DNA from: an uncultured Pelagibacteraceae bacterium | GTDB lineage: Bacteria; Pseudomonadota; Alphaproteobacteria; Pelagibacterales; Pelagibacteraceae | Length of the DNA: 64,000 bases | Assembly: GCA_902577525.1 (NCBI GenBank) | Contig: CACGZG010000006.1 | Location: forward strand, 1-64,000 | Direction: 5' to 3' | Position numbers and translations under genes: made by a program | The notes under the pieces: generated by a model | What the model was told of the DNA's origin: nothing | The model's input: only the letters and a program-made list of their open reading frames with translations | The model's database searches: none | In this document: in pieces, positions 1 to 64,000 of the stretch | Layout of the letters: every line of letters starts with the position of its first letter | How positions within the stretch are numbered: position 1 is the stretch's first letter

Positions 1-7
1 ATTTTTT

Positions 8-649
8 TTAATTTACTTTGTATAATCCTAACCAAGCGTTCACATCTTTGCTTGCAATATAATCTGATTTAAAAAATTCTAATTCTTTCCACTTGTTATC
101 TTTTTTAAGCGAATTAATTTTTTTATCAAAAGCATAATCAATATAAATACCTTCATTGATAGTAAAACAAATTAAACCGTCTTTTTTTGTTATTCTTACA
201 AATTCATCTAATGCTTGTGGTTTAACATGACCAAAAGTAAAAGTTCCAACACACATCACTGCGTCATAAAAATTATCTTCAACCTCAATAGGTTTATTTA
301 AATCAACTTTAATTAATTTTTGATAGAGGTTAGTAGGAATAGTGTCTAATAATTTTTGCGAAAGGTCTGCTCCATGAAAATTTTTATAACCAAACTTTTT
401 TAATTCTAATCCAACAAGTCCTGTTCCACATCCTGCATCAAAAATAATTGATTCTTTATTAAAAGAATATTTTTTAAAAGTATTTACTGTTTCTTTAGGT
501 CCAGTGTAATTCCATTCAAACATATCTTTGTTATATTTATTTTCTTCTCCCCACTCATCATAATATTTCATTACTTCTTCAGTAGTTTTAAGTTTGTAAA
601 TAGGAATTTTGTTACCAACATCTTTTTGAGACATAAATATATTTTCCAT
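8..649 (-). CDS. SAM-dependent methyltransferase (class I)
   Basis: Motif I 'IIFDAGCGTGLVGLEL' and 'HGADLS' in the translation. Confidence 0.85.
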   Translation of the reverse strand: MENIFMSQKDVGNKIPIYKLKTTEEVMKYYDEWGEENKYNKDMFEWNYTGPKETVNTFKKYSFNKESIIFDAGCGTGLVGLELKKFGYKNFHGADLSQKLLDTIPTNLYQKLIKVDLNKPIEVEDNFYDAVMCVGTFTFGHVKPQALDEFVRITKKDGLICFTINEGIYIDYAFDKKINSLKKDNKWKELEFFKSDYIASKDVNAWLGLYKVN

Positions 650-893
650 TCTAATTTTTTTTTATCAAAATTGTTTTAAAAATAATTAAATTTGTTATTA
701 AACATAAATTTTTCTCAAATTTTTTTAAAAAAATTAAATTTTCTTGAACAATCAAATATTTTTTTTTTACATTTAATGAAACTAAATAATTTTTTTTATT
801 TAAATGATTAATTTGTAATTGGAAATTAACTTTTATCATTTGAAATAAATAAATGATAAGATAATTAAATGTTTTGTAAATTTTTTTCATAAA

Positions 894-1439
894 TTATTTT
901 GCTAATTCTAATAAATTTTTTAATGCTCCACTTTTTTCCCACTTATTTACTAAAGAACTTAGATCAAGTGTAGTTTGTGTAACAAAATCTTTATAAATAG
1001 TTTTATATGATGGTCCTAATTTAATTCCACTGTAAGTGTTAAAAGATAAAATATCTTTTTTTGATAGACTTATAATTTTTCTTCTTACAGTTTCTCTAGG
1101 AAGCTGTAATACTTCTGCAATACTTGCAAAAGTTAATTTTCTTTTGTTCAAGTAATTTTTTTCTGTTATTTTTTCCATTTGTTCTTCTAAATCTGAAAAA
1201 GATTTTGTTCCTAACTTGTTAGTCTCATACAATGAATGACTTACTACAACTTGCAAAATTACAAATGATTCAAAATCTATATTTAATTTTTCTTTAACTC
1301 TCGTATACAATGAAAGTATGAACATTACCCAATGGTATAATCCTTTAGAAAAAACAGGTTCTTTGATGCCCCTTTCTTTCACTACTTCCTCTAAAGAAAC
1401 AATCTTATTAACACCCATTATAGTTTTTTCGTTACTCAT
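894..1439 (-). CDS. Putative winged-HTH transcriptional regulator
   Basis: HTH-like segment 'TFASIAEVLQLPRETVRRKIISLSKKDIL'; repeated dyad sites directly upstream. Confidence 0.6.
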   Translation of the reverse strand: MSNEKTIMGVNKIVSLEEVVKERGIKEPVFSKGLYHWVMFILSLYTRVKEKLNIDFESFVILQVVVSHSLYETNKLGTKSFSDLEEQMEKITEKNYLNKRKLTFASIAEVLQLPRETVRRKIISLSKKDILSFNTYSGIKLGPSYKTIYKDFVTQTTLDLSSLVNKWEKSGALKNLLELAK

Positions 1440-1455
1440 ACTAGTTTATATTCCC

Positions 1456-1490
1456 CCTAACATAGGTATATTACAACCTAAAATAGGTAT
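1456..1490. promoter_or_regulatory. Two directly repeated dyad elements (CCTAAcATAGGTAT / CCTAAaATAGGTAT), 21 bp apart
   Basis: Copies at 1456-1469 and 1477-1490 match 13/14; each contains CCTA-N3-TAGG; lies between divergent genes. Confidence 0.6.
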
Positions 1491-1532
1491 GATCAATCCT
1501 TTATCCTTATTTAATCAATATAAGATAGCTTA

Positions 1533-2996
1533 TTGAAATCATTTATGAAAATTTGGCTAAAAAATTATTTAATTAGAGTCTTAACAATAAATTTCTTTTC
1601 TTTATTCTATTTGATTCAAACACCAGTTTTTGACTCTGGTTTTTTTTCAATTCAATCAATTTTTTATTCTTTTAACATTTATTTATTATACCTCTTTATT
1701 TTTCTGGAAGCAAAATCATCTTTTTTTTCAATATACGGTTTGGACTTTAATTTTTATAAACTTGTAATTAATAATTTAGATAATCTCAACTTCAAATATA
1801 TATTATACATTGCGTTTCAAAATATTAATATTTTCTATTTTTTATTTTTCTCTTTAGGTTCCTTAGTTTTTATTGAAAAAATAAATTATAATTTTGTATT
1901 TAAAAGAGATTTATTTCAAACCAAAAAAAAATTTGTTTCTTCTATTCTTGTAATTGTTTTTATCTTAACTTGTTTCAATCCAAGCAATACTCATTTAACT
2001 TTAATAGAAAGATATAAACACTTAACTAACACATGGACTTCAAATGATTTGGTTCTGAATGAAGTAAAATATATTTCACAGTATATTAGAAATGATTTTT
2101 TTAGAAATGATAACTGGTTTAATACAGTCAAATATACTTATTTATATTTTGACAGTAATCCTTCAGGTGAAAGAAAGCTTTCACAATTTGATAAAAACAT
2201 AAAATTAAAAAGTTTTAGAGATTTTGGTAAAATAATAACAAAAAGTGAATATGATAATGTCTATGTAATCATAAATGAATCTTACCCTAATTTTAGAAAT
2301 AAAAAACTCAAAGAAAATTTATTAAAAAAAATAAAGATAGGTAATGATGATTTACTCGTTCAAAATTTTAAAAAAAAATGGAATAGAACTCTAACAACTC
2401 AAGGAGCTGAAATGGAATTTTTCTGCAACAAAGATGTTAATTTTGAAAAATATATTGTCAGTGAATTAAAAAATTTTATTGAAAAAAATAATTGTTGGAT
2501 CAATTTAATGAAAGATAAAAACTTAATTTATATACACAGCTATGAAGAGTCTTTTTTTAACAGATCAAGATATAAAAGTTTTTTTAACAAAACATTTTTC
2601 AAAAAAGAATTAAGTGATCTAAATTTTGAAATTTGTAATCAAAAGTACAGTGGAATATGCGATCATTTAATCTTAGATAATTTAGATAAAATTATTAAAG
2701 ATAAAAAAAATAATTTTATTATTTTTTTAACAGTGAATAATCATATTCCAGTAGAGCCAGTTTATAATATTTCATACATAGATTGTAATAAAAATTTTCC
2801 GTTAAATATCAGTGAACAATTTTGTAAAATTTATAATAACCAAATGTTATTTAATGAAAGTATTTCAAAATTTATTAATCGCATGAATAAAAATGACCTG
2901 TTAGTTTTTTTTTCAGATACACCACCAATGTTTGCGTCAAAGAGAAGAGTTCATTTCGAAGATTTAATTGATGTTTATTTTTTTACTAAAAAATAA
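1533..2996 (+). CDS. Membrane protein with alkaline-phosphatase/sulfatase-superfamily-like domain (phosphoethanolamine or LTA-synthase type, divergent)
   Basis: N-terminal TM helices; 'VIINESYPN', 'TTQGAEMEF', 'NNHIPVEP', 'FFSDTPPMF' resemble superfamily motifs. Confidence 0.5.
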   Translation: MKSFMKIWLKNYLIRVLTINFFSLFYLIQTPVFDSGFFSIQSIFYSFNIYLLYLFIFLEAKSSFFSIYGLDFNFYKLVINNLDNLNFKYILYIAFQNINIFYFLFFSLGSLVFIEKINYNFVFKRDLFQTKKKFVSSILVIVFILTCFNPSNTHLTLIERYKHLTNTWTSNDLVLNEVKYISQYIRNDFFRNDNWFNTVKYTYLYFDSNPSGERKLSQFDKNIKLKSFRDFGKIITKSEYDNVYVIINESYPNFRNKKLKENLLKKIKIGNDDLLVQNFKKKWNRTLTTQGAEMEFFCNKDVNFEKYIVSELKNFIEKNNCWINLMKDKNLIYIHSYEESFFNRSRYKSFFNKTFFKKELSDLNFEICNQKYSGICDHLILDNLDKIIKDKKNNFIIFLTVNNHIPVEPVYNISYIDCNKNFPLNISEQFCKIYNNQMLFNESISKFINRMNKNDLLVFFSDTPPMFASKRRVHFEDLIDVYFFTKK

Positions 2997-2998
2997 TT

Positions 2999-3301
2999 TT
3001 AATTTGGATCGCCTCTTATATCTGTATTAAGTTCTTGATATATGAGTACTGAGATGGTTTGTAAATTTTCAATTACTCTTTCGTAATCCCATTCTAAATA
3101 AACATCATTACAATTTAATTCTCTATAAACATAATACTTTGCATTTCCTAATGAGGGATCAATGTTTTCTGTGATAATATTTAACTGCTGGGTTTTCTTT
3201 TCTAGCGCAAAGTTATACTTACAGACATTTGAAGTGGCCCAATAAAGTATTGAACTAATTACTATGGCAAAAAAAATCATCACTTTAGGAACACCCATCA
3301 T
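2999..3301 (-). CDS. Hypothetical protein with one N-terminal TM/signal segment
   Basis: ORF abutting the GAF-SpoIIE gene; hydrophobic N-terminus. Confidence 0.55.
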   Translation of the reverse strand: MMGVPKVMIFFAIVISSILYWATSNVCKYNFALEKKTQQLNIITENIDPSLGNAKYYVYRELNCNDVYLEWDYERVIENLQTISVLIYQELNTDIRGDPN

Positions 3302-3302
3302 C

Positions 3303-4583
3303 TTATTTTCCGTCTATTACAACTATTGTTAAATCATCTTTTTGAATTTTTCCAGACTTAACAATATCCTCTATAATTACTTTTAATCTGTTATTGTTGG
3401 GTGTGGATTGATACTTTTTAATATAATTCTGAAAGCCTTCTGCTCCTAACATTTCTCCATTAGGATCTTTTATTTCTGTGACACCATCAGTAAAAATGTA
3501 CATAGAACTTTCTGAAAAAGATATTGAACTCTCCTTGTAGGTAATATTTGGCATAATACCTAATGGCGGTCCTGCTTCTGTATGATTAGAAAATTTTCCA
3601 TCTTTTGAATAAATCAATGGAGGTTCATGTCCAGCATTTGAAATTAATAATTCTTTTTTGTTACTATCATAAATTCCAACTAACATAGTAACAAACATAC
3701 CTCTTGCTGCAGTTTCACAAATTTCTTTATTTAATAAATTTAATAAGTCTGATGCTGAAAACATTGTTTTACTTAAGCATCGATAAAGACTTGAGGCTTT
3801 TGACATCAACAAAGATGACTTAATTCCTTTTCCAGATACATCTGCAACACCAAATCCATATTTACCATCTCCTAAATCAGAAAAGTTATAAAAATCTCCA
3901 GACACTACTTTTGCAGGGATATTTATACCTGCTATTGGAAAAGGGTCTTCTTTATTTTTGGATAATAAGGTTTTTTGTATCTCTCCGACAATTTCTATCT
4001 CCTTCTGCATTCTATTTTTATCAACAAGCTCTTTAGCCATCCGAGCATTTCTAATAGCAAGAGCCGCTGGTGTGGCTAATGTTTCTAAAAGTTTTCTATC
4101 ACTCTCTTCAAAAAGTTTATTGGTTGTTTTTTTATTTAAACAATGAAGGACCCCAATACATTCATTAGCAGCAATAAGAGGTGCACATAACACAGAGTAT
4201 GTAGTAAAATTTGTTTTGTTATCTAAATCAAAATAAAATTCTGCAATTTCTCTCACATCTTTTCTAACATCTCCAACTCGAATACATTTTTTTTGTAAAA
4301 CCGCTTTACCCATCACTCCTTGAGTCAAAGGAATCTCGTAATCCTCCAAGTATGCTTGGTGTTTTGATGCGATGCATTGGAAAACTTGTTTTTTTTCTTC
4401 AATTAAAAAAACATTAGCAGCTTGTGCATTTATTCTTTTAATAATAACATCAAGTGAATTTTGCAGTGTCTCACCTAAATCAAGAGAAGTGGCAAATTCT
4501 TGACTTAGTTTTGTGATAATTTGAAAATCTTCTATTCTTGAGTCTTCTTTAATTATTTCAGGTTTTTTTGATTTAAAAAACAT
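3303..4583 (-). CDS. GAF domain - SpoIIE/PP2C-type serine phosphatase (RsbU-like)
   Basis: GAF-like N-terminus; 'SGDFYNFSDLGDGKYGFGVADVSGKGIKSSLLMS', 'NAGHEPPL', 'FTDGVTE'. Confidence 0.88.
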   Translation of the reverse strand: MFFKSKKPEIIKEDSRIEDFQIITKLSQEFATSLDLGETLQNSLDVIIKRINAQAANVFLIEEKKQVFQCIASKHQAYLEDYEIPLTQGVMGKAVLQKKCIRVGDVRKDVREIAEFYFDLDNKTNFTTYSVLCAPLIAANECIGVLHCLNKKTTNKLFEESDRKLLETLATPAALAIRNARMAKELVDKNRMQKEIEIVGEIQKTLLSKNKEDPFPIAGINIPAKVVSGDFYNFSDLGDGKYGFGVADVSGKGIKSSLLMSKASSLYRCLSKTMFSASDLLNLLNKEICETAARGMFVTMLVGIYDSNKKELLISNAGHEPPLIYSKDGKFSNHTEAGPPLGIMPNITYKESSISFSESSMYIFTDGVTEIKDPNGEMLGAEGFQNYIKKYQSTPNNNRLKVIIEDIVKSGKIQKDDLTIVVIDGK

Positions 4584-4629
4584 ATTTTATATTTTGCATT
4601 TTACATCTTTTTTGGTAATTTCAACAAGA

Positions 4630-4743
4630 ATGGAAATAGTTATTTACGCACCAAATTTTTACTTACACATTCAAGATGCGGTAGTATTTGTACAATACTG
4701 TATAAATGGAGTTTTAGAACTCGCATCTTACATAAAAATATAA
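4630..4743 (+). CDS. Possible 37-aa small ORF (MEIVIYAPNFYLHIQDAVVFVQYCINGVLELASYIKI)
   Basis: ATG at 4630, TAA at 4741-4743, 3 nt before the GTG of pilD; overlaps the inverted repeat at 4673-4729. Confidence 0.3.
   Translation: MEIVIYAPNFYLHIQDAVVFVQYCINGVLELASYIKI
4673..4729 (+). ncRNA. Candidate structured leader (three-way-junction-like inverted repeats) upstream of pilD
   Basis: Outer arms AAGATGCG/CGCATCTT (8/8) enclose hairpins AGTATT-tgtac-AATACT and AGTT-ttag-AACT. Confidence 0.35.
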
Positions 4744-4746
4744 TAC

Positions 4747-5511
4747 GTGTTTTATATTCTAGCTTTTATTTTAGGAAGTATCTGGGGTAGTTTTTGTAAT
4801 GTTTGTATTTATCGTCTACCATTAGAACAAAATGTAATGAAAGGAAGATCTTTTTGTCCTTCCTGTAAGGAGCAGATAAGATGGTTTGATAATATCCCTT
4901 TTTTTTCTTTTCTATTCTTAAAAGGAAAATGTCGAAGATGCAATATTAAGATAAGTATACAATATTTTATAGTAGAATTAATTTCAGCATTAAGTTTTCT
5001 TTTCATTTTTTACATATACGGAATTTCAATTACTACTTTATTACTTATTATTTTGAGTATTTTTTTTATCATAATATTTTTTATTGACTTAAAGCATTAT
5101 ATAATTCCAAATGAATTAACATTTCCTTTGATGTTTATTGGTTTTGTAAAATCTTTTGATCCAAATTTAAATCAATCTTTATTTCCTAATTATATTAATT
5201 CTTTAATTGGAGGATTGTTTGGTTATGCAATTATTTGGTTAATCATTTTTTTTTATAAAACTTTAAGAAATAAAGAAGGAATGGGGCTTGGTGATGCAAA
5301 ATTAATTGCTGTAGTTGGTTTTTGGTTTGGCTGGTTTAGCATACCTTTTACAATTTTTATTTCCTCAGTTGTTGCTTTAGTTTATTCAATCCCATCATTA
5401 ATGAACAAGAGCAGAGATTTATCCGCACAAATCCCTTTTGGGCCTTTTATAATTATTGGCTGTTTAATTTATGTTATGTTTGCAAATCAAATAAAAAATT
5501 TTTTTCTATAA
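4747..5511 (+). CDS. pilD: Type IV prepilin peptidase (A24 family)
   Basis: 'GSIWGSFCNVCIYRLP', CxxC...CxxC ('CPSC', 'CRRC'), 'FFIDLKHYIIPNELT', 'GMGLGDAKL'; GTG start. Confidence 0.93.
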   Translation: MFYILAFILGSIWGSFCNVCIYRLPLEQNVMKGRSFCPSCKEQIRWFDNIPFFSFLFLKGKCRRCNIKISIQYFIVELISALSFLFIFYIYGISITTLLLIILSIFFIIIFFIDLKHYIIPNELTFPLMFIGFVKSFDPNLNQSLFPNYINSLIGGLFGYAIIWLIIFFYKTLRNKEGMGLGDAKLIAVVGFWFGWFSIPFTIFISSVVALVYSIPSLMNKSRDLSAQIPFGPFIIIGCLIYVMFANQIKNFFL

Positions 5512-5548
5512 CGGATAATTTTTTTTTATTTTAAGATTTTTTGAAAAA

Positions 5549-8500
5549 TTAATAGCCAGATTCTCTCCAACTACCTCTGCTTGTTTCAACTTCTCCAGCA
5601 GCAGCTAAGATTGAGTAGAGTGTCTCAGCATCTTCTTTAGGTCCTGCAACGTTTGCAAATAATTTATCCCCGAAGATTACAAGCTCTGACAAAATACCTT
5701 CTCTTACAAATTCACAATTTTTTCCGTTTGGCACGCCACCTCTAGATAACAGATGAGAGTTATTTGATCCACACTCATCATCTACGACACAAATAAATGC
5801 ATTACCAATGTTACATGGATTAGCTCCTTGAGGAGGTTCATATATTGGAAAGTAAACTTGACCTTTAAATAAAGTAGGTGCAGCTGATAATTTTCTAAAA
5901 GTATTGTTACTATTTTCATTTGGACCTTTGCCGTCTGGTGTATCTAAATGAACTACCCATGCTTGTTGCCCGCTTGAAGGTCCATCATCACAACTTATTT
6001 TACCAGTAGTATCTTTACAGACGACTGCATTATCAATGCTTGCAGCTGCATTCGCCCCTTTGTGTGCCTCGGCTAAAAAATCATCGTCAGTTTCTCTTGG
6101 GACGTGCGCACCATTTAAATGATCAAAATATGGGTAATTTGGATCTTTAACAGCATAAAGAATATTATCCATAAATTTAGAACCGCCACCTATATCATTA
6201 AAGTTTCCTGTCCCACCAAATAACCAAAAATCTCTTGTTGTTTGTCCAATTCCTGCATCCATTGAAAAATAACTGTATCTTTTATTAACTGTGTTAGCAT
6301 CTAATCTAAATAAAGTAGTTTGATCAAAAAGATCTGCATCATTTTTTGTAGAACTTGTTAAATTTAATTTTGTAATTTTTCCTTCAAGATCATTAAAATA
6401 AACCATAGCGCCTCTCCAAGGAATATTAAATGCAGTATCTGGGGTTATAACGACTGCTGAAGCAGGTAAAGAGTTTCCAATATCGCTTCCATTTGGTGTA
6501 TGTTGCCCAGCAACTTTAGTTGCTGCTTGTGTAGTCACAGTTTCGGTTGTACCGTCATCCTTTGTGATTGTTGTTGTTACAGCTTCTCTAGTTACAACTG
6601 TATCTACAATTGTAATTGGACCTCCGTTAGTTGTGGCTCCATAAATAGTTCCAGGTTCAATACCTTCTTCATCATCTCTATCTAAATTAACTATAAATAC
6701 TGCTGAACCAGCACATAAATTTGTAGCACCCATACCCGCTCCCATTACTGCAACATATCTATCTTTGCTTGAATTATTTCTATCAGCAAGCGTTTCTGAT
6801 GGAATTCTAAATATTCTTGGAGCTGACCATGTCTCCCCTAATTGGCTATAATCATATTGTACTGGTATATCAGTAGCTGCAGTGCATGATGTAGCAACTG
6901 TAAACTGATTGGTCGGTGAACTTTCAAGAGGACTACCACCTGCATTATAAGTTTTCTCAGTAGGAAACGTTATTACTAAATTATCGTTTTCATACTCTGC
7001 ACTAGTAAAATCGATTGTTTGTAAAGTTCCGTCAACTCTTTCAGTAACTTTTAATGAAGACTTAGGTACAGTTCCATCGGCGTTTGCTTGAGGTTTTAAA
7101 TCAGAAAATCTAAATTTTGTACCTTTAAAGCACGAAGCTGTTCCTGCTGCATCTGAATGAAATAGACCAGTAGTCGTCATGACGTCTGTATCATTAAATT
7201 GACAGACTGCTATAGCATCTTGATTAGTACAGTCTTGTATTACATCAGGATTATCAGAGCTATCACAGTAAGAGGAATGATCTGGATTTAAAGAGTCATC
7301 ACCTCCATCTGCTGTAAAGGCTGTATCTAAATTTTCACCAGCTTTTATTGCCTCTAATGAGTCTTGAATACTAACAGAACCAGATGAGTAAGGATATGTT
7401 GTAATCTGACCTTCATGGTCAGCCATATAGACAGTACTGTTAATCGCATCATTAAAGACACTAAACATATGTATAGGTCCTAAATTATCTTTTAGTATTG
7501 GATTAGTAACATCTAAAACAGAAAATCCTGCTCCACCTCTTCCATAAGGAACAAATAAAATAGTATGCCAATTTCTTTGATTCTCTAGTTCTCCCCGTTC
7601 ATTAATTCCTCTAATAAAAACATCATGTACTACTGGTGATCCATCAACACCAAAAATAGCATTGGTTCCACCTTTTTTACCATCAATTTTTCCACTGAGA
7701 TCAGCATTCATTAGTGAGGGAAGCAATCCAGCAATGAATGGTGGAATAAAGCCCCACTCCTCTGCACCAGTTTCAGCATTAATAGCATGAAGCACACCAC
7801 TATTCGCGCCTGCATAGATAACGTTTCTTCTTGATGCGTGTTTTGCCACAAAACTTTGATAGTTATTAGTTGCTCTATAATATGCTTCTTCATTAGCACC
7901 AGTAAACTCAATACTTGCATCAGGTGGGCCTACTTCTATCAATTGTGAGTGATAAATATCCCCAAGAACATGACTTCTTACTTCAGTAACATCACAGTCT
8001 CCATCATAATCAAAGTAATCCGTTCCCTTCATAAAATTTATTAATCCTAAAAGATCATCAGATGTTCCATTGTCGCCCACATATCCATTTGTTGCACAGT
8101 AAGAAGTTGCATTATGGTAGTCAGCAATATCAAAACCATATAATTCAAATAATTCAGTTATATCATCTGAGTTGTCTGTGTTAAAGTTATCCCAATTTCC
8201 AAGGTAAGGTGATCCGGGTATCGCACTCCATAAATTTCTTGTATCAGCCGCATCAGCAATTGTAGCTTGTTTTCTAATTTCTACCGATGCATCCCAGTTT
8301 CCAGCTGCATCCATTTCATGAATAACAGTTCCGTCCGCGTTTAAAGTTTTTCTCAAAATTGTTCCTTGCCATTCTCCAAACTGTTCGTAAGAAAACTGTG
8401 CTTGATATAAAGAACCCCCTTCTTGAACAGTAGCTGTGATCGATGGAGCGGTAAATGACAATCGTTCAGCAAGTATTTGTCTGATTTTTGCTGTCAATTG

Positions 8501-10396
8501 AGTTTTTAAAGACTCTGGTGTATCAGCAACTATTGTTGGTTCACAATCAGGGCTGTTTGCGTCTCCCCCTGGACATGATCCAGCTACAGCCATTTCATCA
8601 AAAATTTCCATTCCTCTGGCGTTAATACCTCCGCCATAAGCAACAAATAAAGTTTTAACTGGATTTGTTTTATCTCTTAATTCCTCAATTCTAGGAACGG
8701 CAGAAGCATTGTTTCTCATCATTCCATCACCAATTACGATAACATAATTTAATTGACACTCTGAGTTCTCATCGTAAGCCTCAAAATCATTATTAAAATA
8801 ATCAAGCGCCATAATAGAGTATGCGTTAGCGTCAGTACCCCAAGCTAAACCTTGAGGAATTAGATTGTCTAGAATTCTCGTGTATCCTTCAGCACTTATT
8901 CCTACATTTAAACATGAGTCTCTATTACATTGTAATGATTGTCCGTCTGGATGATCACCATTCCACCCACCGTAATATGTACAACCATCATTAAAATGAC
9001 AGAATCTTCCACCTCTAGCTCCTGTTCTTCGACCACCAGTTTCTCCAGCATTCCAGTGTCCATAACCAAAGTGAGCACCACTGGTTAAAGTTGTGTCACT
9101 TATAATGGCACTCATTGCTTTTTTAACACCAACCCATCTTGATACGACTCCACCACCCATTTGTAAAAGCCAAGAAGTATCTCTATTTTCTGCAGTAAAT
9201 AAATTTTCATTGAAAACATCTATAGTTCCTCTTGTTGTCCCAACTAAAATTCTATCCGATGTTACATGAATACCAATTGGTTGGTTAAATCTAACGGAGT
9301 TAGCTCTAAGAGCTCCAGAAGCTTCTATATTTGCTCCATTATTTCGTCTTCCAGTCCCTGCTCTTGCTAATATTGTATAAGTTGTATTTGTATCAAGCCG
9401 AACTTTTTGAATGACATGTCTTCTTGATGAAGTTATATATAAAATATCATCATCATCAGGTGAAACATCGATACCTACTACGTCTGCTAATTGTGTATCT
9501 AAATTTCCACGATTTACTCTAGTATAAAGTCTGGTGGCCGCGTTATTGGTAATTCGAAAAGCTTCACCATCTCTTTCCATGGTATACCCATATATATGAA
9601 CTCGGCCTAAATATAACATTGAGGCATCACTGTTAACTGCAATTCTCCAAGTAAGCCTACCAAGACGTGCAAATGAATTATTAAGATTTCCTGTAAAAGT
9701 CTGTACACCGCTACTCATGCCTGAATTTAAATTGAATGATACAAATGCTGAAGAATTACCCACTCTACCAGTAACGAACAAAAAGTGTTCGTCTCCTATT
9801 TGTTGATAATCCAATCCTTGAATTGTCAGTCCAAGTTCCAGGTATATCTTGCAATCCTGTCCATCCTCAGAATATCCAACAATTGCTTGATCATCTCTTA
9901 GTTGACGATCGTTAGATCTGAAGAAAAATATATCCGTATTTGTAATTGCTCCATTATCGGTAGTTAATTCTTCTGCAAATCTTAAATCGGCAGTGTGCCG
10001 TGCAACCGTATTTTTTGTTATGGCTCCACCATAACCCATTCCTGTAGATGACAGGGTACATGTGTCTGATGTATTACCAGTATATCTTCCAACATTATCA
10101 TTAAACTCTCTGTTTCTAGTTCCATCAGCATTAAATTTTACTACTCCGTTATTTCTAAACTGTGATGCAAGAATATCTCCATTTGAATCGTAAATTGCAT
10201 TTGGTACATACTGAATGGCATCTCTATTACTCATTCTACGTCTCATACTTGCTGAACTATCAATTAAAATCAGAATATTAGCAGGGACATCTCCCTCTCC
10301 TGAACCAGGAGGAACTGGTTTTGCATCAACTTTAGATACAAATGCAATCTCTAATAAGATGAAAAAGAATAAAAAATATTTTGCAAAATGTTTCAT
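5549..10396 (-). CDS. pilY1: PilY1/PilC-like type IV pilus biogenesis/adhesin protein with vWA domain
   Basis: Signal peptide, MIDAS-like 'LILIDSSASM', PilY1 C-terminal propeller features ('GANSGVLHAINAETGAEEWGFIPP'), in minor-pilin operon. Confidence 0.88.
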   Translation of the reverse strand: MKHFAKYFLFFFILLEIAFVSKVDAKPVPPGSGEGDVPANILILIDSSASMRRRMSNRDAIQYVPNAIYDSNGDILASQFRNNGVVKFNADGTRNREFNDNVGRYTGNTSDTCTLSSTGMGYGGAITKNTVARHTADLRFAEELTTDNGAITNTDIFFFRSNDRQLRDDQAIVGYSEDGQDCKIYLELGLTIQGLDYQQIGDEHFLFVTGRVGNSSAFVSFNLNSGMSSGVQTFTGNLNNSFARLGRLTWRIAVNSDASMLYLGRVHIYGYTMERDGEAFRITNNAATRLYTRVNRGNLDTQLADVVGIDVSPDDDDILYITSSRRHVIQKVRLDTNTTYTILARAGTGRRNNGANIEASGALRANSVRFNQPIGIHVTSDRILVGTTRGTIDVFNENLFTAENRDTSWLLQMGGGVVSRWVGVKKAMSAIISDTTLTSGAHFGYGHWNAGETGGRRTGARGGRFCHFNDGCTYYGGWNGDHPDGQSLQCNRDSCLNVGISAEGYTRILDNLIPQGLAWGTDANAYSIMALDYFNNDFEAYDENSECQLNYVIVIGDGMMRNNASAVPRIEELRDKTNPVKTLFVAYGGGINARGMEIFDEMAVAGSCPGGDANSPDCEPTIVADTPESLKTQLTAKIRQILAERLSFTAPSITATVQEGGSLYQAQFSYEQFGEWQGTILRKTLNADGTVIHEMDAAGNWDASVEIRKQATIADAADTRNLWSAIPGSPYLGNWDNFNTDNSDDITELFELYGFDIADYHNATSYCATNGYVGDNGTSDDLLGLINFMKGTDYFDYDGDCDVTEVRSHVLGDIYHSQLIEVGPPDASIEFTGANEEAYYRATNNYQSFVAKHASRRNVIYAGANSGVLHAINAETGAEEWGFIPPFIAGLLPSLMNADLSGKIDGKKGGTNAIFGVDGSPVVHDVFIRGINERGELENQRNWHTILFVPYGRGGAGFSVLDVTNPILKDNLGPIHMFSVFNDAINSTVYMADHEGQITTYPYSSGSVSIQDSLEAIKAGENLDTAFTADGGDDSLNPDHSSYCDSSDNPDVIQDCTNQDAIAVCQFNDTDVMTTTGLFHSDAAGTASCFKGTKFRFSDLKPQANADGTVPKSSLKVTERVDGTLQTIDFTSAEYENDNLVITFPTEKTYNAGGSPLESSPTNQFTVATSCTAATDIPVQYDYSQLGETWSAPRIFRIPSETLADRNNSSKDRYVAVMGAGMGATNLCAGSAVFIVNLDRDDEEGIEPGTIYGATTNGGPITIVDTVVTREAVTTTITKDDGTTETVTTQAATKVAGQHTPNGSDIGNSLPASAVVITPDTAFNIPWRGAMVYFNDLEGKITKLNLTSSTKNDADLFDQTTLFRLDANTVNKRYSYFSMDAGIGQTTRDFWLFGGTGNFNDIGGGSKFMDNILYAVKDPNYPYFDHLNGAHVPRETDDDFLAEAHKGANAAASIDNAVVCKDTTGKISCDDGPSSGQQAWVVHLDTPDGKGPNENSNNTFRKLSAAPTLFKGQVYFPIYEPPQGANPCNIGNAFICVVDDECGSNNSHLLSRGGVPNGKNCEFVREGILSELVIFGDKLFANVAGPKEDAETLYSILAAAGEVETSRGSWRESGY

Positions 10397-10399
10397 AAT

Positions 10400-10912
10400 T
10401 TAATTTACTGCTAAAATAACCTCTTCTCCTATTGTAAAATCTATCAATTCTTCTGTCGAAATATCAAGAGTTTCTATCGTGCCATTGTAATCTTTTGTTT
10501 TTGCATAAAGAATTTTGTCTTGGCCAACACTAATATCTTTATAGCCAAACCAATTTTTATTCTCAACTTCCTTACTCAAATTTCCATAGGTAACTTTGGC
10601 AAATTTATATATTTCATATTCATTTACTCCAACATCCATGGTTTCTAATCGGATCCCAACAATTTTTGATTGATAAACAAAGACATGGATGTAAGAATTT
10701 TCTAGATTACTTTTTGGACAATAATCTGCAGCATAACCCATGTACTGAACAGTGTTCCATTCATCAAAATCTTCCTCTGAATAACCATCAATAATAAAAA
10801 AAGTTTTTTTTGCGCTTGAGACCTTAGTGCCTGTTAATTTAAGTGCATCACAAGCTAAAGAGTTATTAGTGAATAAAATAAAAACAAAAATGATAAGGAA
10901 ATTTTTATTCAT
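10400..10912 (-). CDS. Unknown secreted protein in the minor-pilin operon (ORF track start 11011; start at 10912 preferred)
   Basis: Signal-peptide-like 'MNKNFLIIFVFILFTNNSLAC'; the longer ORF would overlap pilX. Confidence 0.6.
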   Translation of the reverse strand: MNKNFLIIFVFILFTNNSLACDALKLTGTKVSSAKKTFFIIDGYSEEDFDEWNTVQYMGYAADYCPKSNLENSYIHVFVYQSKIVGIRLETMDVGVNEYEIYKFAKVTYGNLSKEVENKNWFGYKDISVGQDKILYAKTKDYNGTIETLDISTEELIDFTIGEEVILAVN

Positions 10913-10982
10913 AAGAATATTATAAATTTTTGAGTTTATTTTTAAAAGACTCTTTTTATAGAAATTACTTATTTTGAGCATA

Positions 10983-11828
10983 TCAATTTGACACAACAAC
11001 CACAGTTTCAAGGGCTACTAAGATGTCTGGTCTTTTTCCATCAATTTCAGCCCAGCCTTCAGCAGTAAAACCCGAGTTAATATCAGCGCTACTTTTTGAA
11101 TCGCTTTTATCCATCATATAGCCACAGCCATAAATTTTATACGCGGTGCCTGATGATTGTGTATTAGTAGTAGTTTTTTTTAAACTAGCTCCTGCTCCAC
11201 GAAAATTTGCAGTTCCAATATTGACGATAAAATACTCATACCTAAATCTATCCATGTGGGCTTTTTCTTTTTGAATAGTGTCTGCATCAGTTAAATTATC
11301 AAGAGAAGCATCTGAAAAAACTTGTTGTATTAATGATCCAAAGTTTTTATTCACCGCATGGGCTGCAACTGCCAATGTATTTGAATGAGTAGTGCCATCT
11401 ATTTCGACATTACTTTTAGCAATATTTCTGTAACTATTGAAGCACGGAGTTTTTGTAACCACATTTCTGTTAGTGGGTAAATCTCTTCTATCAACATATC
11501 TTGACATTCCTTGAACCGCCGTACTTTTCATTTGCTCGATCATCGAATCCCAACTTGCTCTTTCATCACTAGTCATTCCTGAGGTGTCCTCAGATTCAAC
11601 TGTTGATGTTGAAATCCAGGGACCCATTCTTTGGTTGATTATCCATTTTTCTCCTTCGAGCAATGCAGTCTCAGCTACATAAAAAGTTTGTTGGTATTCA
11701 TCGCTAGAATTATTACTTTGGTGATCAGTTGATGAAATAACAATAAGCGCTCCTCCCATCAATGACATTACAAGTAAAAGTAAAAGTGATAAAACTAATG
11801 CAAATCCTTTTTCATTTTTACGTTTCAT
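10983..11828 (-). CDS. pilX: PilX-like minor pilin
   Basis: 'KGFALVLSLLLLLVMSLMGGALIVIS' N-terminus without Glu5, typical of PilX; operon position. Confidence 0.8.
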   Translation of the reverse strand: MKRKNEKGFALVLSLLLLLVMSLMGGALIVISSTDHQSNNSSDEYQQTFYVAETALLEGEKWIINQRMGPWISTSTVESEDTSGMTSDERASWDSMIEQMKSTAVQGMSRYVDRRDLPTNRNVVTKTPCFNSYRNIAKSNVEIDGTTHSNTLAVAAHAVNKNFGSLIQQVFSDASLDNLTDADTIQKEKAHMDRFRYEYFIVNIGTANFRGAGASLKKTTTNTQSSGTAYKIYGCGYMMDKSDSKSSADINSGFTAEGWAEIDGKRPDILVALETVVVVSN

Positions 11829-11830
11829 GA

Positions 11831-12751
11831 TTATATCCCACTTCCTATATTTCTTGTGTGGATGGTAACGACAACTGAATCTCTCAATTTAGTATCATCA
11901 AAATTATGTCCTCTGTCTCCCAAACCTTTTACATAACGAGGTTTGCCTGCTGCAGATTTAAATTTATAGAAATTACTTTTTGATCTAAAAGTAATTATTA
12001 AGTCAACTGCTCTTATTTTATAAAGATTATCCCTAGCCGCGGTATCTGAACCAGGACGAGGCAATGGAGAAAGCACTCTACCTTCAGCATCCAGTGGAAC
12101 AAATTCCATATCCACTATGTGATCACGAATTTTTTGTCCAACATAACATTCGGGACAATTATCAACCCAAGTACCACTTTCAGAGTCTATTGGTTGAGAC
12201 CAGCTTCTAAGAGATTTATATGCAGCATACCTTTGTCCATCACCATCTGTAATTGGTGCAGCATAATAGGTAATCTTATATCTCTTATATGGTTGAGTTG
12301 TATCATTTTGATTAAAATCATCATAAACTATATGTATTCTGTCACAACATTTACTGCCTTCGTCTGGGTGACCTTGTGTTTCTATTTTGCCATAAGAACC
12401 TTCCGCTGGTCCTAAAGCACTCTCACCTTTTTCTATAATTATTGGATCATGACTTTCTGCAATGCTAGTATTACCACCTACAAATTCTAAATAACTTCTA
12501 TTAGGTAAACCAAGAGTGTTAGTACCTAACACATATTTAAAACCCGCCATTCTAATGTCTCTCATCATCATTTCCACAATATCTCTACCAGATCGACTAA
12601 TTTTTGCTCTCTCTGTTACCTGGCTATAGCTATTATTAACAACTGTATATGTTGTATAAATTGCTCCCATCATTATCGATGAAATCACAACTCCAATGAG
12701 CATCTCTAAAAGAGTTAAACCTGCAATATTTTTAAATTGATTTTTTTTCAT
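11831..12751 (-). CDS. pilW: PilW-like minor pilin
   Basis: Prepilin site 'AG|LTLLEMLIGVVISSIMMG'; operon position. Confidence 0.83.
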   Translation of the reverse strand: MKKNQFKNIAGLTLLEMLIGVVISSIMMGAIYTTYTVVNNSYSQVTERAKISRSGRDIVEMMMRDIRMAGFKYVLGTNTLGLPNRSYLEFVGGNTSIAESHDPIIIEKGESALGPAEGSYGKIETQGHPDEGSKCCDRIHIVYDDFNQNDTTQPYKRYKITYYAAPITDGDGQRYAAYKSLRSWSQPIDSESGTWVDNCPECYVGQKIRDHIVDMEFVPLDAEGRVLSPLPRPGSDTAARDNLYKIRAVDLIITFRSKSNFYKFKSAAGKPRYVKGLGDRGHNFDDTKLRDSVVVTIHTRNIGSGI

Positions 12752-13455
12752 TTTCTTGTGTTGTAATCAGCTTGAAAGTATAAAAACTTTCTTTTTTTCC
12801 CATTGTTTAAATTAACCTGAATTCTTCCAATATACATTCCGTTATCATTAATTCGGGGGTCAATGTAATTTGAACAAGCATCATTCCATCTGCAAATTTT
12901 ATACATTTTTACTTTTTTGATATCTCGATCACCTCTACATTTTAAATAACGATCCTCTCCAAATATTGTCATCCATTTCTGCTCTTTATTTTGTGGACCA
13001 TCTGAAAATTGTGAACTGTAAATACTTGTTGGCGCACTTGAGCTTGGTGAACTTTCTTGTTGTTCTGTTGTACCAGTTGTACCAAGAGCAGCAGTAGCTA
13101 AATTTGACGATCCACATGCTCCCGTAAAAAATTCCACATTATCGTGAGCTAAATGTTCCGTAAATCTTCTTGCAGTTTCTCTTTCTTCCTCATTAATTGT
13201 CACTGTACCATCAATACTTATAGCAACTTTATCTACATTTGGATCTACTCCATAAACAGCATCTTTATAACCAATGATATCTTCTGCAATCATGCTAACT
13301 AAGTAATTAGCTTTAGTTCTCTCTCCAGATGTATCAATTGATTGTACTGAATAATTTACCATTTGAAGTATAGCAATAAAACCAATACCAACAATTGCTG
13401 TTGAAATAAGTCCTTCTAAAATTGTTAGACCTAAAATATTTTTTATTTTTCTCAT
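12748..13455 (-). CDS. pilV: PilV-like minor pilin
   Basis: Prepilin site 'LG|LTILEGLISTAIVGIG'; operon position. Confidence 0.82.
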   Translation of the reverse strand: MRKIKNILGLTILEGLISTAIVGIGFIAILQMVNYSVQSIDTSGERTKANYLVSMIAEDIIGYKDAVYGVDPNVDKVAISIDGTVTINEEERETARRFTEHLAHDNVEFFTGACGSSNLATAALGTTGTTEQQESSPSSSAPTSIYSSQFSDGPQNKEQKWMTIFGEDRYLKCRGDRDIKKVKMYKICRWNDACSNYIDPRINDNGMYIGRIQVNLNNGKKRKFLYFQADYNTRK

Positions 13456-13458
13456 ATA

Positions 13459-13486
13459 ATTGCAAAACCCATTATTGCAAAACCCA
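13459..13486. repeat. 15-bp-period tandem duplication at the end of the FimT/PilE-like gene
   Basis: ATTGCAAAACCCA at 13459-13471 and 13474-13486; minus strand TGGGTTTTGCAATAA-TGGGTTTTGCAATTATATG. Confidence 0.9.
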
Positions 13487-14188
13487 CTCTAACGTTTTAC
13501 TGCTCCATTTGTCTAAAGTAATTTCTCCAAATCTAGTCCAATCTAAAGAATACATCAAATTATCATCAGCGTCAGCAGGTTCACCAGATGCGTTGACTCC
13601 ACATGCATTATCACCATCTCTTTTACATATTATTAAACTTTCATCGACTACAGAGTCATTGCCTGTTCCACTGAGTAAATCTCCAGCTCCACTAAACCAC
13701 CTAGCATTTTTAGAAAAACATACCGCAGAATCACCTGCTAAATTGGTAGTGATATCCTCGAATGTTACTGACTGAACTTCAATATCGTTTACCTCTGAGC
13801 CATCTACGTCCCAATAATCTGGTGTAGTCATATCACATCTTGAAGATATAGTTGTGTTCCATGTACTATCACCATCATTAATTTTTTGAGCTAAAGTATC
13901 TGTTTTCATACCTCTAGTGGTAAGAGTAACGTTATCATCATTCACACCAATTAAAACTTGCACAAATGCAAATTGGCCTCTTTGAACCTGAGCATTAATA
14001 CTCTCAAATACTTTTTTTACTTTAAGAGCATCAGTTCTTACCTCTCTACCTTTTTTCCACGATGAAAACTTTGGATAAGCTGAAGCAGATATAACTCCGA
14101 TGATTGCGAGAACAACGATCAACTCTAGTATATTAAAACCTTTAATGTTCTTTTCCGGCACCAGCATCAATTTTCCCAGCTTTAACAA
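13472..14188 (-). CDS. Prepilin (FimT/FimU/PilE-like)
   Basis: Prepilin site 'KG|FNILELIVVLAIIGVISASAYPKF'; true start may lie inside the ORF because of pilT overlap. Confidence 0.82.
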   Translation of the reverse strand: MLKLGKLMLVPEKNIKGFNILELIVVLAIIGVISASAYPKFSSWKKGREVRTDALKVKKVFESINAQVQRGQFAFVQVLIGVNDDNVTLTTRGMKTDTLAQKINDGDSTWNTTISSRCDMTTPDYWDVDGSEVNDIEVQSVTFEDITTNLAGDSAVCFSKNARWFSGAGDLLSGTGNDSVVDESLIICKRDGDNACGVNASGEPADADDNLMYSLDWTRFGEITLDKWSSKTLEWVLQ

Positions 14189-15155
14189 GTTCTTCTAATG
14201 ATTTCTGCATTGTTATCATTCCTTCTTTAACAGCAGTTTGCATGATGCTTGGGATTTGATGAATTTTTGACTCTCTTATTAGGTTTTGAATTGGGGCTGT
14301 ACACTTCATCACCTCAAAAGCACCACAACGACCTTGGCCGTCTTTAGTTTTTAAAAGTCTTTGAGTAACAACCATCTTTAACGATGTTGAAATTTGTGCT
14401 CGAATTTGAGCTTGTTGTTCGGGTGGAAACACGTCAATAATTCTATTGATAGTATTTGGTGCACCACTAGTGTGTAATGTTCCAAAAACTAAGTGACCTG
14501 TTTCTGCAGCTGTTAAAGCTAATGAAACTGTTTCTAAATCTCTCATCTCACCTACTAGAATTACATCTGGATCTTCTCGAAGTGCTGCTTTTAATGCACT
14601 TGCAAAAGTTTTGGTTTGTTTTCCCACCTCTCTATGAGAGACAATACTTTTTACATCTTTATGAATAAACTCAACTGGGTCTTCAACAGTAATAATGTTT
14701 GCAGTTCTAGTTTTATTAATTTCATTTATGATGGCTGCAAGGGTTGTTGATTTTCCAGATCCTGTTGGGCCTGTAACAAGAACAAGACCTTTATGCATAT
14801 CAATAATATCATATAAAACTTGCGGTAAATCAAACTGTCCCATTTCAGGAATAACACTTTCTACTCTTCTTAATACTGCAGCAGGTCCTGTGATAGTTTT
14901 ATAAAAATTAGCTCTAAATCTTAATCCACTAAGAGTAACTGAAGAGTCTAGCTCATGCGTTTCAGTAAACCTCTTCATTTCAACTTCATTACAATTAGTT
15001 GATAATAAATCTTGAAGATCTTGAGCCTTAACAATTACTTCTGGAATTTTATGAATTTCTCCTGTTTGTCTAAATGCAAGTGGCCATCCACTTCTAATAT
15101 GAAAGTCCGAAATTTTCTTGTTATTTTTAGCTAGCTCTTCTAATTTTTCAAACAT
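14142..15155 (-). CDS. pilT: PilT/PilU-family type IV pilus retraction ATPase
   Basis: Walker A 'GPTGSGKSTTLA', 'VEDPVEF', 'GEMRDLETVSLALTAAETGHLVFGTLHT', 'IQNLIRE'. Confidence 0.94.
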   Translation of the reverse strand: MFEKLEELAKNNKKISDFHIRSGWPLAFRQTGEIHKIPEVIVKAQDLQDLLSTNCNEVEMKRFTETHELDSSVTLSGLRFRANFYKTITGPAAVLRRVESVIPEMGQFDLPQVLYDIIDMHKGLVLVTGPTGSGKSTTLAAIINEINKTRTANIITVEDPVEFIHKDVKSIVSHREVGKQTKTFASALKAALREDPDVILVGEMRDLETVSLALTAAETGHLVFGTLHTSGAPNTINRIIDVFPPEQQAQIRAQISTSLKMVVTQRLLKTKDGQGRCGAFEVMKCTAPIQNLIRESKIHQIPSIMQTAVKEGMITMQKSLEELVKAGKIDAGAGKEH

Positions 15156-15299
15156 GATAAATTTTTATATAGAATTTTACTTAAAGACAAGATTATACTT
15201 TTTTAATAAATCACAAAGGAATTTATTGCCCATAATGGTCAAAAAACACAAGAATTTTACACCAAATATGGGCATAATTTTTAGTGAATAAAATTTATA

Positions 15300-15331
15300 A
15301 TCATTTAAAAAATACGCATATCATTTAAAAA
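15300..15331. repeat. 12-bp direct repeat ATCATTTAAAAA, 20-bp period, just upstream of 15339 CDS
   Basis: Copies at 15300-15311 and 15320-15331. Confidence 0.75.
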
Positions 15332-15338
15332 TTCTATA

Positions 15339-17465
15339 ATGAAGATTTTGATGACAGGTTTGATGATGAAATTCTTTAAAATAATAACTTTTATAGTTTT
15401 TATTTTTCCAAGCTCAATAGCTTTTGGAGCTGTAAGTGGATTTGTTGACAGCAAAGGTATTACGCAAAAACTTGCACATGGAATAACATTTAAACCAGAT
15501 GGAACTAAAATGTTTGTTGTTGGAATGAGTCAAAATAAAATTTTTGAATTTGATTTATCTACAGCTTTTGATATTTCAACTGCTACCAAAAATTCTAATG
15601 AATATCTTCATTTTTCAGAACAAATAGATGCAAGAGATATAAAATTTAATTCTGATGGTACAAAATTATTTCTTGCTGGATCAGATGATCAAGAAATAAA
15701 TGAGTATAATTTATCAACTGCCTATGATGTTTCAACCAGTGTGCATCAGAATACATATTTTAATGGGGATGGTTTGGATTTTGTAGCTATCGCATTTAAT
15801 ACGAATGGAACAAAACTTTTTATTTATGATAAGACAGGTAATGACTCGATTAAACAATATTCATTGGGTAGTCCCTTTGATCTCTCAAACGCAGTTCTTC
15901 AAAAAGAATATACTGGAACGAGTAGCAAAACTTTAAGACAAATAAATGGGACTCCACAAGGATTTGCATTTAGCTCTGATGGATCTAAAATGTACGTTAC
16001 AGGAGAAGGTACACAAAAAATTAAAGAATTCACACTAAGCACACCTTTTGATTTATCTAATGTAACACTTGAACCAGGAGGTTACGACCTCTCTGGCCAA
16101 ATTGAAGAACCTTCAGGAATTGCATTTAGTGCTGATGGTCTCAAATTATTTATTTTAGATTTCAAAAATAATGCTGCTAATAGAGATGTTAATGAATATG
16201 ATTTAACTTGTGGTTTTGGTGTCATCAGTTGCATCGATCCGACAGCAAATAAAGATGATGTTGCTTCTATTGAAACACAATCTGAAACTACAAAAAAACT
16301 TATACAGCATACAACTTATCCAGTGCTCAATCGTATGGAATGGTTAAGACGAAATAGTGGAAGAATAAATTTAACAAATCAAAATATAAAGTTTCAATTT
16401 AATAATGAAATTTTAAATTCCTTATCAAATAGTTTAATTCCTCTTTATCTTTCTAATGATAATTCAAATGATTTGAATGATCAAAGTTCAAGCTGGTCTT
16501 TTTGGAGTGAGGGCACTATTAGTATTGGGAAAGTTGGGGACGACTCAGCTTCCTCAGCAAAGAATATTAACACATCTGCAATTACACTCGGTGCAGATAA
16601 AAAAGGTGAAGATAATATTATGAGAGGTATTGCATTAAGATTTGGTACTGATGATATAGATGTTGGTACTTTAGGAAGTGCACTTGATATGAGCTCTTTT
16701 GGTTTAACTTTTTACTCAAGTAAACCAAAGGGAGAACAAAGATTTACAGATCACTTATTGGGTATGAGTTTTATAAATTCTAATTTAATTAATAACAGTG
16801 GTTCTGCATCAACAGATGGTGAAAGATACGGTGAACAATTATATGGCTCCCTAAGTTTAAGAGATACATTTTCAAAAAATCGATTAAATTTTACACCTAG
16901 ATTAAAAATTAATTATGGAATAACACATTTAGGAGCATATAAAGAAACTGGATCAACAGGGTTGAACTTAGAATACGAGGATCAATATATTGGAAACTTT
17001 ACATCATCTTTAGGAACAAGTTTAGATAATACTTATGATTTTGAAGTTGGATCTTTTATTCCATATTTTGATTTTGAGTATTATGCAGATATGAGTCCAG
17101 CTTCAAAACAAAAATTCTCTTATATATCTAATGGTGAGAGTTTTACTTTAGAAAATATTGAGAGCACTACTCACAATTTTTCGAGTGGTATTGGATTTGA
17201 TTTTATCTCAGACAGTGGATTAACCTTAATGACGAAATATACCAGAGACCAAGCTCAAAACCATAAAAATGATAGCTTCATAATTGCTTTAGATTATAGA
17301 GGCTCTCAAAGGTCTTCTTATGCCATGTCTATTCAGGACACTTCAGCAAAGCTTTCACATAATAAAGAGTTTAATGATTTCAAGATTAATATAGACAGTC
17401 ATTATGATTTTTTTAAAGACGATCCAGATTATGGAGTTTATTTGAAAATTTCAAACCTTAATTAA
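15339..17465 (+). CDS. Secreted beta-propeller-like repeat protein with C-terminal autotransporter-like beta-barrel (paralog 1)
   Basis: Signal peptide; five ~45-aa repeats 'F.sDGtKlF...i.eynLStpfDvSt'; C-terminal barrel-like alternating strands. Confidence 0.7.
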   Translation: MKILMTGLMMKFFKIITFIVFIFPSSIAFGAVSGFVDSKGITQKLAHGITFKPDGTKMFVVGMSQNKIFEFDLSTAFDISTATKNSNEYLHFSEQIDARDIKFNSDGTKLFLAGSDDQEINEYNLSTAYDVSTSVHQNTYFNGDGLDFVAIAFNTNGTKLFIYDKTGNDSIKQYSLGSPFDLSNAVLQKEYTGTSSKTLRQINGTPQGFAFSSDGSKMYVTGEGTQKIKEFTLSTPFDLSNVTLEPGGYDLSGQIEEPSGIAFSADGLKLFILDFKNNAANRDVNEYDLTCGFGVISCIDPTANKDDVASIETQSETTKKLIQHTTYPVLNRMEWLRRNSGRINLTNQNIKFQFNNEILNSLSNSLIPLYLSNDNSNDLNDQSSSWSFWSEGTISIGKVGDDSASSAKNINTSAITLGADKKGEDNIMRGIALRFGTDDIDVGTLGSALDMSSFGLTFYSSKPKGEQRFTDHLLGMSFINSNLINNSGSASTDGERYGEQLYGSLSLRDTFSKNRLNFTPRLKINYGITHLGAYKETGSTGLNLEYEDQYIGNFTSSLGTSLDNTYDFEVGSFIPYFDFEYYADMSPASKQKFSYISNGESFTLENIESTTHNFSSGIGFDFISDSGLTLMTKYTRDQAQNHKNDSFIIALDYRGSQRSSYAMSIQDTSAKLSHNKEFNDFKINIDSHYDFFKDDPDYGVYLKISNLN

Positions 17466-17535
17466 GCTAAATTTTTAAAAAAATTTTGAATAAATTAAAA
17501 GATGAATTAAATTATAATTTAGGTAAAAAACTTTC

Positions 17536-19824
17536 ATGTCTTTAATAAAAAAAACTCTCATCATATTTTTTCTATTTTTTCCTATTTCTAATTCATTTAG
17601 TTCTATGACTTTTAATCAAAAAGCTGAAGTTCATGATTACGCTGCTGGTGGAACAACTGGTCTTATAGCTGGTATTGAATTTAATAATGATGGAACAAAA
17701 ATGTTTATCAGTTACGCTCAGAAATTTAATGGTTCATCTACTCATTTTATAAATGAGTATAATTTAACTATTCCATATGATGTTTCATCTAAAGCCTACG
17801 CAGGTGATAGTGAAAGATGTGTATTAACTGGAACCGACGGAAATACAATTTATGATTTAGATTTCAGTAGTGATGGAATGAGATTATTTGTAGTCTCTAG
17901 AAATGCTGGTTCAAATAATGATCAAGACGGTGATAAAGCTTATGGATTTGATTTAACTTCACCTTACGATATTTCTACTTGTTCATTAGCTTCAGAAACT
18001 GAAAATTTAGATAATGGTGTCTTTACAAGTGGAAGTAACGCTGGAGAATATGCTTATGCAGAGGCGATGAATAATTTAAAGACTCATAGATTACAGTCTA
18101 TTGAAATTAATAATGATGGCTCCAAATTATTTTTACTTTTTATGGATTCCCTTAGTGAAACTGTTAATGGTAGATTGTATGAATTCAACCTATCCACTCC
18201 ATATGATGTCTCAACATTATCAATTGTTACTTCTGCTGGAATTGCAATAGGAACGGAAACACAAACTGGTGTAACTAATCCAGCAGGGATGAGATTTAGT
18301 CCTGACGGAAAAAGATTAATTATAACAAGTCATGCTCATAATGGAATTAGAAGAGTTCTGCAAATTAGTCTTTCAAAAGGTTTTGATACATCCTCGTTTA
18401 CGATTGATGGTAGTAGAATTCTTGGTGGAGCAGGCAATGAAATGTCTCAAGCAAACACACAAACAAGAGGAGCTGCATTTAGTGGGGCCGGACTTAAAGT
18501 ATATATAGGAAGTGATAGAGATCAAAATTCTAAGGATGAAGTTTTTGAATATAATTTAGTTTGTCCTTTTGATATTATTGGTGGGAAGTGTCCTCCAATA
18601 ACAGAGAATAAAGATAGAACTGGCATGGCATTAGCTCAAATAGAAATTGCTAAAAGAACCATCGATCATTCAACTGATACTGCTCTTAATAGACTTAAGT
18701 GGATTAGAAGGAACAAAGATGAACAAAATTTAACTAATTTAAATATTAATTTCAATTTTACCAATCAAAAATTAGCTTCTTTAACTGAAGTTGTTAAGGC
18801 TTCTGCAGCTAAGAAAAAAGCGAATGATAAAGAAGAGGATGTATTTTATTGGAGTGAGGGAAGTATTGCGGTTGGAAGAATTGGTGATACCAGTATTTCA
18901 TCAACTAAAAAAATTGGTACTGATGCTTTAACTTTTGGGGCAGATAAATTTACCAATGATAATGGTATTAAAGGTTTAGCATTTAGAGTTGGTAGAAATA
19001 ATGTTGATGTAGGCAGTGCTGGAAGTAATTTGGATACAGATACTTATAATATCACTTACTATTCTACTTCTCCTATAGAAGACGATACTAAATTTTTAGA
19101 TACAATTTTCGGTGTTGGTAAATTAAAATTTGATTTGTTATCAGCAATTGATGGTAAAAAGACTCTAGCAAGTAGGTCAGGACATCAAATATATGGAACT
19201 TTAAGAATAAAAGATGAAATTAAAAAAGACAACTTAACATTTATTCCATCTGGAAGATTTGACATTGGTCATACCATTTTAGATTCTTACAGAGAGGTTG
19301 GATTAGGAGCAATTGAAGTTGAAAAACAGCACGTAAGATCAAAAAAGATAAGAGCTGGTCTCGCAGCCGTTGAGGATCTATCTAACGACAAATATGATAT
19401 AAAAAGACATGGTAAGATTGAATACGTTGCAGATATCGATCGTGCTTCTAATTTCAAATATACCTACATTGGTGATGGCAGTAAAAGTTTTAACGATACT
19501 TTGCACTCAGAAGCTTTACACAATATTCATGGTGAAATTGGTATTGATATCGTTTTACCTGATAGATTTAGTATTTTTTTAATCTATGAACGTAATCAAG
19601 CTATAGGCTCAGGACATACAGACAAAATACATCTTGCGATAGGATATTTGCCTAATAAAGAAACTAATTATGCTTTTTCAATAACTGGGGAAGATAATTT
19701 AAAATCGAATTATGTTTTAAGTAAAAAAATAAACGATTATTTGATCGATTTTAAATTAACTAACAATGCTATGAGACCTGAAGAATTTGATGAAATATCT
19801 TTAAATTTAAACCGTAAATTTTAA
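17536..19824 (+). CDS. Secreted beta-propeller-like repeat protein with C-terminal autotransporter-like beta-barrel (paralog 2)
   Basis: Same repeats and architecture as 15339-17465; ends in aromatic residue ('NLNRKF'). Confidence 0.7.
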   Translation: MSLIKKTLIIFFLFFPISNSFSSMTFNQKAEVHDYAAGGTTGLIAGIEFNNDGTKMFISYAQKFNGSSTHFINEYNLTIPYDVSSKAYAGDSERCVLTGTDGNTIYDLDFSSDGMRLFVVSRNAGSNNDQDGDKAYGFDLTSPYDISTCSLASETENLDNGVFTSGSNAGEYAYAEAMNNLKTHRLQSIEINNDGSKLFLLFMDSLSETVNGRLYEFNLSTPYDVSTLSIVTSAGIAIGTETQTGVTNPAGMRFSPDGKRLIITSHAHNGIRRVLQISLSKGFDTSSFTIDGSRILGGAGNEMSQANTQTRGAAFSGAGLKVYIGSDRDQNSKDEVFEYNLVCPFDIIGGKCPPITENKDRTGMALAQIEIAKRTIDHSTDTALNRLKWIRRNKDEQNLTNLNINFNFTNQKLASLTEVVKASAAKKKANDKEEDVFYWSEGSIAVGRIGDTSISSTKKIGTDALTFGADKFTNDNGIKGLAFRVGRNNVDVGSAGSNLDTDTYNITYYSTSPIEDDTKFLDTIFGVGKLKFDLLSAIDGKKTLASRSGHQIYGTLRIKDEIKKDNLTFIPSGRFDIGHTILDSYREVGLGAIEVEKQHVRSKKIRAGLAAVEDLSNDKYDIKRHGKIEYVADIDRASNFKYTYIGDGSKSFNDTLHSEALHNIHGEIGIDIVLPDRFSIFLIYERNQAIGSGHTDKIHLAIGYLPNKETNYAFSITGEDNLKSNYVLSKKINDYLIDFKLTNNAMRPEEFDEISLNLNRKF

Positions 19825-19825
19825 A

Positions 19826-20167
19826 TTAGAAGAAAATATAATAAATTACCCAAACAATAAGAGTATATTCAAAAAAAGACTTTGATAATTGAAGTTGTTT
19901 TTCACTAAACTTTGAAGTCAAAAGTTTTTTTAAAAAATAGAAACCCAAATGAACTAGAATTATTCCAACGACAATACCTATAATGGTGTTTTGAATTGAA
20001 AAATTTTTATAACCAAAATAACAAGCTGCAATTAATGTCAGCCAAGAAACTTTAGATATAAATACTTTAAATATTAAACCAGCTTTTTTACTAAAGACAG
20101 ATTGAGTTTTAATAATTGAATACGACCAAATAACCCCAGTTAAAAAAGTTAAATATTTTACAATCAT
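19826..20167 (-). CDS. Hypothetical multi-TM membrane protein
   Basis: Several hydrophobic segments; overlaps next gene by 4 nt. Confidence 0.6.
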   Translation of the reverse strand: MIVKYLTFLTGVIWSYSIIKTQSVFSKKAGLIFKVFISKVSWLTLIAACYFGYKNFSIQNTIIGIVVGIILVHLGFYFLKKLLTSKFSEKQLQLSKSFFEYTLIVWVIYYIFF

Positions 20168-20508
20168 TCAATTACTTCGATTTCTTCTATGATACTTAGT
20201 ATTTTTGAACCTTTAATAACTGCATTAACTCGAGCACATTCATAATAAGCAAATGAGGTTTCCTCAGCAATTGCTTTCATTTCCAAACATCTAGATCTGC
20301 CTGAAGTAAATAAATGTTCGGTTAGTTCTGGTGGGTCACCTAAATACATCATTAAACCAATTACCTCATCTTCTTTTTCATAATCTGCTAATTCTTCTAT
20401 TTTAGCTACCCTATCTCCAACACCGATCTCAAAATTTTTAAATGTTTCATAGCCTTTATAAACAGCAAAAATTAGTATTAGATAAAAAACTATCTTAATT
20501 TTACTCAT
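20164..20508 (-). CDS. Hypothetical protein with N-terminal TM anchor
   Basis: ORF overlapping neighbours by 4 nt; hydrophobic N-terminus. Confidence 0.6.
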   Translation of the reverse strand: MSKIKIVFYLILIFAVYKGYETFKNFEIGVGDRVAKIEELADYEKEDEVIGLMMYLGDPPELTEHLFTSGRSRCLEMKAIAEETSFAYYECARVNAVIKGSKILSIIEEIEVIE

Positions 20509-20954
20509 AATAAATTAGTTTTTATTTTATCACCAATTTTGATAATTGAGGAAGACAATATTTGGCATCTTAATCCACCTCTTCTTAAAAATTCTTTAAT
20601 AATATTATCTTGATTCAAGGTCTCTGCTAAATGTTTACAGGGTCTGCACAAATCAATTCCTTCTAATTCCACATTGCCAACTAAGAACTTTTTTCCAACT
20701 AATTCATTCAATCTTACACCCTTAGTAATTACATTTCTTCTAAAATTGACATAAGGAATGCTTAATCCATATTTAATATTATAATAATCTATATTTTCAG
20801 ACTCTATAATAGATATTTGATTATATGGATCATTGAATTCACTAAAGTGTCGGTCTCCTACTATTCCTTGATTAGCTATCACTTGAATTTCATTAACTTC
20901 ATTAATTGGTAAATTATTTTTATTTACAATACCTAATTTTAAGATTTCAGACAT
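20505..20954 (-). CDS. MOSC-domain protein
   Basis: 'GIVGDRHF', 'NFRRNVITKGVRLNELVGKKF', 'CRPCKHL'. Confidence 0.85.
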   Translation of the reverse strand: MSEILKLGIVNKNNLPINEVNEIQVIANQGIVGDRHFSEFNDPYNQISIIESENIDYYNIKYGLSIPYVNFRRNVITKGVRLNELVGKKFLVGNVELEGIDLCRPCKHLAETLNQDNIIKEFLRRGGLRCQILSSSIIKIGDKIKTNLL

Positions 20955-21003
20955 AAATAAAGTAAATCACATTATTATAGGATGACAATATATAAATGAA
21001 AGA

Positions 21004-21645
21004 CTATGGCTTTGGGATAACTAAGTTTTTTTCGTGAGAACTATAACCTTTTATAACTGCTTTTCTATTTGCAATTTCTAAATACCATCTAGATAAATTT
21101 TCAAAACTTTTCAAACCAATATCATGCCACTCATGTCTTGCTATCCAGGGCCAGGTAGCAATATCGGCTATAGTATACTTATCACCAGCTAAGAATTTTG
21201 ACTGACCTAATCTTACATCAAGATCTTCATATATTTTTTTAGATATCTTAAAATATCTTTCCTCACCAAATTCACTTTTTCCTGGATGGTAATGATGAAA
21301 CTGATGATGTTGACCAAGCATTGGTCCTACATATCCCATTTGAGCCATCAGCCATTGATTTATTTTTAATCGATTATTTTTATCGTAAAATTTCCCACTT
21401 TGTTCAGCCAGATATATTAAAATTGCACCAGACTCAAACACCGTCTCCTGGTTATTTTTGTGATCAATAATAACTGGAATTTTATTAAAAGGACTTTTCT
21501 TTTTGAAATCTGGACTAAACTGTTCTCCTTTATTCAGATCTATTTTAGTTAGCTTATAATTATAACCAATTTCCTCTAACATAATCGTAATTTTTTTACC
21601 ATTAGGGGTATCGGCTGAAAATAATTCAATCACCTTTGACGCCAA
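21004..21645 (-). CDS. Glutathione S-transferase family protein
   Basis: 'TPNGKKITIMLEE', 'SPFNKIPVIID', 'ESGAILIYLAE', 'YTIADIATWPW'. Confidence 0.92.
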   Translation of the reverse strand: MASKVIELFSADTPNGKKITIMLEEIGYNYKLTKIDLNKGEQFSPDFKKKSPFNKIPVIIDHKNNQETVFESGAILIYLAEQSGKFYDKNNRLKINQWLMAQMGYVGPMLGQHHQFHHYHPGKSEFGEERYFKISKKIYEDLDVRLGQSKFLAGDKYTIADIATWPWIARHEWHDIGLKSFENLSRWYLEIANRKAVIKGYSSHEKNLVIPKP

Positions 21646-22645
21646 GTCGACTCTTTATAGTCTTAGAGGAAGTTGTAAATTCAAATCTATATTTTTCATT
21701 GGGTCGTGCTAATTTAAAACAAGCTCTCGCAGCCAATGCACCTTCATGAAATCCAGATAAAATAAGTTTTAATTTTCCTGGATAATTACAAATATCCCCA
21801 ACAGCATAAATTCCTTTTTGGTTTGTTTCAAATTTTTCTGTATCAACTTCTATAGTTTTTTTATCAAGATTAAGCCCCCAATTTGCAATTGGACCAAGCT
21901 GCATTATTAAACCAAAAAAACCTAAAACATAATCGGTTTTTAAATTTTTAATTTCACCATCATCATGTTTGATATCAATACTTTGTAATTGATCGGATCC
22001 ATTTAATTTATCTAATTGGTACTTTGTATAAAGATTGATTTTACCTGATTTTGACAATTCCTTTACTTTATCTACAGTCAATTGAGCGCCTCTAAAATCA
22101 TCTCTTCTGTGAATTAAATTTACTTTAGAATTGGCTGATAATTCTACTGCCCAGTCTAAAGCACTATCTCCACCACCAAAAATAGAGATGGTTTTATCTT
22201 TAAAAATATTTTTATTTTTTACAGAATAAAAAAGGGATTTATCTTCAAATTTTTCACACTCTTTTGGAGAAAATTTTCTTGGCTCGAAAGATCCAACTCC
22301 GCCAGCAATGATTACATTGGGTGTTTGAAAAGTTTTTTCATTATTTGTTTTTACAATCCAATTGCCGTTCTCTTTTTTAACTTCTTCTACTCTTTCACCC
22401 AAATGAAACTTAATATCAAATGGTTTAAGTTGATTTATCAAATTATTAGTTAATTCTTCTCCTGTGCATTTTGGTATTGCTGGGATATCGTAAATTGGCT
22501 TATCAGGATAAAGTTCTATACATTGACCACCGATTTTATCTAGATTATCAACAACCTCACAATCTAATCCAATTAATTTTAATTGGTGGGCTGTAAATAA
22601 TCCAGTTGGTCCTGCTCCAATTATCAATGCATCAGTTTTTTTCAT
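21626..22645 (-). CDS. Type-2 ferredoxin-NADP reductase (thioredoxin-reductase-like)
   Basis: 'IIGAGPTGLFTAHQL', 'IFGGGDSALDWA', 'GIYAVGDICNYPGKLKLILSGFHEGALAA'; lacks the CxxC redox pair. Confidence 0.9.
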   Translation of the reverse strand: MKKTDALIIGAGPTGLFTAHQLKLIGLDCEVVDNLDKIGGQCIELYPDKPIYDIPAIPKCTGEELTNNLINQLKPFDIKFHLGERVEEVKKENGNWIVKTNNEKTFQTPNVIIAGGVGSFEPRKFSPKECEKFEDKSLFYSVKNKNIFKDKTISIFGGGDSALDWAVELSANSKVNLIHRRDDFRGAQLTVDKVKELSKSGKINLYTKYQLDKLNGSDQLQSIDIKHDDGEIKNLKTDYVLGFFGLIMQLGPIANWGLNLDKKTIEVDTEKFETNQKGIYAVGDICNYPGKLKLILSGFHEGALAARACFKLARPNEKYRFEFTTSSKTIKSRLGVKGD

Positions 22646-22974
22646 TAAGCTTGTTTTGAGGGAATGTTCACTATTAAACCATCAAGTTCATCTGAAACTA
22701 TAAGCTGACAACTTAGTCTACTATTTTGTTTTGGTTCAAATGCCATATCGAGCATGTCCTCTTCTCCATCTTCTTTTTTTGGAAGCTTATCTAACCAATC
22801 TTCTTTGACATAAACATGGCAAGTAGCACAAGCCATACCACCACCACAATCAGCATCAATTCCTGGTATATCGTTCTGAACTGCACCTTCCATAACAGTC
22901 AGTCCATTTTGAACATCAATAGTATGTGTTTGATTATCATGTGTGATGTAAGTAATTTTAGACATGGAATTCAA
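22645..22974 (-). CDS. 2Fe-2S ferredoxin
   Basis: '[17 protein letters not shown]...RLSCQL' cysteine ligands. Confidence 0.92.
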
Positions 22975-22982
22975 TATAAGTG

Positions 22983-23026
22983 TAAAAAAAAATAGGGCAA
23001 GTATGTCAAAACATACTCGCCCTATA
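22983..23026 (-). terminator. Rho-independent terminator after proteorhodopsin
   Basis: Minus strand ATAGGGCGAGTATGT-TTTG-ACATACTTGCCCTATTTTTTTTTACA. Confidence 0.92.
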
Positions 23027-23045
23027 AATTTAGTTTAAACAGTAA

Positions 23046-23819
23046 TTATCTTGCTCTTGCACCAGCTGAACTTACTGCAGCAGCCCAGATTACTAGACCG
23101 AATGCAATTTTATTTATAAAGTCAGCTAAGTTGTAAACTACGTTTAATGAGTTAGCGTCTACTCCACCAGTTAGGTAACCAAATACATAACCTAATGGGT
23201 AAATTGCCCAACCTACAGTTACAATCATTCTCATTGCACCGAACGCAGTTACTAGAGCTTTGTTACCGCTCTTAGCAGCAGCTTTTCCAGCTTCACCTGA
23301 GAATACTTCATATAAGATGTAGATCCACCCAGCCATACCGATTACAAAACCAAGTGTAGCGTTGATGTATCCAGCTTCTCCTAAGTATCCACCGATTAAC
23401 ATTACTAATGAACCAATTAACAATCTCCAGAAAATTCCAGAGTTTGCTTTTCTTACAGCTACTAGAATTAAGTAAAACTCTATCATCTGTAGTGGCACAG
23501 TAATTAACCAGTCAATATATCTGTATACTGTTGGTGAATCGCCTGTCATCACCCATACTTCTCTCATGTACATGTAATGGATGAATGCAATACCAGTTAC
23601 AAGACCTGCAACAGTTACTGACGTTTTCCAGCCAGGAGCAACAGTGTTTCTTTCCATAAAAAAGAAAGCTGTAGCAGCCAACATACCCATTGAGATTATC
23701 CAAAAAGATATCCCAACAAAGTCATCTTGAGCTAACATTGTAGCAGATGCTGCGTTTGCTATACCAGTTACACCCAATAGGGCTACAACTGTAAGAGCAA
23801 ACAATTTAAGTTTTTTCAT
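23046..23819 (-). CDS. Proteorhodopsin (predicted blue-absorbing, Gln at tuning position)
   Basis: Seven TM segments; 'RYIDWLITVPLQMIEFYLILVAVRK' (acceptor Asp, tuning Gln, donor Glu) and 'FINKIAFGLVIW' retinal Lys. Confidence 0.98.
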   Translation of the reverse strand: MKKLKLFALTVVALLGVTGIANAASATMLAQDDFVGISFWIISMGMLAATAFFFMERNTVAPGWKTSVTVAGLVTGIAFIHYMYMREVWVMTGDSPTVYRYIDWLITVPLQMIEFYLILVAVRKANSGIFWRLLIGSLVMLIGGYLGEAGYINATLGFVIGMAGWIYILYEVFSGEAGKAAAKSGNKALVTAFGAMRMIVTVGWAIYPLGYVFGYLTGGVDANSLNVVYNLADFINKIAFGLVIWAAAVSSAGARAR

Positions 23820-23850
23820 AAAAAACTCCCTCTTTAGTTAGTTTTTACTT

Positions 23851-23886
23851 TAGTTTATATAAACTAGGCTCAGGCTTCCCTAAGCC
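23851..23886 (-). promoter_or_regulatory. Tandem hairpins in predicted proteorhodopsin 5' leader
   Basis: Minus strand GGCTTAGG-GAAG-CCTGAGCC (one G-U) followed directly by TAGTTTATATAAACTA (perfect palindrome). Confidence 0.55.
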
Positions 23887-23918
23887 AAAGTTGAGCGTTA
23901 AATAGCAAATAAAATTAG

Positions 23919-23924
23919 ATTATA
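23919..23924 (-). promoter_or_regulatory. Putative -10 box (TATAAT) of the proteorhodopsin promoter
   Basis: Consensus TATAAT on minus strand ~100 nt upstream of ATG; -35 not clear. Confidence 0.4.
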
Positions 23925-24033
23925 GAAGACTTAATTGTCATTAATTTACATTGATTTTACTGACTTTTTAAAATTAAATACAATTTATAATTTAAAAATC
24001 TAAAAAAAAGGCACTATCGAATCAAAAAAACGT

Positions 24034-25935
24034 ATGTCTCTGAATTTCAACAAAATTTACCAAGAATCGATCAATAACCCAGAAAAGTTTTGGAAAGAAG
24101 CTTCAGAGGATATCTTTTGGTTTAAAAAACCTACCAAAATTTTGAATAAGTCTAACCCTCCCTTCTTTAAATGGTACGAAGATGGAGTGACTAACACCTG
24201 TTACAACGCATTAGATTTCCATATTGATCAAGGTAAAGGAAACAAAACTGCCTTAATTTACGACAGTCCAATTACAGGTAATAAAAGTAAGTTTACTTAT
24301 GATCAATTAAGATCAAAAGTATCAAAATTCGCAGGTGCCCTTAAAAATCAAGGTGTAAACAAAGGTGACCGAGTTATTATTTACATGCCAATGATACCTG
24401 AGGCTGTTATTGCTATGTTGGCATGCGCAAGAATTGGAGCAATACACTCCGTTGTATTTGGTGGATTTGCATCTAATGAACTTGCAAGCAGAATAGATGA
24501 TAGTGAAGCAAAATTATTAGTTACTGCCTCATGTGGTTTTGAGCCAGGAAGAACTGTTGAATACAAACCGCTTGTAGATGAAGCAATAAAACAAGCTCAA
24601 CATAAGATTAGCAAGATGATCTTGTTCCAAAGAAAAGGTAATGAAGTTAAACTAAATGCACCTATGGAAATAAGTTGGGACGAAGCACATGCTAATGCGA
24701 AAGATACTGATTGTGTTGAAATGAATTCTAATGAATTTGCTTACATACTTTACACATCAGGCACTACCGGAACACCAAAAGGTATCGTAAGGGACATTGG
24801 TGGGCATATCGTTGCTTTAAAATGGACAATGAAAAATATTTATAACATCGATGAGGATGATATTTGGTGGTCGGCGAGTGATATTGGTTGGATTGTTGGG
24901 CACTCATATATTGTTTACGCACCTTTGTTTAAAGGATGCACCACTGTATTGTTCGAAGGTAAGCCAGTGGGTACACCTGATGCAGGAGCTTTCTGGAAAA
25001 TTATTTCTGACTATAAAGTAAAATCTTTATTTACTGCACCAACAGCATTTAGAGCTATTAAAAAAGAAGACCCTGAGGGTAAATTTTTTTCAAAATACGA
25101 TTTGAGTAAATTTGAAAGTCTGTTTCTAGCTGGGGAGCGAGCTGATCCAGATACAATTAAGTGGGCAGAGAATTTATTAAAAGTTCCAGTAATTGACCAC
25201 TGGTGGCAAACAGAAACAAGTTGGGCGATTAGTTCAAATTGCACAGGTATTGAAATGATGAAAACAAAATATGGCTCAGCTTGTAAAGCAGTGCCGGGAT
25301 ACGATGTTAAAATTATTAAGTCTGATCAAACTTTAGCTAAACCTAATGAAATGGGAGATATAGTTGTTAAACTACCTTTGCCTCCTGGAACTTTTCCAAC
25401 TCTTTGGAATGCCGATCAAAGATACAAAGAAAACTACATGTCTAATTATGAAGGTTATTACCAAACTTACGATGCAGGACACATTGATGAAGATGGATAT
25501 ATTTGGATCATGTCTAGAACTGATGACATTATCAATGTTGCAGGCCATAGATTATCTACTGGTGCAATTGAGGAAGTATTGTCTGAACACCAGTCTGTTG
25601 CTGAGTGTGCAGTACTAGGAATTGCTGATAAATTAAAAGGACAATTACCCATAGGCTTAATTGTTTTAAAAGCTGGTGTAGATAAAGATAACGACACAAT
25701 TTCTAAAGAATGTATTCAAATGGTTAGAGATAAAATTGGACCAGTGGCTGCCTTCAAAGTTGCAATAGTTATTAAGAGACTTCCAAAAACAAGATCAGGT
25801 AAAATTTTGAGAGGAACAATTAGAAAAATCGCAGACAATGTTGAATATAAAATGCCACCAACAATTGATGATCCTGCTATTCTTGATGAAATAAAACAAG
25901 ATCTAATTGATAATAAGATATTAAATAATGGTTAA
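24034..25935 (+). CDS. prpE: Propionyl-CoA/acetyl-CoA synthetase (AMP-forming, PrpE-like)
   Basis: 'YTSGTTGTPKGIVRDIGGH', 'WWQTETSW', 'KTRSGKILRGTIRKI'. Confidence 0.88.
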   Translation: MSLNFNKIYQESINNPEKFWKEASEDIFWFKKPTKILNKSNPPFFKWYEDGVTNTCYNALDFHIDQGKGNKTALIYDSPITGNKSKFTYDQLRSKVSKFAGALKNQGVNKGDRVIIYMPMIPEAVIAMLACARIGAIHSVVFGGFASNELASRIDDSEAKLLVTASCGFEPGRTVEYKPLVDEAIKQAQHKISKMILFQRKGNEVKLNAPMEISWDEAHANAKDTDCVEMNSNEFAYILYTSGTTGTPKGIVRDIGGHIVALKWTMKNIYNIDEDDIWWSASDIGWIVGHSYIVYAPLFKGCTTVLFEGKPVGTPDAGAFWKIISDYKVKSLFTAPTAFRAIKKEDPEGKFFSKYDLSKFESLFLAGERADPDTIKWAENLLKVPVIDHWWQTETSWAISSNCTGIEMMKTKYGSACKAVPGYDVKIIKSDQTLAKPNEMGDIVVKLPLPPGTFPTLWNADQRYKENYMSNYEGYYQTYDAGHIDEDGYIWIMSRTDDIINVAGHRLSTGAIEEVLSEHQSVAECAVLGIADKLKGQLPIGLIVLKAGVDKDNDTISKECIQMVRDKIGPVAAFKVAIVIKRLPKTRSGKILRGTIRKIADNVEYKMPPTIDDPAILDEIKQDLIDNKILNNG

Positions 25936-26260
25936 AACATATTCTTTTTTACTTATCGCTATATTTTGTGAGGTAGCTGGAACAATGTTATTGCCAGTAT
26001 CGCAAAACTTTACGAAAATTATTCCAACAATTTGTCTGACAATATTCTATCTCGTATCTTTCTATTTAATGACCTTTGTCATGGATAAACTTCCAATTGC
26101 GATTGTGTATGCAACATGGAGTGGATTAGGTGTATTTACAATAGCCATTCTTGGGTATTTCTTCTTCAAACAAACTTTAGCTTGGCAAGCAATAGCAGGA
26201 TTATTTTTAATCGTTATTGGAGTAATTCTTGTAAACAGTTTTGCCGGAAAAATTAATTAA
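25928..26260 (+). CDS. Small multidrug resistance (SMR/EmrE) family transporter
   Basis: Four TM helices, 'AIFCEVAGTMLLP', 'PIAIVYATWSGLGV'. Confidence 0.9.
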   Translation: MVKTYSFLLIAIFCEVAGTMLLPVSQNFTKIIPTICLTIFYLVSFYLMTFVMDKLPIAIVYATWSGLGVFTIAILGYFFFKQTLAWQAIAGLFLIVIGVILVNSFAGKIN

Positions 26261-27560
26261 ACTTTAAGGGGGTACCTTCAGGATCTCCTAAAATTTTACC
26301 ATCTTTCATTTTTGTTTTGCCTGCAATTATAGTTGCAACTGGTGTTCCTTTAAATTCAACATTATTGAAAGGTGACCATCCGCACTTACTTTCGATATTC
26401 TCATTTTTAATAACAATTTTTTTATTCATATCGACAATCGTGAAATCTGCATCATAACCCTCTCTTATAAATCCTTTGTGTTTGATGCCAAAAATTTTAA
26501 TAGGATTTTCACACACCAGGTTCATCAATTGATTGAGTGATAATTTTCCATCGTTAACATGATTTAACATCACTGGCATTAATGTTTGAACACCAGGCAT
26601 ACCTGAGGGTGATTTTGGATATTCTTTATCCTTATTTACTTTTAAATGTGGGGCATGATCCGATCCAATAGTATCGTTTAAATTGTTTTTAACTGCATAC
26701 CACAATCGATCATAATGAGATTTATCTCTAATTGGAGGATTCATTTGAGCATAAGTCCCAAGTTTGTCATAACAATCAGGTGCATAGATTGTTAGATGTT
26801 GTGGAGTAATTTCAAAAGTAATATTGCCTTTGTGTTGAGATAAAAAATCTATTTCTTGCTTAGTTGTAATGTGAAGAACATGAGCTTTTTTATTATACTT
26901 TTCAGCTAGTCTAACGATTCTTCTTGTAGAAGACATTGCACACTCTTCACTTCTCCATACGGGATGTGAGTGTACATCTCCGTTTTTGATTAATTTTTTA
27001 TTCTTATTTAAAACTTCCTCATCTTCAGAATGAACTGCAACAACTTTTGAACAATTTTCAAAAACCTTATCAATATCTTTTTCCTCTGCTACCAGTAGAT
27101 TACCAGTTGAGGAACCAGCAAATAATTTAATACCGCAGCATCCTTCTAAATCTTTTAGTTCTGCTAATTGATTAACGTTATCCGCAGTTGCACCAAAATA
27201 AAAAGCATAATTGCAATACATTCTATTTTTTGCAAGATCTAATTTTCTTTGAAATTCTTTTATGTTTGATGTTGGAGGATTGGTATTTGGCATTTCGAAT
27301 ACTGCTGTTATACCTCCAGCTACGGCAGCTCTACTTCCAGAATGAAGATCCTCTGTGTCTGTTGAGCCGGGTTCTCTAAAATGAGTTTGAGTATCTATAC
27401 ATCCTGGCAGCACAATTTTATTTTTTGCATCATAAACTTCCTTGGCCTCTTCCATTATTTTGCCAATTTTTAATATTTTACCGTCTTTAACAGCAATATC
27501 ATTATCTTCTAGCTTGCCACTAATATAACATTGGCCATTTTTAATTATTAGATCTAACAT
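26253..27560 (-). CDS. Dihydroorotase / cyclic amidohydrolase
   Basis: 'VLPGCIDTQTHFREPG', 'HVLHITTKQEI', 'GSDHAPH'. Confidence 0.88.
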   Translation of the reverse strand: MLDLIIKNGQCYISGKLEDNDIAVKDGKILKIGKIMEEAKEVYDAKNKIVLPGCIDTQTHFREPGSTDTEDLHSGSRAAVAGGITAVFEMPNTNPPTSNIKEFQRKLDLAKNRMYCNYAFYFGATADNVNQLAELKDLEGCCGIKLFAGSSTGNLLVAEEKDIDKVFENCSKVVAVHSEDEEVLNKNKKLIKNGDVHSHPVWRSEECAMSSTRRIVRLAEKYNKKAHVLHITTKQEIDFLSQHKGNITFEITPQHLTIYAPDCYDKLGTYAQMNPPIRDKSHYDRLWYAVKNNLNDTIGSDHAPHLKVNKDKEYPKSPSGMPGVQTLMPVMLNHVNDGKLSLNQLMNLVCENPIKIFGIKHKGFIREGYDADFTIVDMNKKIVIKNENIESKCGWSPFNNVEFKGTPVATIIAGKTKMKDGKILGDPEGTPLKFN

Positions 27561-27603
27561 TTGTGAAAAAAGTTATTATATTAAAATTAAGTATCAATCA
27601 AAT

Positions 27604-28491
27604 ATGAATAATAATGTTTATATACTAGAGGATAGAGCCATACTCTATATTAACGGTCCAGATGCAAAAGATTTTCTTCAAAATCTAATAAGCAATGACA
27701 TAAATAAGGTCTCAGATAGCTCTAGTTGTTTTGCTTCTTTATTAACTCCACAAGGCAAATTTTTATATGAATTCATAGTTGTAAAACATAAATCGGGTTA
27801 CTTTATTGATTGTGAAAAATCTCAATCAGAGGAAATTTTTAAACAATTTCATTTATATAAAATTAGAACAAAAATAGAAATTCTCAATTTAAGTAACGAA
27901 TTTGTGGTTGCTAGTTTTGGATATGAAAAATATTTAACTATAACAGGTTCAAAGGATGTTCTAGGCTTTACTTTTAAATATAGAGAAGATCCAATTTTAT
28001 TAGATCCTAGAAATAAATATTTAGGTGCGAGATTGATAATAAATCTAGAAAAACTTTATTTATCTCTAAAAAAACTTGATTTAAAAAATGATAAAATTCA
28101 GAATTATCATAATCATAGTCACAAACTCGGTATAGTTCCAAAAAACTTAAATAAATTGAAAAATAAATTATTTGGAATTGAGTGTAATTTCGAAGAACTA
28201 AACGGAATTGATTTCAAAAAAGGGTGTTACGTTGGTCAGGAGAATACTGCAAGAATTAAATTAAAAAATAAACTTTCAAAAAGATTACTGCCTATTGAAA
28301 TCATTGATGGGAAACTTTCTGAAGATGAAACAATATATTATAACGATATTGACATTGGTAAAGTTCTTATCAATGAAGATTATCCGTTCGCCTTAATAAA
28401 GTATTTAAACGAAAACTTTAATAAAGATTCTATACTTAAAAGTAAAAATGCAACCTTTAAAATATTCATACCTGATTGGCTAAAAATTTAA
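27604..28491 (+). CDS. ygfZ: YgfZ/GcvT-like folate-binding protein
   Basis: Diagnostic 'FKKGCYVGQENTARI' motif. Confidence 0.88.
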   Translation: MNNNVYILEDRAILYINGPDAKDFLQNLISNDINKVSDSSSCFASLLTPQGKFLYEFIVVKHKSGYFIDCEKSQSEEIFKQFHLYKIRTKIEILNLSNEFVVASFGYEKYLTITGSKDVLGFTFKYREDPILLDPRNKYLGARLIINLEKLYLSLKKLDLKNDKIQNYHNHSHKLGIVPKNLNKLKNKLFGIECNFEELNGIDFKKGCYVGQENTARIKLKNKLSKRLLPIEIIDGKLSEDETIYYNDIDIGKVLINEDYPFALIKYLNENFNKDSILKSKNATFKIFIPDWLKI

Positions 28492-28496
28492 GTCTT

Positions 28497-28582
28497 TGGT
28501 GCGGCCAGAGAGACTCGAACTCTCATGGACTAGGTCCACACGGCCCTCAACCGTGCCTGTCTACCAATTTCAGCATGGCCGC
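28497..28582 (-). tRNA. tRNA-Leu (anticodon GAG)
   Basis: Minus strand GCGGCCATGCTGAAATTGGTAGACAGGCACGGTTGAGGGCCGTG...GAGAGTTCGAGTCTCTCTGGCCGCACCA; encoded CCA. Confidence 0.96.
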
Positions 28583-28643
28583 AAACAAATATGACCCACA
28601 TTAAATCAATGACAAGTAGGTTTCAAATTGATAAATTTTAGAT

Positions 28644-29633
28644 ATGGAATTTAATCAGGAAGTAAAAAAAGCAACAGATTCTATTTATCAAAAAATCTCA
28701 AAGGTTATGCCTGAGATTGAATGGTCAGTACATGCTCCATATATCCACAAAATTAATCAACTAAAAAAAGAAAAGAATGCAGTCATTCTTGCTCACAATT
28801 ACCAGACACCAGAAATTTATCATGGTATTGCAGATTTTTCAGCTGACTCTTTAGCTCTTGCGGTTGAGGCTTCAAAAACATCTGCAGATATAATTGTAAT
28901 GGCAGGAGTACATTTTATGGCTGAAACTGCAAAATTGATGAGCCCAAATAAAAAAGTTTTGTTACCTGATATGAATGCTGGGTGTTCACTTTCTTCATCA
29001 ATCACAGGAAAAGATGTAAGATTGCTTAAAGAAAAATATCCAGGAGTACCTGTTGTTTCTTATGTTAATACATCTGCTGATGTTAAAGCAGAAACTGATG
29101 TATGTTGTACTTCTGCGAATGCAGTTAAAATTGTAAAATCACTGGGAGTAAAAAAGGTAATCTTTTTACCTGATGATTATTTAGCAAAATATGTTGCGTC
29201 TCAAACTGATGTAGAAATTATATCTTGGAAAGGAATTTGTATAGTTCATGATCAATTTAATGAAAATGAAATTAATAGCATAAGAAAAAATAATCCAGGA
29301 ATAAAAATTATTGCACACCCTGAGTGTCCTCCAGAAGTAATTAAAGCAAGTGATTTTGCAGGGTCAACCTCTGGAATGATTAATTATGTCAAAAACAATC
29401 AGCCGAAAAAAGTTATGATGGTCACTGAATGTTCAATGAGTGATAATATACAAGTAGAAAATCCTAATGTAGAATTTATAAAACCTTGCAATTTATGTCC
29501 TCACATGAAAAAAATTACTTTACCAAAAATTCTTGATTGTTTAGAGAATGAAACCGGTGAAATAACCATGGATAAAGAAACAATTAATAAAGCGAGATTA
29601 TCAGTAGAAAAAATGGTTGCTATTGGTAGATAA
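28644..29633 (+). CDS. nadA: Quinolinate synthase
   Basis: 'AVILAHNYQTPEIY', 'MAGVHFMAETAKL', 'HPECPPEV', 'NLCPHMKKITL'. Confidence 0.96.
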   Translation: MEFNQEVKKATDSIYQKISKVMPEIEWSVHAPYIHKINQLKKEKNAVILAHNYQTPEIYHGIADFSADSLALAVEASKTSADIIVMAGVHFMAETAKLMSPNKKVLLPDMNAGCSLSSSITGKDVRLLKEKYPGVPVVSYVNTSADVKAETDVCCTSANAVKIVKSLGVKKVIFLPDDYLAKYVASQTDVEIISWKGICIVHDQFNENEINSIRKNNPGIKIIAHPECPPEVIKASDFAGSTSGMINYVKNNQPKKVMMVTECSMSDNIQVENPNVEFIKPCNLCPHMKKITLPKILDCLENETGEITMDKETINKARLSVEKMVAIGR

Positions 29634-29639
29634 CATTTA

Positions 29640-30473
29640 GTGTCAAAAATCAATTTAAGTAAAACTTTTATCAAAGATTGTGTCAAATTAGCTTTAACAG
29701 AAGACTTATATCCCTATGGAGATATAACCTCTAATTTATTAAAAGAAGATAAAATCATTACAGCTAAATTAATATCAAATCAAAAAGCCGTTATTGCAGG
29801 TTTACTTTTTGCAAAAGAAACTTTTAATCAAGTTGATAAAAAAATTAGATTTATAGTAAAAAAAAAAGATGGATCACCAGTTCAAAAAAATTCATTAATT
29901 GCAATAATAAAAGGTCAAGCTAGATCATTACTTATTGGAGAAAGGGTTGCGTTAAATTTTTTATCTCATATTTCAGGCATAGCTACTAAAACTAATCAGT
30001 TTGTAAAACTTGCAGGAAAAAAAAGTAAAATTTGTTGTACTCGTAAAACTATTCCTAATTACAGAGTTATTCAAAAATATGCTGTAAAAGTTGGAGGTGG
30101 TACTAATCATAGATTTAATTTAAGTGACGAATTTTTAATAAAAGATAATCATATCGCTAGTTCAAACATAAGAGATTTGGTTTCCTTAGCTATCAAAAAT
30201 AGAAGAGGAAAAAAAATTACTGTAGAAGTTGATAACTTAAAACAATTTAATGAGATAATTGGCTTAAAATTTGACACTGTTTTGTTTGATAACATGAATG
30301 TTAAAACTTTAAAGCAAGGGGTTAAACTTGCAAAAAAATATTATGAAACTGAAGCTTCAGGAAATATAAATCTTAAAACTATAAAATCATTTGCTTCCAC
30401 TGGCGTAAATAGAATTTCAGTAGGAAGTATTACCCATAGTGTTCCGGCTATTGATTTTAAATTAGAATTTTAA
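29640..30473 (+). CDS. nadC: Nicotinate-nucleotide pyrophosphorylase (carboxylating)
   Basis: 'EDLYPYGDITSNLL', 'ERVALNFLSHISGIAT', 'TRKTIPNYR', 'GGGTNHRFNLSDEFLIKDNHI'; follows nadA; start codon alternative (GTG) possible. Confidence 0.95.
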   Translation: MSKINLSKTFIKDCVKLALTEDLYPYGDITSNLLKEDKIITAKLISNQKAVIAGLLFAKETFNQVDKKIRFIVKKKDGSPVQKNSLIAIIKGQARSLLIGERVALNFLSHISGIATKTNQFVKLAGKKSKICCTRKTIPNYRVIQKYAVKVGGGTNHRFNLSDEFLIKDNHIASSNIRDLVSLAIKNRRGKKITVEVDNLKQFNEIIGLKFDTVLFDNMNVKTLKQGVKLAKKYYETEASGNINLKTIKSFASTGVNRISVGSITHSVPAIDFKLEF

Positions 30474-30486
30474 ATTATTAAATTGG

Positions 30487-33153
30487 TTAATTTTTGTTTT
30501 TTTTAAGTTCAGCTTGAGCAGCAGCTAATCTTGCAATAGGAACTCTGTAAGGGGAACAAGATACATAATTTAAACCAACTTTAGAACAAAAATAAATACT
30601 TTTTGGATCACCTCCGTGCTCGCCACAAATTCCTAGTTTAATCTTTTTATTTTGTTTCTTCCCTTTTTCTACTGCTATCTTCACTAAATCTTTAACACCA
30701 TCATCTATAGACACAAATGGATCAATTGAAAAAATTTTATTATCTATGTAATCATTTAAAAATTTACCACTGTCATCTCTGCTTATACCAAAAGTAGTTT
30801 GAGTTAAGTCGTTAGTTCCAAAACTAAAAAATTCAGCATGTTTTGCTATTTCTTTTGCTTTAATTGCCGCTCTGGGTAATTCTATCATTGTACCAACTAG
30901 AAATTCTATTTTGGTCTTATTCTCATCCTGTACTTTTTTTGCAGTATTAATAACGAGATCCTTCATTATTTTTATTTCAGCTTCTGTTGAGACTAAAGGT
31001 ATCATTATTTCTGGAAAAGCAGATTTTTGCTTATTCTTTTTAAGATCTGACAAAGCTTCGAAAATTGCCCTACATTGCATTTCATAAATCTCTGGAAATG
31101 AAATACCCAACCTACATCCTCTATGTCCAAGCATGGGATTGTGTTCATGAAGTTCTCCTATTCTAGACTCGACCTCTTTTTTATCTACACCCACTATATC
31201 TGCAACTTCAGAGATTTCTTTGTCAGATTTTGGTAAGAACTCATGAAGCGGAGGATCAAGTAATCTAACTGTTACAGGAAGTCCCTGCATAATTTTGAAT
31301 ATTTCCACAAAATCTTTTTTTTGATGTGGTAATAATTTTTCTAATGCCTTAGCTCTATCAGTTTTAGTCTTAGATAAAATCATTTCTCTAACTGACAAAA
31401 TTCTTTCCTCATCAAAAAACATATGTTCTGTTCTACAAAGCCCGATCCCTTCAGCACCAAAGTCTCTAGCCGTTTTGGTATCCAATGGCGTTTCAGAGTT
31501 TGTTCTAATTTTTAATTTTCTTTTATTATCTGCCCAACTCATCAATTTAGAGAAATCTCCTGAAATTTCAGGTTTGACTGTAGGAACTGTGCCTAAAATT
31601 ATCCTTCCAGTAGATCCATCAATTGTAATTGTGTCACCTTCTTTTATTTCAACAGATGAGGTTTTGAAAATTTTTTTATCATAATTTATATCAATTTCAC
31701 TTGAACCAGAAACACAAGGCCTTCCCATACCTCTCGCAACCACAGCTGCATGGCTAGTCATCCCACCTCTCGCAGTTAAAATTCCTTTTGCAGCGTGCAT
31801 ACCTTGAATATCTTCAGGGGAAGTTTCAACTCTTACTAAAATAGTATCTTGCATCATGTCGTTTAATCTTTCTGCTTCTTCTGATGTAAAAACAACTTTT
31901 CCACTTGCTGCACCAGGAGATGCGGGAAGACCATTTGCAATCACTTCAATTGGACTTTTCTCATCTAAGGTAGGATGTAATAACGAGTCTAAAGAATTTG
32001 GATCAATACGTAAAATTGCATCATTTTTAGAAATCAATTTTTCTTTAACCATATCAACTGCAATTTTAACTGCTGACTTTGAGGTTCTTTTTCCGGAACG
32101 AGTTTGTAATATCCAAAGTTTTTTATTTTCAACTGTAAATTCTACATCTTGCATATCCTTATAATGTTTCTCAAGTTTCTTTAAAATTTTGTATAATTCA
32201 GAATATACTTTTGGCATAGACTCCTCCATCGATGCCGCATTTACTTTTGCCTCTTTTTTTGCTTTTTGAGTTATGTACTGAGGTGTTCTTGTTCCAGCAA
32301 CTACATCTTCACCCTGAGCATTAATAAGGTATTCTCCATAAATATCATTTGATCCATTAGATGGGTTTCTTGTGAAAACAACACCTGTTGCACAATCATT
32401 TCCCATATTTCCAAAAACCATAGATTGGACATTGACTGCTGTGCCCCACTCTGATGGAATTTGGTTTAACTTTCTATAAACCTTTGCCCTATTACTTTCC
32501 CAAGATAAAAATACTGCGCTAATAGCACCAAATAATTGTTGATAAACATCTTGAGGAAATTCTTTATCAGATTTTTCCTTAACTGTTTTCTTAAAATCTT
32601 TTATTAAACCATCCCAATCTCCCTCATCTAAATCCGTATCTAGTAATACCCCTTTGGTAAGTTTATAATTCTCAATTAATTCCTCAAAATGATACCCTTG
32701 CACACCCATTACAACATTAGCATACATCTGAATAAATCTTCTGTAACTATCTTTTGCAAATCTTCCGTTAGATGTTTTTTTTGATAAAGCCACTACAGTT
32801 TTATCATTAAGTCCAAGATTAAGAATTGTATCCATCATCCCAGGCATTGAAACTCTGGCACCAGACCTAACGGATAAAAGAAGAGGATTTTTTAAATCAC
32901 CAAATTTTTTCGATACATCTTTTTCTATAACTTTTAACTCTTTTTTTATTTGATTGATTATTTTTGAATTCAATTTTTTTTTATCATTATAAAATATTTC
33001 ACAGACTTTTGTCGAAATTGTAAAACCAGGTGGAACTGGTAGTCCGATCCTACCCATTTCTGACAAATTAGCACCTTTACCACCCAAAAAATCTTTTGGA
33101 TTTTTTATTTTTTTTGATTCTTTTGACTTAAAATTTAAAATTAAATTAGTCAT
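30487..33153 (-). CDS. ppdK: Pyruvate, phosphate dikinase
   Basis: 'GGKGANLSEMGRIGLPVPPGFTIS', 'GGMTSHAAVVARGMGRPCVSG', 'LVGTMIELPRAAI', 'GICGEHGGDP'. Confidence 0.97.
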   Translation of the reverse strand: MTNLILNFKSKESKKIKNPKDFLGGKGANLSEMGRIGLPVPPGFTISTKVCEIFYNDKKKLNSKIINQIKKELKVIEKDVSKKFGDLKNPLLLSVRSGARVSMPGMMDTILNLGLNDKTVVALSKKTSNGRFAKDSYRRFIQMYANVVMGVQGYHFEELIENYKLTKGVLLDTDLDEGDWDGLIKDFKKTVKEKSDKEFPQDVYQQLFGAISAVFLSWESNRAKVYRKLNQIPSEWGTAVNVQSMVFGNMGNDCATGVVFTRNPSNGSNDIYGEYLINAQGEDVVAGTRTPQYITQKAKKEAKVNAASMEESMPKVYSELYKILKKLEKHYKDMQDVEFTVENKKLWILQTRSGKRTSKSAVKIAVDMVKEKLISKNDAILRIDPNSLDSLLHPTLDEKSPIEVIANGLPASPGAASGKVVFTSEEAERLNDMMQDTILVRVETSPEDIQGMHAAKGILTARGGMTSHAAVVARGMGRPCVSGSSEIDINYDKKIFKTSSVEIKEGDTITIDGSTGRIILGTVPTVKPEISGDFSKLMSWADNKRKLKIRTNSETPLDTKTARDFGAEGIGLCRTEHMFFDEERILSVREMILSKTKTDRAKALEKLLPHQKKDFVEIFKIMQGLPVTVRLLDPPLHEFLPKSDKEISEVADIVGVDKKEVESRIGELHEHNPMLGHRGCRLGISFPEIYEMQCRAIFEALSDLKKNKQKSAFPEIMIPLVSTEAEIKIMKDLVINTAKKVQDENKTKIEFLVGTMIELPRAAIKAKEIAKHAEFFSFGTNDLTQTTFGISRDDSGKFLNDYIDNKIFSIDPFVSIDDGVKDLVKIAVEKGKKQNKKIKLGICGEHGGDPKSIYFCSKVGLNYVSCSPYRVPIARLAAAQAELKKNKN

Positions 33154-35218
33154 TATTTGCTTTCAATAATTGAAAATTTATAAAGTTTTGAAAGGTTTTA
33201 CATAACATATTAATAAGTTCCAATCTGTTTTTTCTTAAGGTCTCACTTTCTTCATTCACTCTTACATTTTCAAAAAATTCAAATATCTCCTTTTTTGAAC
33301 CTGCTAAAATTGATAGTGATTTTTCATAATTTTCGTCATTATTGATAGCTAAATAATACTTTTTAATTTCATTTATTTTCTTAAACAAATTATTTTCAAA
33401 ATCACTTTTAAAAATTCCAGGATCAGTTGTATTTTCTATTTCAATTTTTGTGTTTTTAATCTCACTTTCTAAAATATTTGATGCTCTTTTATAACTAGAC
33501 ACAATATCTACGCCAGTCTGTGTATCTATAATCTTATTAAGACATTTTGCCTTTTCAAAAGTTGAAAATAATTTATTTAAAGATAATGATGAAATTGAAG
33601 CTTCTATTATATCATAACGTATTTCTTTTTCTTTAAGATAAAATTTAAATCTATCTCTCAAAAAAACACTCAAGTCTTTTTTAAGATCTTTGTTAAAAAG
33701 TTTATAGCCTTGATCTTCATATAAGCTTGTAGAGTAATTTAATAAATCATTAATTTTTAAATCTTTTTTATTTTCTACAATTATTCGAATAATACCTAAC
33801 GCAATCCTTCTTAACGCTAAAGGATCTTTTGAACTTGTGGGTTTTTCGTTAATTCCAAAAAAACCGACTATAGTATCAATTTTGTCTGTAATAGATAATG
33901 CAACACTAAAAGGTTTTTTGGGAACTTTAGAGCTTAATCCAATTGGTAAATATTGTTCTGTTAATGCCAATGAGATATCCTTATCAAAACCCTGATGTGC
34001 TGAAAAATATCCACCCATTACTCCTTGAAGTTCAGGAAATTCATTTACTAAGTCGGAAGTTAAATCAGTTTTACAAATTGATGCTGACAACTCTACTTTT
34101 TCTCTGCTAATTAATAATTCATCCGAAATCATTCCACCAAGTTTTCTCATTCGTTGAACTTTATCAAAATAACTACCTAAACCTTTAAAAAAATTCATTA
34201 ATCTCAATTCAGATACTTTTTTTACTAAATTTTGAGTTTTATCTTTATTCCAAAAAAATTCTGCATCATTCAGTCTTGCCTCGACAACGTTTTCATTTCC
34301 AATCCTTATAAGTCCTTTATTATCTTTGTTGTTGGCAACAACCAAAAACTCATTAGTAATTTCATTTTTATCATTGAAAGTTGGAAAATATTTTTGATGA
34401 GACTCCATCGTCAAAATTAAAATTTCACTTGGCACGGATAAAAATTTCTTATCAAATTTACATAATAATATATTTGGTCTATCTACTAAGTTTACTACCT
34501 CATCAATAAGCTTAGGGTTTTCATTGATACTTAAATTCCTTTTATTAAGTATCTTTAAAAAAGATCGATTTATAATATTTAATCTTTTATTGTGATTTAT
34601 AAATATTCCCTTACTCTCGAAAAATTTTTCATAAGATTTAAAATCTTCAAAGATTTTTTTTTTTTCCTCAAAATCTTTATCTACAAATGTAGTATTTGAT
34701 GAAATGAGATGGTGAAAATTAAAATTAATTACTTTTTTATCAAATACTGAAAGAATTGATTTAAGAGGTCTTCCCCAATTTAGATCAAATTCACCCCATT
34801 TCATTGAATTTTTCCACTGATAATTTTCTAAAATTTTTGGAGTGAACTCAATTAATAAGTCCCTCGTTTTTAATAAATGTGATTTAGTTTGATAAAAATA
34901 AAATTCATCTTTTTCATTTTTTTTTATATAAAGATTTTTTTTTTCAATTTTATTCGATCTTAAAAAACCTTCTAATGCTTGATCGGGTGCTGAGGTTTTT
35001 GGACCTCTGATTTCTTCTGATTTAATTTTAATTTGTTTATCTAAACCTTGAAATACTACAACCAATCTGTTTGGTGAAGATAAGGAAAAGCTTTTTTTTG
35101 ACTTTACAAATTTTTTGTCAAAAAAAGTTCTGAAATCCTCTAAAACTTTTTCTCTTAAGTTTTTTTGAAGACCTGCTGGAATTTCTTCACTAAAAAGCTC
35201 TAAAAAAAATTCTGACAT
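33146..35218 (-). CDS. glyS: Glycyl-tRNA synthetase beta subunit
   Basis: 'LFSEEIPA', 'GPKTSAPDQALEGFLR', 'MKWGEFDLNWGRPL', 'KDPLALRRIALGIIRI'. Confidence 0.96.
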   Translation of the reverse strand: MSEFFLELFSEEIPAGLQKNLREKVLEDFRTFFDKKFVKSKKSFSLSSPNRLVVVFQGLDKQIKIKSEEIRGPKTSAPDQALEGFLRSNKIEKKNLYIKKNEKDEFYFYQTKSHLLKTRDLLIEFTPKILENYQWKNSMKWGEFDLNWGRPLKSILSVFDKKVINFNFHHLISSNTTFVDKDFEEKKKIFEDFKSYEKFFESKGIFINHNKRLNIINRSFLKILNKRNLSINENPKLIDEVVNLVDRPNILLCKFDKKFLSVPSEILILTMESHQKYFPTFNDKNEITNEFLVVANNKDNKGLIRIGNENVVEARLNDAEFFWNKDKTQNLVKKVSELRLMNFFKGLGSYFDKVQRMRKLGGMISDELLISREKVELSASICKTDLTSDLVNEFPELQGVMGGYFSAHQGFDKDISLALTEQYLPIGLSSKVPKKPFSVALSITDKIDTIVGFFGINEKPTSSKDPLALRRIALGIIRIIVENKKDLKINDLLNYSTSLYEDQGYKLFNKDLKKDLSVFLRDRFKFYLKEKEIRYDIIEASISSLSLNKLFSTFEKAKCLNKIIDTQTGVDIVSSYKRASNILESEIKNTKIEIENTTDPGIFKSDFENNLFKKINEIKKYYLAINNDENYEKSLSILAGSKKEIFEFFENVRVNEESETLRKNRLELINMLCKTFQNFINFQLLKANND

Positions 35219-35219
35219 T

Positions 35220-36098
35220 CTATAATTGAGTATTAATCCAGATTTCAGCTGCTGATTTTGTTATTTCTCTTATTCTTCCAATATATTCAGCTCTTTGAGC
35301 AACACTTATCGCTCCACGCGCATCTAATATATTAAATACGTGACTAGCTTTTAAACATTGATCGTATGCTGGTAAAGATATTTTTTTTTCAACCAATGAT
35401 TTTGCTTCACTTTCTAACATATCAAAAATCTTAAAAAGATTATTTGTATTAGCGTGTTCAAAATTATATGCTGAAAATTCTTTTTCGGCTTGTTGAAATA
35501 CTTCACGATATTCAACATTATTATTATTCCAAATTAAATCGTAAACATTTTTTTTTTGTTGAGTGAACATACAAATTCTCTCTAAACCATAAGTAATTTC
35601 TACAGAAATAGGTTTACATTCAAATCCTGCCATTTGCTGAAAATATGTAAATTGAGTAATCTCCATTCCATCACACCAAACTTCCCATCCAAGTCCTGCA
35701 GCACCAAGAGTTGGGCTTTCCCAGTCATCCTCAACAAATCTTATATCATGATCTTTATGATTTATCCCAATTACTGACAAACTTTGTAAATAGAGTTTTT
35801 TAATATTTGTTGGAGAGGGCTTAATTATAACTTGAAATTGATAATAATGTTGAAGTCTATTTGGATTATCTCCGTATCTACCATCAGTTGGCCGTCTTGA
35901 AGGTTGAACGTAAGCCGCCTGCCAAGGTTTTGGTCCAAGAGATCTTAATGTGGTTGCTGGATGAAATGTTCCAGCTCCAACTTCAATATCATATGGTTGT
36001 AAAATTACACAACCATGTTTACTCCAGTACTTTTGTAAATTAAAAATTGTATCCTGAAACGTTTGAAAATTCAGTTTCTTTTTTTTTTTAGAGACCAT
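35220..36098 (-). CDS. glyQ: Glycyl-tRNA synthetase alpha subunit
   Basis: '[31 protein letters not shown]', '[21 protein letters not shown]'. Confidence 0.98.
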
Positions 36099-36894
36099 AT
36101 TTTTGCCAAACAGATTTTTCTTCTAGAATATTTGATAATTGATCAACATGATTATTTGATGACGATAATTTTTTACTTAACCAACTTCTGTTTTTTTCAA
36201 ATTTTTTAATGACCACATCTTCTCCAAATTTTTCTTTAAGTATTTGATGGGAATCACCAACTTCATCTATTAGACCTAGTTCTTTAGCTTTACTACCAGA
36301 CCAAAATTCTCCAGAAAATAATTCTACTTCAGATTTTTTTAACTTTGTACCTCTGCTTTTTTCAACAACATTAATAAAATCTTTATGAATATCTAATTGT
36401 ATTGTTTTTAATCTTTCAATGTCATCTTTTTTTTCCTCTAAAAAAGGGTCTAACGTGCTTTTATTTTTTCCTGCTGTATGAATTCTTCTCTCTACTCCAA
36501 TTTTTTTTATCAACTCTGTAAAACCAAATGAAGAATAGATAACACCTATCGAACCAATTATTGAACTAGAATTTGCATATATTTCATCCCCGGCACATGC
36601 GATTAAGTAACCACCAGAAGCGGCAACATCTTCTGCAAAAACAATAACCTTTTTTTTATTTTTTTTTGCCTGAAGTCTTATAAAATTATAGATAAGATGT
36701 GATTGAACAGGAGATCCCCCAGGTGAATTTACTGTTATTGCAATACAAGGTGCTTTTTTAACTGAAAAAGCTTTTAAAATTATTTCCTCCTGGCCTGAAA
36801 AATCAATACCCTGTCTAAATTTCCCAACATTTCCTATAATTCCAGTTAATTTTATATGAGGAATAATTTTTTTCTTTTTTAAAAAAGAGAACAT
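36088..36894 (-). CDS. S49 family (SppA/SohB-like) serine peptidase
   Basis: '[18 protein letters not shown]', '[32 protein letters not shown]'. Confidence 0.93.
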
Positions 36895-37008
36895 TATTTA
36901 TTATTTATAGAATTTTTTTATGAATATAAAGACACCTTATAATTGAAGAATTAGGTGCGTCAATTGATAAGTATCATATGAAAGTTAATGTACTAATTTG
37001 CTGAATAA

Positions 37009-38022
37009 ATGGGAAGTGTAATCCAATTAAAAGACCAAATAAATAATTCTTACTTTCAACTGAAAGATTCTGTTGAAAATAAATTGATAATGGTTGAGGA
37101 AAAAATAAAGACAAAACTATCAAGTAATGTTGAGTTGGTTCAAAAAATGACTGACTATCATCTTGACACTGGTGGTAAAAGATTAAGAGCCTTATTAACT
37201 CTAGGTTCAGCAAAAATGTGTGGTTATACTAAAGGGACTAGAGATGTAAATCTTGCAGCATGTGTCGAACTAATTCATGCAGCCACATTAATGCATGATG
37301 ATGTAATTGATAATGGATCCATTAGAAGAGGAAAAAAAACTCTTAACAAAATATGGGATAATCACTCGTCAGTGCTAGTTGGGGACTACTTACTGAGTAG
37401 ATGTTTTGAAATGATGGTTGAAGATGGGAGTATTGAAGTTCTAAAGTTACTATCCTCTACATCTTCAAAGATTGCTCAGGGAGAAATTTTACAACTTCAA
37501 CATAGAGGAGAGGTAGATATGTTGGAAGAGACTTATTTAAAAATTATTTCAGCTAAAACTGCTGAATTATTTGCAGCATCAACAAAAGTTGGAGCTATAT
37601 TATCTAATATGAAATCTAAAGAGAAAGAAGCTTTAGAATTTTATGGAAGAAACCTTGGATTAACATTTCAAATAGCTGATGACACATTAGATTACAACTC
37701 TGAATTAAAATTATTTGGAAAAAAAATTGGACAAGATTTTTATGAAGGAAAAATAACACTTCCAATAATTTTATTGTTTCAAAAAGCAAAAATTGAAGAA
37801 AGAAAAAAACTTAAAGAAATTTTTTCTAAACAGACAAGAGATGAGAGTGAACTTAATTTTACTTTATCTCTTATTAAACAGTACAATATAATCAAACTTT
37901 GTTATCAAAAAGCTCAACATTATATTAATTTAGCATCAAACTCTTTGTCACTGTTTAAAGATTGTGATGAAAAAATTATTTTAGAAAATTTAACTTCATT
38001 TAGTTTATCCAGAAACTTTTAA
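37009..38022 (+). CDS. ispB: Polyprenyl (octaprenyl-type) diphosphate synthase
   Basis: 'GGKRLRALLTL', 'LMHDDVIDNGSIRRGKKT', 'FQIADDTLDY'. Confidence 0.93.
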   Translation: MGSVIQLKDQINNSYFQLKDSVENKLIMVEEKIKTKLSSNVELVQKMTDYHLDTGGKRLRALLTLGSAKMCGYTKGTRDVNLAACVELIHAATLMHDDVIDNGSIRRGKKTLNKIWDNHSSVLVGDYLLSRCFEMMVEDGSIEVLKLLSSTSSKIAQGEILQLQHRGEVDMLEETYLKIISAKTAELFAASTKVGAILSNMKSKEKEALEFYGRNLGLTFQIADDTLDYNSELKLFGKKIGQDFYEGKITLPIILLFQKAKIEERKKLKEIFSKQTRDESELNFTLSLIKQYNIIKLCYQKAQHYINLASNSLSLFKDCDEKIILENLTSFSLSRNF

Positions 38023-38642
38023 GGGCTTAAAAGACTTTTAGACCAATCGTTATTAACTAAGGTATATTTTAATCTTTCATGAATTCTATTATCACCATCT
38101 AGCCAAAATTCAATACTCTTTGGCTTAAGATTCCAACCAGTCCAATGATCTGGTCTTGGAACTTTTTTTTTATCTTTAAATTTATTTCTAAAATCCTCTA
38201 AAGCTTTTAAAAGATCAGATCTTTTTTTTAAAATACTACTTTGTTTTGATGCCCAAGCTCCTATTCTACTTTCATAAGATCTTGAATTGTAATATTCATC
38301 TGCTGTCTTATCATCTACTTGTTTTAAAGTTCCAACAATTCTAATTTGTCTAAGTAAACTTTTCCAATGAAAACACATAGAGGCATTTGGATTTTCTTTT
38401 AATTCATTTCCTTTTTGACTATTTAAATTTGTATAAAAAATAAATCCATTTTCACTAAAGTTCTTTAAAAGAACCATCCTAACAGACGGAATCCCTTCTT
38501 TATTAGCAGTGCCTAAAGCTAGAGCATTTGGATCATTTATTTCTTTCTTTTTTGCCTCTTCAAACCACCTTTCAAATAATTCGAAAGGATTATCAAGATC
38601 TAAAAAGCATTTATCAAGCCCCAATGAGTTTTTTTGATTCAT
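38019..38642 (-). CDS. pdxH: Pyridoxamine 5'-phosphate oxidase
   Basis: 'PSVRMVLLKNFSENGFIFYTN', 'RIGAWASKQSS', 'RPDHWTGWNLKPKSIEFW'. Confidence 0.96.
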   Translation of the reverse strand: MNQKNSLGLDKCFLDLDNPFELFERWFEEAKKKEINDPNALALGTANKEGIPSVRMVLLKNFSENGFIFYTNLNSQKGNELKENPNASMCFHWKSLLRQIRIVGTLKQVDDKTADEYYNSRSYESRIGAWASKQSSILKKRSDLLKALEDFRNKFKDKKKVPRPDHWTGWNLKPKSIEFWLDGDNRIHERLKYTLVNNDWSKSLLSP

Positions 38643-38675
38643 AATTTTAACAAAATAATCTATACAATATAAATA

Positions 38676-39758
38676 ATGTCATTTAATACTTTTGGAAAGG
38701 TTTTTCGTTTCACAACATGGGGAGAGTCCCATGGTACTGCAATTGGCTGTATTATTGACGGATGTCCACCCTTAATTCAATTAAATGAGCAAGATATTCA
38801 AAAAGAATTAAACAAAAGAAAACCAGGCCAGTCTAAATTTACTACTCAAAGAAAAGAAAGTGATAAAGTTCAAATTCTTTCTGGAGTTTTTGAGGGTAAA
38901 ACCACTGGCACGCCAATATCTCTCATAATCTACAATGAAGATATGCGCTCTAAAGATTATAAAGATATCAAAGACAAATTTCGACCTGGGCATGCTGATT
39001 TTACTTACTTTAAAAAATATGGAATTAGAGATTACAGAGGTGGAGGAAGATCTTCTGCGAGAGAGACTGCATCAAGAGTTGCGGCAGGTGCAATTGCAAA
39101 AAAGGTCTTAGAAAAAAAATTAGGAAAAAAATACAAAATTTCTGGTGCTGTAACACAACTTGGCATTCTTGGTTGCGATACAAAAAATTGGGATGACAAA
39201 ATAATATATAAAAATCCATTTTTTTGCCCAGACAAATCAATGATAAAAATTTGGGAAAAATATTTACTGGGTGTTCGAAAAGCAGGATCTTCATGTGGCG
39301 CGGTAATTGAAATTAGAGCTAATGGGATTCCAGCTGGTTTGGGTGCACCAATTTATTCAAAGTTAGATTCTGATATCGCATCTGCGATGATGAGTATAAA
39401 TGCTGTCAAAGGAGTAAATATAGGCTCCGGAATGAATTCCGCAACTTTATCTGGCGAAGATAATTCAGATGAAATTTCAAATAATAGGAATAAATTAATT
39501 TTTAAATCCAATAATGCAGGTGGTATTCTTGGTGGTATTTCCTCAGGACAAGAAATAGTAGTATCTTTTGCAGTAAAACCTACTTCCTCAATTTTAAAAA
39601 CTAAAAAGACAATAAATAAATTTGGAAAAAATACTTCTATTTCAGTCAAGGGTAGGCATGATCCATGTGTAGGTATAAGAGCAGTACCAGTTGGGGAAGC
39701 TATGCTTTCATGCGTTTTGCTTGATCACTATCTTATGCATAAAGCTCAGTGCGGATAA
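38676..39758 (+). CDS. aroC: Chorismate synthase
   Basis: '[20 protein letters not shown]', '[22 protein letters not shown]', '[18 protein letters not shown]'. Confidence 0.98.
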
Positions 39759-39781
39759 ATCTGTTTTTTTAGAAAAAATAT

Positions 39782-40522
39782 TTATCTTTTATAAAATACT
39801 TTGTTAAAATTATTGTAATTGTGAAACTCGTATTCTAAGTATAGTTTATCTTTTTTTTTTGAAATAACATAAAAACCACCTTCCTCTAGACTTAACTTTT
39901 CATCCTTACAATTTGTAAACATTTCGCAAACAACTACACCATTGTGAGCTGATACGATGGTATTTTCATTTTTATTTAAAGGTAAATTCAAATAAAAAAA
40001 TTTTAGTTTGTCTATTCTTTCTGATCGTTCTTCATTATATGGGCCACTATGAACTAAGATTCTATGAAGAGTATCATATTTGCCGAAAACTAATTCAGCA
40101 GTTTGTCTGGCTCTGCATGAAACTGATGATGCTATATGACCAATTGGTAAACCAATATTTTGAATATGTTCGCCCATTGCCCTAGCTTGAATTTTTCCAC
40201 GTGAATTTAAACAAACTGCATCTGCAAAATAATCATTTTCTGCGAATCTGCTTCCATCTTTTCCATTATTATGTAAATCGCTTTCTAGCGCATCATACAT
40301 AGTAACATCAATCCATTTATCTCTTTCTGTATGACGAAAATGAAGAATAAAACCACCTTCAATGATTTTTTTAGCCCAATATATATCGTCTTTATTTGCT
40401 TTATAATTATTCTTTTTATCTTTATTATTTTGAAAATCGTAAATCCCATAAAATACAATTAAAAGTAAAATAATTATTGATCCTAACTTAATTATATTTT
40501 TTTTTATTTTCTTAAAAATCAT
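39782..40522 (-). CDS. Membrane-anchored histidine-phosphatase-family protein
   Basis: N-terminal TM; 'ILHFRHTERDK', 'ASSVSCRARQTAELVFG', 'VSAHNGVVV'. Confidence 0.65.
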   Translation of the reverse strand: MIFKKIKKNIIKLGSIIILLLIVFYGIYDFQNNKDKKNNYKANKDDIYWAKKIIEGGFILHFRHTERDKWIDVTMYDALESDLHNNGKDGSRFAENDYFADAVCLNSRGKIQARAMGEHIQNIGLPIGHIASSVSCRARQTAELVFGKYDTLHRILVHSGPYNEERSERIDKLKFFYLNLPLNKNENTIVSAHNGVVVCEMFTNCKDEKLSLEEGGFYVISKKKDKLYLEYEFHNYNNFNKVFYKR

Positions 40523-40533
40523 AAAATTAATTT

Positions 40534-42465
40534 TTAATTAGATTTATTTTTTTTTTTATTTTGAGCAAATATTACATTTGAATTTAAGGCATTTTCTATT
40601 TTGTTAACAATAGATAAATAATCTAGACCTGCAGATTTATACATATTTTCAGGAGTATCTTGATTTATAAAAGTGTCTGGTAAAATCATTGATCTAAATT
40701 TTAAACCACTATCAAATACTCCCAGATCTGATAAAAATTGCATTACATGAGAACCAAAGCCTCCAATGGATCCCTCTTCTATGGTCAATAAAACTTCATG
40801 ATTTGACGCAATTTCCATAATTAATTTTTCATCCAATGGTTTCGCAAATCTAGCATCCACTACAGTGCAGTCTATACCCTTTGAAAAAAGAGTTTTACTT
40901 GCATTAACACATTCGTGAAGACGTGCTCCAAAATTTAAAATAGCAACTTTTTTCCCTTCTTTAATAATACGACCTTTGCCTATTTCTAAAGTTTCATTAA
41001 TTGAAGGCAATTCAACCCCTAAACCGTTTCCTCTAGGATATCTAAAAGCTGAAGGCCTATCATTAATATCTACTGATGTATTTACCATTTTTACAAGTTC
41101 TGCTTCATCACTTGCCGCCATGACTACAAAATTTGGTAAAGTAGACAAGTAAGTGATATCAAATGACCCTGCATGTGTTGGGCCATCGGCACCAACTAGA
41201 CCAGCTCGATCAATTGCAAATCTAACTGGTAGTGACTGAATAGCCACATCATGAACAACTTGATCATACGCTCTTTGTAAAAAAGTAGAGTAAATTGCAG
41301 CATACGGTTTATAACCTTCAGTTGCTAATCCAGCTGCAAATGTAACCGCATGTTGCTCAGCAATTCCAACATCAAAAGTTCTATCAGGAAATTTTTCTTT
41401 AAATAAATTCAAACCAGTTCCCGATGGCATTGCTGCTGTCATTGCTACAATTTTGCTATCTTTTTTTGCTTGTTCAATTAATGTATTGGCAAATACATTT
41501 GTGTAGGAAGGAACTTTTGGAGTACTTTTAATTTGCTCCCCAGTCCTTACATTAAATTTAGATACTCCATGATAATTATCTTTAGCCTCTTCAGCAAACG
41601 AATAACCTTTACCTTTTTTTGTTTTTATATGAATTAAAATTGGACCTTGATATTTTGAGTCACGCGCATTTTTTAGAATTGGAATTAAAGAATTTAAATC
41701 ATGGCCATCAATCGGACCTATATAATAAAAACCAAGAGCACTAAATAATGTTCCACCAGTGACAGCAGATCTGAGTAAATCTTCAGCTTTTCCAGCTTTT
41801 GCACTAAATCTTTTTGAAAATGCAGACATAATTAATTTAATTGTTTCTCTTAAACTGAAATAAATCTTTCCTGAAAAAATTTTTGCTAAATAGGTGCTCA
41901 TAGCTCCAACTGGTCTATCAATGGACATATCGTTATCATTAAGAATAACAATCATTTTAGTTTTTGATGCTCCTGCATTATTCATTGCTTCATATGCCAT
42001 ACCTGCACTAATAGCTCCATCTCCTATAACCGCTACGACGTTATCAGTTTTATTTGAAAGTTTATTAGCCTCTGCTATGCCTAAAGCAGAAGAAATTGAA
42101 GTTGAGCTATGAGCTGCACCAAATGGATCAAATTCACTCTCTTGCCTTTTGGTAAAACCAGATAGACCTCCTCCTTGTCTTAAAGTTCTAATTCTATCTT
42201 TTCTTCCTGTTAAAATTTTATGCGGATAACATTGATGTCCAACATCCCAAATTAACTTATCTTTAGGTGTATTAAAAATATAGTGAAGTGCTACACTTAA
42301 TTCAACTACTCCAAGACTTGCTCCCAAATGACCACCTGTAACAGATACAGCATCAATCATTTCTTCTCTTAATTCGTCAGCTACTTTTTGTAACTTAGTC
42401 TCAGGTATATTCTTTAAATCTGACGGAAAATTAATTTGATCTAGAAATTCATAATTTTTTTTCAT
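40534..42465 (-). CDS. dxs: 1-deoxy-D-xylulose-5-phosphate synthase
   Basis: '[21 protein letters not shown]', '[16 protein letters not shown]', '[20 protein letters not shown]'. Confidence 0.98.
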
Positions 42466-43334
42466 TTTTTTCTGTTTAAAATATAGTTTAATGTTTTAGA
42501 TAGATTTTTTGATTTTGATCCATATGTTTTTAATTTATTGTTAATTTTATAAATTATTTCATTAGCATATCTAATAGTATTTTCATATCCAAGTAAATTA
42601 ATTAAAGTTGCTTTGCCTCTTTTTTTATCTTTACCAGTTTTTTTTCCAGCAATTTTTAAACTTCCTTTATAATCTATTAGATCATCAGCAACCTGGAAAA
42701 GTAATCCTATATCTGCCCCAATATCTTCAAATTTTTTAATTTCTCTTCTATCTTTTTTTTTTAAAATAAGCGGGGCTACACAACAAAAACTAAAAAGTTT
42801 TCCTGTTTTTTTTATTTCCATTTCAATTACTTTTTTTTTAGAAACATTTTTGTTTTCATAACTTAAATCAAGATATTGTCCCCCAGCTATACCAAGATGT
42901 CCTGAACTTTCCGAAATTTTATTAATCAAATTAATTTTTGTTTTTTCTGAAATATTTAAATTTTTATGACTTAAAATTTCAAAAGCCATAGTTAAAAGTG
43001 AATTACCAGCCAAAACTGCAGTCGATTCTCCAAATTTTATATGAGTGGATGGTTTGCCTCTTCTAATGGTATCATTATCCATACAAGGTAAATCATCATG
43101 TATTAAGGAGTATGCGTGAATACATTCAACGGCTGAACCTATGGCTATTAATGACTTATAATCTAATTTAAAGAGAGAACCTATATCAATTAAAATTTTT
43201 GATCTAATTTTTTTTCCACCTGAAAATAAACTATATTTCATAGGAATGATTAATTCAGATTTTTTTTGATTTTTAATAAATCTTTTTAGAAAATTATTAG
43301 TATCTTTTGCAATCTTATTTAATTCATTTTGCAT
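42462..43334 (-). CDS. ispA: Farnesyl/geranyl diphosphate synthase
   Basis: '[14 protein letters not shown]', '[22 protein letters not shown]', '[10 protein letters not shown]'; with dxs and xseB. Confidence 0.94.
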
Positions 43335-43569
43335 TTTTTTTTGAAGTAATCTTTAAAACAATCTCTTTTGTTTTTTGGTTAATATTTTTAACATCTTTCT
43401 GAAATTTCTTTTCGATAATATTATTAAGTTTTAACAAATTTTGATATTTATCAATTGATTTCTCAAGATCTTTCTGTTTTTCTAGTTCCTCTATTATCTC
43501 ATTTGCTTTAATAGTTAACTCTTCTAATGATAAAGAGTTATAATCATTTGGTAAATTATTATCTTTCAT
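43324..43569 (-). CDS. xseB: Exodeoxyribonuclease VII small subunit
   Basis: Short coiled-coil protein with 'LSLEELTIKANEIIEELE' upstream of ispA-dxs. Confidence 0.82.
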   Translation of the reverse strand: MKDNNLPNDYNSLSLEELTIKANEIIEELEKQKDLEKSIDKYQNLLKLNNIIEKKFQKDVKNINQKTKEIVLKITSKKNAK

Positions 43570-43589
43570 ATAATACTCTCAGATAATAC

Positions 43590-44531
43590 ATGAAAAGTAA
43601 TCTTGCAAATATTAAAAAAGCAATAAAGCTACTAAAATTAGGTGAGTGTATAGCAATACCTACTGAAACTGTCTATGGTTTAGCTGCTAATGCTTATTCT
43701 GATAAAGCTTGTAAAAAAATATTCAAATTAAAAAAAAGACCAAAAAATAACCCTCTTATTGTGCATTATTTTGATCACAAAGATCTTATAAAAGATTGCA
43801 ACTTCAATAATGATTTTATTAAATTGTATACAAATTTTTGTCCAGGACCAATTACATTTATTTTAGATTTAAAAAAAAATTCAAAAATTTCTAAAGTTGT
43901 AACTAACAAAAAAAAATCTTTAGCTGTAAGATTTCCAAAACATCCTATTACAAGAAATTTGTTGAAAAAAGTGGGATTCCCGTTAGCAGCTCCAAGTGCA
44001 AATCTTTCATCAAAAGTAAGTGCTGTATGTTCATCTGACGTAAAAGAAGATTTTGGAAAAAAAATAAAATTTGTTCTGGAGGGTGGAAAATCTTCTATTG
44101 GTTTAGAGTCAACTATTATCGATCTTAGAAATAAACCAAAGATTTTAAGACTTGGTGGTTTAGCCCTGCCAGATATAAAAAAAATAATAAATAAGAAAAT
44201 AATTATTGAAAATAATCCATCAAAAATTTCCTCGCCTGGACAATTTAAATTTCATTACTCTCCAGGTATTCCAATTAGATTAAACTCAAAACCAATCAAA
44301 GATCAAGAGGCTTATCTTCTTATTAGAAAACAAAAAAAAATGAAAAAAAATTACTACTTTCTGTCTAGAAATGGTGATTTAAAGGAAGCCGCTAAAAATT
44401 TATATAGCACCTTAAGAAAAATCAAAAAAGACAATTATAAATCTATAGCTGTAGAAAAAATTCCTAACAAAGGGATAGGAAGAGCTATCAATGATAGATT
44501 ATTCAGAGCATCCAATTTAAATGAAAACTAG
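43590..44531 (+). CDS. Threonylcarbamoyl-AMP synthase (Sua5/YrdC/TsaC)
   Basis: 'IAIPTETVYGLAANAYSDKACKKIFKLKKRPKNNPLIVH', 'AAPSANLSSKVSAV', 'GLESTIIDL'. Confidence 0.95.
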   Translation: MKSNLANIKKAIKLLKLGECIAIPTETVYGLAANAYSDKACKKIFKLKKRPKNNPLIVHYFDHKDLIKDCNFNNDFIKLYTNFCPGPITFILDLKKNSKISKVVTNKKKSLAVRFPKHPITRNLLKKVGFPLAAPSANLSSKVSAVCSSDVKEDFGKKIKFVLEGGKSSIGLESTIIDLRNKPKILRLGGLALPDIKKIINKKIIIENNPSKISSPGQFKFHYSPGIPIRLNSKPIKDQEAYLLIRKQKKMKKNYYFLSRNGDLKEAAKNLYSTLRKIKKDNYKSIAVEKIPNKGIGRAINDRLFRASNLNEN

Positions 44532-45246
44532 ACTCGAAGTAATAAAACTAACTAAAATTTATGATGATAAAATAGCTGTTAAAGATATTTCATTTAAAAT
44601 AAATCAAAATGAAATAATCGGAATTCTTGGCCCAAATGGGTGTGGAAAAACTACAACTATTGGAATGATTTTGGGCTTATTAAAACCATCAAATGGTAAA
44701 GTTCTAATCAATGAAAAAGAAGTGGAAAAGAATAGAGTTGATCTAATGAGTAACCTAAATTTTATTTCACCTTATATTGAATTACCAAAAAAATTAACTG
44801 TTAAACAAAATCTTGAGGTATACGGCAGACTATACGATGTAAAAAATCTTAAAACAAAAATTGAATATCTTGCAGAAAAGTTAAGGCTTTCAGAAATTAT
44901 GAATAAAATAACTGGAGAACTTTCATCTGGTCAAAAAAATAGAGTAAGTCTTGCAAAGTCAATAATTAACGATCCAATAGTCCTTCTTTTAGATGAACCA
45001 ACGGCATCTCTTGATCCTGAGACTGGAGATTTTATAAGAAGTTTTTTAGAGAATTATCAAAAAGATAGGCAAGCTTCTATTCTACTTGCTTCACATAACA
45101 TGGCTGAGGTGGAGCGATTATGCTCTTCAGTTCTCATGATGAATAAAGGAAAAATTATCGATCAAGGAGATCCTAAAAAATTGATTAAAAAACATGGAAG
45201 AAAAAATATGGAAGAAGTATTCTTAAAACTTACAAGGGAAAATTAA
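44521..45246 (+). CDS. ABC transporter ATP-binding protein (ABC-2 export type)
   Basis: 'GILGPNGCGKTTTIGMILGLLKPSNG', 'ELSSGQKNRVSLAKSI', 'LLLDEPTASLDPETG'. Confidence 0.95.
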   Translation: MKTRLEVIKLTKIYDDKIAVKDISFKINQNEIIGILGPNGCGKTTTIGMILGLLKPSNGKVLINEKEVEKNRVDLMSNLNFISPYIELPKKLTVKQNLEVYGRLYDVKNLKTKIEYLAEKLRLSEIMNKITGELSSGQKNRVSLAKSIINDPIVLLLDEPTASLDPETGDFIRSFLENYQKDRQASILLASHNMAEVERLCSSVLMMNKGKIIDQGDPKKLIKKHGRKNMEEVFLKLTREN

Positions 45247-46037
45247 TGAATTTAAATAAAATGTATGGTCTTTTTTTAAGACATTTTTATCTTATTAAAA
45301 GTTCTTTTCCGAGAATATTAGATCTTATTTATTGGCCAACAATACAAATTATTCTTTGGGGTTTTATTTCAAAATTTTTTTCAATTTATAGTGATTATTA
45401 TAATAATACTCTGGGGGTTATTCTAACCTGCGCGATACTTTATGATATTCTTTTTAGATCAAGTATAAGTTTTAATATGCTTTTTTTAGAGGAAATTTGG
45501 AGCAGAAATTTTACAAATTTATTTATTGCACCACTTAAAATAAAAGAAATTATAGTATCATTAATATTTACCGCTTTAATAAGAACCTTAATAGGCCTTG
45601 TACCAGCCATAATGTTAACAGCACCTTTTTTTGGAGTTTCGATATTGAAATTAGGTTTTCCTCTGCTTCTATTGTTTTTAAGCCTTTATATTTTTGGAAT
45701 TACTCTAGGTTTATTTGTTAGTGCGGGTCTTTTAAGATACGGTCCAGCTTTTGAAAATATTGCTTGGTCATCTCTATTTTTACTTGCCCCTTTGGGTTGT
45801 ATCTATTATCCAATTGATATACTTCCAAATTTTTTTCAGATTGTAGCTAAAGGATTACCTCTGGTCTATATTTTTGATGAAACAAGAAATATTCTTTTAA
45901 ATGGCTCTTTAAATTATGAAAATTTAAAATATGCTTACTTATTAAATTTAATATATCTTTCATGTGGTATTGGTTTTTTTTATTATGCTTTTTTAAAAGC
46001 TCGAGTTAAAGGAACTTTGATTAATATGGGAGAATAA
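45246..46037 (+). CDS. ABC-2 type transporter permease
   Basis: Multi-TM protein starting at the end of the ATPase gene. Confidence 0.87.
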   Translation: MNLNKMYGLFLRHFYLIKSSFPRILDLIYWPTIQIILWGFISKFFSIYSDYYNNTLGVILTCAILYDILFRSSISFNMLFLEEIWSRNFTNLFIAPLKIKEIIVSLIFTALIRTLIGLVPAIMLTAPFFGVSILKLGFPLLLLFLSLYIFGITLGLFVSAGLLRYGPAFENIAWSSLFLLAPLGCIYYPIDILPNFFQIVAKGLPLVYIFDETRNILLNGSLNYENLKYAYLLNLIYLSCGIGFFYYAFLKARVKGTLINMGE

Positions 46038-46114
46038 TGGTGCGCCTGCTAGGAGTCGAACCCAGAACCTCCTGATCCGAAGTCAGGCGCTCTATCCAGT
46101 TGAGCTACAAGCGC
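46038..46114 (-). tRNA. tRNA-Arg (anticodon TCG)
   Basis: Minus strand GCGCTTGTAGCTCAACTGGATAGAGCGCCTGACTTCGGATCAGGAGGTTCTGGGTTCGACTCCTAGCAGGCGCACCA. Confidence 0.97.
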
Positions 46115-46137
46115 TTATAATATTAATATAACATTTT

Positions 46138-47115
46138 ATGGAAAAAAAAATAAATTTAATAGCCAAAGACATAGATAAAAACTTGAGAGTAGATGTTTTT
46201 ATCAATAAAAAAGAAAACAATCTAAGTAGAACTAGAATTAAAAATTTAATTTTAAGTAAAAAGTTAAAGATTAATAACAAAATTGTTATCAATCCATCAA
46301 AAAAAATTTCACAAAATGACAGGGTAGTTTTGAATATTCCTGAACCAAAAAAAATATCTCTAAAGCCTTTCAAATATAAACTTGATATAGTTTATGAAGA
46401 TGAAGACTTAATTGTAATTAACAAACCATCAGGAATAGTAATACACCCAGGTGCAGGTAACTTTGATAAGACTATTGTAAATGCATTAATAAATTATAAT
46501 AAAAACTCTTTGTCTACTGTTGGTGATAAGTTTAGGCCTGGGATTGTTCATAGAATAGATAAAAATACCTCTGGTTTAATTGTAGTAGCGAAAAATAACA
46601 TCTCTCACGAAAATTTATCTAATCAATTCAGTAAGCACACTATTAAAAGAATTTATCATCTTCTAATTTGGGGAAAGTTAAGACCTTCAAAAGGAAAAAT
46701 TGAAACACTGATTACTCGCAGTTCTAAAAATAGACAATTAATGGAAGTAAGTCGTTTAAAAGGAAAAAAAGCAGTTACAAACTATAAAACCATTGAAGTA
46801 TTTGAAAATAGAAATACACCAACTTTGAGTTTAGTAGAATGCAAATTGGAGACTGGTAGAACACATCAAATAAGAGTTCATATGAATTATTTAGGACACA
46901 GTATAGTAGGAGATGATAAATATAAAAAAAAATTTAAAAAGATCAAAAATATCAATCCATCTTTGGAAAAAAAATTAATGAACTTAAACAGACAATTTCT
47001 TCATGCTAAGACCATTGGATTTATTCATCCCAAAAAAAATAAAGAAATGGTTTTCAACTCAATTTTGCCACATGATCTTGAAATTATTTTAGAAATGTTA
47101 AGAAATACGTATTAA
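46138..47115 (+). CDS. rluD: RluD-like rRNA pseudouridine synthase
   Basis: S4-like N-terminus, 'GIVHRIDKNTSGLIVVAKN', 'LETGRTHQIRVHMNYLGHSIVGD'. Confidence 0.93.
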   Translation: MEKKINLIAKDIDKNLRVDVFINKKENNLSRTRIKNLILSKKLKINNKIVINPSKKISQNDRVVLNIPEPKKISLKPFKYKLDIVYEDEDLIVINKPSGIVIHPGAGNFDKTIVNALINYNKNSLSTVGDKFRPGIVHRIDKNTSGLIVVAKNNISHENLSNQFSKHTIKRIYHLLIWGKLRPSKGKIETLITRSSKNRQLMEVSRLKGKKAVTNYKTIEVFENRNTPTLSLVECKLETGRTHQIRVHMNYLGHSIVGDDKYKKKFKKIKNINPSLEKKLMNLNRQFLHAKTIGFIHPKKNKEMVFNSILPHDLEIILEMLRNTY

Positions 47116-47158
47116 ATAAATTATTGAAAAATAATGAAAATTAATTAGATAACCTTCT

Positions 47159-48052
47159 ATGAATATGTCGATAAACAACAATTTACCTGTATTAAGTAAT
47201 GAGGGTGGTCTCTCTGCTTATTTAGAGCAAATTAAAAAATTTCCTATGCTTGATGCAGAGGAAGAATATATGCTTGCGAAAAATTGGAAAAATACAGGTA
47301 ACATTAAATCCGCAGAAAAACTTGTAACTAGTCACTTAAGATTAGTTGCAAAAATTGCAATGGGATATAAAGGATATGGTTTACCTGTAAATGAAATGAT
47401 TTCTGAAGGAAATGTTGGATTAATGCAAGCAGTGAAAAAATTTGAACCAGAAAAAGGTTTTAGACTTGCAACATACGCGATGTGGTGGATAAAGGCATCA
47501 ATTCAAGAATATATTTTGAGGTCTTGGAGTTTAGTTAAAATTGGAACTACAACTGCTCAAAAAAAACTTTTTTTTAATTTAAAAAAATTAAAAAACCAAA
47601 TTGCTCCTCAAAGCGAAGGCGATTTGAGAAATGAACATGTGGAAAAAATAGCTAACAAGCTTAATGTAAGTAAAGATGAAGTTGTGTCCATGAATCGTAG
47701 ATTATCTGGAAAAGAATTCTCTTTAAATGCCCAAGTTGGTGAAGATGGTGATGAATGGCAAGATTGGTTGGTTGACAAAGAATTAGATCATGACTTAAAG
47801 TTTGCTCAAAGTCAAGAGATGGAACAAAGAAAAGATTTATTAAAAGATTCTATTAAAGTACTTAATGATAGGGAGAAAGAAATTTTATATTCAAGAAGAC
47901 TTAATGATAATCCGTCTACTCTTGAGGAATTAAGTAAAAAATATAAAATTAGTAGAGAACGAGTAAGACAAATTGAAAATAAAGCTTTCGAAAAATTACA
48001 AAAACAAATGCTTTTATTAGCTAAATCTAAAAACTTATTAACTGCCAATTAA
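47159..48052 (+). CDS. rpoH: RNA polymerase sigma-32 factor
   Basis: '[77 protein letters not shown]'. Confidence 0.96.
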
Positions 48053-49341
48053 ATTTCAAAAGGATTTTCTATTAAAATAGTATCTTCTCTTTCTGGACTC
48101 GTGGAAATGCTTGATATTTTCGCTCCTATAAAGTCTTCAATTGCATAAATATAATCTTTAGCTTTCTCTGGAAGTTCATTTATATTCTTTATTCCATTAG
48201 TTTTTTGTTTCCAGCCTTTAAAGGTTTTATATACGGGTTTTATTTTTAATTGATCCTCAACAGCAGCGGGCAAATAATCAATTTTTTTTCCATTCAACTC
48301 ATAACTTATACACATTTTTATTTCATCTAGTTCATCCAAAACATCAAGTTTTGTTAAGGCTATACCATTTATTCCGGATATTTTTATAGTTTGTCTTACT
48401 AAAACACCGTCGAACCACCCACATCTTCTTTTACGACTTGTTACAGTACCAAACTCTTTGCCTCTTGTTCCTAATAGTTCACCCACCTCATTTTGAAGTT
48501 CTGTCGGAAACGGACCTTCACCAACTCTGGTGGTATAAGCTTTGGTAATTCCTAAAACATAATTTATTGTATTTGGTCCACATCCAGAACCAGTTGCTGC
48601 ACTTGAAGCAACAGTATTAGATGAAGTTACAAACGGATATGTTCCATGATCAACATCTAATAAGATACCTTGTGCCCCCTCAAACAAAATCCTTTTTTTC
48701 TTTTTTTTGAATTCATCAATTTTTAACCAAACTGGTTGGGAAAATTTGAGTATTTCAGGTGCAATTTTTAATAAATCATCTTTTAATTTTTTTTTTTCGA
48801 AAATTTTTTTTCCTAAACCTTTTCTTATGGCATTATGATGAATTAATACTGAGTCTAGTCTTTTATCTAAATTTTTTTCAGACCTTAGATCCATTACTCT
48901 AATTGATCTTCTGCCAACTTTATCCTCATATGCTGGTCCTATACCTCTTCTTGTTGTGCCTATTTTACTTTTTCCAGCTGTGTCCTCTCTAATTTCATCC
49001 ATTTCTTTATGAAATGGCAAAATTAAATTAGCAGCCTCAGAAATAATGAAATTATCAATATCTACTTTCACACCTTTAGATTTAATTTCATTAATTTCTT
49101 CAATTAAAGCCCAAGGATCTATTACAACTCCATTTCCAATAATTGAAATTTTATCTTTTCTAACTATCCCAGAAGGAAGTAACCTTAATTTATAAGTTAC
49201 ACCATTTATAACCAATGTATGACCAGCATTATGTCCACCTTGAAATCGAATAACAACATCAGCTTGTTCTGATAACCAGTCAACAATTTTTCCTTTTCCC
49301 TCATCTCCCCACTGAGAACCTACTACTACAATATTTTTCAT
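48049..49341 (-). CDS. purA: Adenylosuccinate synthetase
   Basis: '[20 protein letters not shown]', '[11 protein letters not shown]', '[18 protein letters not shown]'. Confidence 0.98.
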
Positions 49342-50153
49342 TATCGGAATTTTTTATTTATTTTCATTGAATTTAGATGGTTAATTGGACCATGACCTTT
49401 TCCATATTTTGGGTTTGTTAATATGGCAGAATTTACATATTTAATTCCAAGCTCACAAGCTTTCTTAATACTTTTTCCACATGAATAAAAAGTTGTTATT
49501 GCACTTGATAGTGTACATCCTGTTCCATGTGTATTTTTTGTCTTATACCTTGGGCTTTTAAATATTTTTACTTCTGAACTATTCAAAAAAACATCCTCAA
49601 CATTTTTTGTTTTTAAATGTCCTCCCTTTATTAAAACATTTTTTACACCAAATTTTATTAATTTATTTGCTGCAATAATCATATCTTCTTTATTTCTAAT
49701 TTTAGTTTCTGTTAGGACTTCTGCCTCTGGTATATTTGGTGTAACCAGATTTACATGTTTGATTAATTTCATTTTCAAAAATTTTATTGATTTTTCGTCT
49801 ATTAATTTTGCTCCACCCTTTGCAACCATTACAGGATCTAAAACTATCTTTTTAATTTTCAATTTTTTTAATGATACTAAAATTTCTTCAATAACAGATT
49901 TTGAATTTAACATGCCAATTTTGATTGCATCAGGTCTGATATCTTTGGCAGAATAAATAATTTGATTTCTCACCTCTTTGGAACTTATTGGTATTACAGA
50001 CTTGACTCCTTTTGTGTTTTGAATTGTAACAGCTGTAACAGCTGTTAAAGCGTAAGATCCGAGACTTGTAACAGTTTTTATATCTGCTTGAATACCAGCA
50101 CCACCAGAAGAGTCTGATCCTGCAATTATAAGAATTTTAGATTTTGGTTTCAA
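49341..50153 (-). CDS. thiD: Hydroxymethylpyrimidine (phosphate) kinase
   Basis: '[18 protein letters not shown]', '[13 protein letters not shown]', '[14 protein letters not shown]'. Confidence 0.94.
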
Positions 50154-50154
50154 T

Positions 50155-51480
50155 TTATCTTATTTTTTTAACAATTAAATTCATTGATTTTTTTAGCAAA
50201 ACCTTATCTTCACTTTCACCCATAACTCTTATTTTTGCTTCAGTGCCAGATTTTCTAACTAAAATTCTCCCTTTTCCTTTTATAACTTTGTTGGCAATTT
50301 TGATTGCATTACGTACTGTTTTCTTTTTTAAAATATTTTCATCTTTATATTTAATATTTTTTAAAATTTGTGGTGTTTTTTCAAAAACATTGAAAAATTT
50401 GCTTGCTTTAACTTTTTTACCTAAAGCTTTAATAACTTCTAGAGCAACTAAAAGTCCATCTCCAGTTGTTGCAAATTTTCCTAGAATAATGTGGCCGGAT
50501 TGTTCTCCACCTAAATTAAATTTTTTCCTCTGCATTATTTCTTTAACATACCTGTCTCCTACATTGGCTCGAATAAATTTTATTTGTTTATTTTTAAGAT
50601 ATTTTTCTAATCCAAAATTAGACATTAATGTGCCAACAACACCACCTTTAAGAATCTTTCTTTTTTTCCATTGAATAGCTAATGCAGCTATAATTTGATC
50701 TCCATCTATAATTGACCCATTTTCGTCACACATTATTACTCTATCAGCATCTCCATCTAGGGAGATACCTAAATGAGCTTTATGTTTTTTTACGTTTTTC
50801 TGAAGCATGTTAGGAAAAGTTGATCCACAATTTTTATTAATATTAAAACCATTTGGTTTGTTTCCAATTACTATCACTTTAGCACCTAATGAATTAATCA
50901 TTTTAGGTGCAGATTTATAACCAGCACCATTAGCACAATCTAATACAATTTTCATATTCTTTAATTTAAATTTCTTTGGAAGTCTTTTTTTTATAATTTC
51001 TAAATACTTTTCAGTTCCTGTCTCTAATCTTTTTACTCTACCTAATAACTTTGGTTGAGATAAATGATTTTTAACTTCTTTATCAATTATGTTTTCAATT
51101 TTTTTTTGAATTCTATCTGATAACTTTAAACCATCAGGACCAAATAATTTCAAACCATTATCGAAAAAAAGATTGTGAGAAGCGGTTATCATAATTCCTA
51201 AATTTGCATTCATAGATTTTGTTAACATAGCTAGGCCATTTGTTGGTAAGGGTCCAAGTGTATAGACATGCATTCCAGCTGATGCTAATCCAGATACCAA
51301 AGCAGGTTCCAATGCATATCCTGAAAGTCTGGTATCTTTTGCAATTATCGCAGTTTGTTTTTTTTTTTTTAAATTTGTAAAATATTTTCCTGCCGCTAAA
51401 CCAAACTTAAAAAACATATCACCATTAATATTTTTTGTATTTACACGACCTCTAATTCCATCAGTGCCAAAATATTTCAT
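50155..51480 (-). CDS. glmM: Phosphoglucosamine mutase
   Basis: 'YFGTDGIRGRVN', 'MITASHNLFFDNGLKLFGPDG', 'SLDGDADRVI', 'GGEQSGHIIL'. Confidence 0.97.
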   Translation of the reverse strand: MKYFGTDGIRGRVNTKNINGDMFFKFGLAAGKYFTNLKKKKQTAIIAKDTRLSGYALEPALVSGLASAGMHVYTLGPLPTNGLAMLTKSMNANLGIMITASHNLFFDNGLKLFGPDGLKLSDRIQKKIENIIDKEVKNHLSQPKLLGRVKRLETGTEKYLEIIKKRLPKKFKLKNMKIVLDCANGAGYKSAPKMINSLGAKVIVIGNKPNGFNINKNCGSTFPNMLQKNVKKHKAHLGISLDGDADRVIMCDENGSIIDGDQIIAALAIQWKKRKILKGGVVGTLMSNFGLEKYLKNKQIKFIRANVGDRYVKEIMQRKKFNLGGEQSGHIILGKFATTGDGLLVALEVIKALGKKVKASKFFNVFEKTPQILKNIKYKDENILKKKTVRNAIKIANKVIKGKGRILVRKSGTEAKIRVMGESEDKVLLKKSMNLIVKKIR

Positions 51481-51481
51481 T

Positions 51482-52528
51482 TTATTTGATAAGTTCTTTA
51501 AATACTTTAATGCTTTGATTTATTTCATTAACATCATGTACTCTAAGTAATTGAATACCATTCATCATAGCAAAAATACTTGTGCTTGTTGTTCCACCAA
51601 TTCTAGATAGGCTATCATTATTTTTTGACAAATCTTTGATAAATCTTTTTCTAGAAATCCCTAGCAATATAGGCAATCCTAAAGAATGGTAAATCGATAT
51701 ATTTCTAAGTATTGTAATATTATGTTTCAAATTTTTTCCAAATCCAATACCGGGGTCTAAAATGATATTGTGGTGTTTTATACCAATCTTCCTTAATAAT
51801 TTTATCTTTTTTTCGAAAAAATCATAAATATCCAATAATACGTTTTTATATTTTGGATTTAATTGCATATTATCTGGATTTCCTAATGAATGATGAATAA
51901 TAAATGGGACGTTGTATTTTTTTAAAATCTTAATTGATCTCTTATCATAATTTAACCCCGATACATCATTAATTATTTTAACACCTAATTTAATACCTTT
52001 TTCCATAATTTCAGATTTTCTAGTGTCAAGTGATATTATTTTTTTTTTATCTATTAATTTTAAAATCTTTTTAATTCGATCCCACTCAATTTTTGTTGAT
52101 ACAGCTTTAGATCCCGGTCTTGTAGACTCACCACCAATATCTACTAAATCTGCACCACTATTAAAAAGATAAGATAGATGTTTTTTTGCTGAAATATTTC
52201 TTAAATATTTACCACCATCAGAAAAACTATCAGGAGTGATATTTAAAACACCCATTATAACAGGTTCAAATTTAAGTTTTAAATATTTAATATTTTTTTT
52301 CTTAGTAATTAATCTTATATCTTTTGTAATCTTTTTTTTTAAAAAATTTGGTAGATTATTAACTTCTTTTAAAGAAATTTTTTTCTTAGATTTTCTAGAA
52401 TAAATTTCAATCTTGTCGAATGAGATTTTTTTATTCCCATTAAGTGGTAATGATTTTCTTTTCTTTATAAGTTCTTCAGAATTTTTACCATAATAGAAAT
52501 TACACACTCTTGTGTAATATCTAGACAT
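51482..52528 (-). CDS. folP: Dihydropteroate synthase
   Basis: 'VIMGVLNITPDSFSDGGKY', 'GADLVDIGGESTRPGS', 'IILDPGIGFGKN'. Confidence 0.95.
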   Translation of the reverse strand: MSRYYTRVCNFYYGKNSEELIKKRKSLPLNGNKKISFDKIEIYSRKSKKKISLKEVNNLPNFLKKKITKDIRLITKKKNIKYLKLKFEPVIMGVLNITPDSFSDGGKYLRNISAKKHLSYLFNSGADLVDIGGESTRPGSKAVSTKIEWDRIKKILKLIDKKKIISLDTRKSEIMEKGIKLGVKIINDVSGLNYDKRSIKILKKYNVPFIIHHSLGNPDNMQLNPKYKNVLLDIYDFFEKKIKLLRKIGIKHHNIILDPGIGFGKNLKHNITILRNISIYHSLGLPILLGISRKRFIKDLSKNNDSLSRIGGTTSTSIFAMMNGIQLLRVHDVNEINQSIKVFKELIK

Positions 52529-52533
52529 TAATG

Positions 52534-54426
52534 TTAATGAGCTATTTTTGGTTTAAGACCCATGGCACTTAAAGAGGAGCCTTTATCATCGTCTTCAACT
52601 TTTAAGTCTTGTTTATCTGCGGGATATATATTCTTATTAATTAAATTCTCTATTTCTTCTCCAGTTAAAGTTTCATAAGTCAAAAGAGCTTTAGCTAATT
52701 TGTGTAAATCCTCAATTTTTTCAGTTAAGACCTTCCTTGCTCTTTCATAACCTTTATCTACAATTTTTCTAATTTCTGAGTCTACTTTTCTTGCTGTTTC
52801 TTCTGACATATTTTGTTGTCTTGCAACAGACCTACCTAAAAAAACTTCCTCCTCATTTTCACCATAAGCTACAGGTCCGAGCTCTTTGCTTAAACCTGCT
52901 CTCATTACCATCGCTCTTGCTCTTTTAGTAGCTTGTTCAATATCACTTGCAGCCCCAGTTGTAACTTTATCTTCACCAAATATAATTTCCTCTGCAACCC
53001 TACCACCCATTGCTATAGCTAACTGGGCATGTAATTGTTCTCTAGTCTGAGATAATTCATCTCTTTCTGGTAACTGCATAACCATACCAAGTGCTCTACC
53101 TCTTGGAATTATTGTTGCTTTATGTATTGGATAAGCAGCACTCTCGTTTATTGTTACAATAGCATGACCAGCCTCATGATAAGCTGTAAGTGTTTTTTCT
53201 TCTTCTGTCATTACCATTGATCTTCTTTCAGAACCCATCATCACTTTATCTTTTGCTTCTTCGAATTCATTTAAAGTCACAATTCTTTTATTTTTTCGAG
53301 CAGCAAGTAAGGCAGCTTCATTGACCAAGTTAGCTAAATCTGCACCGGAAAATCCAGGTGTTCCTCTTGCTATAATTCTTAAGTTTACATCCGGAGCCAT
53401 CTTAATTTTTTTAACGTGTACCTTTAATATCTTTTCTCTACCAATTATGTCTGGGTTTGAAACAACAACTTGTCTATCAAATCTTCCTGGTCTTAACAAA
53501 GCAGGATCTAAAACATCGGGTCTATTTGTTGCAGCAATAATAATAACCCCTTCGTTCGTATCAAAACCATCCATTTCAACCAACAACTGATTTAATGTTT
53601 GTTCTCTTTCATCATTGCCTCCACCTAAACCTGCTCCCCTACTTCTTCCAACTGCGTCAATCTCATCTATAAATATTATACAGGGTGAATTCTTTTTTCC
53701 TTGCTCAAACATATCTCTTACTCTTGAGGCGCCTACTCCAACAAACATTTCAACAAAGTCTGAACCAGAAATTGTAAAAAAAGGAACCCCAGCTTCACCA
53801 GCAATTGCTCTTGCAAGTAAAGTTTTTCCTGTACCTGGAGGACCGACTAATAGTGCACCTCTTGGTATCTTGCCTCCTAGTCTACTAAATTTTTTTGGAT
53901 CTTTTAAAAATTCTACTATTTCCTCTACTTCCTCTTTGGCTTCTTCTACACCAGCAACATCATTAAAAGTTACTTTCCCTTTTAATTCATTCATCATTTT
54001 GGCTTTAGATCTTCCAAAACCCATAGCTCCACCTTTTCCACCTTGCATTTGTCTCATAAAGAAAATCCATACAGCAATAAGAAGCAACATTGGAAACCAA
54101 GAAAGTAAAACACCAAACAACGATGGCATTTTTTCATCGATTGGAGCTGCTGATATACTTACTCCTTTGTCTGAAAGTTTTTCTATTAGGTTTGGATCGT
54201 TTGGAGAATAAGTTGTAAAAGTTTTTCCGTTTGAATAAACACCTTTAATGTTGTTTCCTTGGATTTCAACTTTAAGTACCTCTCCATTATCAACTGAAGT
54301 AAGAAATTCTGAAAATATAACTTGATTTCCTCCTTTAAGATTAGATTGAGGATTTTTAAACATATTGTATAATCCAATCGTTAAAAAAACAATTATTGCC
54401 CACATAGCTATATTTTTTATATTCAT
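52534..54426 (-). CDS. ftsH: ATP-dependent zinc metalloprotease FtsH
   Basis: '[23 protein letters not shown]', SRH '[25 protein letters not shown]', 'HEAGHA'. Confidence 0.98.
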
Positions 54427-54488
54427 ACTCTTAAAATAAGAATTATTATTAATTAAACAAGTGGCATTTTGTATTATCTGCCATTAAT

Positions 54489-55517
54489 TTAATGTTCTTT
54501 TGAGACAATTATGGTCTGATTAACTTTTTTAATAATACATCCACCCAATGTTGCCTTAAAGTCTGAATTATTACGGATTTTCAAAATAATATTATCCAGT
54601 TTTTTGCCTCTTACATTATAATATCTTTTTCCAACTATTTTTAAACAATTTGAAAATGATCTAAAAACTATTTCATAGGGTTGGTTAAAAAACTCATTAT
54701 TAATTATCATTTTATTTTGATTATAAGAAAAAAACGTATTATTTTTTAAATTTTCCATAACATCAGAATTAATAACAAAATTTGAATATCTTAAATTAGT
54801 AATTGTCTTATTAAATTTTTTATTATCGAGTCCATTGAATTTTAATATTTTGATCAATTTTCTAATTCGGATTCTTTGAAATTTATCGTCATTATTTGAT
54901 GGATCACTTATAAAAAACCCGAAAACGGATTTTGTAACAAACATCAAATCCTCTTTTTTTATTTCTAAGAGAGGTCTTAATAAGTTAATATTATTTATTG
55001 AAGTTTTTTTACTAAAAGAAGTAAGACCCTTTAATCCACTTCCTCTTAAAATTCTAATGAAAAAATTTTCAATTAAATCATTCTGATGATGTCCTAAAAG
55101 AAGATTTACTATTTTAAATTTTTTACATTTATCAAATAAGAGCTGATATCTCTTTTTACGTGCTAATGACTGAATATTTTTTTTTGGCTTAGTACCATGC
55201 CATATTAAAATTTCTGCTTTTATAGATAATTTTCTTAAAACTTTTCTTACCTTTTTTGCTTCAACTGAGGAGTCTGACCTAAGTTTATGATCAACAATAT
55301 AGTATTTAGGATTTATCCCTTTTTTAAAAGAGTAAACTTTTGAAAAAAAAGCTAATGCCAAACTATCAGCACCTCCTGATACAGCTACAATAAAATTATC
55401 TTCAAGGTTTAGGGATTTTTCAAATTTTTTGTAAATTTTATTAATCTTTTTATTATTTAACTTTTCTCTTATAAGTTTAGGAATTTTGATTTTTACACTC
55501 AAATTTTTGCGACTCAT
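54489..55517 (-). CDS. tilS: tRNA(Ile)-lysidine synthetase
   Basis: PP-loop 'VAVSGGADSLALAFFS', 'YIVDHKLR', 'LGHHQNDLIENFFIRILRGSGLKGL'. Confidence 0.94.
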   Translation of the reverse strand: MSRKNLSVKIKIPKLIREKLNNKKINKIYKKFEKSLNLEDNFIVAVSGGADSLALAFFSKVYSFKKGINPKYYIVDHKLRSDSSVEAKKVRKVLRKLSIKAEILIWHGTKPKKNIQSLARKKRYQLLFDKCKKFKIVNLLLGHHQNDLIENFFIRILRGSGLKGLTSFSKKTSINNINLLRPLLEIKKEDLMFVTKSVFGFFISDPSNNDDKFQRIRIRKLIKILKFNGLDNKKFNKTITNLRYSNFVINSDVMENLKNNTFFSYNQNKMIINNEFFNQPYEIVFRSFSNCLKIVGKRYYNVRGKKLDNIILKIRNNSDFKATLGGCIIKKVNQTIIVSKEH

Positions 55518-56469
55518 ACTTGGCTTTTTGAATTATAGACTGGTTAGCTTTTGGATATTGTTTTTCAACACCATTAATCATTTTACATCCTTGATTTTTT
55601 TCTCCTATCTGAACCATTGAAATACCAAGTTTTAATAAATTTATTGGCGCCTTTTCTCCTTTCGGATATTTTTGATAACCTTCTAAATAAGCTGAAGCTG
55701 CATCAGTATATAATTGACGAATTCTAAATGTTTCTGCGTACCAATATTGAGCATTGCCTGCTAATTTGTGATCTGGATTTGCTTGTACAAATTCTCGAAA
55801 AGCTCTTTCAGCTGTTGAATAATCTCCTACTTTTAAAAAACTTGTAGCAAACTCGTATTGTTTTTCTGGAGATTCCTTGGGAAGAATTTTTTCTTCAGCC
55901 TGAAAAGTTTCAGTTACTATAGTTGCTGTTGTATCAATCGATTGAATTTGCTGATTAGTTTCATTTGTTTCACTATCTTTGTAAGAAATCGATCCCAAAT
56001 CTTGCGGTTCAGAACTGCCTGGTAAAAGTTTTTGATCATTGATAATTTTTTTTGAAATTTTTTTATTTTCTTCATTATTAAAAACTCCATTTTCAATGTC
56101 TTGAAATCTCAATTGATTATCAGCTTGAACTTTTGATAATCTATTTGATAATTTATCCAACTTAAAATTTATCTCTTCAAATCTATTTGTTAGTTGCTGA
56201 AATTGGTTTTCAATTTCTGATAATTTTAATAGGTGTCTAGTAAGAACATCCTCTGAATTTAAGTCTTGATTTTTAATTGAGTTGTTGTTTAACGAATTGC
56301 TAGTTTGTAAAGATCCAGAGTAAACTGCCTTCTCAAGCGTTTTGATGTCTTTTTGAATAATTTCTAAAGTTTCATATATATTGTGATTATCGGCTTTTAA
56401 ATTTAAACACAAAAAAAAACTTAAAACTAAATAAGTTTTGAATTTTAAAATTTTGATTAAAAATTTCAT
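55477..56469 (-). CDS. ybgF: Tol-Pal system coiled-coil/TPR protein
   Basis: N-terminal coiled coil and C-terminal TPR 'QYEFATSFLKVGDYSTAERAFREFVQANPDHKLAGNAQYWYAETF'. Confidence 0.93.
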   Translation of the reverse strand: MKFLIKILKFKTYLVLSFFLCLNLKADNHNIYETLEIIQKDIKTLEKAVYSGSLQTSNSLNNNSIKNQDLNSEDVLTRHLLKLSEIENQFQQLTNRFEEINFKLDKLSNRLSKVQADNQLRFQDIENGVFNNEENKKISKKIINDQKLLPGSSEPQDLGSISYKDSETNETNQQIQSIDTTATIVTETFQAEEKILPKESPEKQYEFATSFLKVGDYSTAERAFREFVQANPDHKLAGNAQYWYAETFRIRQLYTDAASAYLEGYQKYPKGEKAPINLLKLGISMVQIGEKNQGCKMINGVEKQYPKANQSIIQKAKYESQKFECKNQNS

Positions 56470-56495
56470 TATTCAGTTATGATTATAATAATGGC

Positions 56496-56536
56496 AAAAA
56501 AAAGACCCTTAACTTAATTGAGTTAAGGGTCTTTTT
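56496..56536 (-). terminator. Rho-independent terminator after pal
   Basis: AAAAAAGACCCTTAACTT-AATT-GAGTTAAGGGTCTTTTT with T tract on minus strand. Confidence 0.92.
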
Positions 56537-56546
56537 AAATCTTAAA

Positions 56547-57023
56547 TTAATTAGCTTTTACAGTAACTGATCTTCTATTTTTTGACCAAGCAAGAGGGTT
56601 TGATCCAGAGTCAACTGGTCTTTCTTTACCATAACTTAATACTGAAATTCTGTCTGAAGATATTCCGTATGTCATTAAATAATCTTTAGCAGCATTAGCT
56701 CTTCTTTCACCGAGCGCTAAGTTATATTCTCTAGTTCCTCTTTCGTCTGCATGACCTTCTAAAACAATAGTCACTTTAGAATTTTTTCTTAACCATGCAG
56801 CTTGTTTTCTTAGAGTTTCTCTTGAAGCGGTTGTTAAAACTGACTCATTTGTAGCAAAGAAAACTCTATCTGGTACACCTGAAGCTAAATATTCAACAGT
56901 ATCAGTACCTGTATATACATCACCTTGTAATTGTGTTGAAACTTTTTTTGTTGCACAGGCAGTCAATGCTAAGCAAGCTATTACAACTAAAAAAGTGTTT
57001 TTTAGAATTTTGTTTAATTTCAT
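56547..57023 (-). CDS. pal: Peptidoglycan-associated lipoprotein
   Basis: Lipobox 'LTAC', OmpA-like 'VLEGHADERGTREYNLALGERRANAAKDYL'. Confidence 0.97.
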   Translation of the reverse strand: MKLNKILKNTFLVVIACLALTACATKKVSTQLQGDVYTGTDTVEYLASGVPDRVFFATNESVLTTASRETLRKQAAWLRKNSKVTIVLEGHADERGTREYNLALGERRANAAKDYLMTYGISSDRISVLSYGKERPVDSGSNPLAWSKNRRSVTVKAN

Positions 57024-57108
57024 TATTGCTCCTTGATCAATATTTCAAAATCTTACTTTTTCACAACTAATTAGAGGTTTCAAGATAAAAAATCAAGATA
57101 AATTGTGT

Positions 57109-58455
57109 TTAATTGCTTAATAAAGATGACCATGATGGGTCAGAGGCATCGACAGGGGTATTGACTAACCTTTCATTATAACCAGTCAAATCAATTGACC
57201 ATAATTTTGCCGAAAAACCCTCTCCCTTATCATCAGTTTTGGTTTCTCTATAAAAAATTAAAACCCTTCCATTTGGTGACCATGAGGGAGCTTCTTGATA
57301 AAAATTTTCAGTCAAAAGTCTCTCTCCACTACCATCAGTTCTCATAACACCAATATAAAATTTTCCTTTATGTAATTTTGTAAAAGCAATTAAATCTCCC
57401 CTCGGTGACCAAACCGGTGTACCATAAAGACCTTTTCCAAAAGAAATTCTTTTAACATTACTACCATCATTCTTCATGATATATATTTGTTGATATCCAC
57501 TTCTATCAGAATTAAAACAAATATACTTTCCATCTGGTGAATAAGAAGGTGAAGTGTCTATTGATGGATGATTAGTAATTTTTTCAACAATTCTATTTTC
57601 CAAATCCATTGTGTAAATATCTGAGTTTCCATCTTTTGCAAAACTCATTATTATTTTTTTCCCATCAGGAGAAAATCTTGGCGCAAAAGTCATGCCAGGA
57701 AAATCTCCAACAACTTCTTGTGTTCCTGTTTCGATATCCAATAAGTAAACTCTTGGTAAATTTCTAAAATAAGATAGATATGTTACCATTTGGCTAGTTG
57801 GATTAAATCTTGGAGTTAAAACTAATTCATTTCCCAAAGTTAAAAACTTATTATTTGCACCATCTTGATCCATTATCGCTAACTTTTTAACTCTTTTGGT
57901 TTTAGGTCCTTCCTCAGCAACATAGATGATTCTTGTATCAAAATATCCTTTTTCACCAGTTAAACGTTCATAAACTTTATCAGTAATAATATGACCGACT
58001 CTTCTCCAATTAGTAGGTACTGTTGTAAAAGCAAGAGCCATCATTTCTTTACCAGCTAAAACATCCCATAATCTAAACTCAACTCTCAATTTTTCATCTA
58101 CATATTTCACTTTACCTGTTATTAAAGCTTGAGCTTTAATTAAGTTCCAATCCTCAAAACGAGGTTTTAAATTTGCTATTTCAGGTGCTTGAAGAAATGC
58201 ATCTTTGTTTAGTGGATTAAATAGTCCAGAGGTTTTTAAATTCTTTTCAACAACTGAGGAAATTTCGTCACCGATATTATCTTTTTTTAATATTTTTTCA
58301 AAATTTTCTCGAGAATTTTCATCAATTGACAGAGGGGACACCGCAATAGGTAATGGATTTAAATTTCCTCTAGTTATATCAACTTCAATTAAAGCAGTAG
58401 CATTAATGGGTAAAATACTTAATATTAACAAATAAAAAAATCTATAAATTTTCAT
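57109..58455 (-). CDS. tolB: Tol-Pal translocation protein TolB
   Basis: WD40-like repeats '[29 protein letters not shown]'; between tolA and pal. Confidence 0.97.
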
Positions 58456-58464
58456 GATATAATA

Positions 58465-59274
58465 CTACCCTTCTAACATTTCTCTTGCATCAAAATTTAA
58501 TTGTAATTCTTTCCATCTTTCATAACCGGTCGTTGGAACTCTTAGAGGTTGACATAATTTTATTGCTCTCAAGGCACTTTCAGCCAAAACTTTATAAAAT
58601 CCCTGCCCTGGTTTATTCATTCTAGCGTGATCAAGTATTTCAGAATTTATTATCGTGCCATCAGGTTTTAATTGTAACTTTATTCTTACTAATAAATTTT
58701 CGTTATAAGGTAAACCCAAAGGGATGCTCCAACAACCAAAAATTTGTGCCTTTAAAGCATCTTCCTCACTTAAAGAAAGTCCAAGATTTTTGAAATTTTT
58801 ATCTTGATCTTGAGTTATTTCGTCAGTTTTTTTTACACTTTCAGAACTTTCAATTTTTGATTTATCAATCAAGGCTGCTATATTATCTGGGTCAAACAAT
58901 TCATCCTTTTCAAATTCTGAGACTTGTTTTACTTCATTATCAATTTTTTCAGGATTTTGTTTATCATCTTCAATTTTTTTTACTTTATCAACCTTATCTT
59001 CTGGCATTGGAACAGAGTCGGGTTTAATCTTTTTTACTTTTTTAGGAGGCGCTTGCTCAGAAACTAATTTTTTTTCCTCCTCTTTTATTTTTTCCAATAT
59101 TTTTTTTGCTTTAGGAGCAAATGGAATATTGGTTTCCTCAGTAATTTGTATCAACTCAACAGATATAATGGGAGGAAGATTTATTGGTTTTTTCGCTAAA
59201 AATGGCAAACTCATTGCTGTTATAAAAACCAGAATAGTATGTAAAACTGAAGAAATTAAAATACTTCTAGTCAT
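58465..59274 (-). CDS. tolA: TolA/TonB-like protein
   Basis: N-terminal TM, charged K/E-rich middle, C-terminal domain; between tolR and tolB. Confidence 0.87.
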   Translation of the reverse strand: MTRSILISSVLHTILVFITAMSLPFLAKKPINLPPIISVELIQITEETNIPFAPKAKKILEKIKEEEKKLVSEQAPPKKVKKIKPDSVPMPEDKVDKVKKIEDDKQNPEKIDNEVKQVSEFEKDELFDPDNIAALIDKSKIESSESVKKTDEITQDQDKNFKNLGLSLSEEDALKAQIFGCWSIPLGLPYNENLLVRIKLQLKPDGTIINSEILDHARMNKPGQGFYKVLAESALRAIKLCQPLRVPTTGYERWKELQLNFDAREMLEG

Positions 59275-59279
59275 ACATA

Positions 59280-59696
59280 TTATCTTTCTTTATAAGGCTC
59301 AGATATAAGTGCAACTTTAGTGAAACCGGAACCAGATAACAGTCCCATTATTTCAAGCACTCTCCCATAATTTATTGTTTTGTCTCCCCTAACATAAATC
59401 CTTGTATCTGTTCTATTTTTTGAAACTGCTAAAACTTTCGCAATTATTTTCTCGTATTCAACTTTTGACTCTTGAATAAAAATTTCTCCCTTCGAATTAA
59501 TTGATAAAGTTAAAGGTTCGGCTTCTTCGGGAAGAGAGTCGGCTGAACTTTCAGGTAAATCAACTTGCACTCCCACAGTTAATAATGGAGCTGTAACCAT
59601 AAAAATAATCAAGAGCACCAACATCACATCAACAAATGGAGTGACATTAATTTCACTCATTGGTTCTTTTGATGAACGATTAAATTTAAAAGCCAT
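59280..59696 (-). CDS. tolR: TolR/ExbD family protein
   Basis: 'MSEINVTPFVDVMLVLLIIFMVTAPLL'. Confidence 0.96.
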   Translation of the reverse strand: MAFKFNRSSKEPMSEINVTPFVDVMLVLLIIFMVTAPLLTVGVQVDLPESSADSLPEEAEPLTLSINSKGEIFIQESKVEYEKIIAKVLAVSKNRTDTRIYVRGDKTINYGRVLEIMGLLSGSGFTKVALISEPYKER

Positions 59697-59697
59697 T

Positions 59698-60372
59698 TTA
59701 AATTATTGTTAAAAATCTTTTTGAAAAATTTTCAAGCTTTTGAGAATATTTTATAGAATCATTGTTAAATTTATTATATGCAACAACTGCTGGGATTGCT
59801 GCTAGCAAGCCTAATGCTGTTGCAAAAAGTGCTTCTGCAATACCTGGTGCTACAATGGCTAAACTAGTATTTCTTGAAATTGCAATAGACTGAAATGAAT
59901 TCATTATACCCCAAACTGTTCCAAATAAACCAATAAAAGGAGCAGTCGAACCTACTGTTGCTAAAAATGTAAATCCTTTACTAATTTTTGACATTTGTTT
60001 TTCAATTCCTGTCTCTAACATGGTTGTCATTCTAATATTAAGATCACTCTTAGATCTTCTTTTTAATAAACTTTGCATTGCATCTTTAAATACCAGAGCC
60101 ATGGGATCCTCTATGTTAGTAGGAAGATTATTGTAAAATGTTTCAGCTGATTTAGAATTCCAAAATTTTGTCTCAAATTCTTCTGTAGATTGATTTATTT
60201 TTTTAAATAATCTTAATTTTTCTATAATTACCGCCCAAGAGTAAATTGAGCAGGCAATTAACAAAACAATTACAGATTTAACTATTATATCTGCCCTTAT
60301 GAATAAATTCATTAATGAAAAATCAGCACTAGATGCTAAGCCTACTGCTTGTGTCGATATATCAGCTTCCAT
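59698..60372 (-). CDS. tolQ: TolQ/ExbB/MotA family proton channel
   Basis: 'LATVGSTAPFIGLFGTVWGIMNSFQSIA', 'PGIAEALFATALGLLAAIPAVVAYN'. Confidence 0.96.
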   Translation of the reverse strand: MEADISTQAVGLASSADFSLMNLFIRADIIVKSVIVLLIACSIYSWAVIIEKLRLFKKINQSTEEFETKFWNSKSAETFYNNLPTNIEDPMALVFKDAMQSLLKRRSKSDLNIRMTTMLETGIEKQMSKISKGFTFLATVGSTAPFIGLFGTVWGIMNSFQSIAISRNTSLAIVAPGIAEALFATALGLLAAIPAVVAYNKFNNDSIKYSQKLENFSKRFLTII

Positions 60373-60425
60373 GTTTTCTTCTCACACTTAAATGTGTCAT
60401 GATTTTGTCTTTAATGGACTAGAAA

Positions 60426-60920
60426 TCATTCATCTGTTTTGTAAGTTTCATTATAAAAACTTGCAATTAAAATGGCATCAGCTTTATTAGAGTCCTTTTT
60501 TTTTGCTAATTCTTTAGAAAAATAAGGAAATATTTCAATTGCTCTTGTCCTACTCGCATCTTTTTCTGAATTAATTAAATTAAAATATTTTTTCCATTTT
60601 GCAGGTCTTACAAAATACATAGATAATTGCATTGCTGAACATATTCCTTTTAAGATACCAAATGATTGTCCAAAATTAAACATACTGGTCACTCCTTGCC
60701 CAGGCATAGCGGTTACATGTTCTATAACAACTCTTATATTGTGTTTTTCAATACCTATAATTCTTGAAGAAATTTCATTAAAGATTTGTGATCCATTTAC
60801 TTGTCTTTTGTTTTTTTTACCATCAGTCATGGTTGGCATTTCGATAACATCAAAAATTTTACCTTCCTTTAAAAAACAAATTGAGCCAGATATTCCTGGG
60901 TCTATACCTATAATAAACAT
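60426..60920 (-). CDS. RuvC-like Holliday-junction resolvase, phage-type subfamily
   Basis: 'IIGIDPGISGSICF', 'VVIEHVTAMPGQGVTSMFNFGQSFGILKGI', 'VRPAKWKK', 'KDASRTRAIEIFP', 'KADAILIA'. Confidence 0.82.
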   Translation of the reverse strand: MFIIGIDPGISGSICFLKEGKIFDVIEMPTMTDGKKNKRQVNGSQIFNEISSRIIGIEKHNIRVVIEHVTAMPGQGVTSMFNFGQSFGILKGICSAMQLSMYFVRPAKWKKYFNLINSEKDASRTRAIEIFPYFSKELAKKKDSNKADAILIASFYNETYKTDE

Positions 60921-60923
60921 ATT

Positions 60924-61646
60924 TTAAATCTTAAATTTAGCATTAGAAAAAATATTCTGAACATCATCATCCTCTTCTAAACTCTCAAAAAAATCAATAA
61001 AATGATCTTGTCTCTCTTTTGGAATTTCTACACTGTTTAAAGGTATCCACTCAATTTTTGTTGATAAAAAATTATTAATCTTTTTTTCAAGTTCCTTTTT
61101 AATATTATAAATTTCGTTGATCGGGCAATGAATTTCATGAAAATCATTAATTGAATTACAATCATTTGCTCCAGAATCGATTGCAAGCTCAAAAATATCA
61201 TCTTCGGAAATTTCTTTCTTATCAATCTTAATAACACCTAATTGATTAAAATTATGTGATGCTGAACCTTGAGAGCCTAATGAGCCTCCAGCTTTTTGAA
61301 ATATAGTTCTAATGTTTGAAGCTGTTCTATTTTTATTATCAGTTAATGTTTCCACAATAACTGCAACTTTTTCAGGTCCAAATCCCTCATATCTTAAATT
61401 TTCAAAATTTGTTTCAGTATTAGCTGAAGATTTGCTTATTGCCCTCTCAATATTATCCTTTGGCATATTGGCAGATCTTGCTGCTTGAATGGCTGATCGC
61501 AATCTTGGATTAATATCGGGATCTTTATCTCCAAGTTTTGCTGCGGCTGTAATTTCTTTTGATATTTTAGAAAAAACTTTAGATCTTTTTTTGTCTACTT
61601 TACTTTTTTTATGTTTTATACCAGCCCAATGAGAATGTCCTGCCAT
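60924..61646 (-). CDS. yebC: YebC/PmpR family protein
   Basis: 'MAGHSHWAGIKHKKSKVDKKRSKVFSKISKEI', 'ANMPKDNIERAI', 'YEGFGP'. Confidence 0.97.
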   Translation of the reverse strand: MAGHSHWAGIKHKKSKVDKKRSKVFSKISKEITAAAKLGDKDPDINPRLRSAIQAARSANMPKDNIERAISKSSANTETNFENLRYEGFGPEKVAVIVETLTDNKNRTASNIRTIFQKAGGSLGSQGSASHNFNQLGVIKIDKKEISEDDIFELAIDSGANDCNSINDFHEIHCPINEIYNIKKELEKKINNFLSTKIEWIPLNSVEIPKERQDHFIDFFESLEEDDDVQNIFSNAKFKI

Positions 61647-61650
61647 AATT

Positions 61651-62454
61651 TTAATTTTTACTTAATTGGCCTCCAAAAATATAACTTTCAACTTTATTTG
61701 CAAGCCCAGTTTCAAAATTGCAATCCACAATAACCCCACTTAATGTTACATCACCCTCTGCTGGAAAATGTTTAACAGACACTTTACTAAAAAATCTATT
61801 TAAAGAATTTTCTTTATCCATTCCAATAACTGAGTCATAGTTTCCACACATGCCTGCATCAGTTTGATATGCAGTGCCATTTTTTAAAATTCTAGCATCA
61901 TTAGTTGGAATATGGGTATGAGTTCCAACAACCAAGGTTGCCTTACCATCAAAAAAATGTCCAATAGCATTTTTTTCACTTGTTATTTCTCCATGAAAAT
62001 CTACTACAAGAAAATCAAAATCTTTTTTTATACAATAATTTTCTACAAAATGTTTTGAAGCTTGAAAAACGTTTTCACATTTTTTCATGAAAATGTTTCC
62101 CATCAAATTTAGAACTCCTATTTTAACTTTTTTTTTTGTAGAATATATTTCAAAACCCTTACCGGGTGCCGGTTCAATCAAATTTTTAGGTCTTAACAAT
62201 CTATTTTCTTTATCGATAAAATTCATTATTTCTTTTTGATCCCAAACATGATTTCCAGTTGTGATTACATCTACCCCACTATTATAAAAATTTTCACAAA
62301 TATCTTTTGTTAATCCAACCCCACTCGCTGCTGCATTCTCTGCATTAACAATTACAAAATCAATTTTTTTTTTTTCAATTTGTTCTGACAAATTATCAGT
62401 TATTTTTTTACATCCACTCTCACCGACAACATCACCTAAAAATAAAATTCTCAT
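61651..62454 (-). CDS. YmdB-family metallophosphoesterase
   Basis: 'ILFLGDVVGESG', 'VNAENAAASGVGLTKDI', 'TTGNHVWDQKE', 'VGTHTHIPTNDARIL'. Confidence 0.95.
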   Translation of the reverse strand: MRILFLGDVVGESGCKKITDNLSEQIEKKKIDFVIVNAENAAASGVGLTKDICENFYNSGVDVITTGNHVWDQKEIMNFIDKENRLLRPKNLIEPAPGKGFEIYSTKKKVKIGVLNLMGNIFMKKCENVFQASKHFVENYCIKKDFDFLVVDFHGEITSEKNAIGHFFDGKATLVVGTHTHIPTNDARILKNGTAYQTDAGMCGNYDSVIGMDKENSLNRFFSKVSVKHFPAEGDVTLSGVIVDCNFETGLANKVESYIFGGQLSKN

Positions 62455-62455
62455 A

Positions 62456-62992
62456 CTAATATTTTTTATCTGTAATAATATAATCTAATGTAATATCATA
62501 ATTATTAATTGGTATATTGATAACTTTTTGAAAAGAGTACGCTAAACCAATTGTAATGATTTTTTTTCTTTTAGATATTTTTTCTAAATATCTATCGTAA
62601 TAACCTCCACCATATCCAATTCTATTTAATTTTTTATCATATGCTACCAGAGGGACTAATAATAAATCAGGATACCTAATATTATTAGAAATAGGCTCTG
62701 GTATACCATATTTATTTATTATTAATGGCTGAGTAAAAGACCATTCAAAAAAATCCATTTGATTATTTTTTTTAATTTTAGGCAAAGTAATTAGATATTT
62801 TTTTTTTTCCAATTTTTGTAAAATTTTAAGATCATCAATTTCTTTGTTATAAGGAAAATATCCTCCAACTATTTTGATATTTTTCTGATACTTGATAACT
62901 TTAATCAAATTTTCAATATTAATATGATGGTTTTCAAGATTTTTTGATTTTCTTAATTTAAGGATTTTTTTTCTAATTTGATATTTTTTCAC
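62456..62992 (-). CDS. 5-formyltetrahydrofolate cyclo-ligase family protein
   Basis: 'LLLVPLVAYDKKLNRIGYGGGYYDRYLEKI'. Confidence 0.93.
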   Translation of the reverse strand: MKKYQIRKKILKLRKSKNLENHHINIENLIKVIKYQKNIKIVGGYFPYNKEIDDLKILQKLEKKKYLITLPKIKKNNQMDFFEWSFTQPLIINKYGIPEPISNNIRYPDLLLVPLVAYDKKLNRIGYGGGYYDRYLEKISKRKKIITIGLAYSFQKVINIPINNYDITLDYIITDKKY

Positions 62993-62997
62993 AAAAA

Positions 62998-63444
62998 TTA
63001 TTTTGACAAATTTTCTAAATTTGCTCTTTCAATAAAATTTGAAATTTCATCGGCTGCTTCATCAATAAATTTTTCATAATTTTTTTGATTTATATCAATC
63101 TTATTTTTTAAATCATAATGTTTATTGTTTAGTTCTTTTATTTCTTCTTCTTTTTTTTCCTTGTAGTCATAAATCAATGATTTAAGTTCTTTAAATTTAT
63201 TTGAAAGATTTTTTAACTCATCTTTTTGTATTTCTACTTTTTTCCTTGTTTCATGATATTCGTCCAATACTTTTACTGCTGTGATTAACAATAGCTTATT
63301 TTCTCCTAAATTTCCTAAATTATTTTTTAAATCATTAAATTTTTGATTGATATGTATTAATAATTCTTTCAGATGTTCCTCTTGACCATCATCACATGAT
63401 AAAAGAAATTCTTTGCTGTTAAATTTAATTTTTACGTTTGCCAT
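62998..63444 (-). CDS. zapA: Cell division protein ZapA-like
   Basis: 'VKIKFNSKEFLLSCDDGQEEHLKELLIHINQKF', coiled-coil C-terminus; next to 5-FCL gene. Confidence 0.85.
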   Translation of the reverse strand: MANVKIKFNSKEFLLSCDDGQEEHLKELLIHINQKFNDLKNNLGNLGENKLLLITAVKVLDEYHETRKKVEIQKDELKNLSNKFKELKSLIYDYKEKKEEEIKELNNKHYDLKNKIDINQKNYEKFIDEAADEISNFIERANLENLSK

Positions 63445-63755
63445 TTATCTATATCCTCTAATAAACTATCTGTTTCTTGATTCAATTCATCAATTTTTTC
63501 TGAAAATTCCAATTGTTTAATTTTTTCAATTTTTTCTTTGCTCTTAATCTCATCTAACTTTAAACTTAGCTCATTATAATCATTAACTAAACTTTTATAT
63601 TTTTCCTCTACTTCTTGTTTTTCAATTTCTAATTGATTTTTTTGTAAACTTAAATTTTCTAAATTTTTTTTTATATCTGGATTTTTAAGATCTAAATTTT
63701 TTAATCTTGTTAACGCTAAATTCAATTTTTTTTCTTTTTCAAACACAGAATTCAT
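63432..63755 (-). CDS. Coiled-coil hypothetical protein upstream of zapA
   Basis: Heptad-rich Leu/Glu/Lys sequence; overlaps zapA by 13 nt. Confidence 0.65.
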   Translation of the reverse strand: MNSVFEKEKKLNLALTRLKNLDLKNPDIKKNLENLSLQKNQLEIEKQEVEEKYKSLVNDYNELSLKLDEIKSKEKIEKIKQLEFSEKIDELNQETDSLLEDIDKWQT

Positions 63756-63810
63756 ATATATATATGATTATAATATTAAATAGAATCTTCTTAGTCTAGA
63801 CAGGATAATT

Positions 63811-64000
63811 TTGAGCAATCTATATAAAGAATTGGCCAATTGCATCAGATTTCTATCAATTGATGCTGTTCAAAAAGCCAATTCTGGTCATCCGGGAATG
63901 CCGATGGGAATGGCTGATGTAGCAACAGTTCTTTTTAAAGATTTTTTGAATTTTAATCCAAAAAATCCAAGTTGGGTAAATAGAGATCGTTTTGTTCTTT
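63811..64000 (+). CDS. tkt: Transketolase, 5' end only (TTG start)
   Basis: My translation from TTG 63811: [63 protein letters not shown]; in-frame stop at 63781 and no ATG between. Confidence 0.93.

Follow-up and report, generated by a model that had tools for sequence, protein, structure and literature searches.

A phased dyad array at the predicted promoter of a Pelagibacteraceae winged-helix regulator points to autorepression

Introduction

MexR and MepR, autorepressors of the MarR family, act on palindromic operators that lie over their own promoters and are subject to autoregulation. TtgV, a winged helix-turn-helix (wHTH) repressor of the IclR type, is also an autoregulating repressor. 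In characterised systems, sites positioned in the promoter spacer, at the transcription start, or at the start codon usually block RNA polymerase.

The locus described here lies in the window, the 64-kb stretch of DNA that was analyzed as a whole, which belongs to a 1.14-Mb draft assembly of 30 contigs (G000). It carries a wHTH gene preceded by CCTA-N3-TAGG dyads, and comparative sequence analysis gives good support for an apparent circuit of an ordinary kind built around an undescribed regulator. No prior description of the regulator or of its operator array was found in the openly available literature searched.

Results

Dyad array and predicted promoter

Two 14-mers, CCTAACATAGGTAT (1456-1469) and CCTAAAATAGGTAT (1477-1490), differ at one base, start 21 bp apart, and each contain a CCTA-N3-TAGG dyad, confirming the positions and spacing given in the original prediction. 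They hold the only two exact CCTANNNTAGG dyads in the window; shuffled versions of the window contain a mean of 0.38 exact matches, with two reached in 2 of 100 shuffles. Under a first-order Markov null for the 105-bp gap, 100 of 200,000 trials produced a 13/14-identical pair of 14-mers whose members were both built on perfect 4-3-4 dyads, which gives a single-sequence p of ~5e-4 before allowing for the choice of site, and the pair at 1456-1490 is the sole one of its type within the window. Taken by itself, the window provides moderate evidence for the pair, and the conservation seen in aligned relatives settles its reality. The pair belongs to a longer array, in which CTCA-TAC-TAGT overlies the start codon and a fourth, degenerate dyad lies further upstream (dyads D and A, Table 1).

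Alignment of the window with its 25 closest alignable orthologs (26 sequences) revealed zero insertions or deletions in the 57 bp before the regulator ATG. The alignment excludes the ortholog L077, which has a tandemly repeated N-terminus; upstream of its position 4001, the first codons of the regulator (ATGAGTGAAAAGAAAACTATA) form a tandem repeat in which dyad D is repeated as well. The spacing between dyads B and C is exactly 21 bp in 26/26 sequences, and that between C and D is likewise 21 bp. Information content follows the dyad layout, with half-site columns averaging ~1.9 bits and the N3 centre ~1.3 bits in dyad B, and half-sites at ~1.5 bits and the centre at ~0.5 bits on average (range 0.05-0.9) in dyad C. 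In dyad D, ACTA before the centre and TGAG after it are invariant or nearly so. Dyad A, where it is present in several relatives, lies 28 bp from dyad B, a distance that corresponds to no whole number of helical turns.

A T-A-N3-T motif at -34 is invariant in 26/26 sequences and lies 17 bp past the TTGAT at -57; invariance restricted to T, A, and the final T is the expectation for a sigma-70 -10 box. The resulting TTGATY-17-TANNNT arrangement sits where a sigma-70 promoter reading toward the regulator would be expected, and it is the predicted promoter of the gene. Dyad B lies inside its spacer in all 26 sequences, placing the array over the regulator's own predicted promoter. A possible Shine-Dalgarno run is found at a somewhat long distance from the ATG.

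Table 1. Predicted and observed features of the regulator locus in window coordinates; offsets are relative to the regulator start codon
Feature	Coordinates	Strand	Remarks
Regulator gene, 181 aa, winged HTH, predicted autorepressor	894..1439	-	ORF; 35 named orthologs
Operator dyad D (candidate), CTCA-TAC-TAGT	1435..1445	.	21 bp beyond C, encloses start codon; -6 to +5
Possible Shine-Dalgarno run AGGGGG (GGGAG in relatives)	1453..1458	-	-19 to -14, largely conserved, abuts dyad C
Operator dyad C (candidate), CCTA-ACA-TAGG	1456..1466	.	Over predicted transcription start (~1461); -27 to -17
Predicted -10 element TAATAT (TANNNT in 26/26)	1468..1473	-	17 bp from -35; invariant T, A, and final T only
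Operator dyad B (candidate), CCTA-AAA-TAGG	1477..1487	.	Fills 17-bp promoter spacer; -48 to -38
Predicted -35 element TTGATC (TTGATY in relatives)	1491..1496	-	TTGAT invariant in 26/26, always 57 bp before ATG
Possible upstream dyad A	1505..1515	.	Degenerate in window; CCCA-N3-TGGG-like in L064-L069, L071, L076
Divergent sulfatase-like membrane gene	1545..2996	+	Probably outside conserved circuit; missing from most orthologous loci

Conservation and link to the regulator gene

A named-genome search yielded 35 single-domain orthologs, all from uncultured Pelagibacteraceae or Candidatus Pelagibacter assemblies; by its regulator gene, the relatives of G000 are Pelagibacteraceae. Dyads of the CCTA-N3-TAGG type are present directly upstream of the regulator in 35/35. 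Orthologs that kept the regulator and lost the repeats would have spoken against an operator, and because none exists among the 35, the operator idea passes this check. The sequences are related and hence are not independent witnesses.

The diverged orthologs L089-L095 mostly contain 3-4 dyads spaced 20-21 bp apart, in an array that begins just after a TTGAAT-16-TATAAT-type promoter in 6/7 and overlaps the ATG with its final dyad in L089, L090, and L094. Compared with the close orthologs, promoter and array are shifted relative to each other, but the dyads keep their helical phasing and still extend toward the start codon. Since the dyads in this subgroup fall downstream of the predicted -10 box, repression is favored.

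A sequence-only model of the 63-bp promoter/operator stretch, scanned against 300 genomes of the genus, scored 56-70 bits in exactly nine, namely the nine with a close ortholog, and every match ends at the start codon of the regulator. The next-best matches (~21 bits) are the reverse strand of the same sites, with nothing else higher, and recurrent 38-nt partial matches (model positions 14-51) all fall inside the same long RNA-polymerase-like (rpoC) reading frame. At the level of sequence, these comparisons demonstrate that the array exists, that it is phased and conserved, and that it is strictly tied to the regulator gene.

The genome-wide motif count that had been proposed as a route to a regulon returned no signal: single CCTA-N3-TAGG dyads number 12 in the window's genome vs 14 for a reversed-pattern control, with no enrichment. 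Pairs of dyads 21 bp apart number 4 vs 1 in the control; the one inspected resembles coding sequence, and these pairs were taken as chance. The 63-bp model scan found no second operator array in this genome, so that at this resolution a regulon is not apparent. The circuit looks local, and single-dyad targets may exist elsewhere.

Neighboring genes

The divergent layout of regulator and sulfatase-like gene around a short gap was described correctly at the outset, apart from the start of the latter, which is more likely the ATG at 1545 than the TTG at 1533 because its homologs start there. The C-terminal part of its product gives a weak profile match to the phosphoglycerol transferase GacH (E 0.005), and SDTPPMF occupies the place expected of a metal-binding GDH-like motif. 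This gene is the direct divergent neighbor in 4/35 loci and in one recombinant locus (L068). Elsewhere the dyads persist beside a divergent surface-protein gene (8/35) or pilus ATPase gene (2/35), and also in the ~19/35 loci that have a co-directional gene instead, usually one for a 100-aa membrane protein after a GAF-SpoIIE phosphatase. The conserved sites are thus not accompanied by a conserved divergent partner, and, as judged from these loci, the dyads track the regulator and not the divergent gene. The interval between the GAF-SpoIIE phosphatase and the regulator (1440-3302 in the window; L061-L095) appears as a replacement hot spot beside pilus-related genes; it is either empty or holds a gene of the sulfatase-like, surface-protein, or pilus ATPase type.

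Downstream of the regulator, a UMF1/ATG22-type transporter (Pfam ATG22) follows in 25 loci, typically within ~6-20 bp, with pirin in four loci and a methyltransferase in three. In the window, the methyltransferase follows after an intervening short ORF, and no UMF1 transporter was found elsewhere in this draft assembly.

Regulator protein and its relatives

The AlphaFold model of the regulator (mean pLDDT 77.7) places a winged HTH between helices, with helices at residues 29-52, 56-74, 104-111, and 115-127, wing strands at 131-134/138-141, and a long helix at 143-170. The recognition segment LPRETVRRK is invariant; its PRETVRRK core is invariant in the orthologs and near-identical in paralogs. 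No Pfam or NCBIfam family matched the window protein above cut-off, including the MarR and MarR_2 profiles, and MarR_2 also scores below cut-off in the two-domain paralogs. The best PDB fold matches are mostly MarR-type repressors at weak TM scores (~0.45-0.48), with no Foldseek E below 0.001. The predicted topology, an alpha-helical region flanking a winged HTH, fits the MarR layout at weak fold scores (TM ~0.45); MarR-like denotes a predicted mode of working, as an autorepressor, and not an established family membership. A phage origin was rejected, with no relatives among viral contigs and PHROGs matches that are weak and at HTH level only; PADLOC likewise gave only weak HTH-level matches.

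Unnamed two-domain paralogs (~320 aa) occur in 85 of 121 sampled genomes of the genus and in 17 of the 20 near-complete ones. Two or more CA-N3-TGGGT sites are present in 18 of their 21 distinct promoters, the first two being exactly 32 bp apart in 17 of those 18, at a density 95-fold over flanking DNA; some of the remaining promoters show variant sites. In L112-L131, the two-domain regulator gene with its upstream GTYCA-N3-TGGGT pairs often has, directly after it, a convergent gene for a transporter-like membrane protein. A third group, ~160-aa single-domain paralogs (L012, L046-L060), mostly lies directly after other genes and has no such array upstream.

Outside SAR11, a class-level search found remote homologs in 16/289 genomes. 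ACCCA-N3-TGGGT-like sites are present in 9/24 promoter zones of homologs from other Proteobacteria vs ~2 sites expected from the flanks (~4.7-fold), in a pattern that was noticed before it was counted, and their assignment as related operators is suggestive only. Palindromes such as ACCCATTTTGGGT and GCCCAAAATGGGC lie upstream of remote homologs (L176, L109, L100, L103), and perfect ACCCA-N3-TGGGT palindromes are found at one gene of Zavarzinia and one of a Burkholderiaceae MAG.

Discussion

The dyads are probably the operators of the adjacent regulator, a MarR-like winged-HTH autorepressor acting on its own gene and any co-transcribed downstream gene, with binding, cooperativity, and repression being what we infer from sequence comparison. 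The protein, a predicted dimer through its flanking helices, would bind ACCTA-N3-TAGGT. Because B, C, and D are 21 bp, or two helical turns, apart, bound dimers would share one side of the DNA; occupation of B in the promoter spacer, C at the predicted transcription start, and D at the start codon would exclude RNA polymerase. The expected outcome is negative autoregulation of the regulator gene and of anything co-transcribed downstream. The original prediction had this protein binding the dyads and controlling both flanking genes: its paired, phased, and probably autoregulatory operator holds (35/35 promoters), and its control over both genes is probably wrong, with the sulfatase-like gene adjacent in 4/35.

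A shared divergent control region, in which the regulator would also govern the sulfatase-like gene, is unlikely. The gap to the revised start is only ~105 bp, such that bound protein could affect both promoters in the window's genome, and four close relatives have the same divergent arrangement; however, ~30/35 loci have a different divergent gene or none and still retain dyads and regulator, the conserved promoter is oriented toward the regulator alone, plus-strand promoter-like matches in the gap are near shuffle level, and the dyad closest to the divergent gene, A, is a degenerate copy in the window. Dyad A also bears on positive autoregulation: in relatives it precedes the -35 box, and from such an activator-like position the regulator might stimulate its own promoter. 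Activation is nevertheless very unlikely, as B sits between the -35 and -10 elements, C spans the predicted transcription start, D covers the start codon, and the sites of the diverged subgroup fall downstream of the predicted -10 box in 6/7 loci. Little probability attaches to another DNA-binding protein, such as a global regulator, as the user of the dyads. The sites are tied to the regulator protein by association only, but no genome without the regulator carries the array, which is found at no other gene, the rest of the genome shows no enrichment of dyads, and the paralogs bear variant dyads at their own promoters.

Two further readings take the dyads as coding sequence or as RNA elements. 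An N-terminal extension of the regulator from a TTG 57 bp upstream would turn the dyads into a codon by-product (PILG, PTIG), consistent with a frame that is open in 22/26 sequences and with a length that is a multiple of three. It was rejected as hardly credible, given in-frame stops in the other four (window, L062, L063, and L086), the lack of a third-position excess of variation (entropies 0.51, 0.67, and 0.64 by codon position), the concentration of variation in the N3 centres, and the coexistence of 20- and 21-bp spacings in the diverged subgroup. RNA hairpins in the 5' leader could draw a 4-bp stem from each dyad, and the predicted folding of the L090 leader is better than that of its shuffles (z -2.2). 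They were rejected as well and retain only a negligible probability: the leaders of the window and L069 show no folding advantage over shuffled sequence (z 1.6 and -0.4), no Rfam match comes near the gathering score, and dyad B lies outside the predicted transcript because it is upstream of the -10 box.

Beyond the probable autorepression at this locus, the two-domain paralogs, with GTYCA-N3-TGGGT pairs of their own, suggest that these regulators form an undescribed family that shares an operator code. We lean modestly toward a proteobacterial family, its two-domain form widespread in Pelagibacter, that would control its own promoters through phased CYA-N3-TRG dyads, with ACCCA-N3-TGGGT as the ancestral site and both half-sites changed together to ACCTA-N3-TAGGT in the SAR11 single-domain branch.

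Comparative footprinting alone gives the candidate operator, the promoter geometry, and the likely target of one unnamed regulator, points to a corresponding operator in the widespread two-domain paralogs, and offers a small testable regulatory circuit in organisms with difficult genetics. It also flags an annotation hazard, as automatic gene calling could extend the regulator gene to the upstream TTG in most orthologs (1439-1496 on the minus strand of the window, where an in-frame stop is present), swallowing the operator.

Among known systems, MexR and MepR may resemble the regulator in topology, predicted here as a helical dimerisation region around the winged HTH; MarR-type proteins are also its best PDB fold matches, and its dyads, like their operators, are palindromic and overlie the predicted promoter. 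The regulator differs from them in having no Pfam MarR match above cut-off and weak fold scores, in an array of short 13-bp dyads repeated in 3-4 copies at two-turn spacing and extending to the start codon, and in its usual downstream partner, a UMF1/ATG22-type transporter. TtgV and the IclR-type repressors share local HTH similarity with it (2xrn, E 0.018), in an alignment limited to the HTH region, and the regulator lacks the length to accommodate an IclR ligand-binding domain. The two-domain PRETVRRK-type regulators of Pelagibacter share the homologous HTH segment and the dyad pairs at their own promoters and differ in carrying two wHTH units per chain, a GTYCA-N3-TGGGT operator, and a 32-bp, three-turn spacing.
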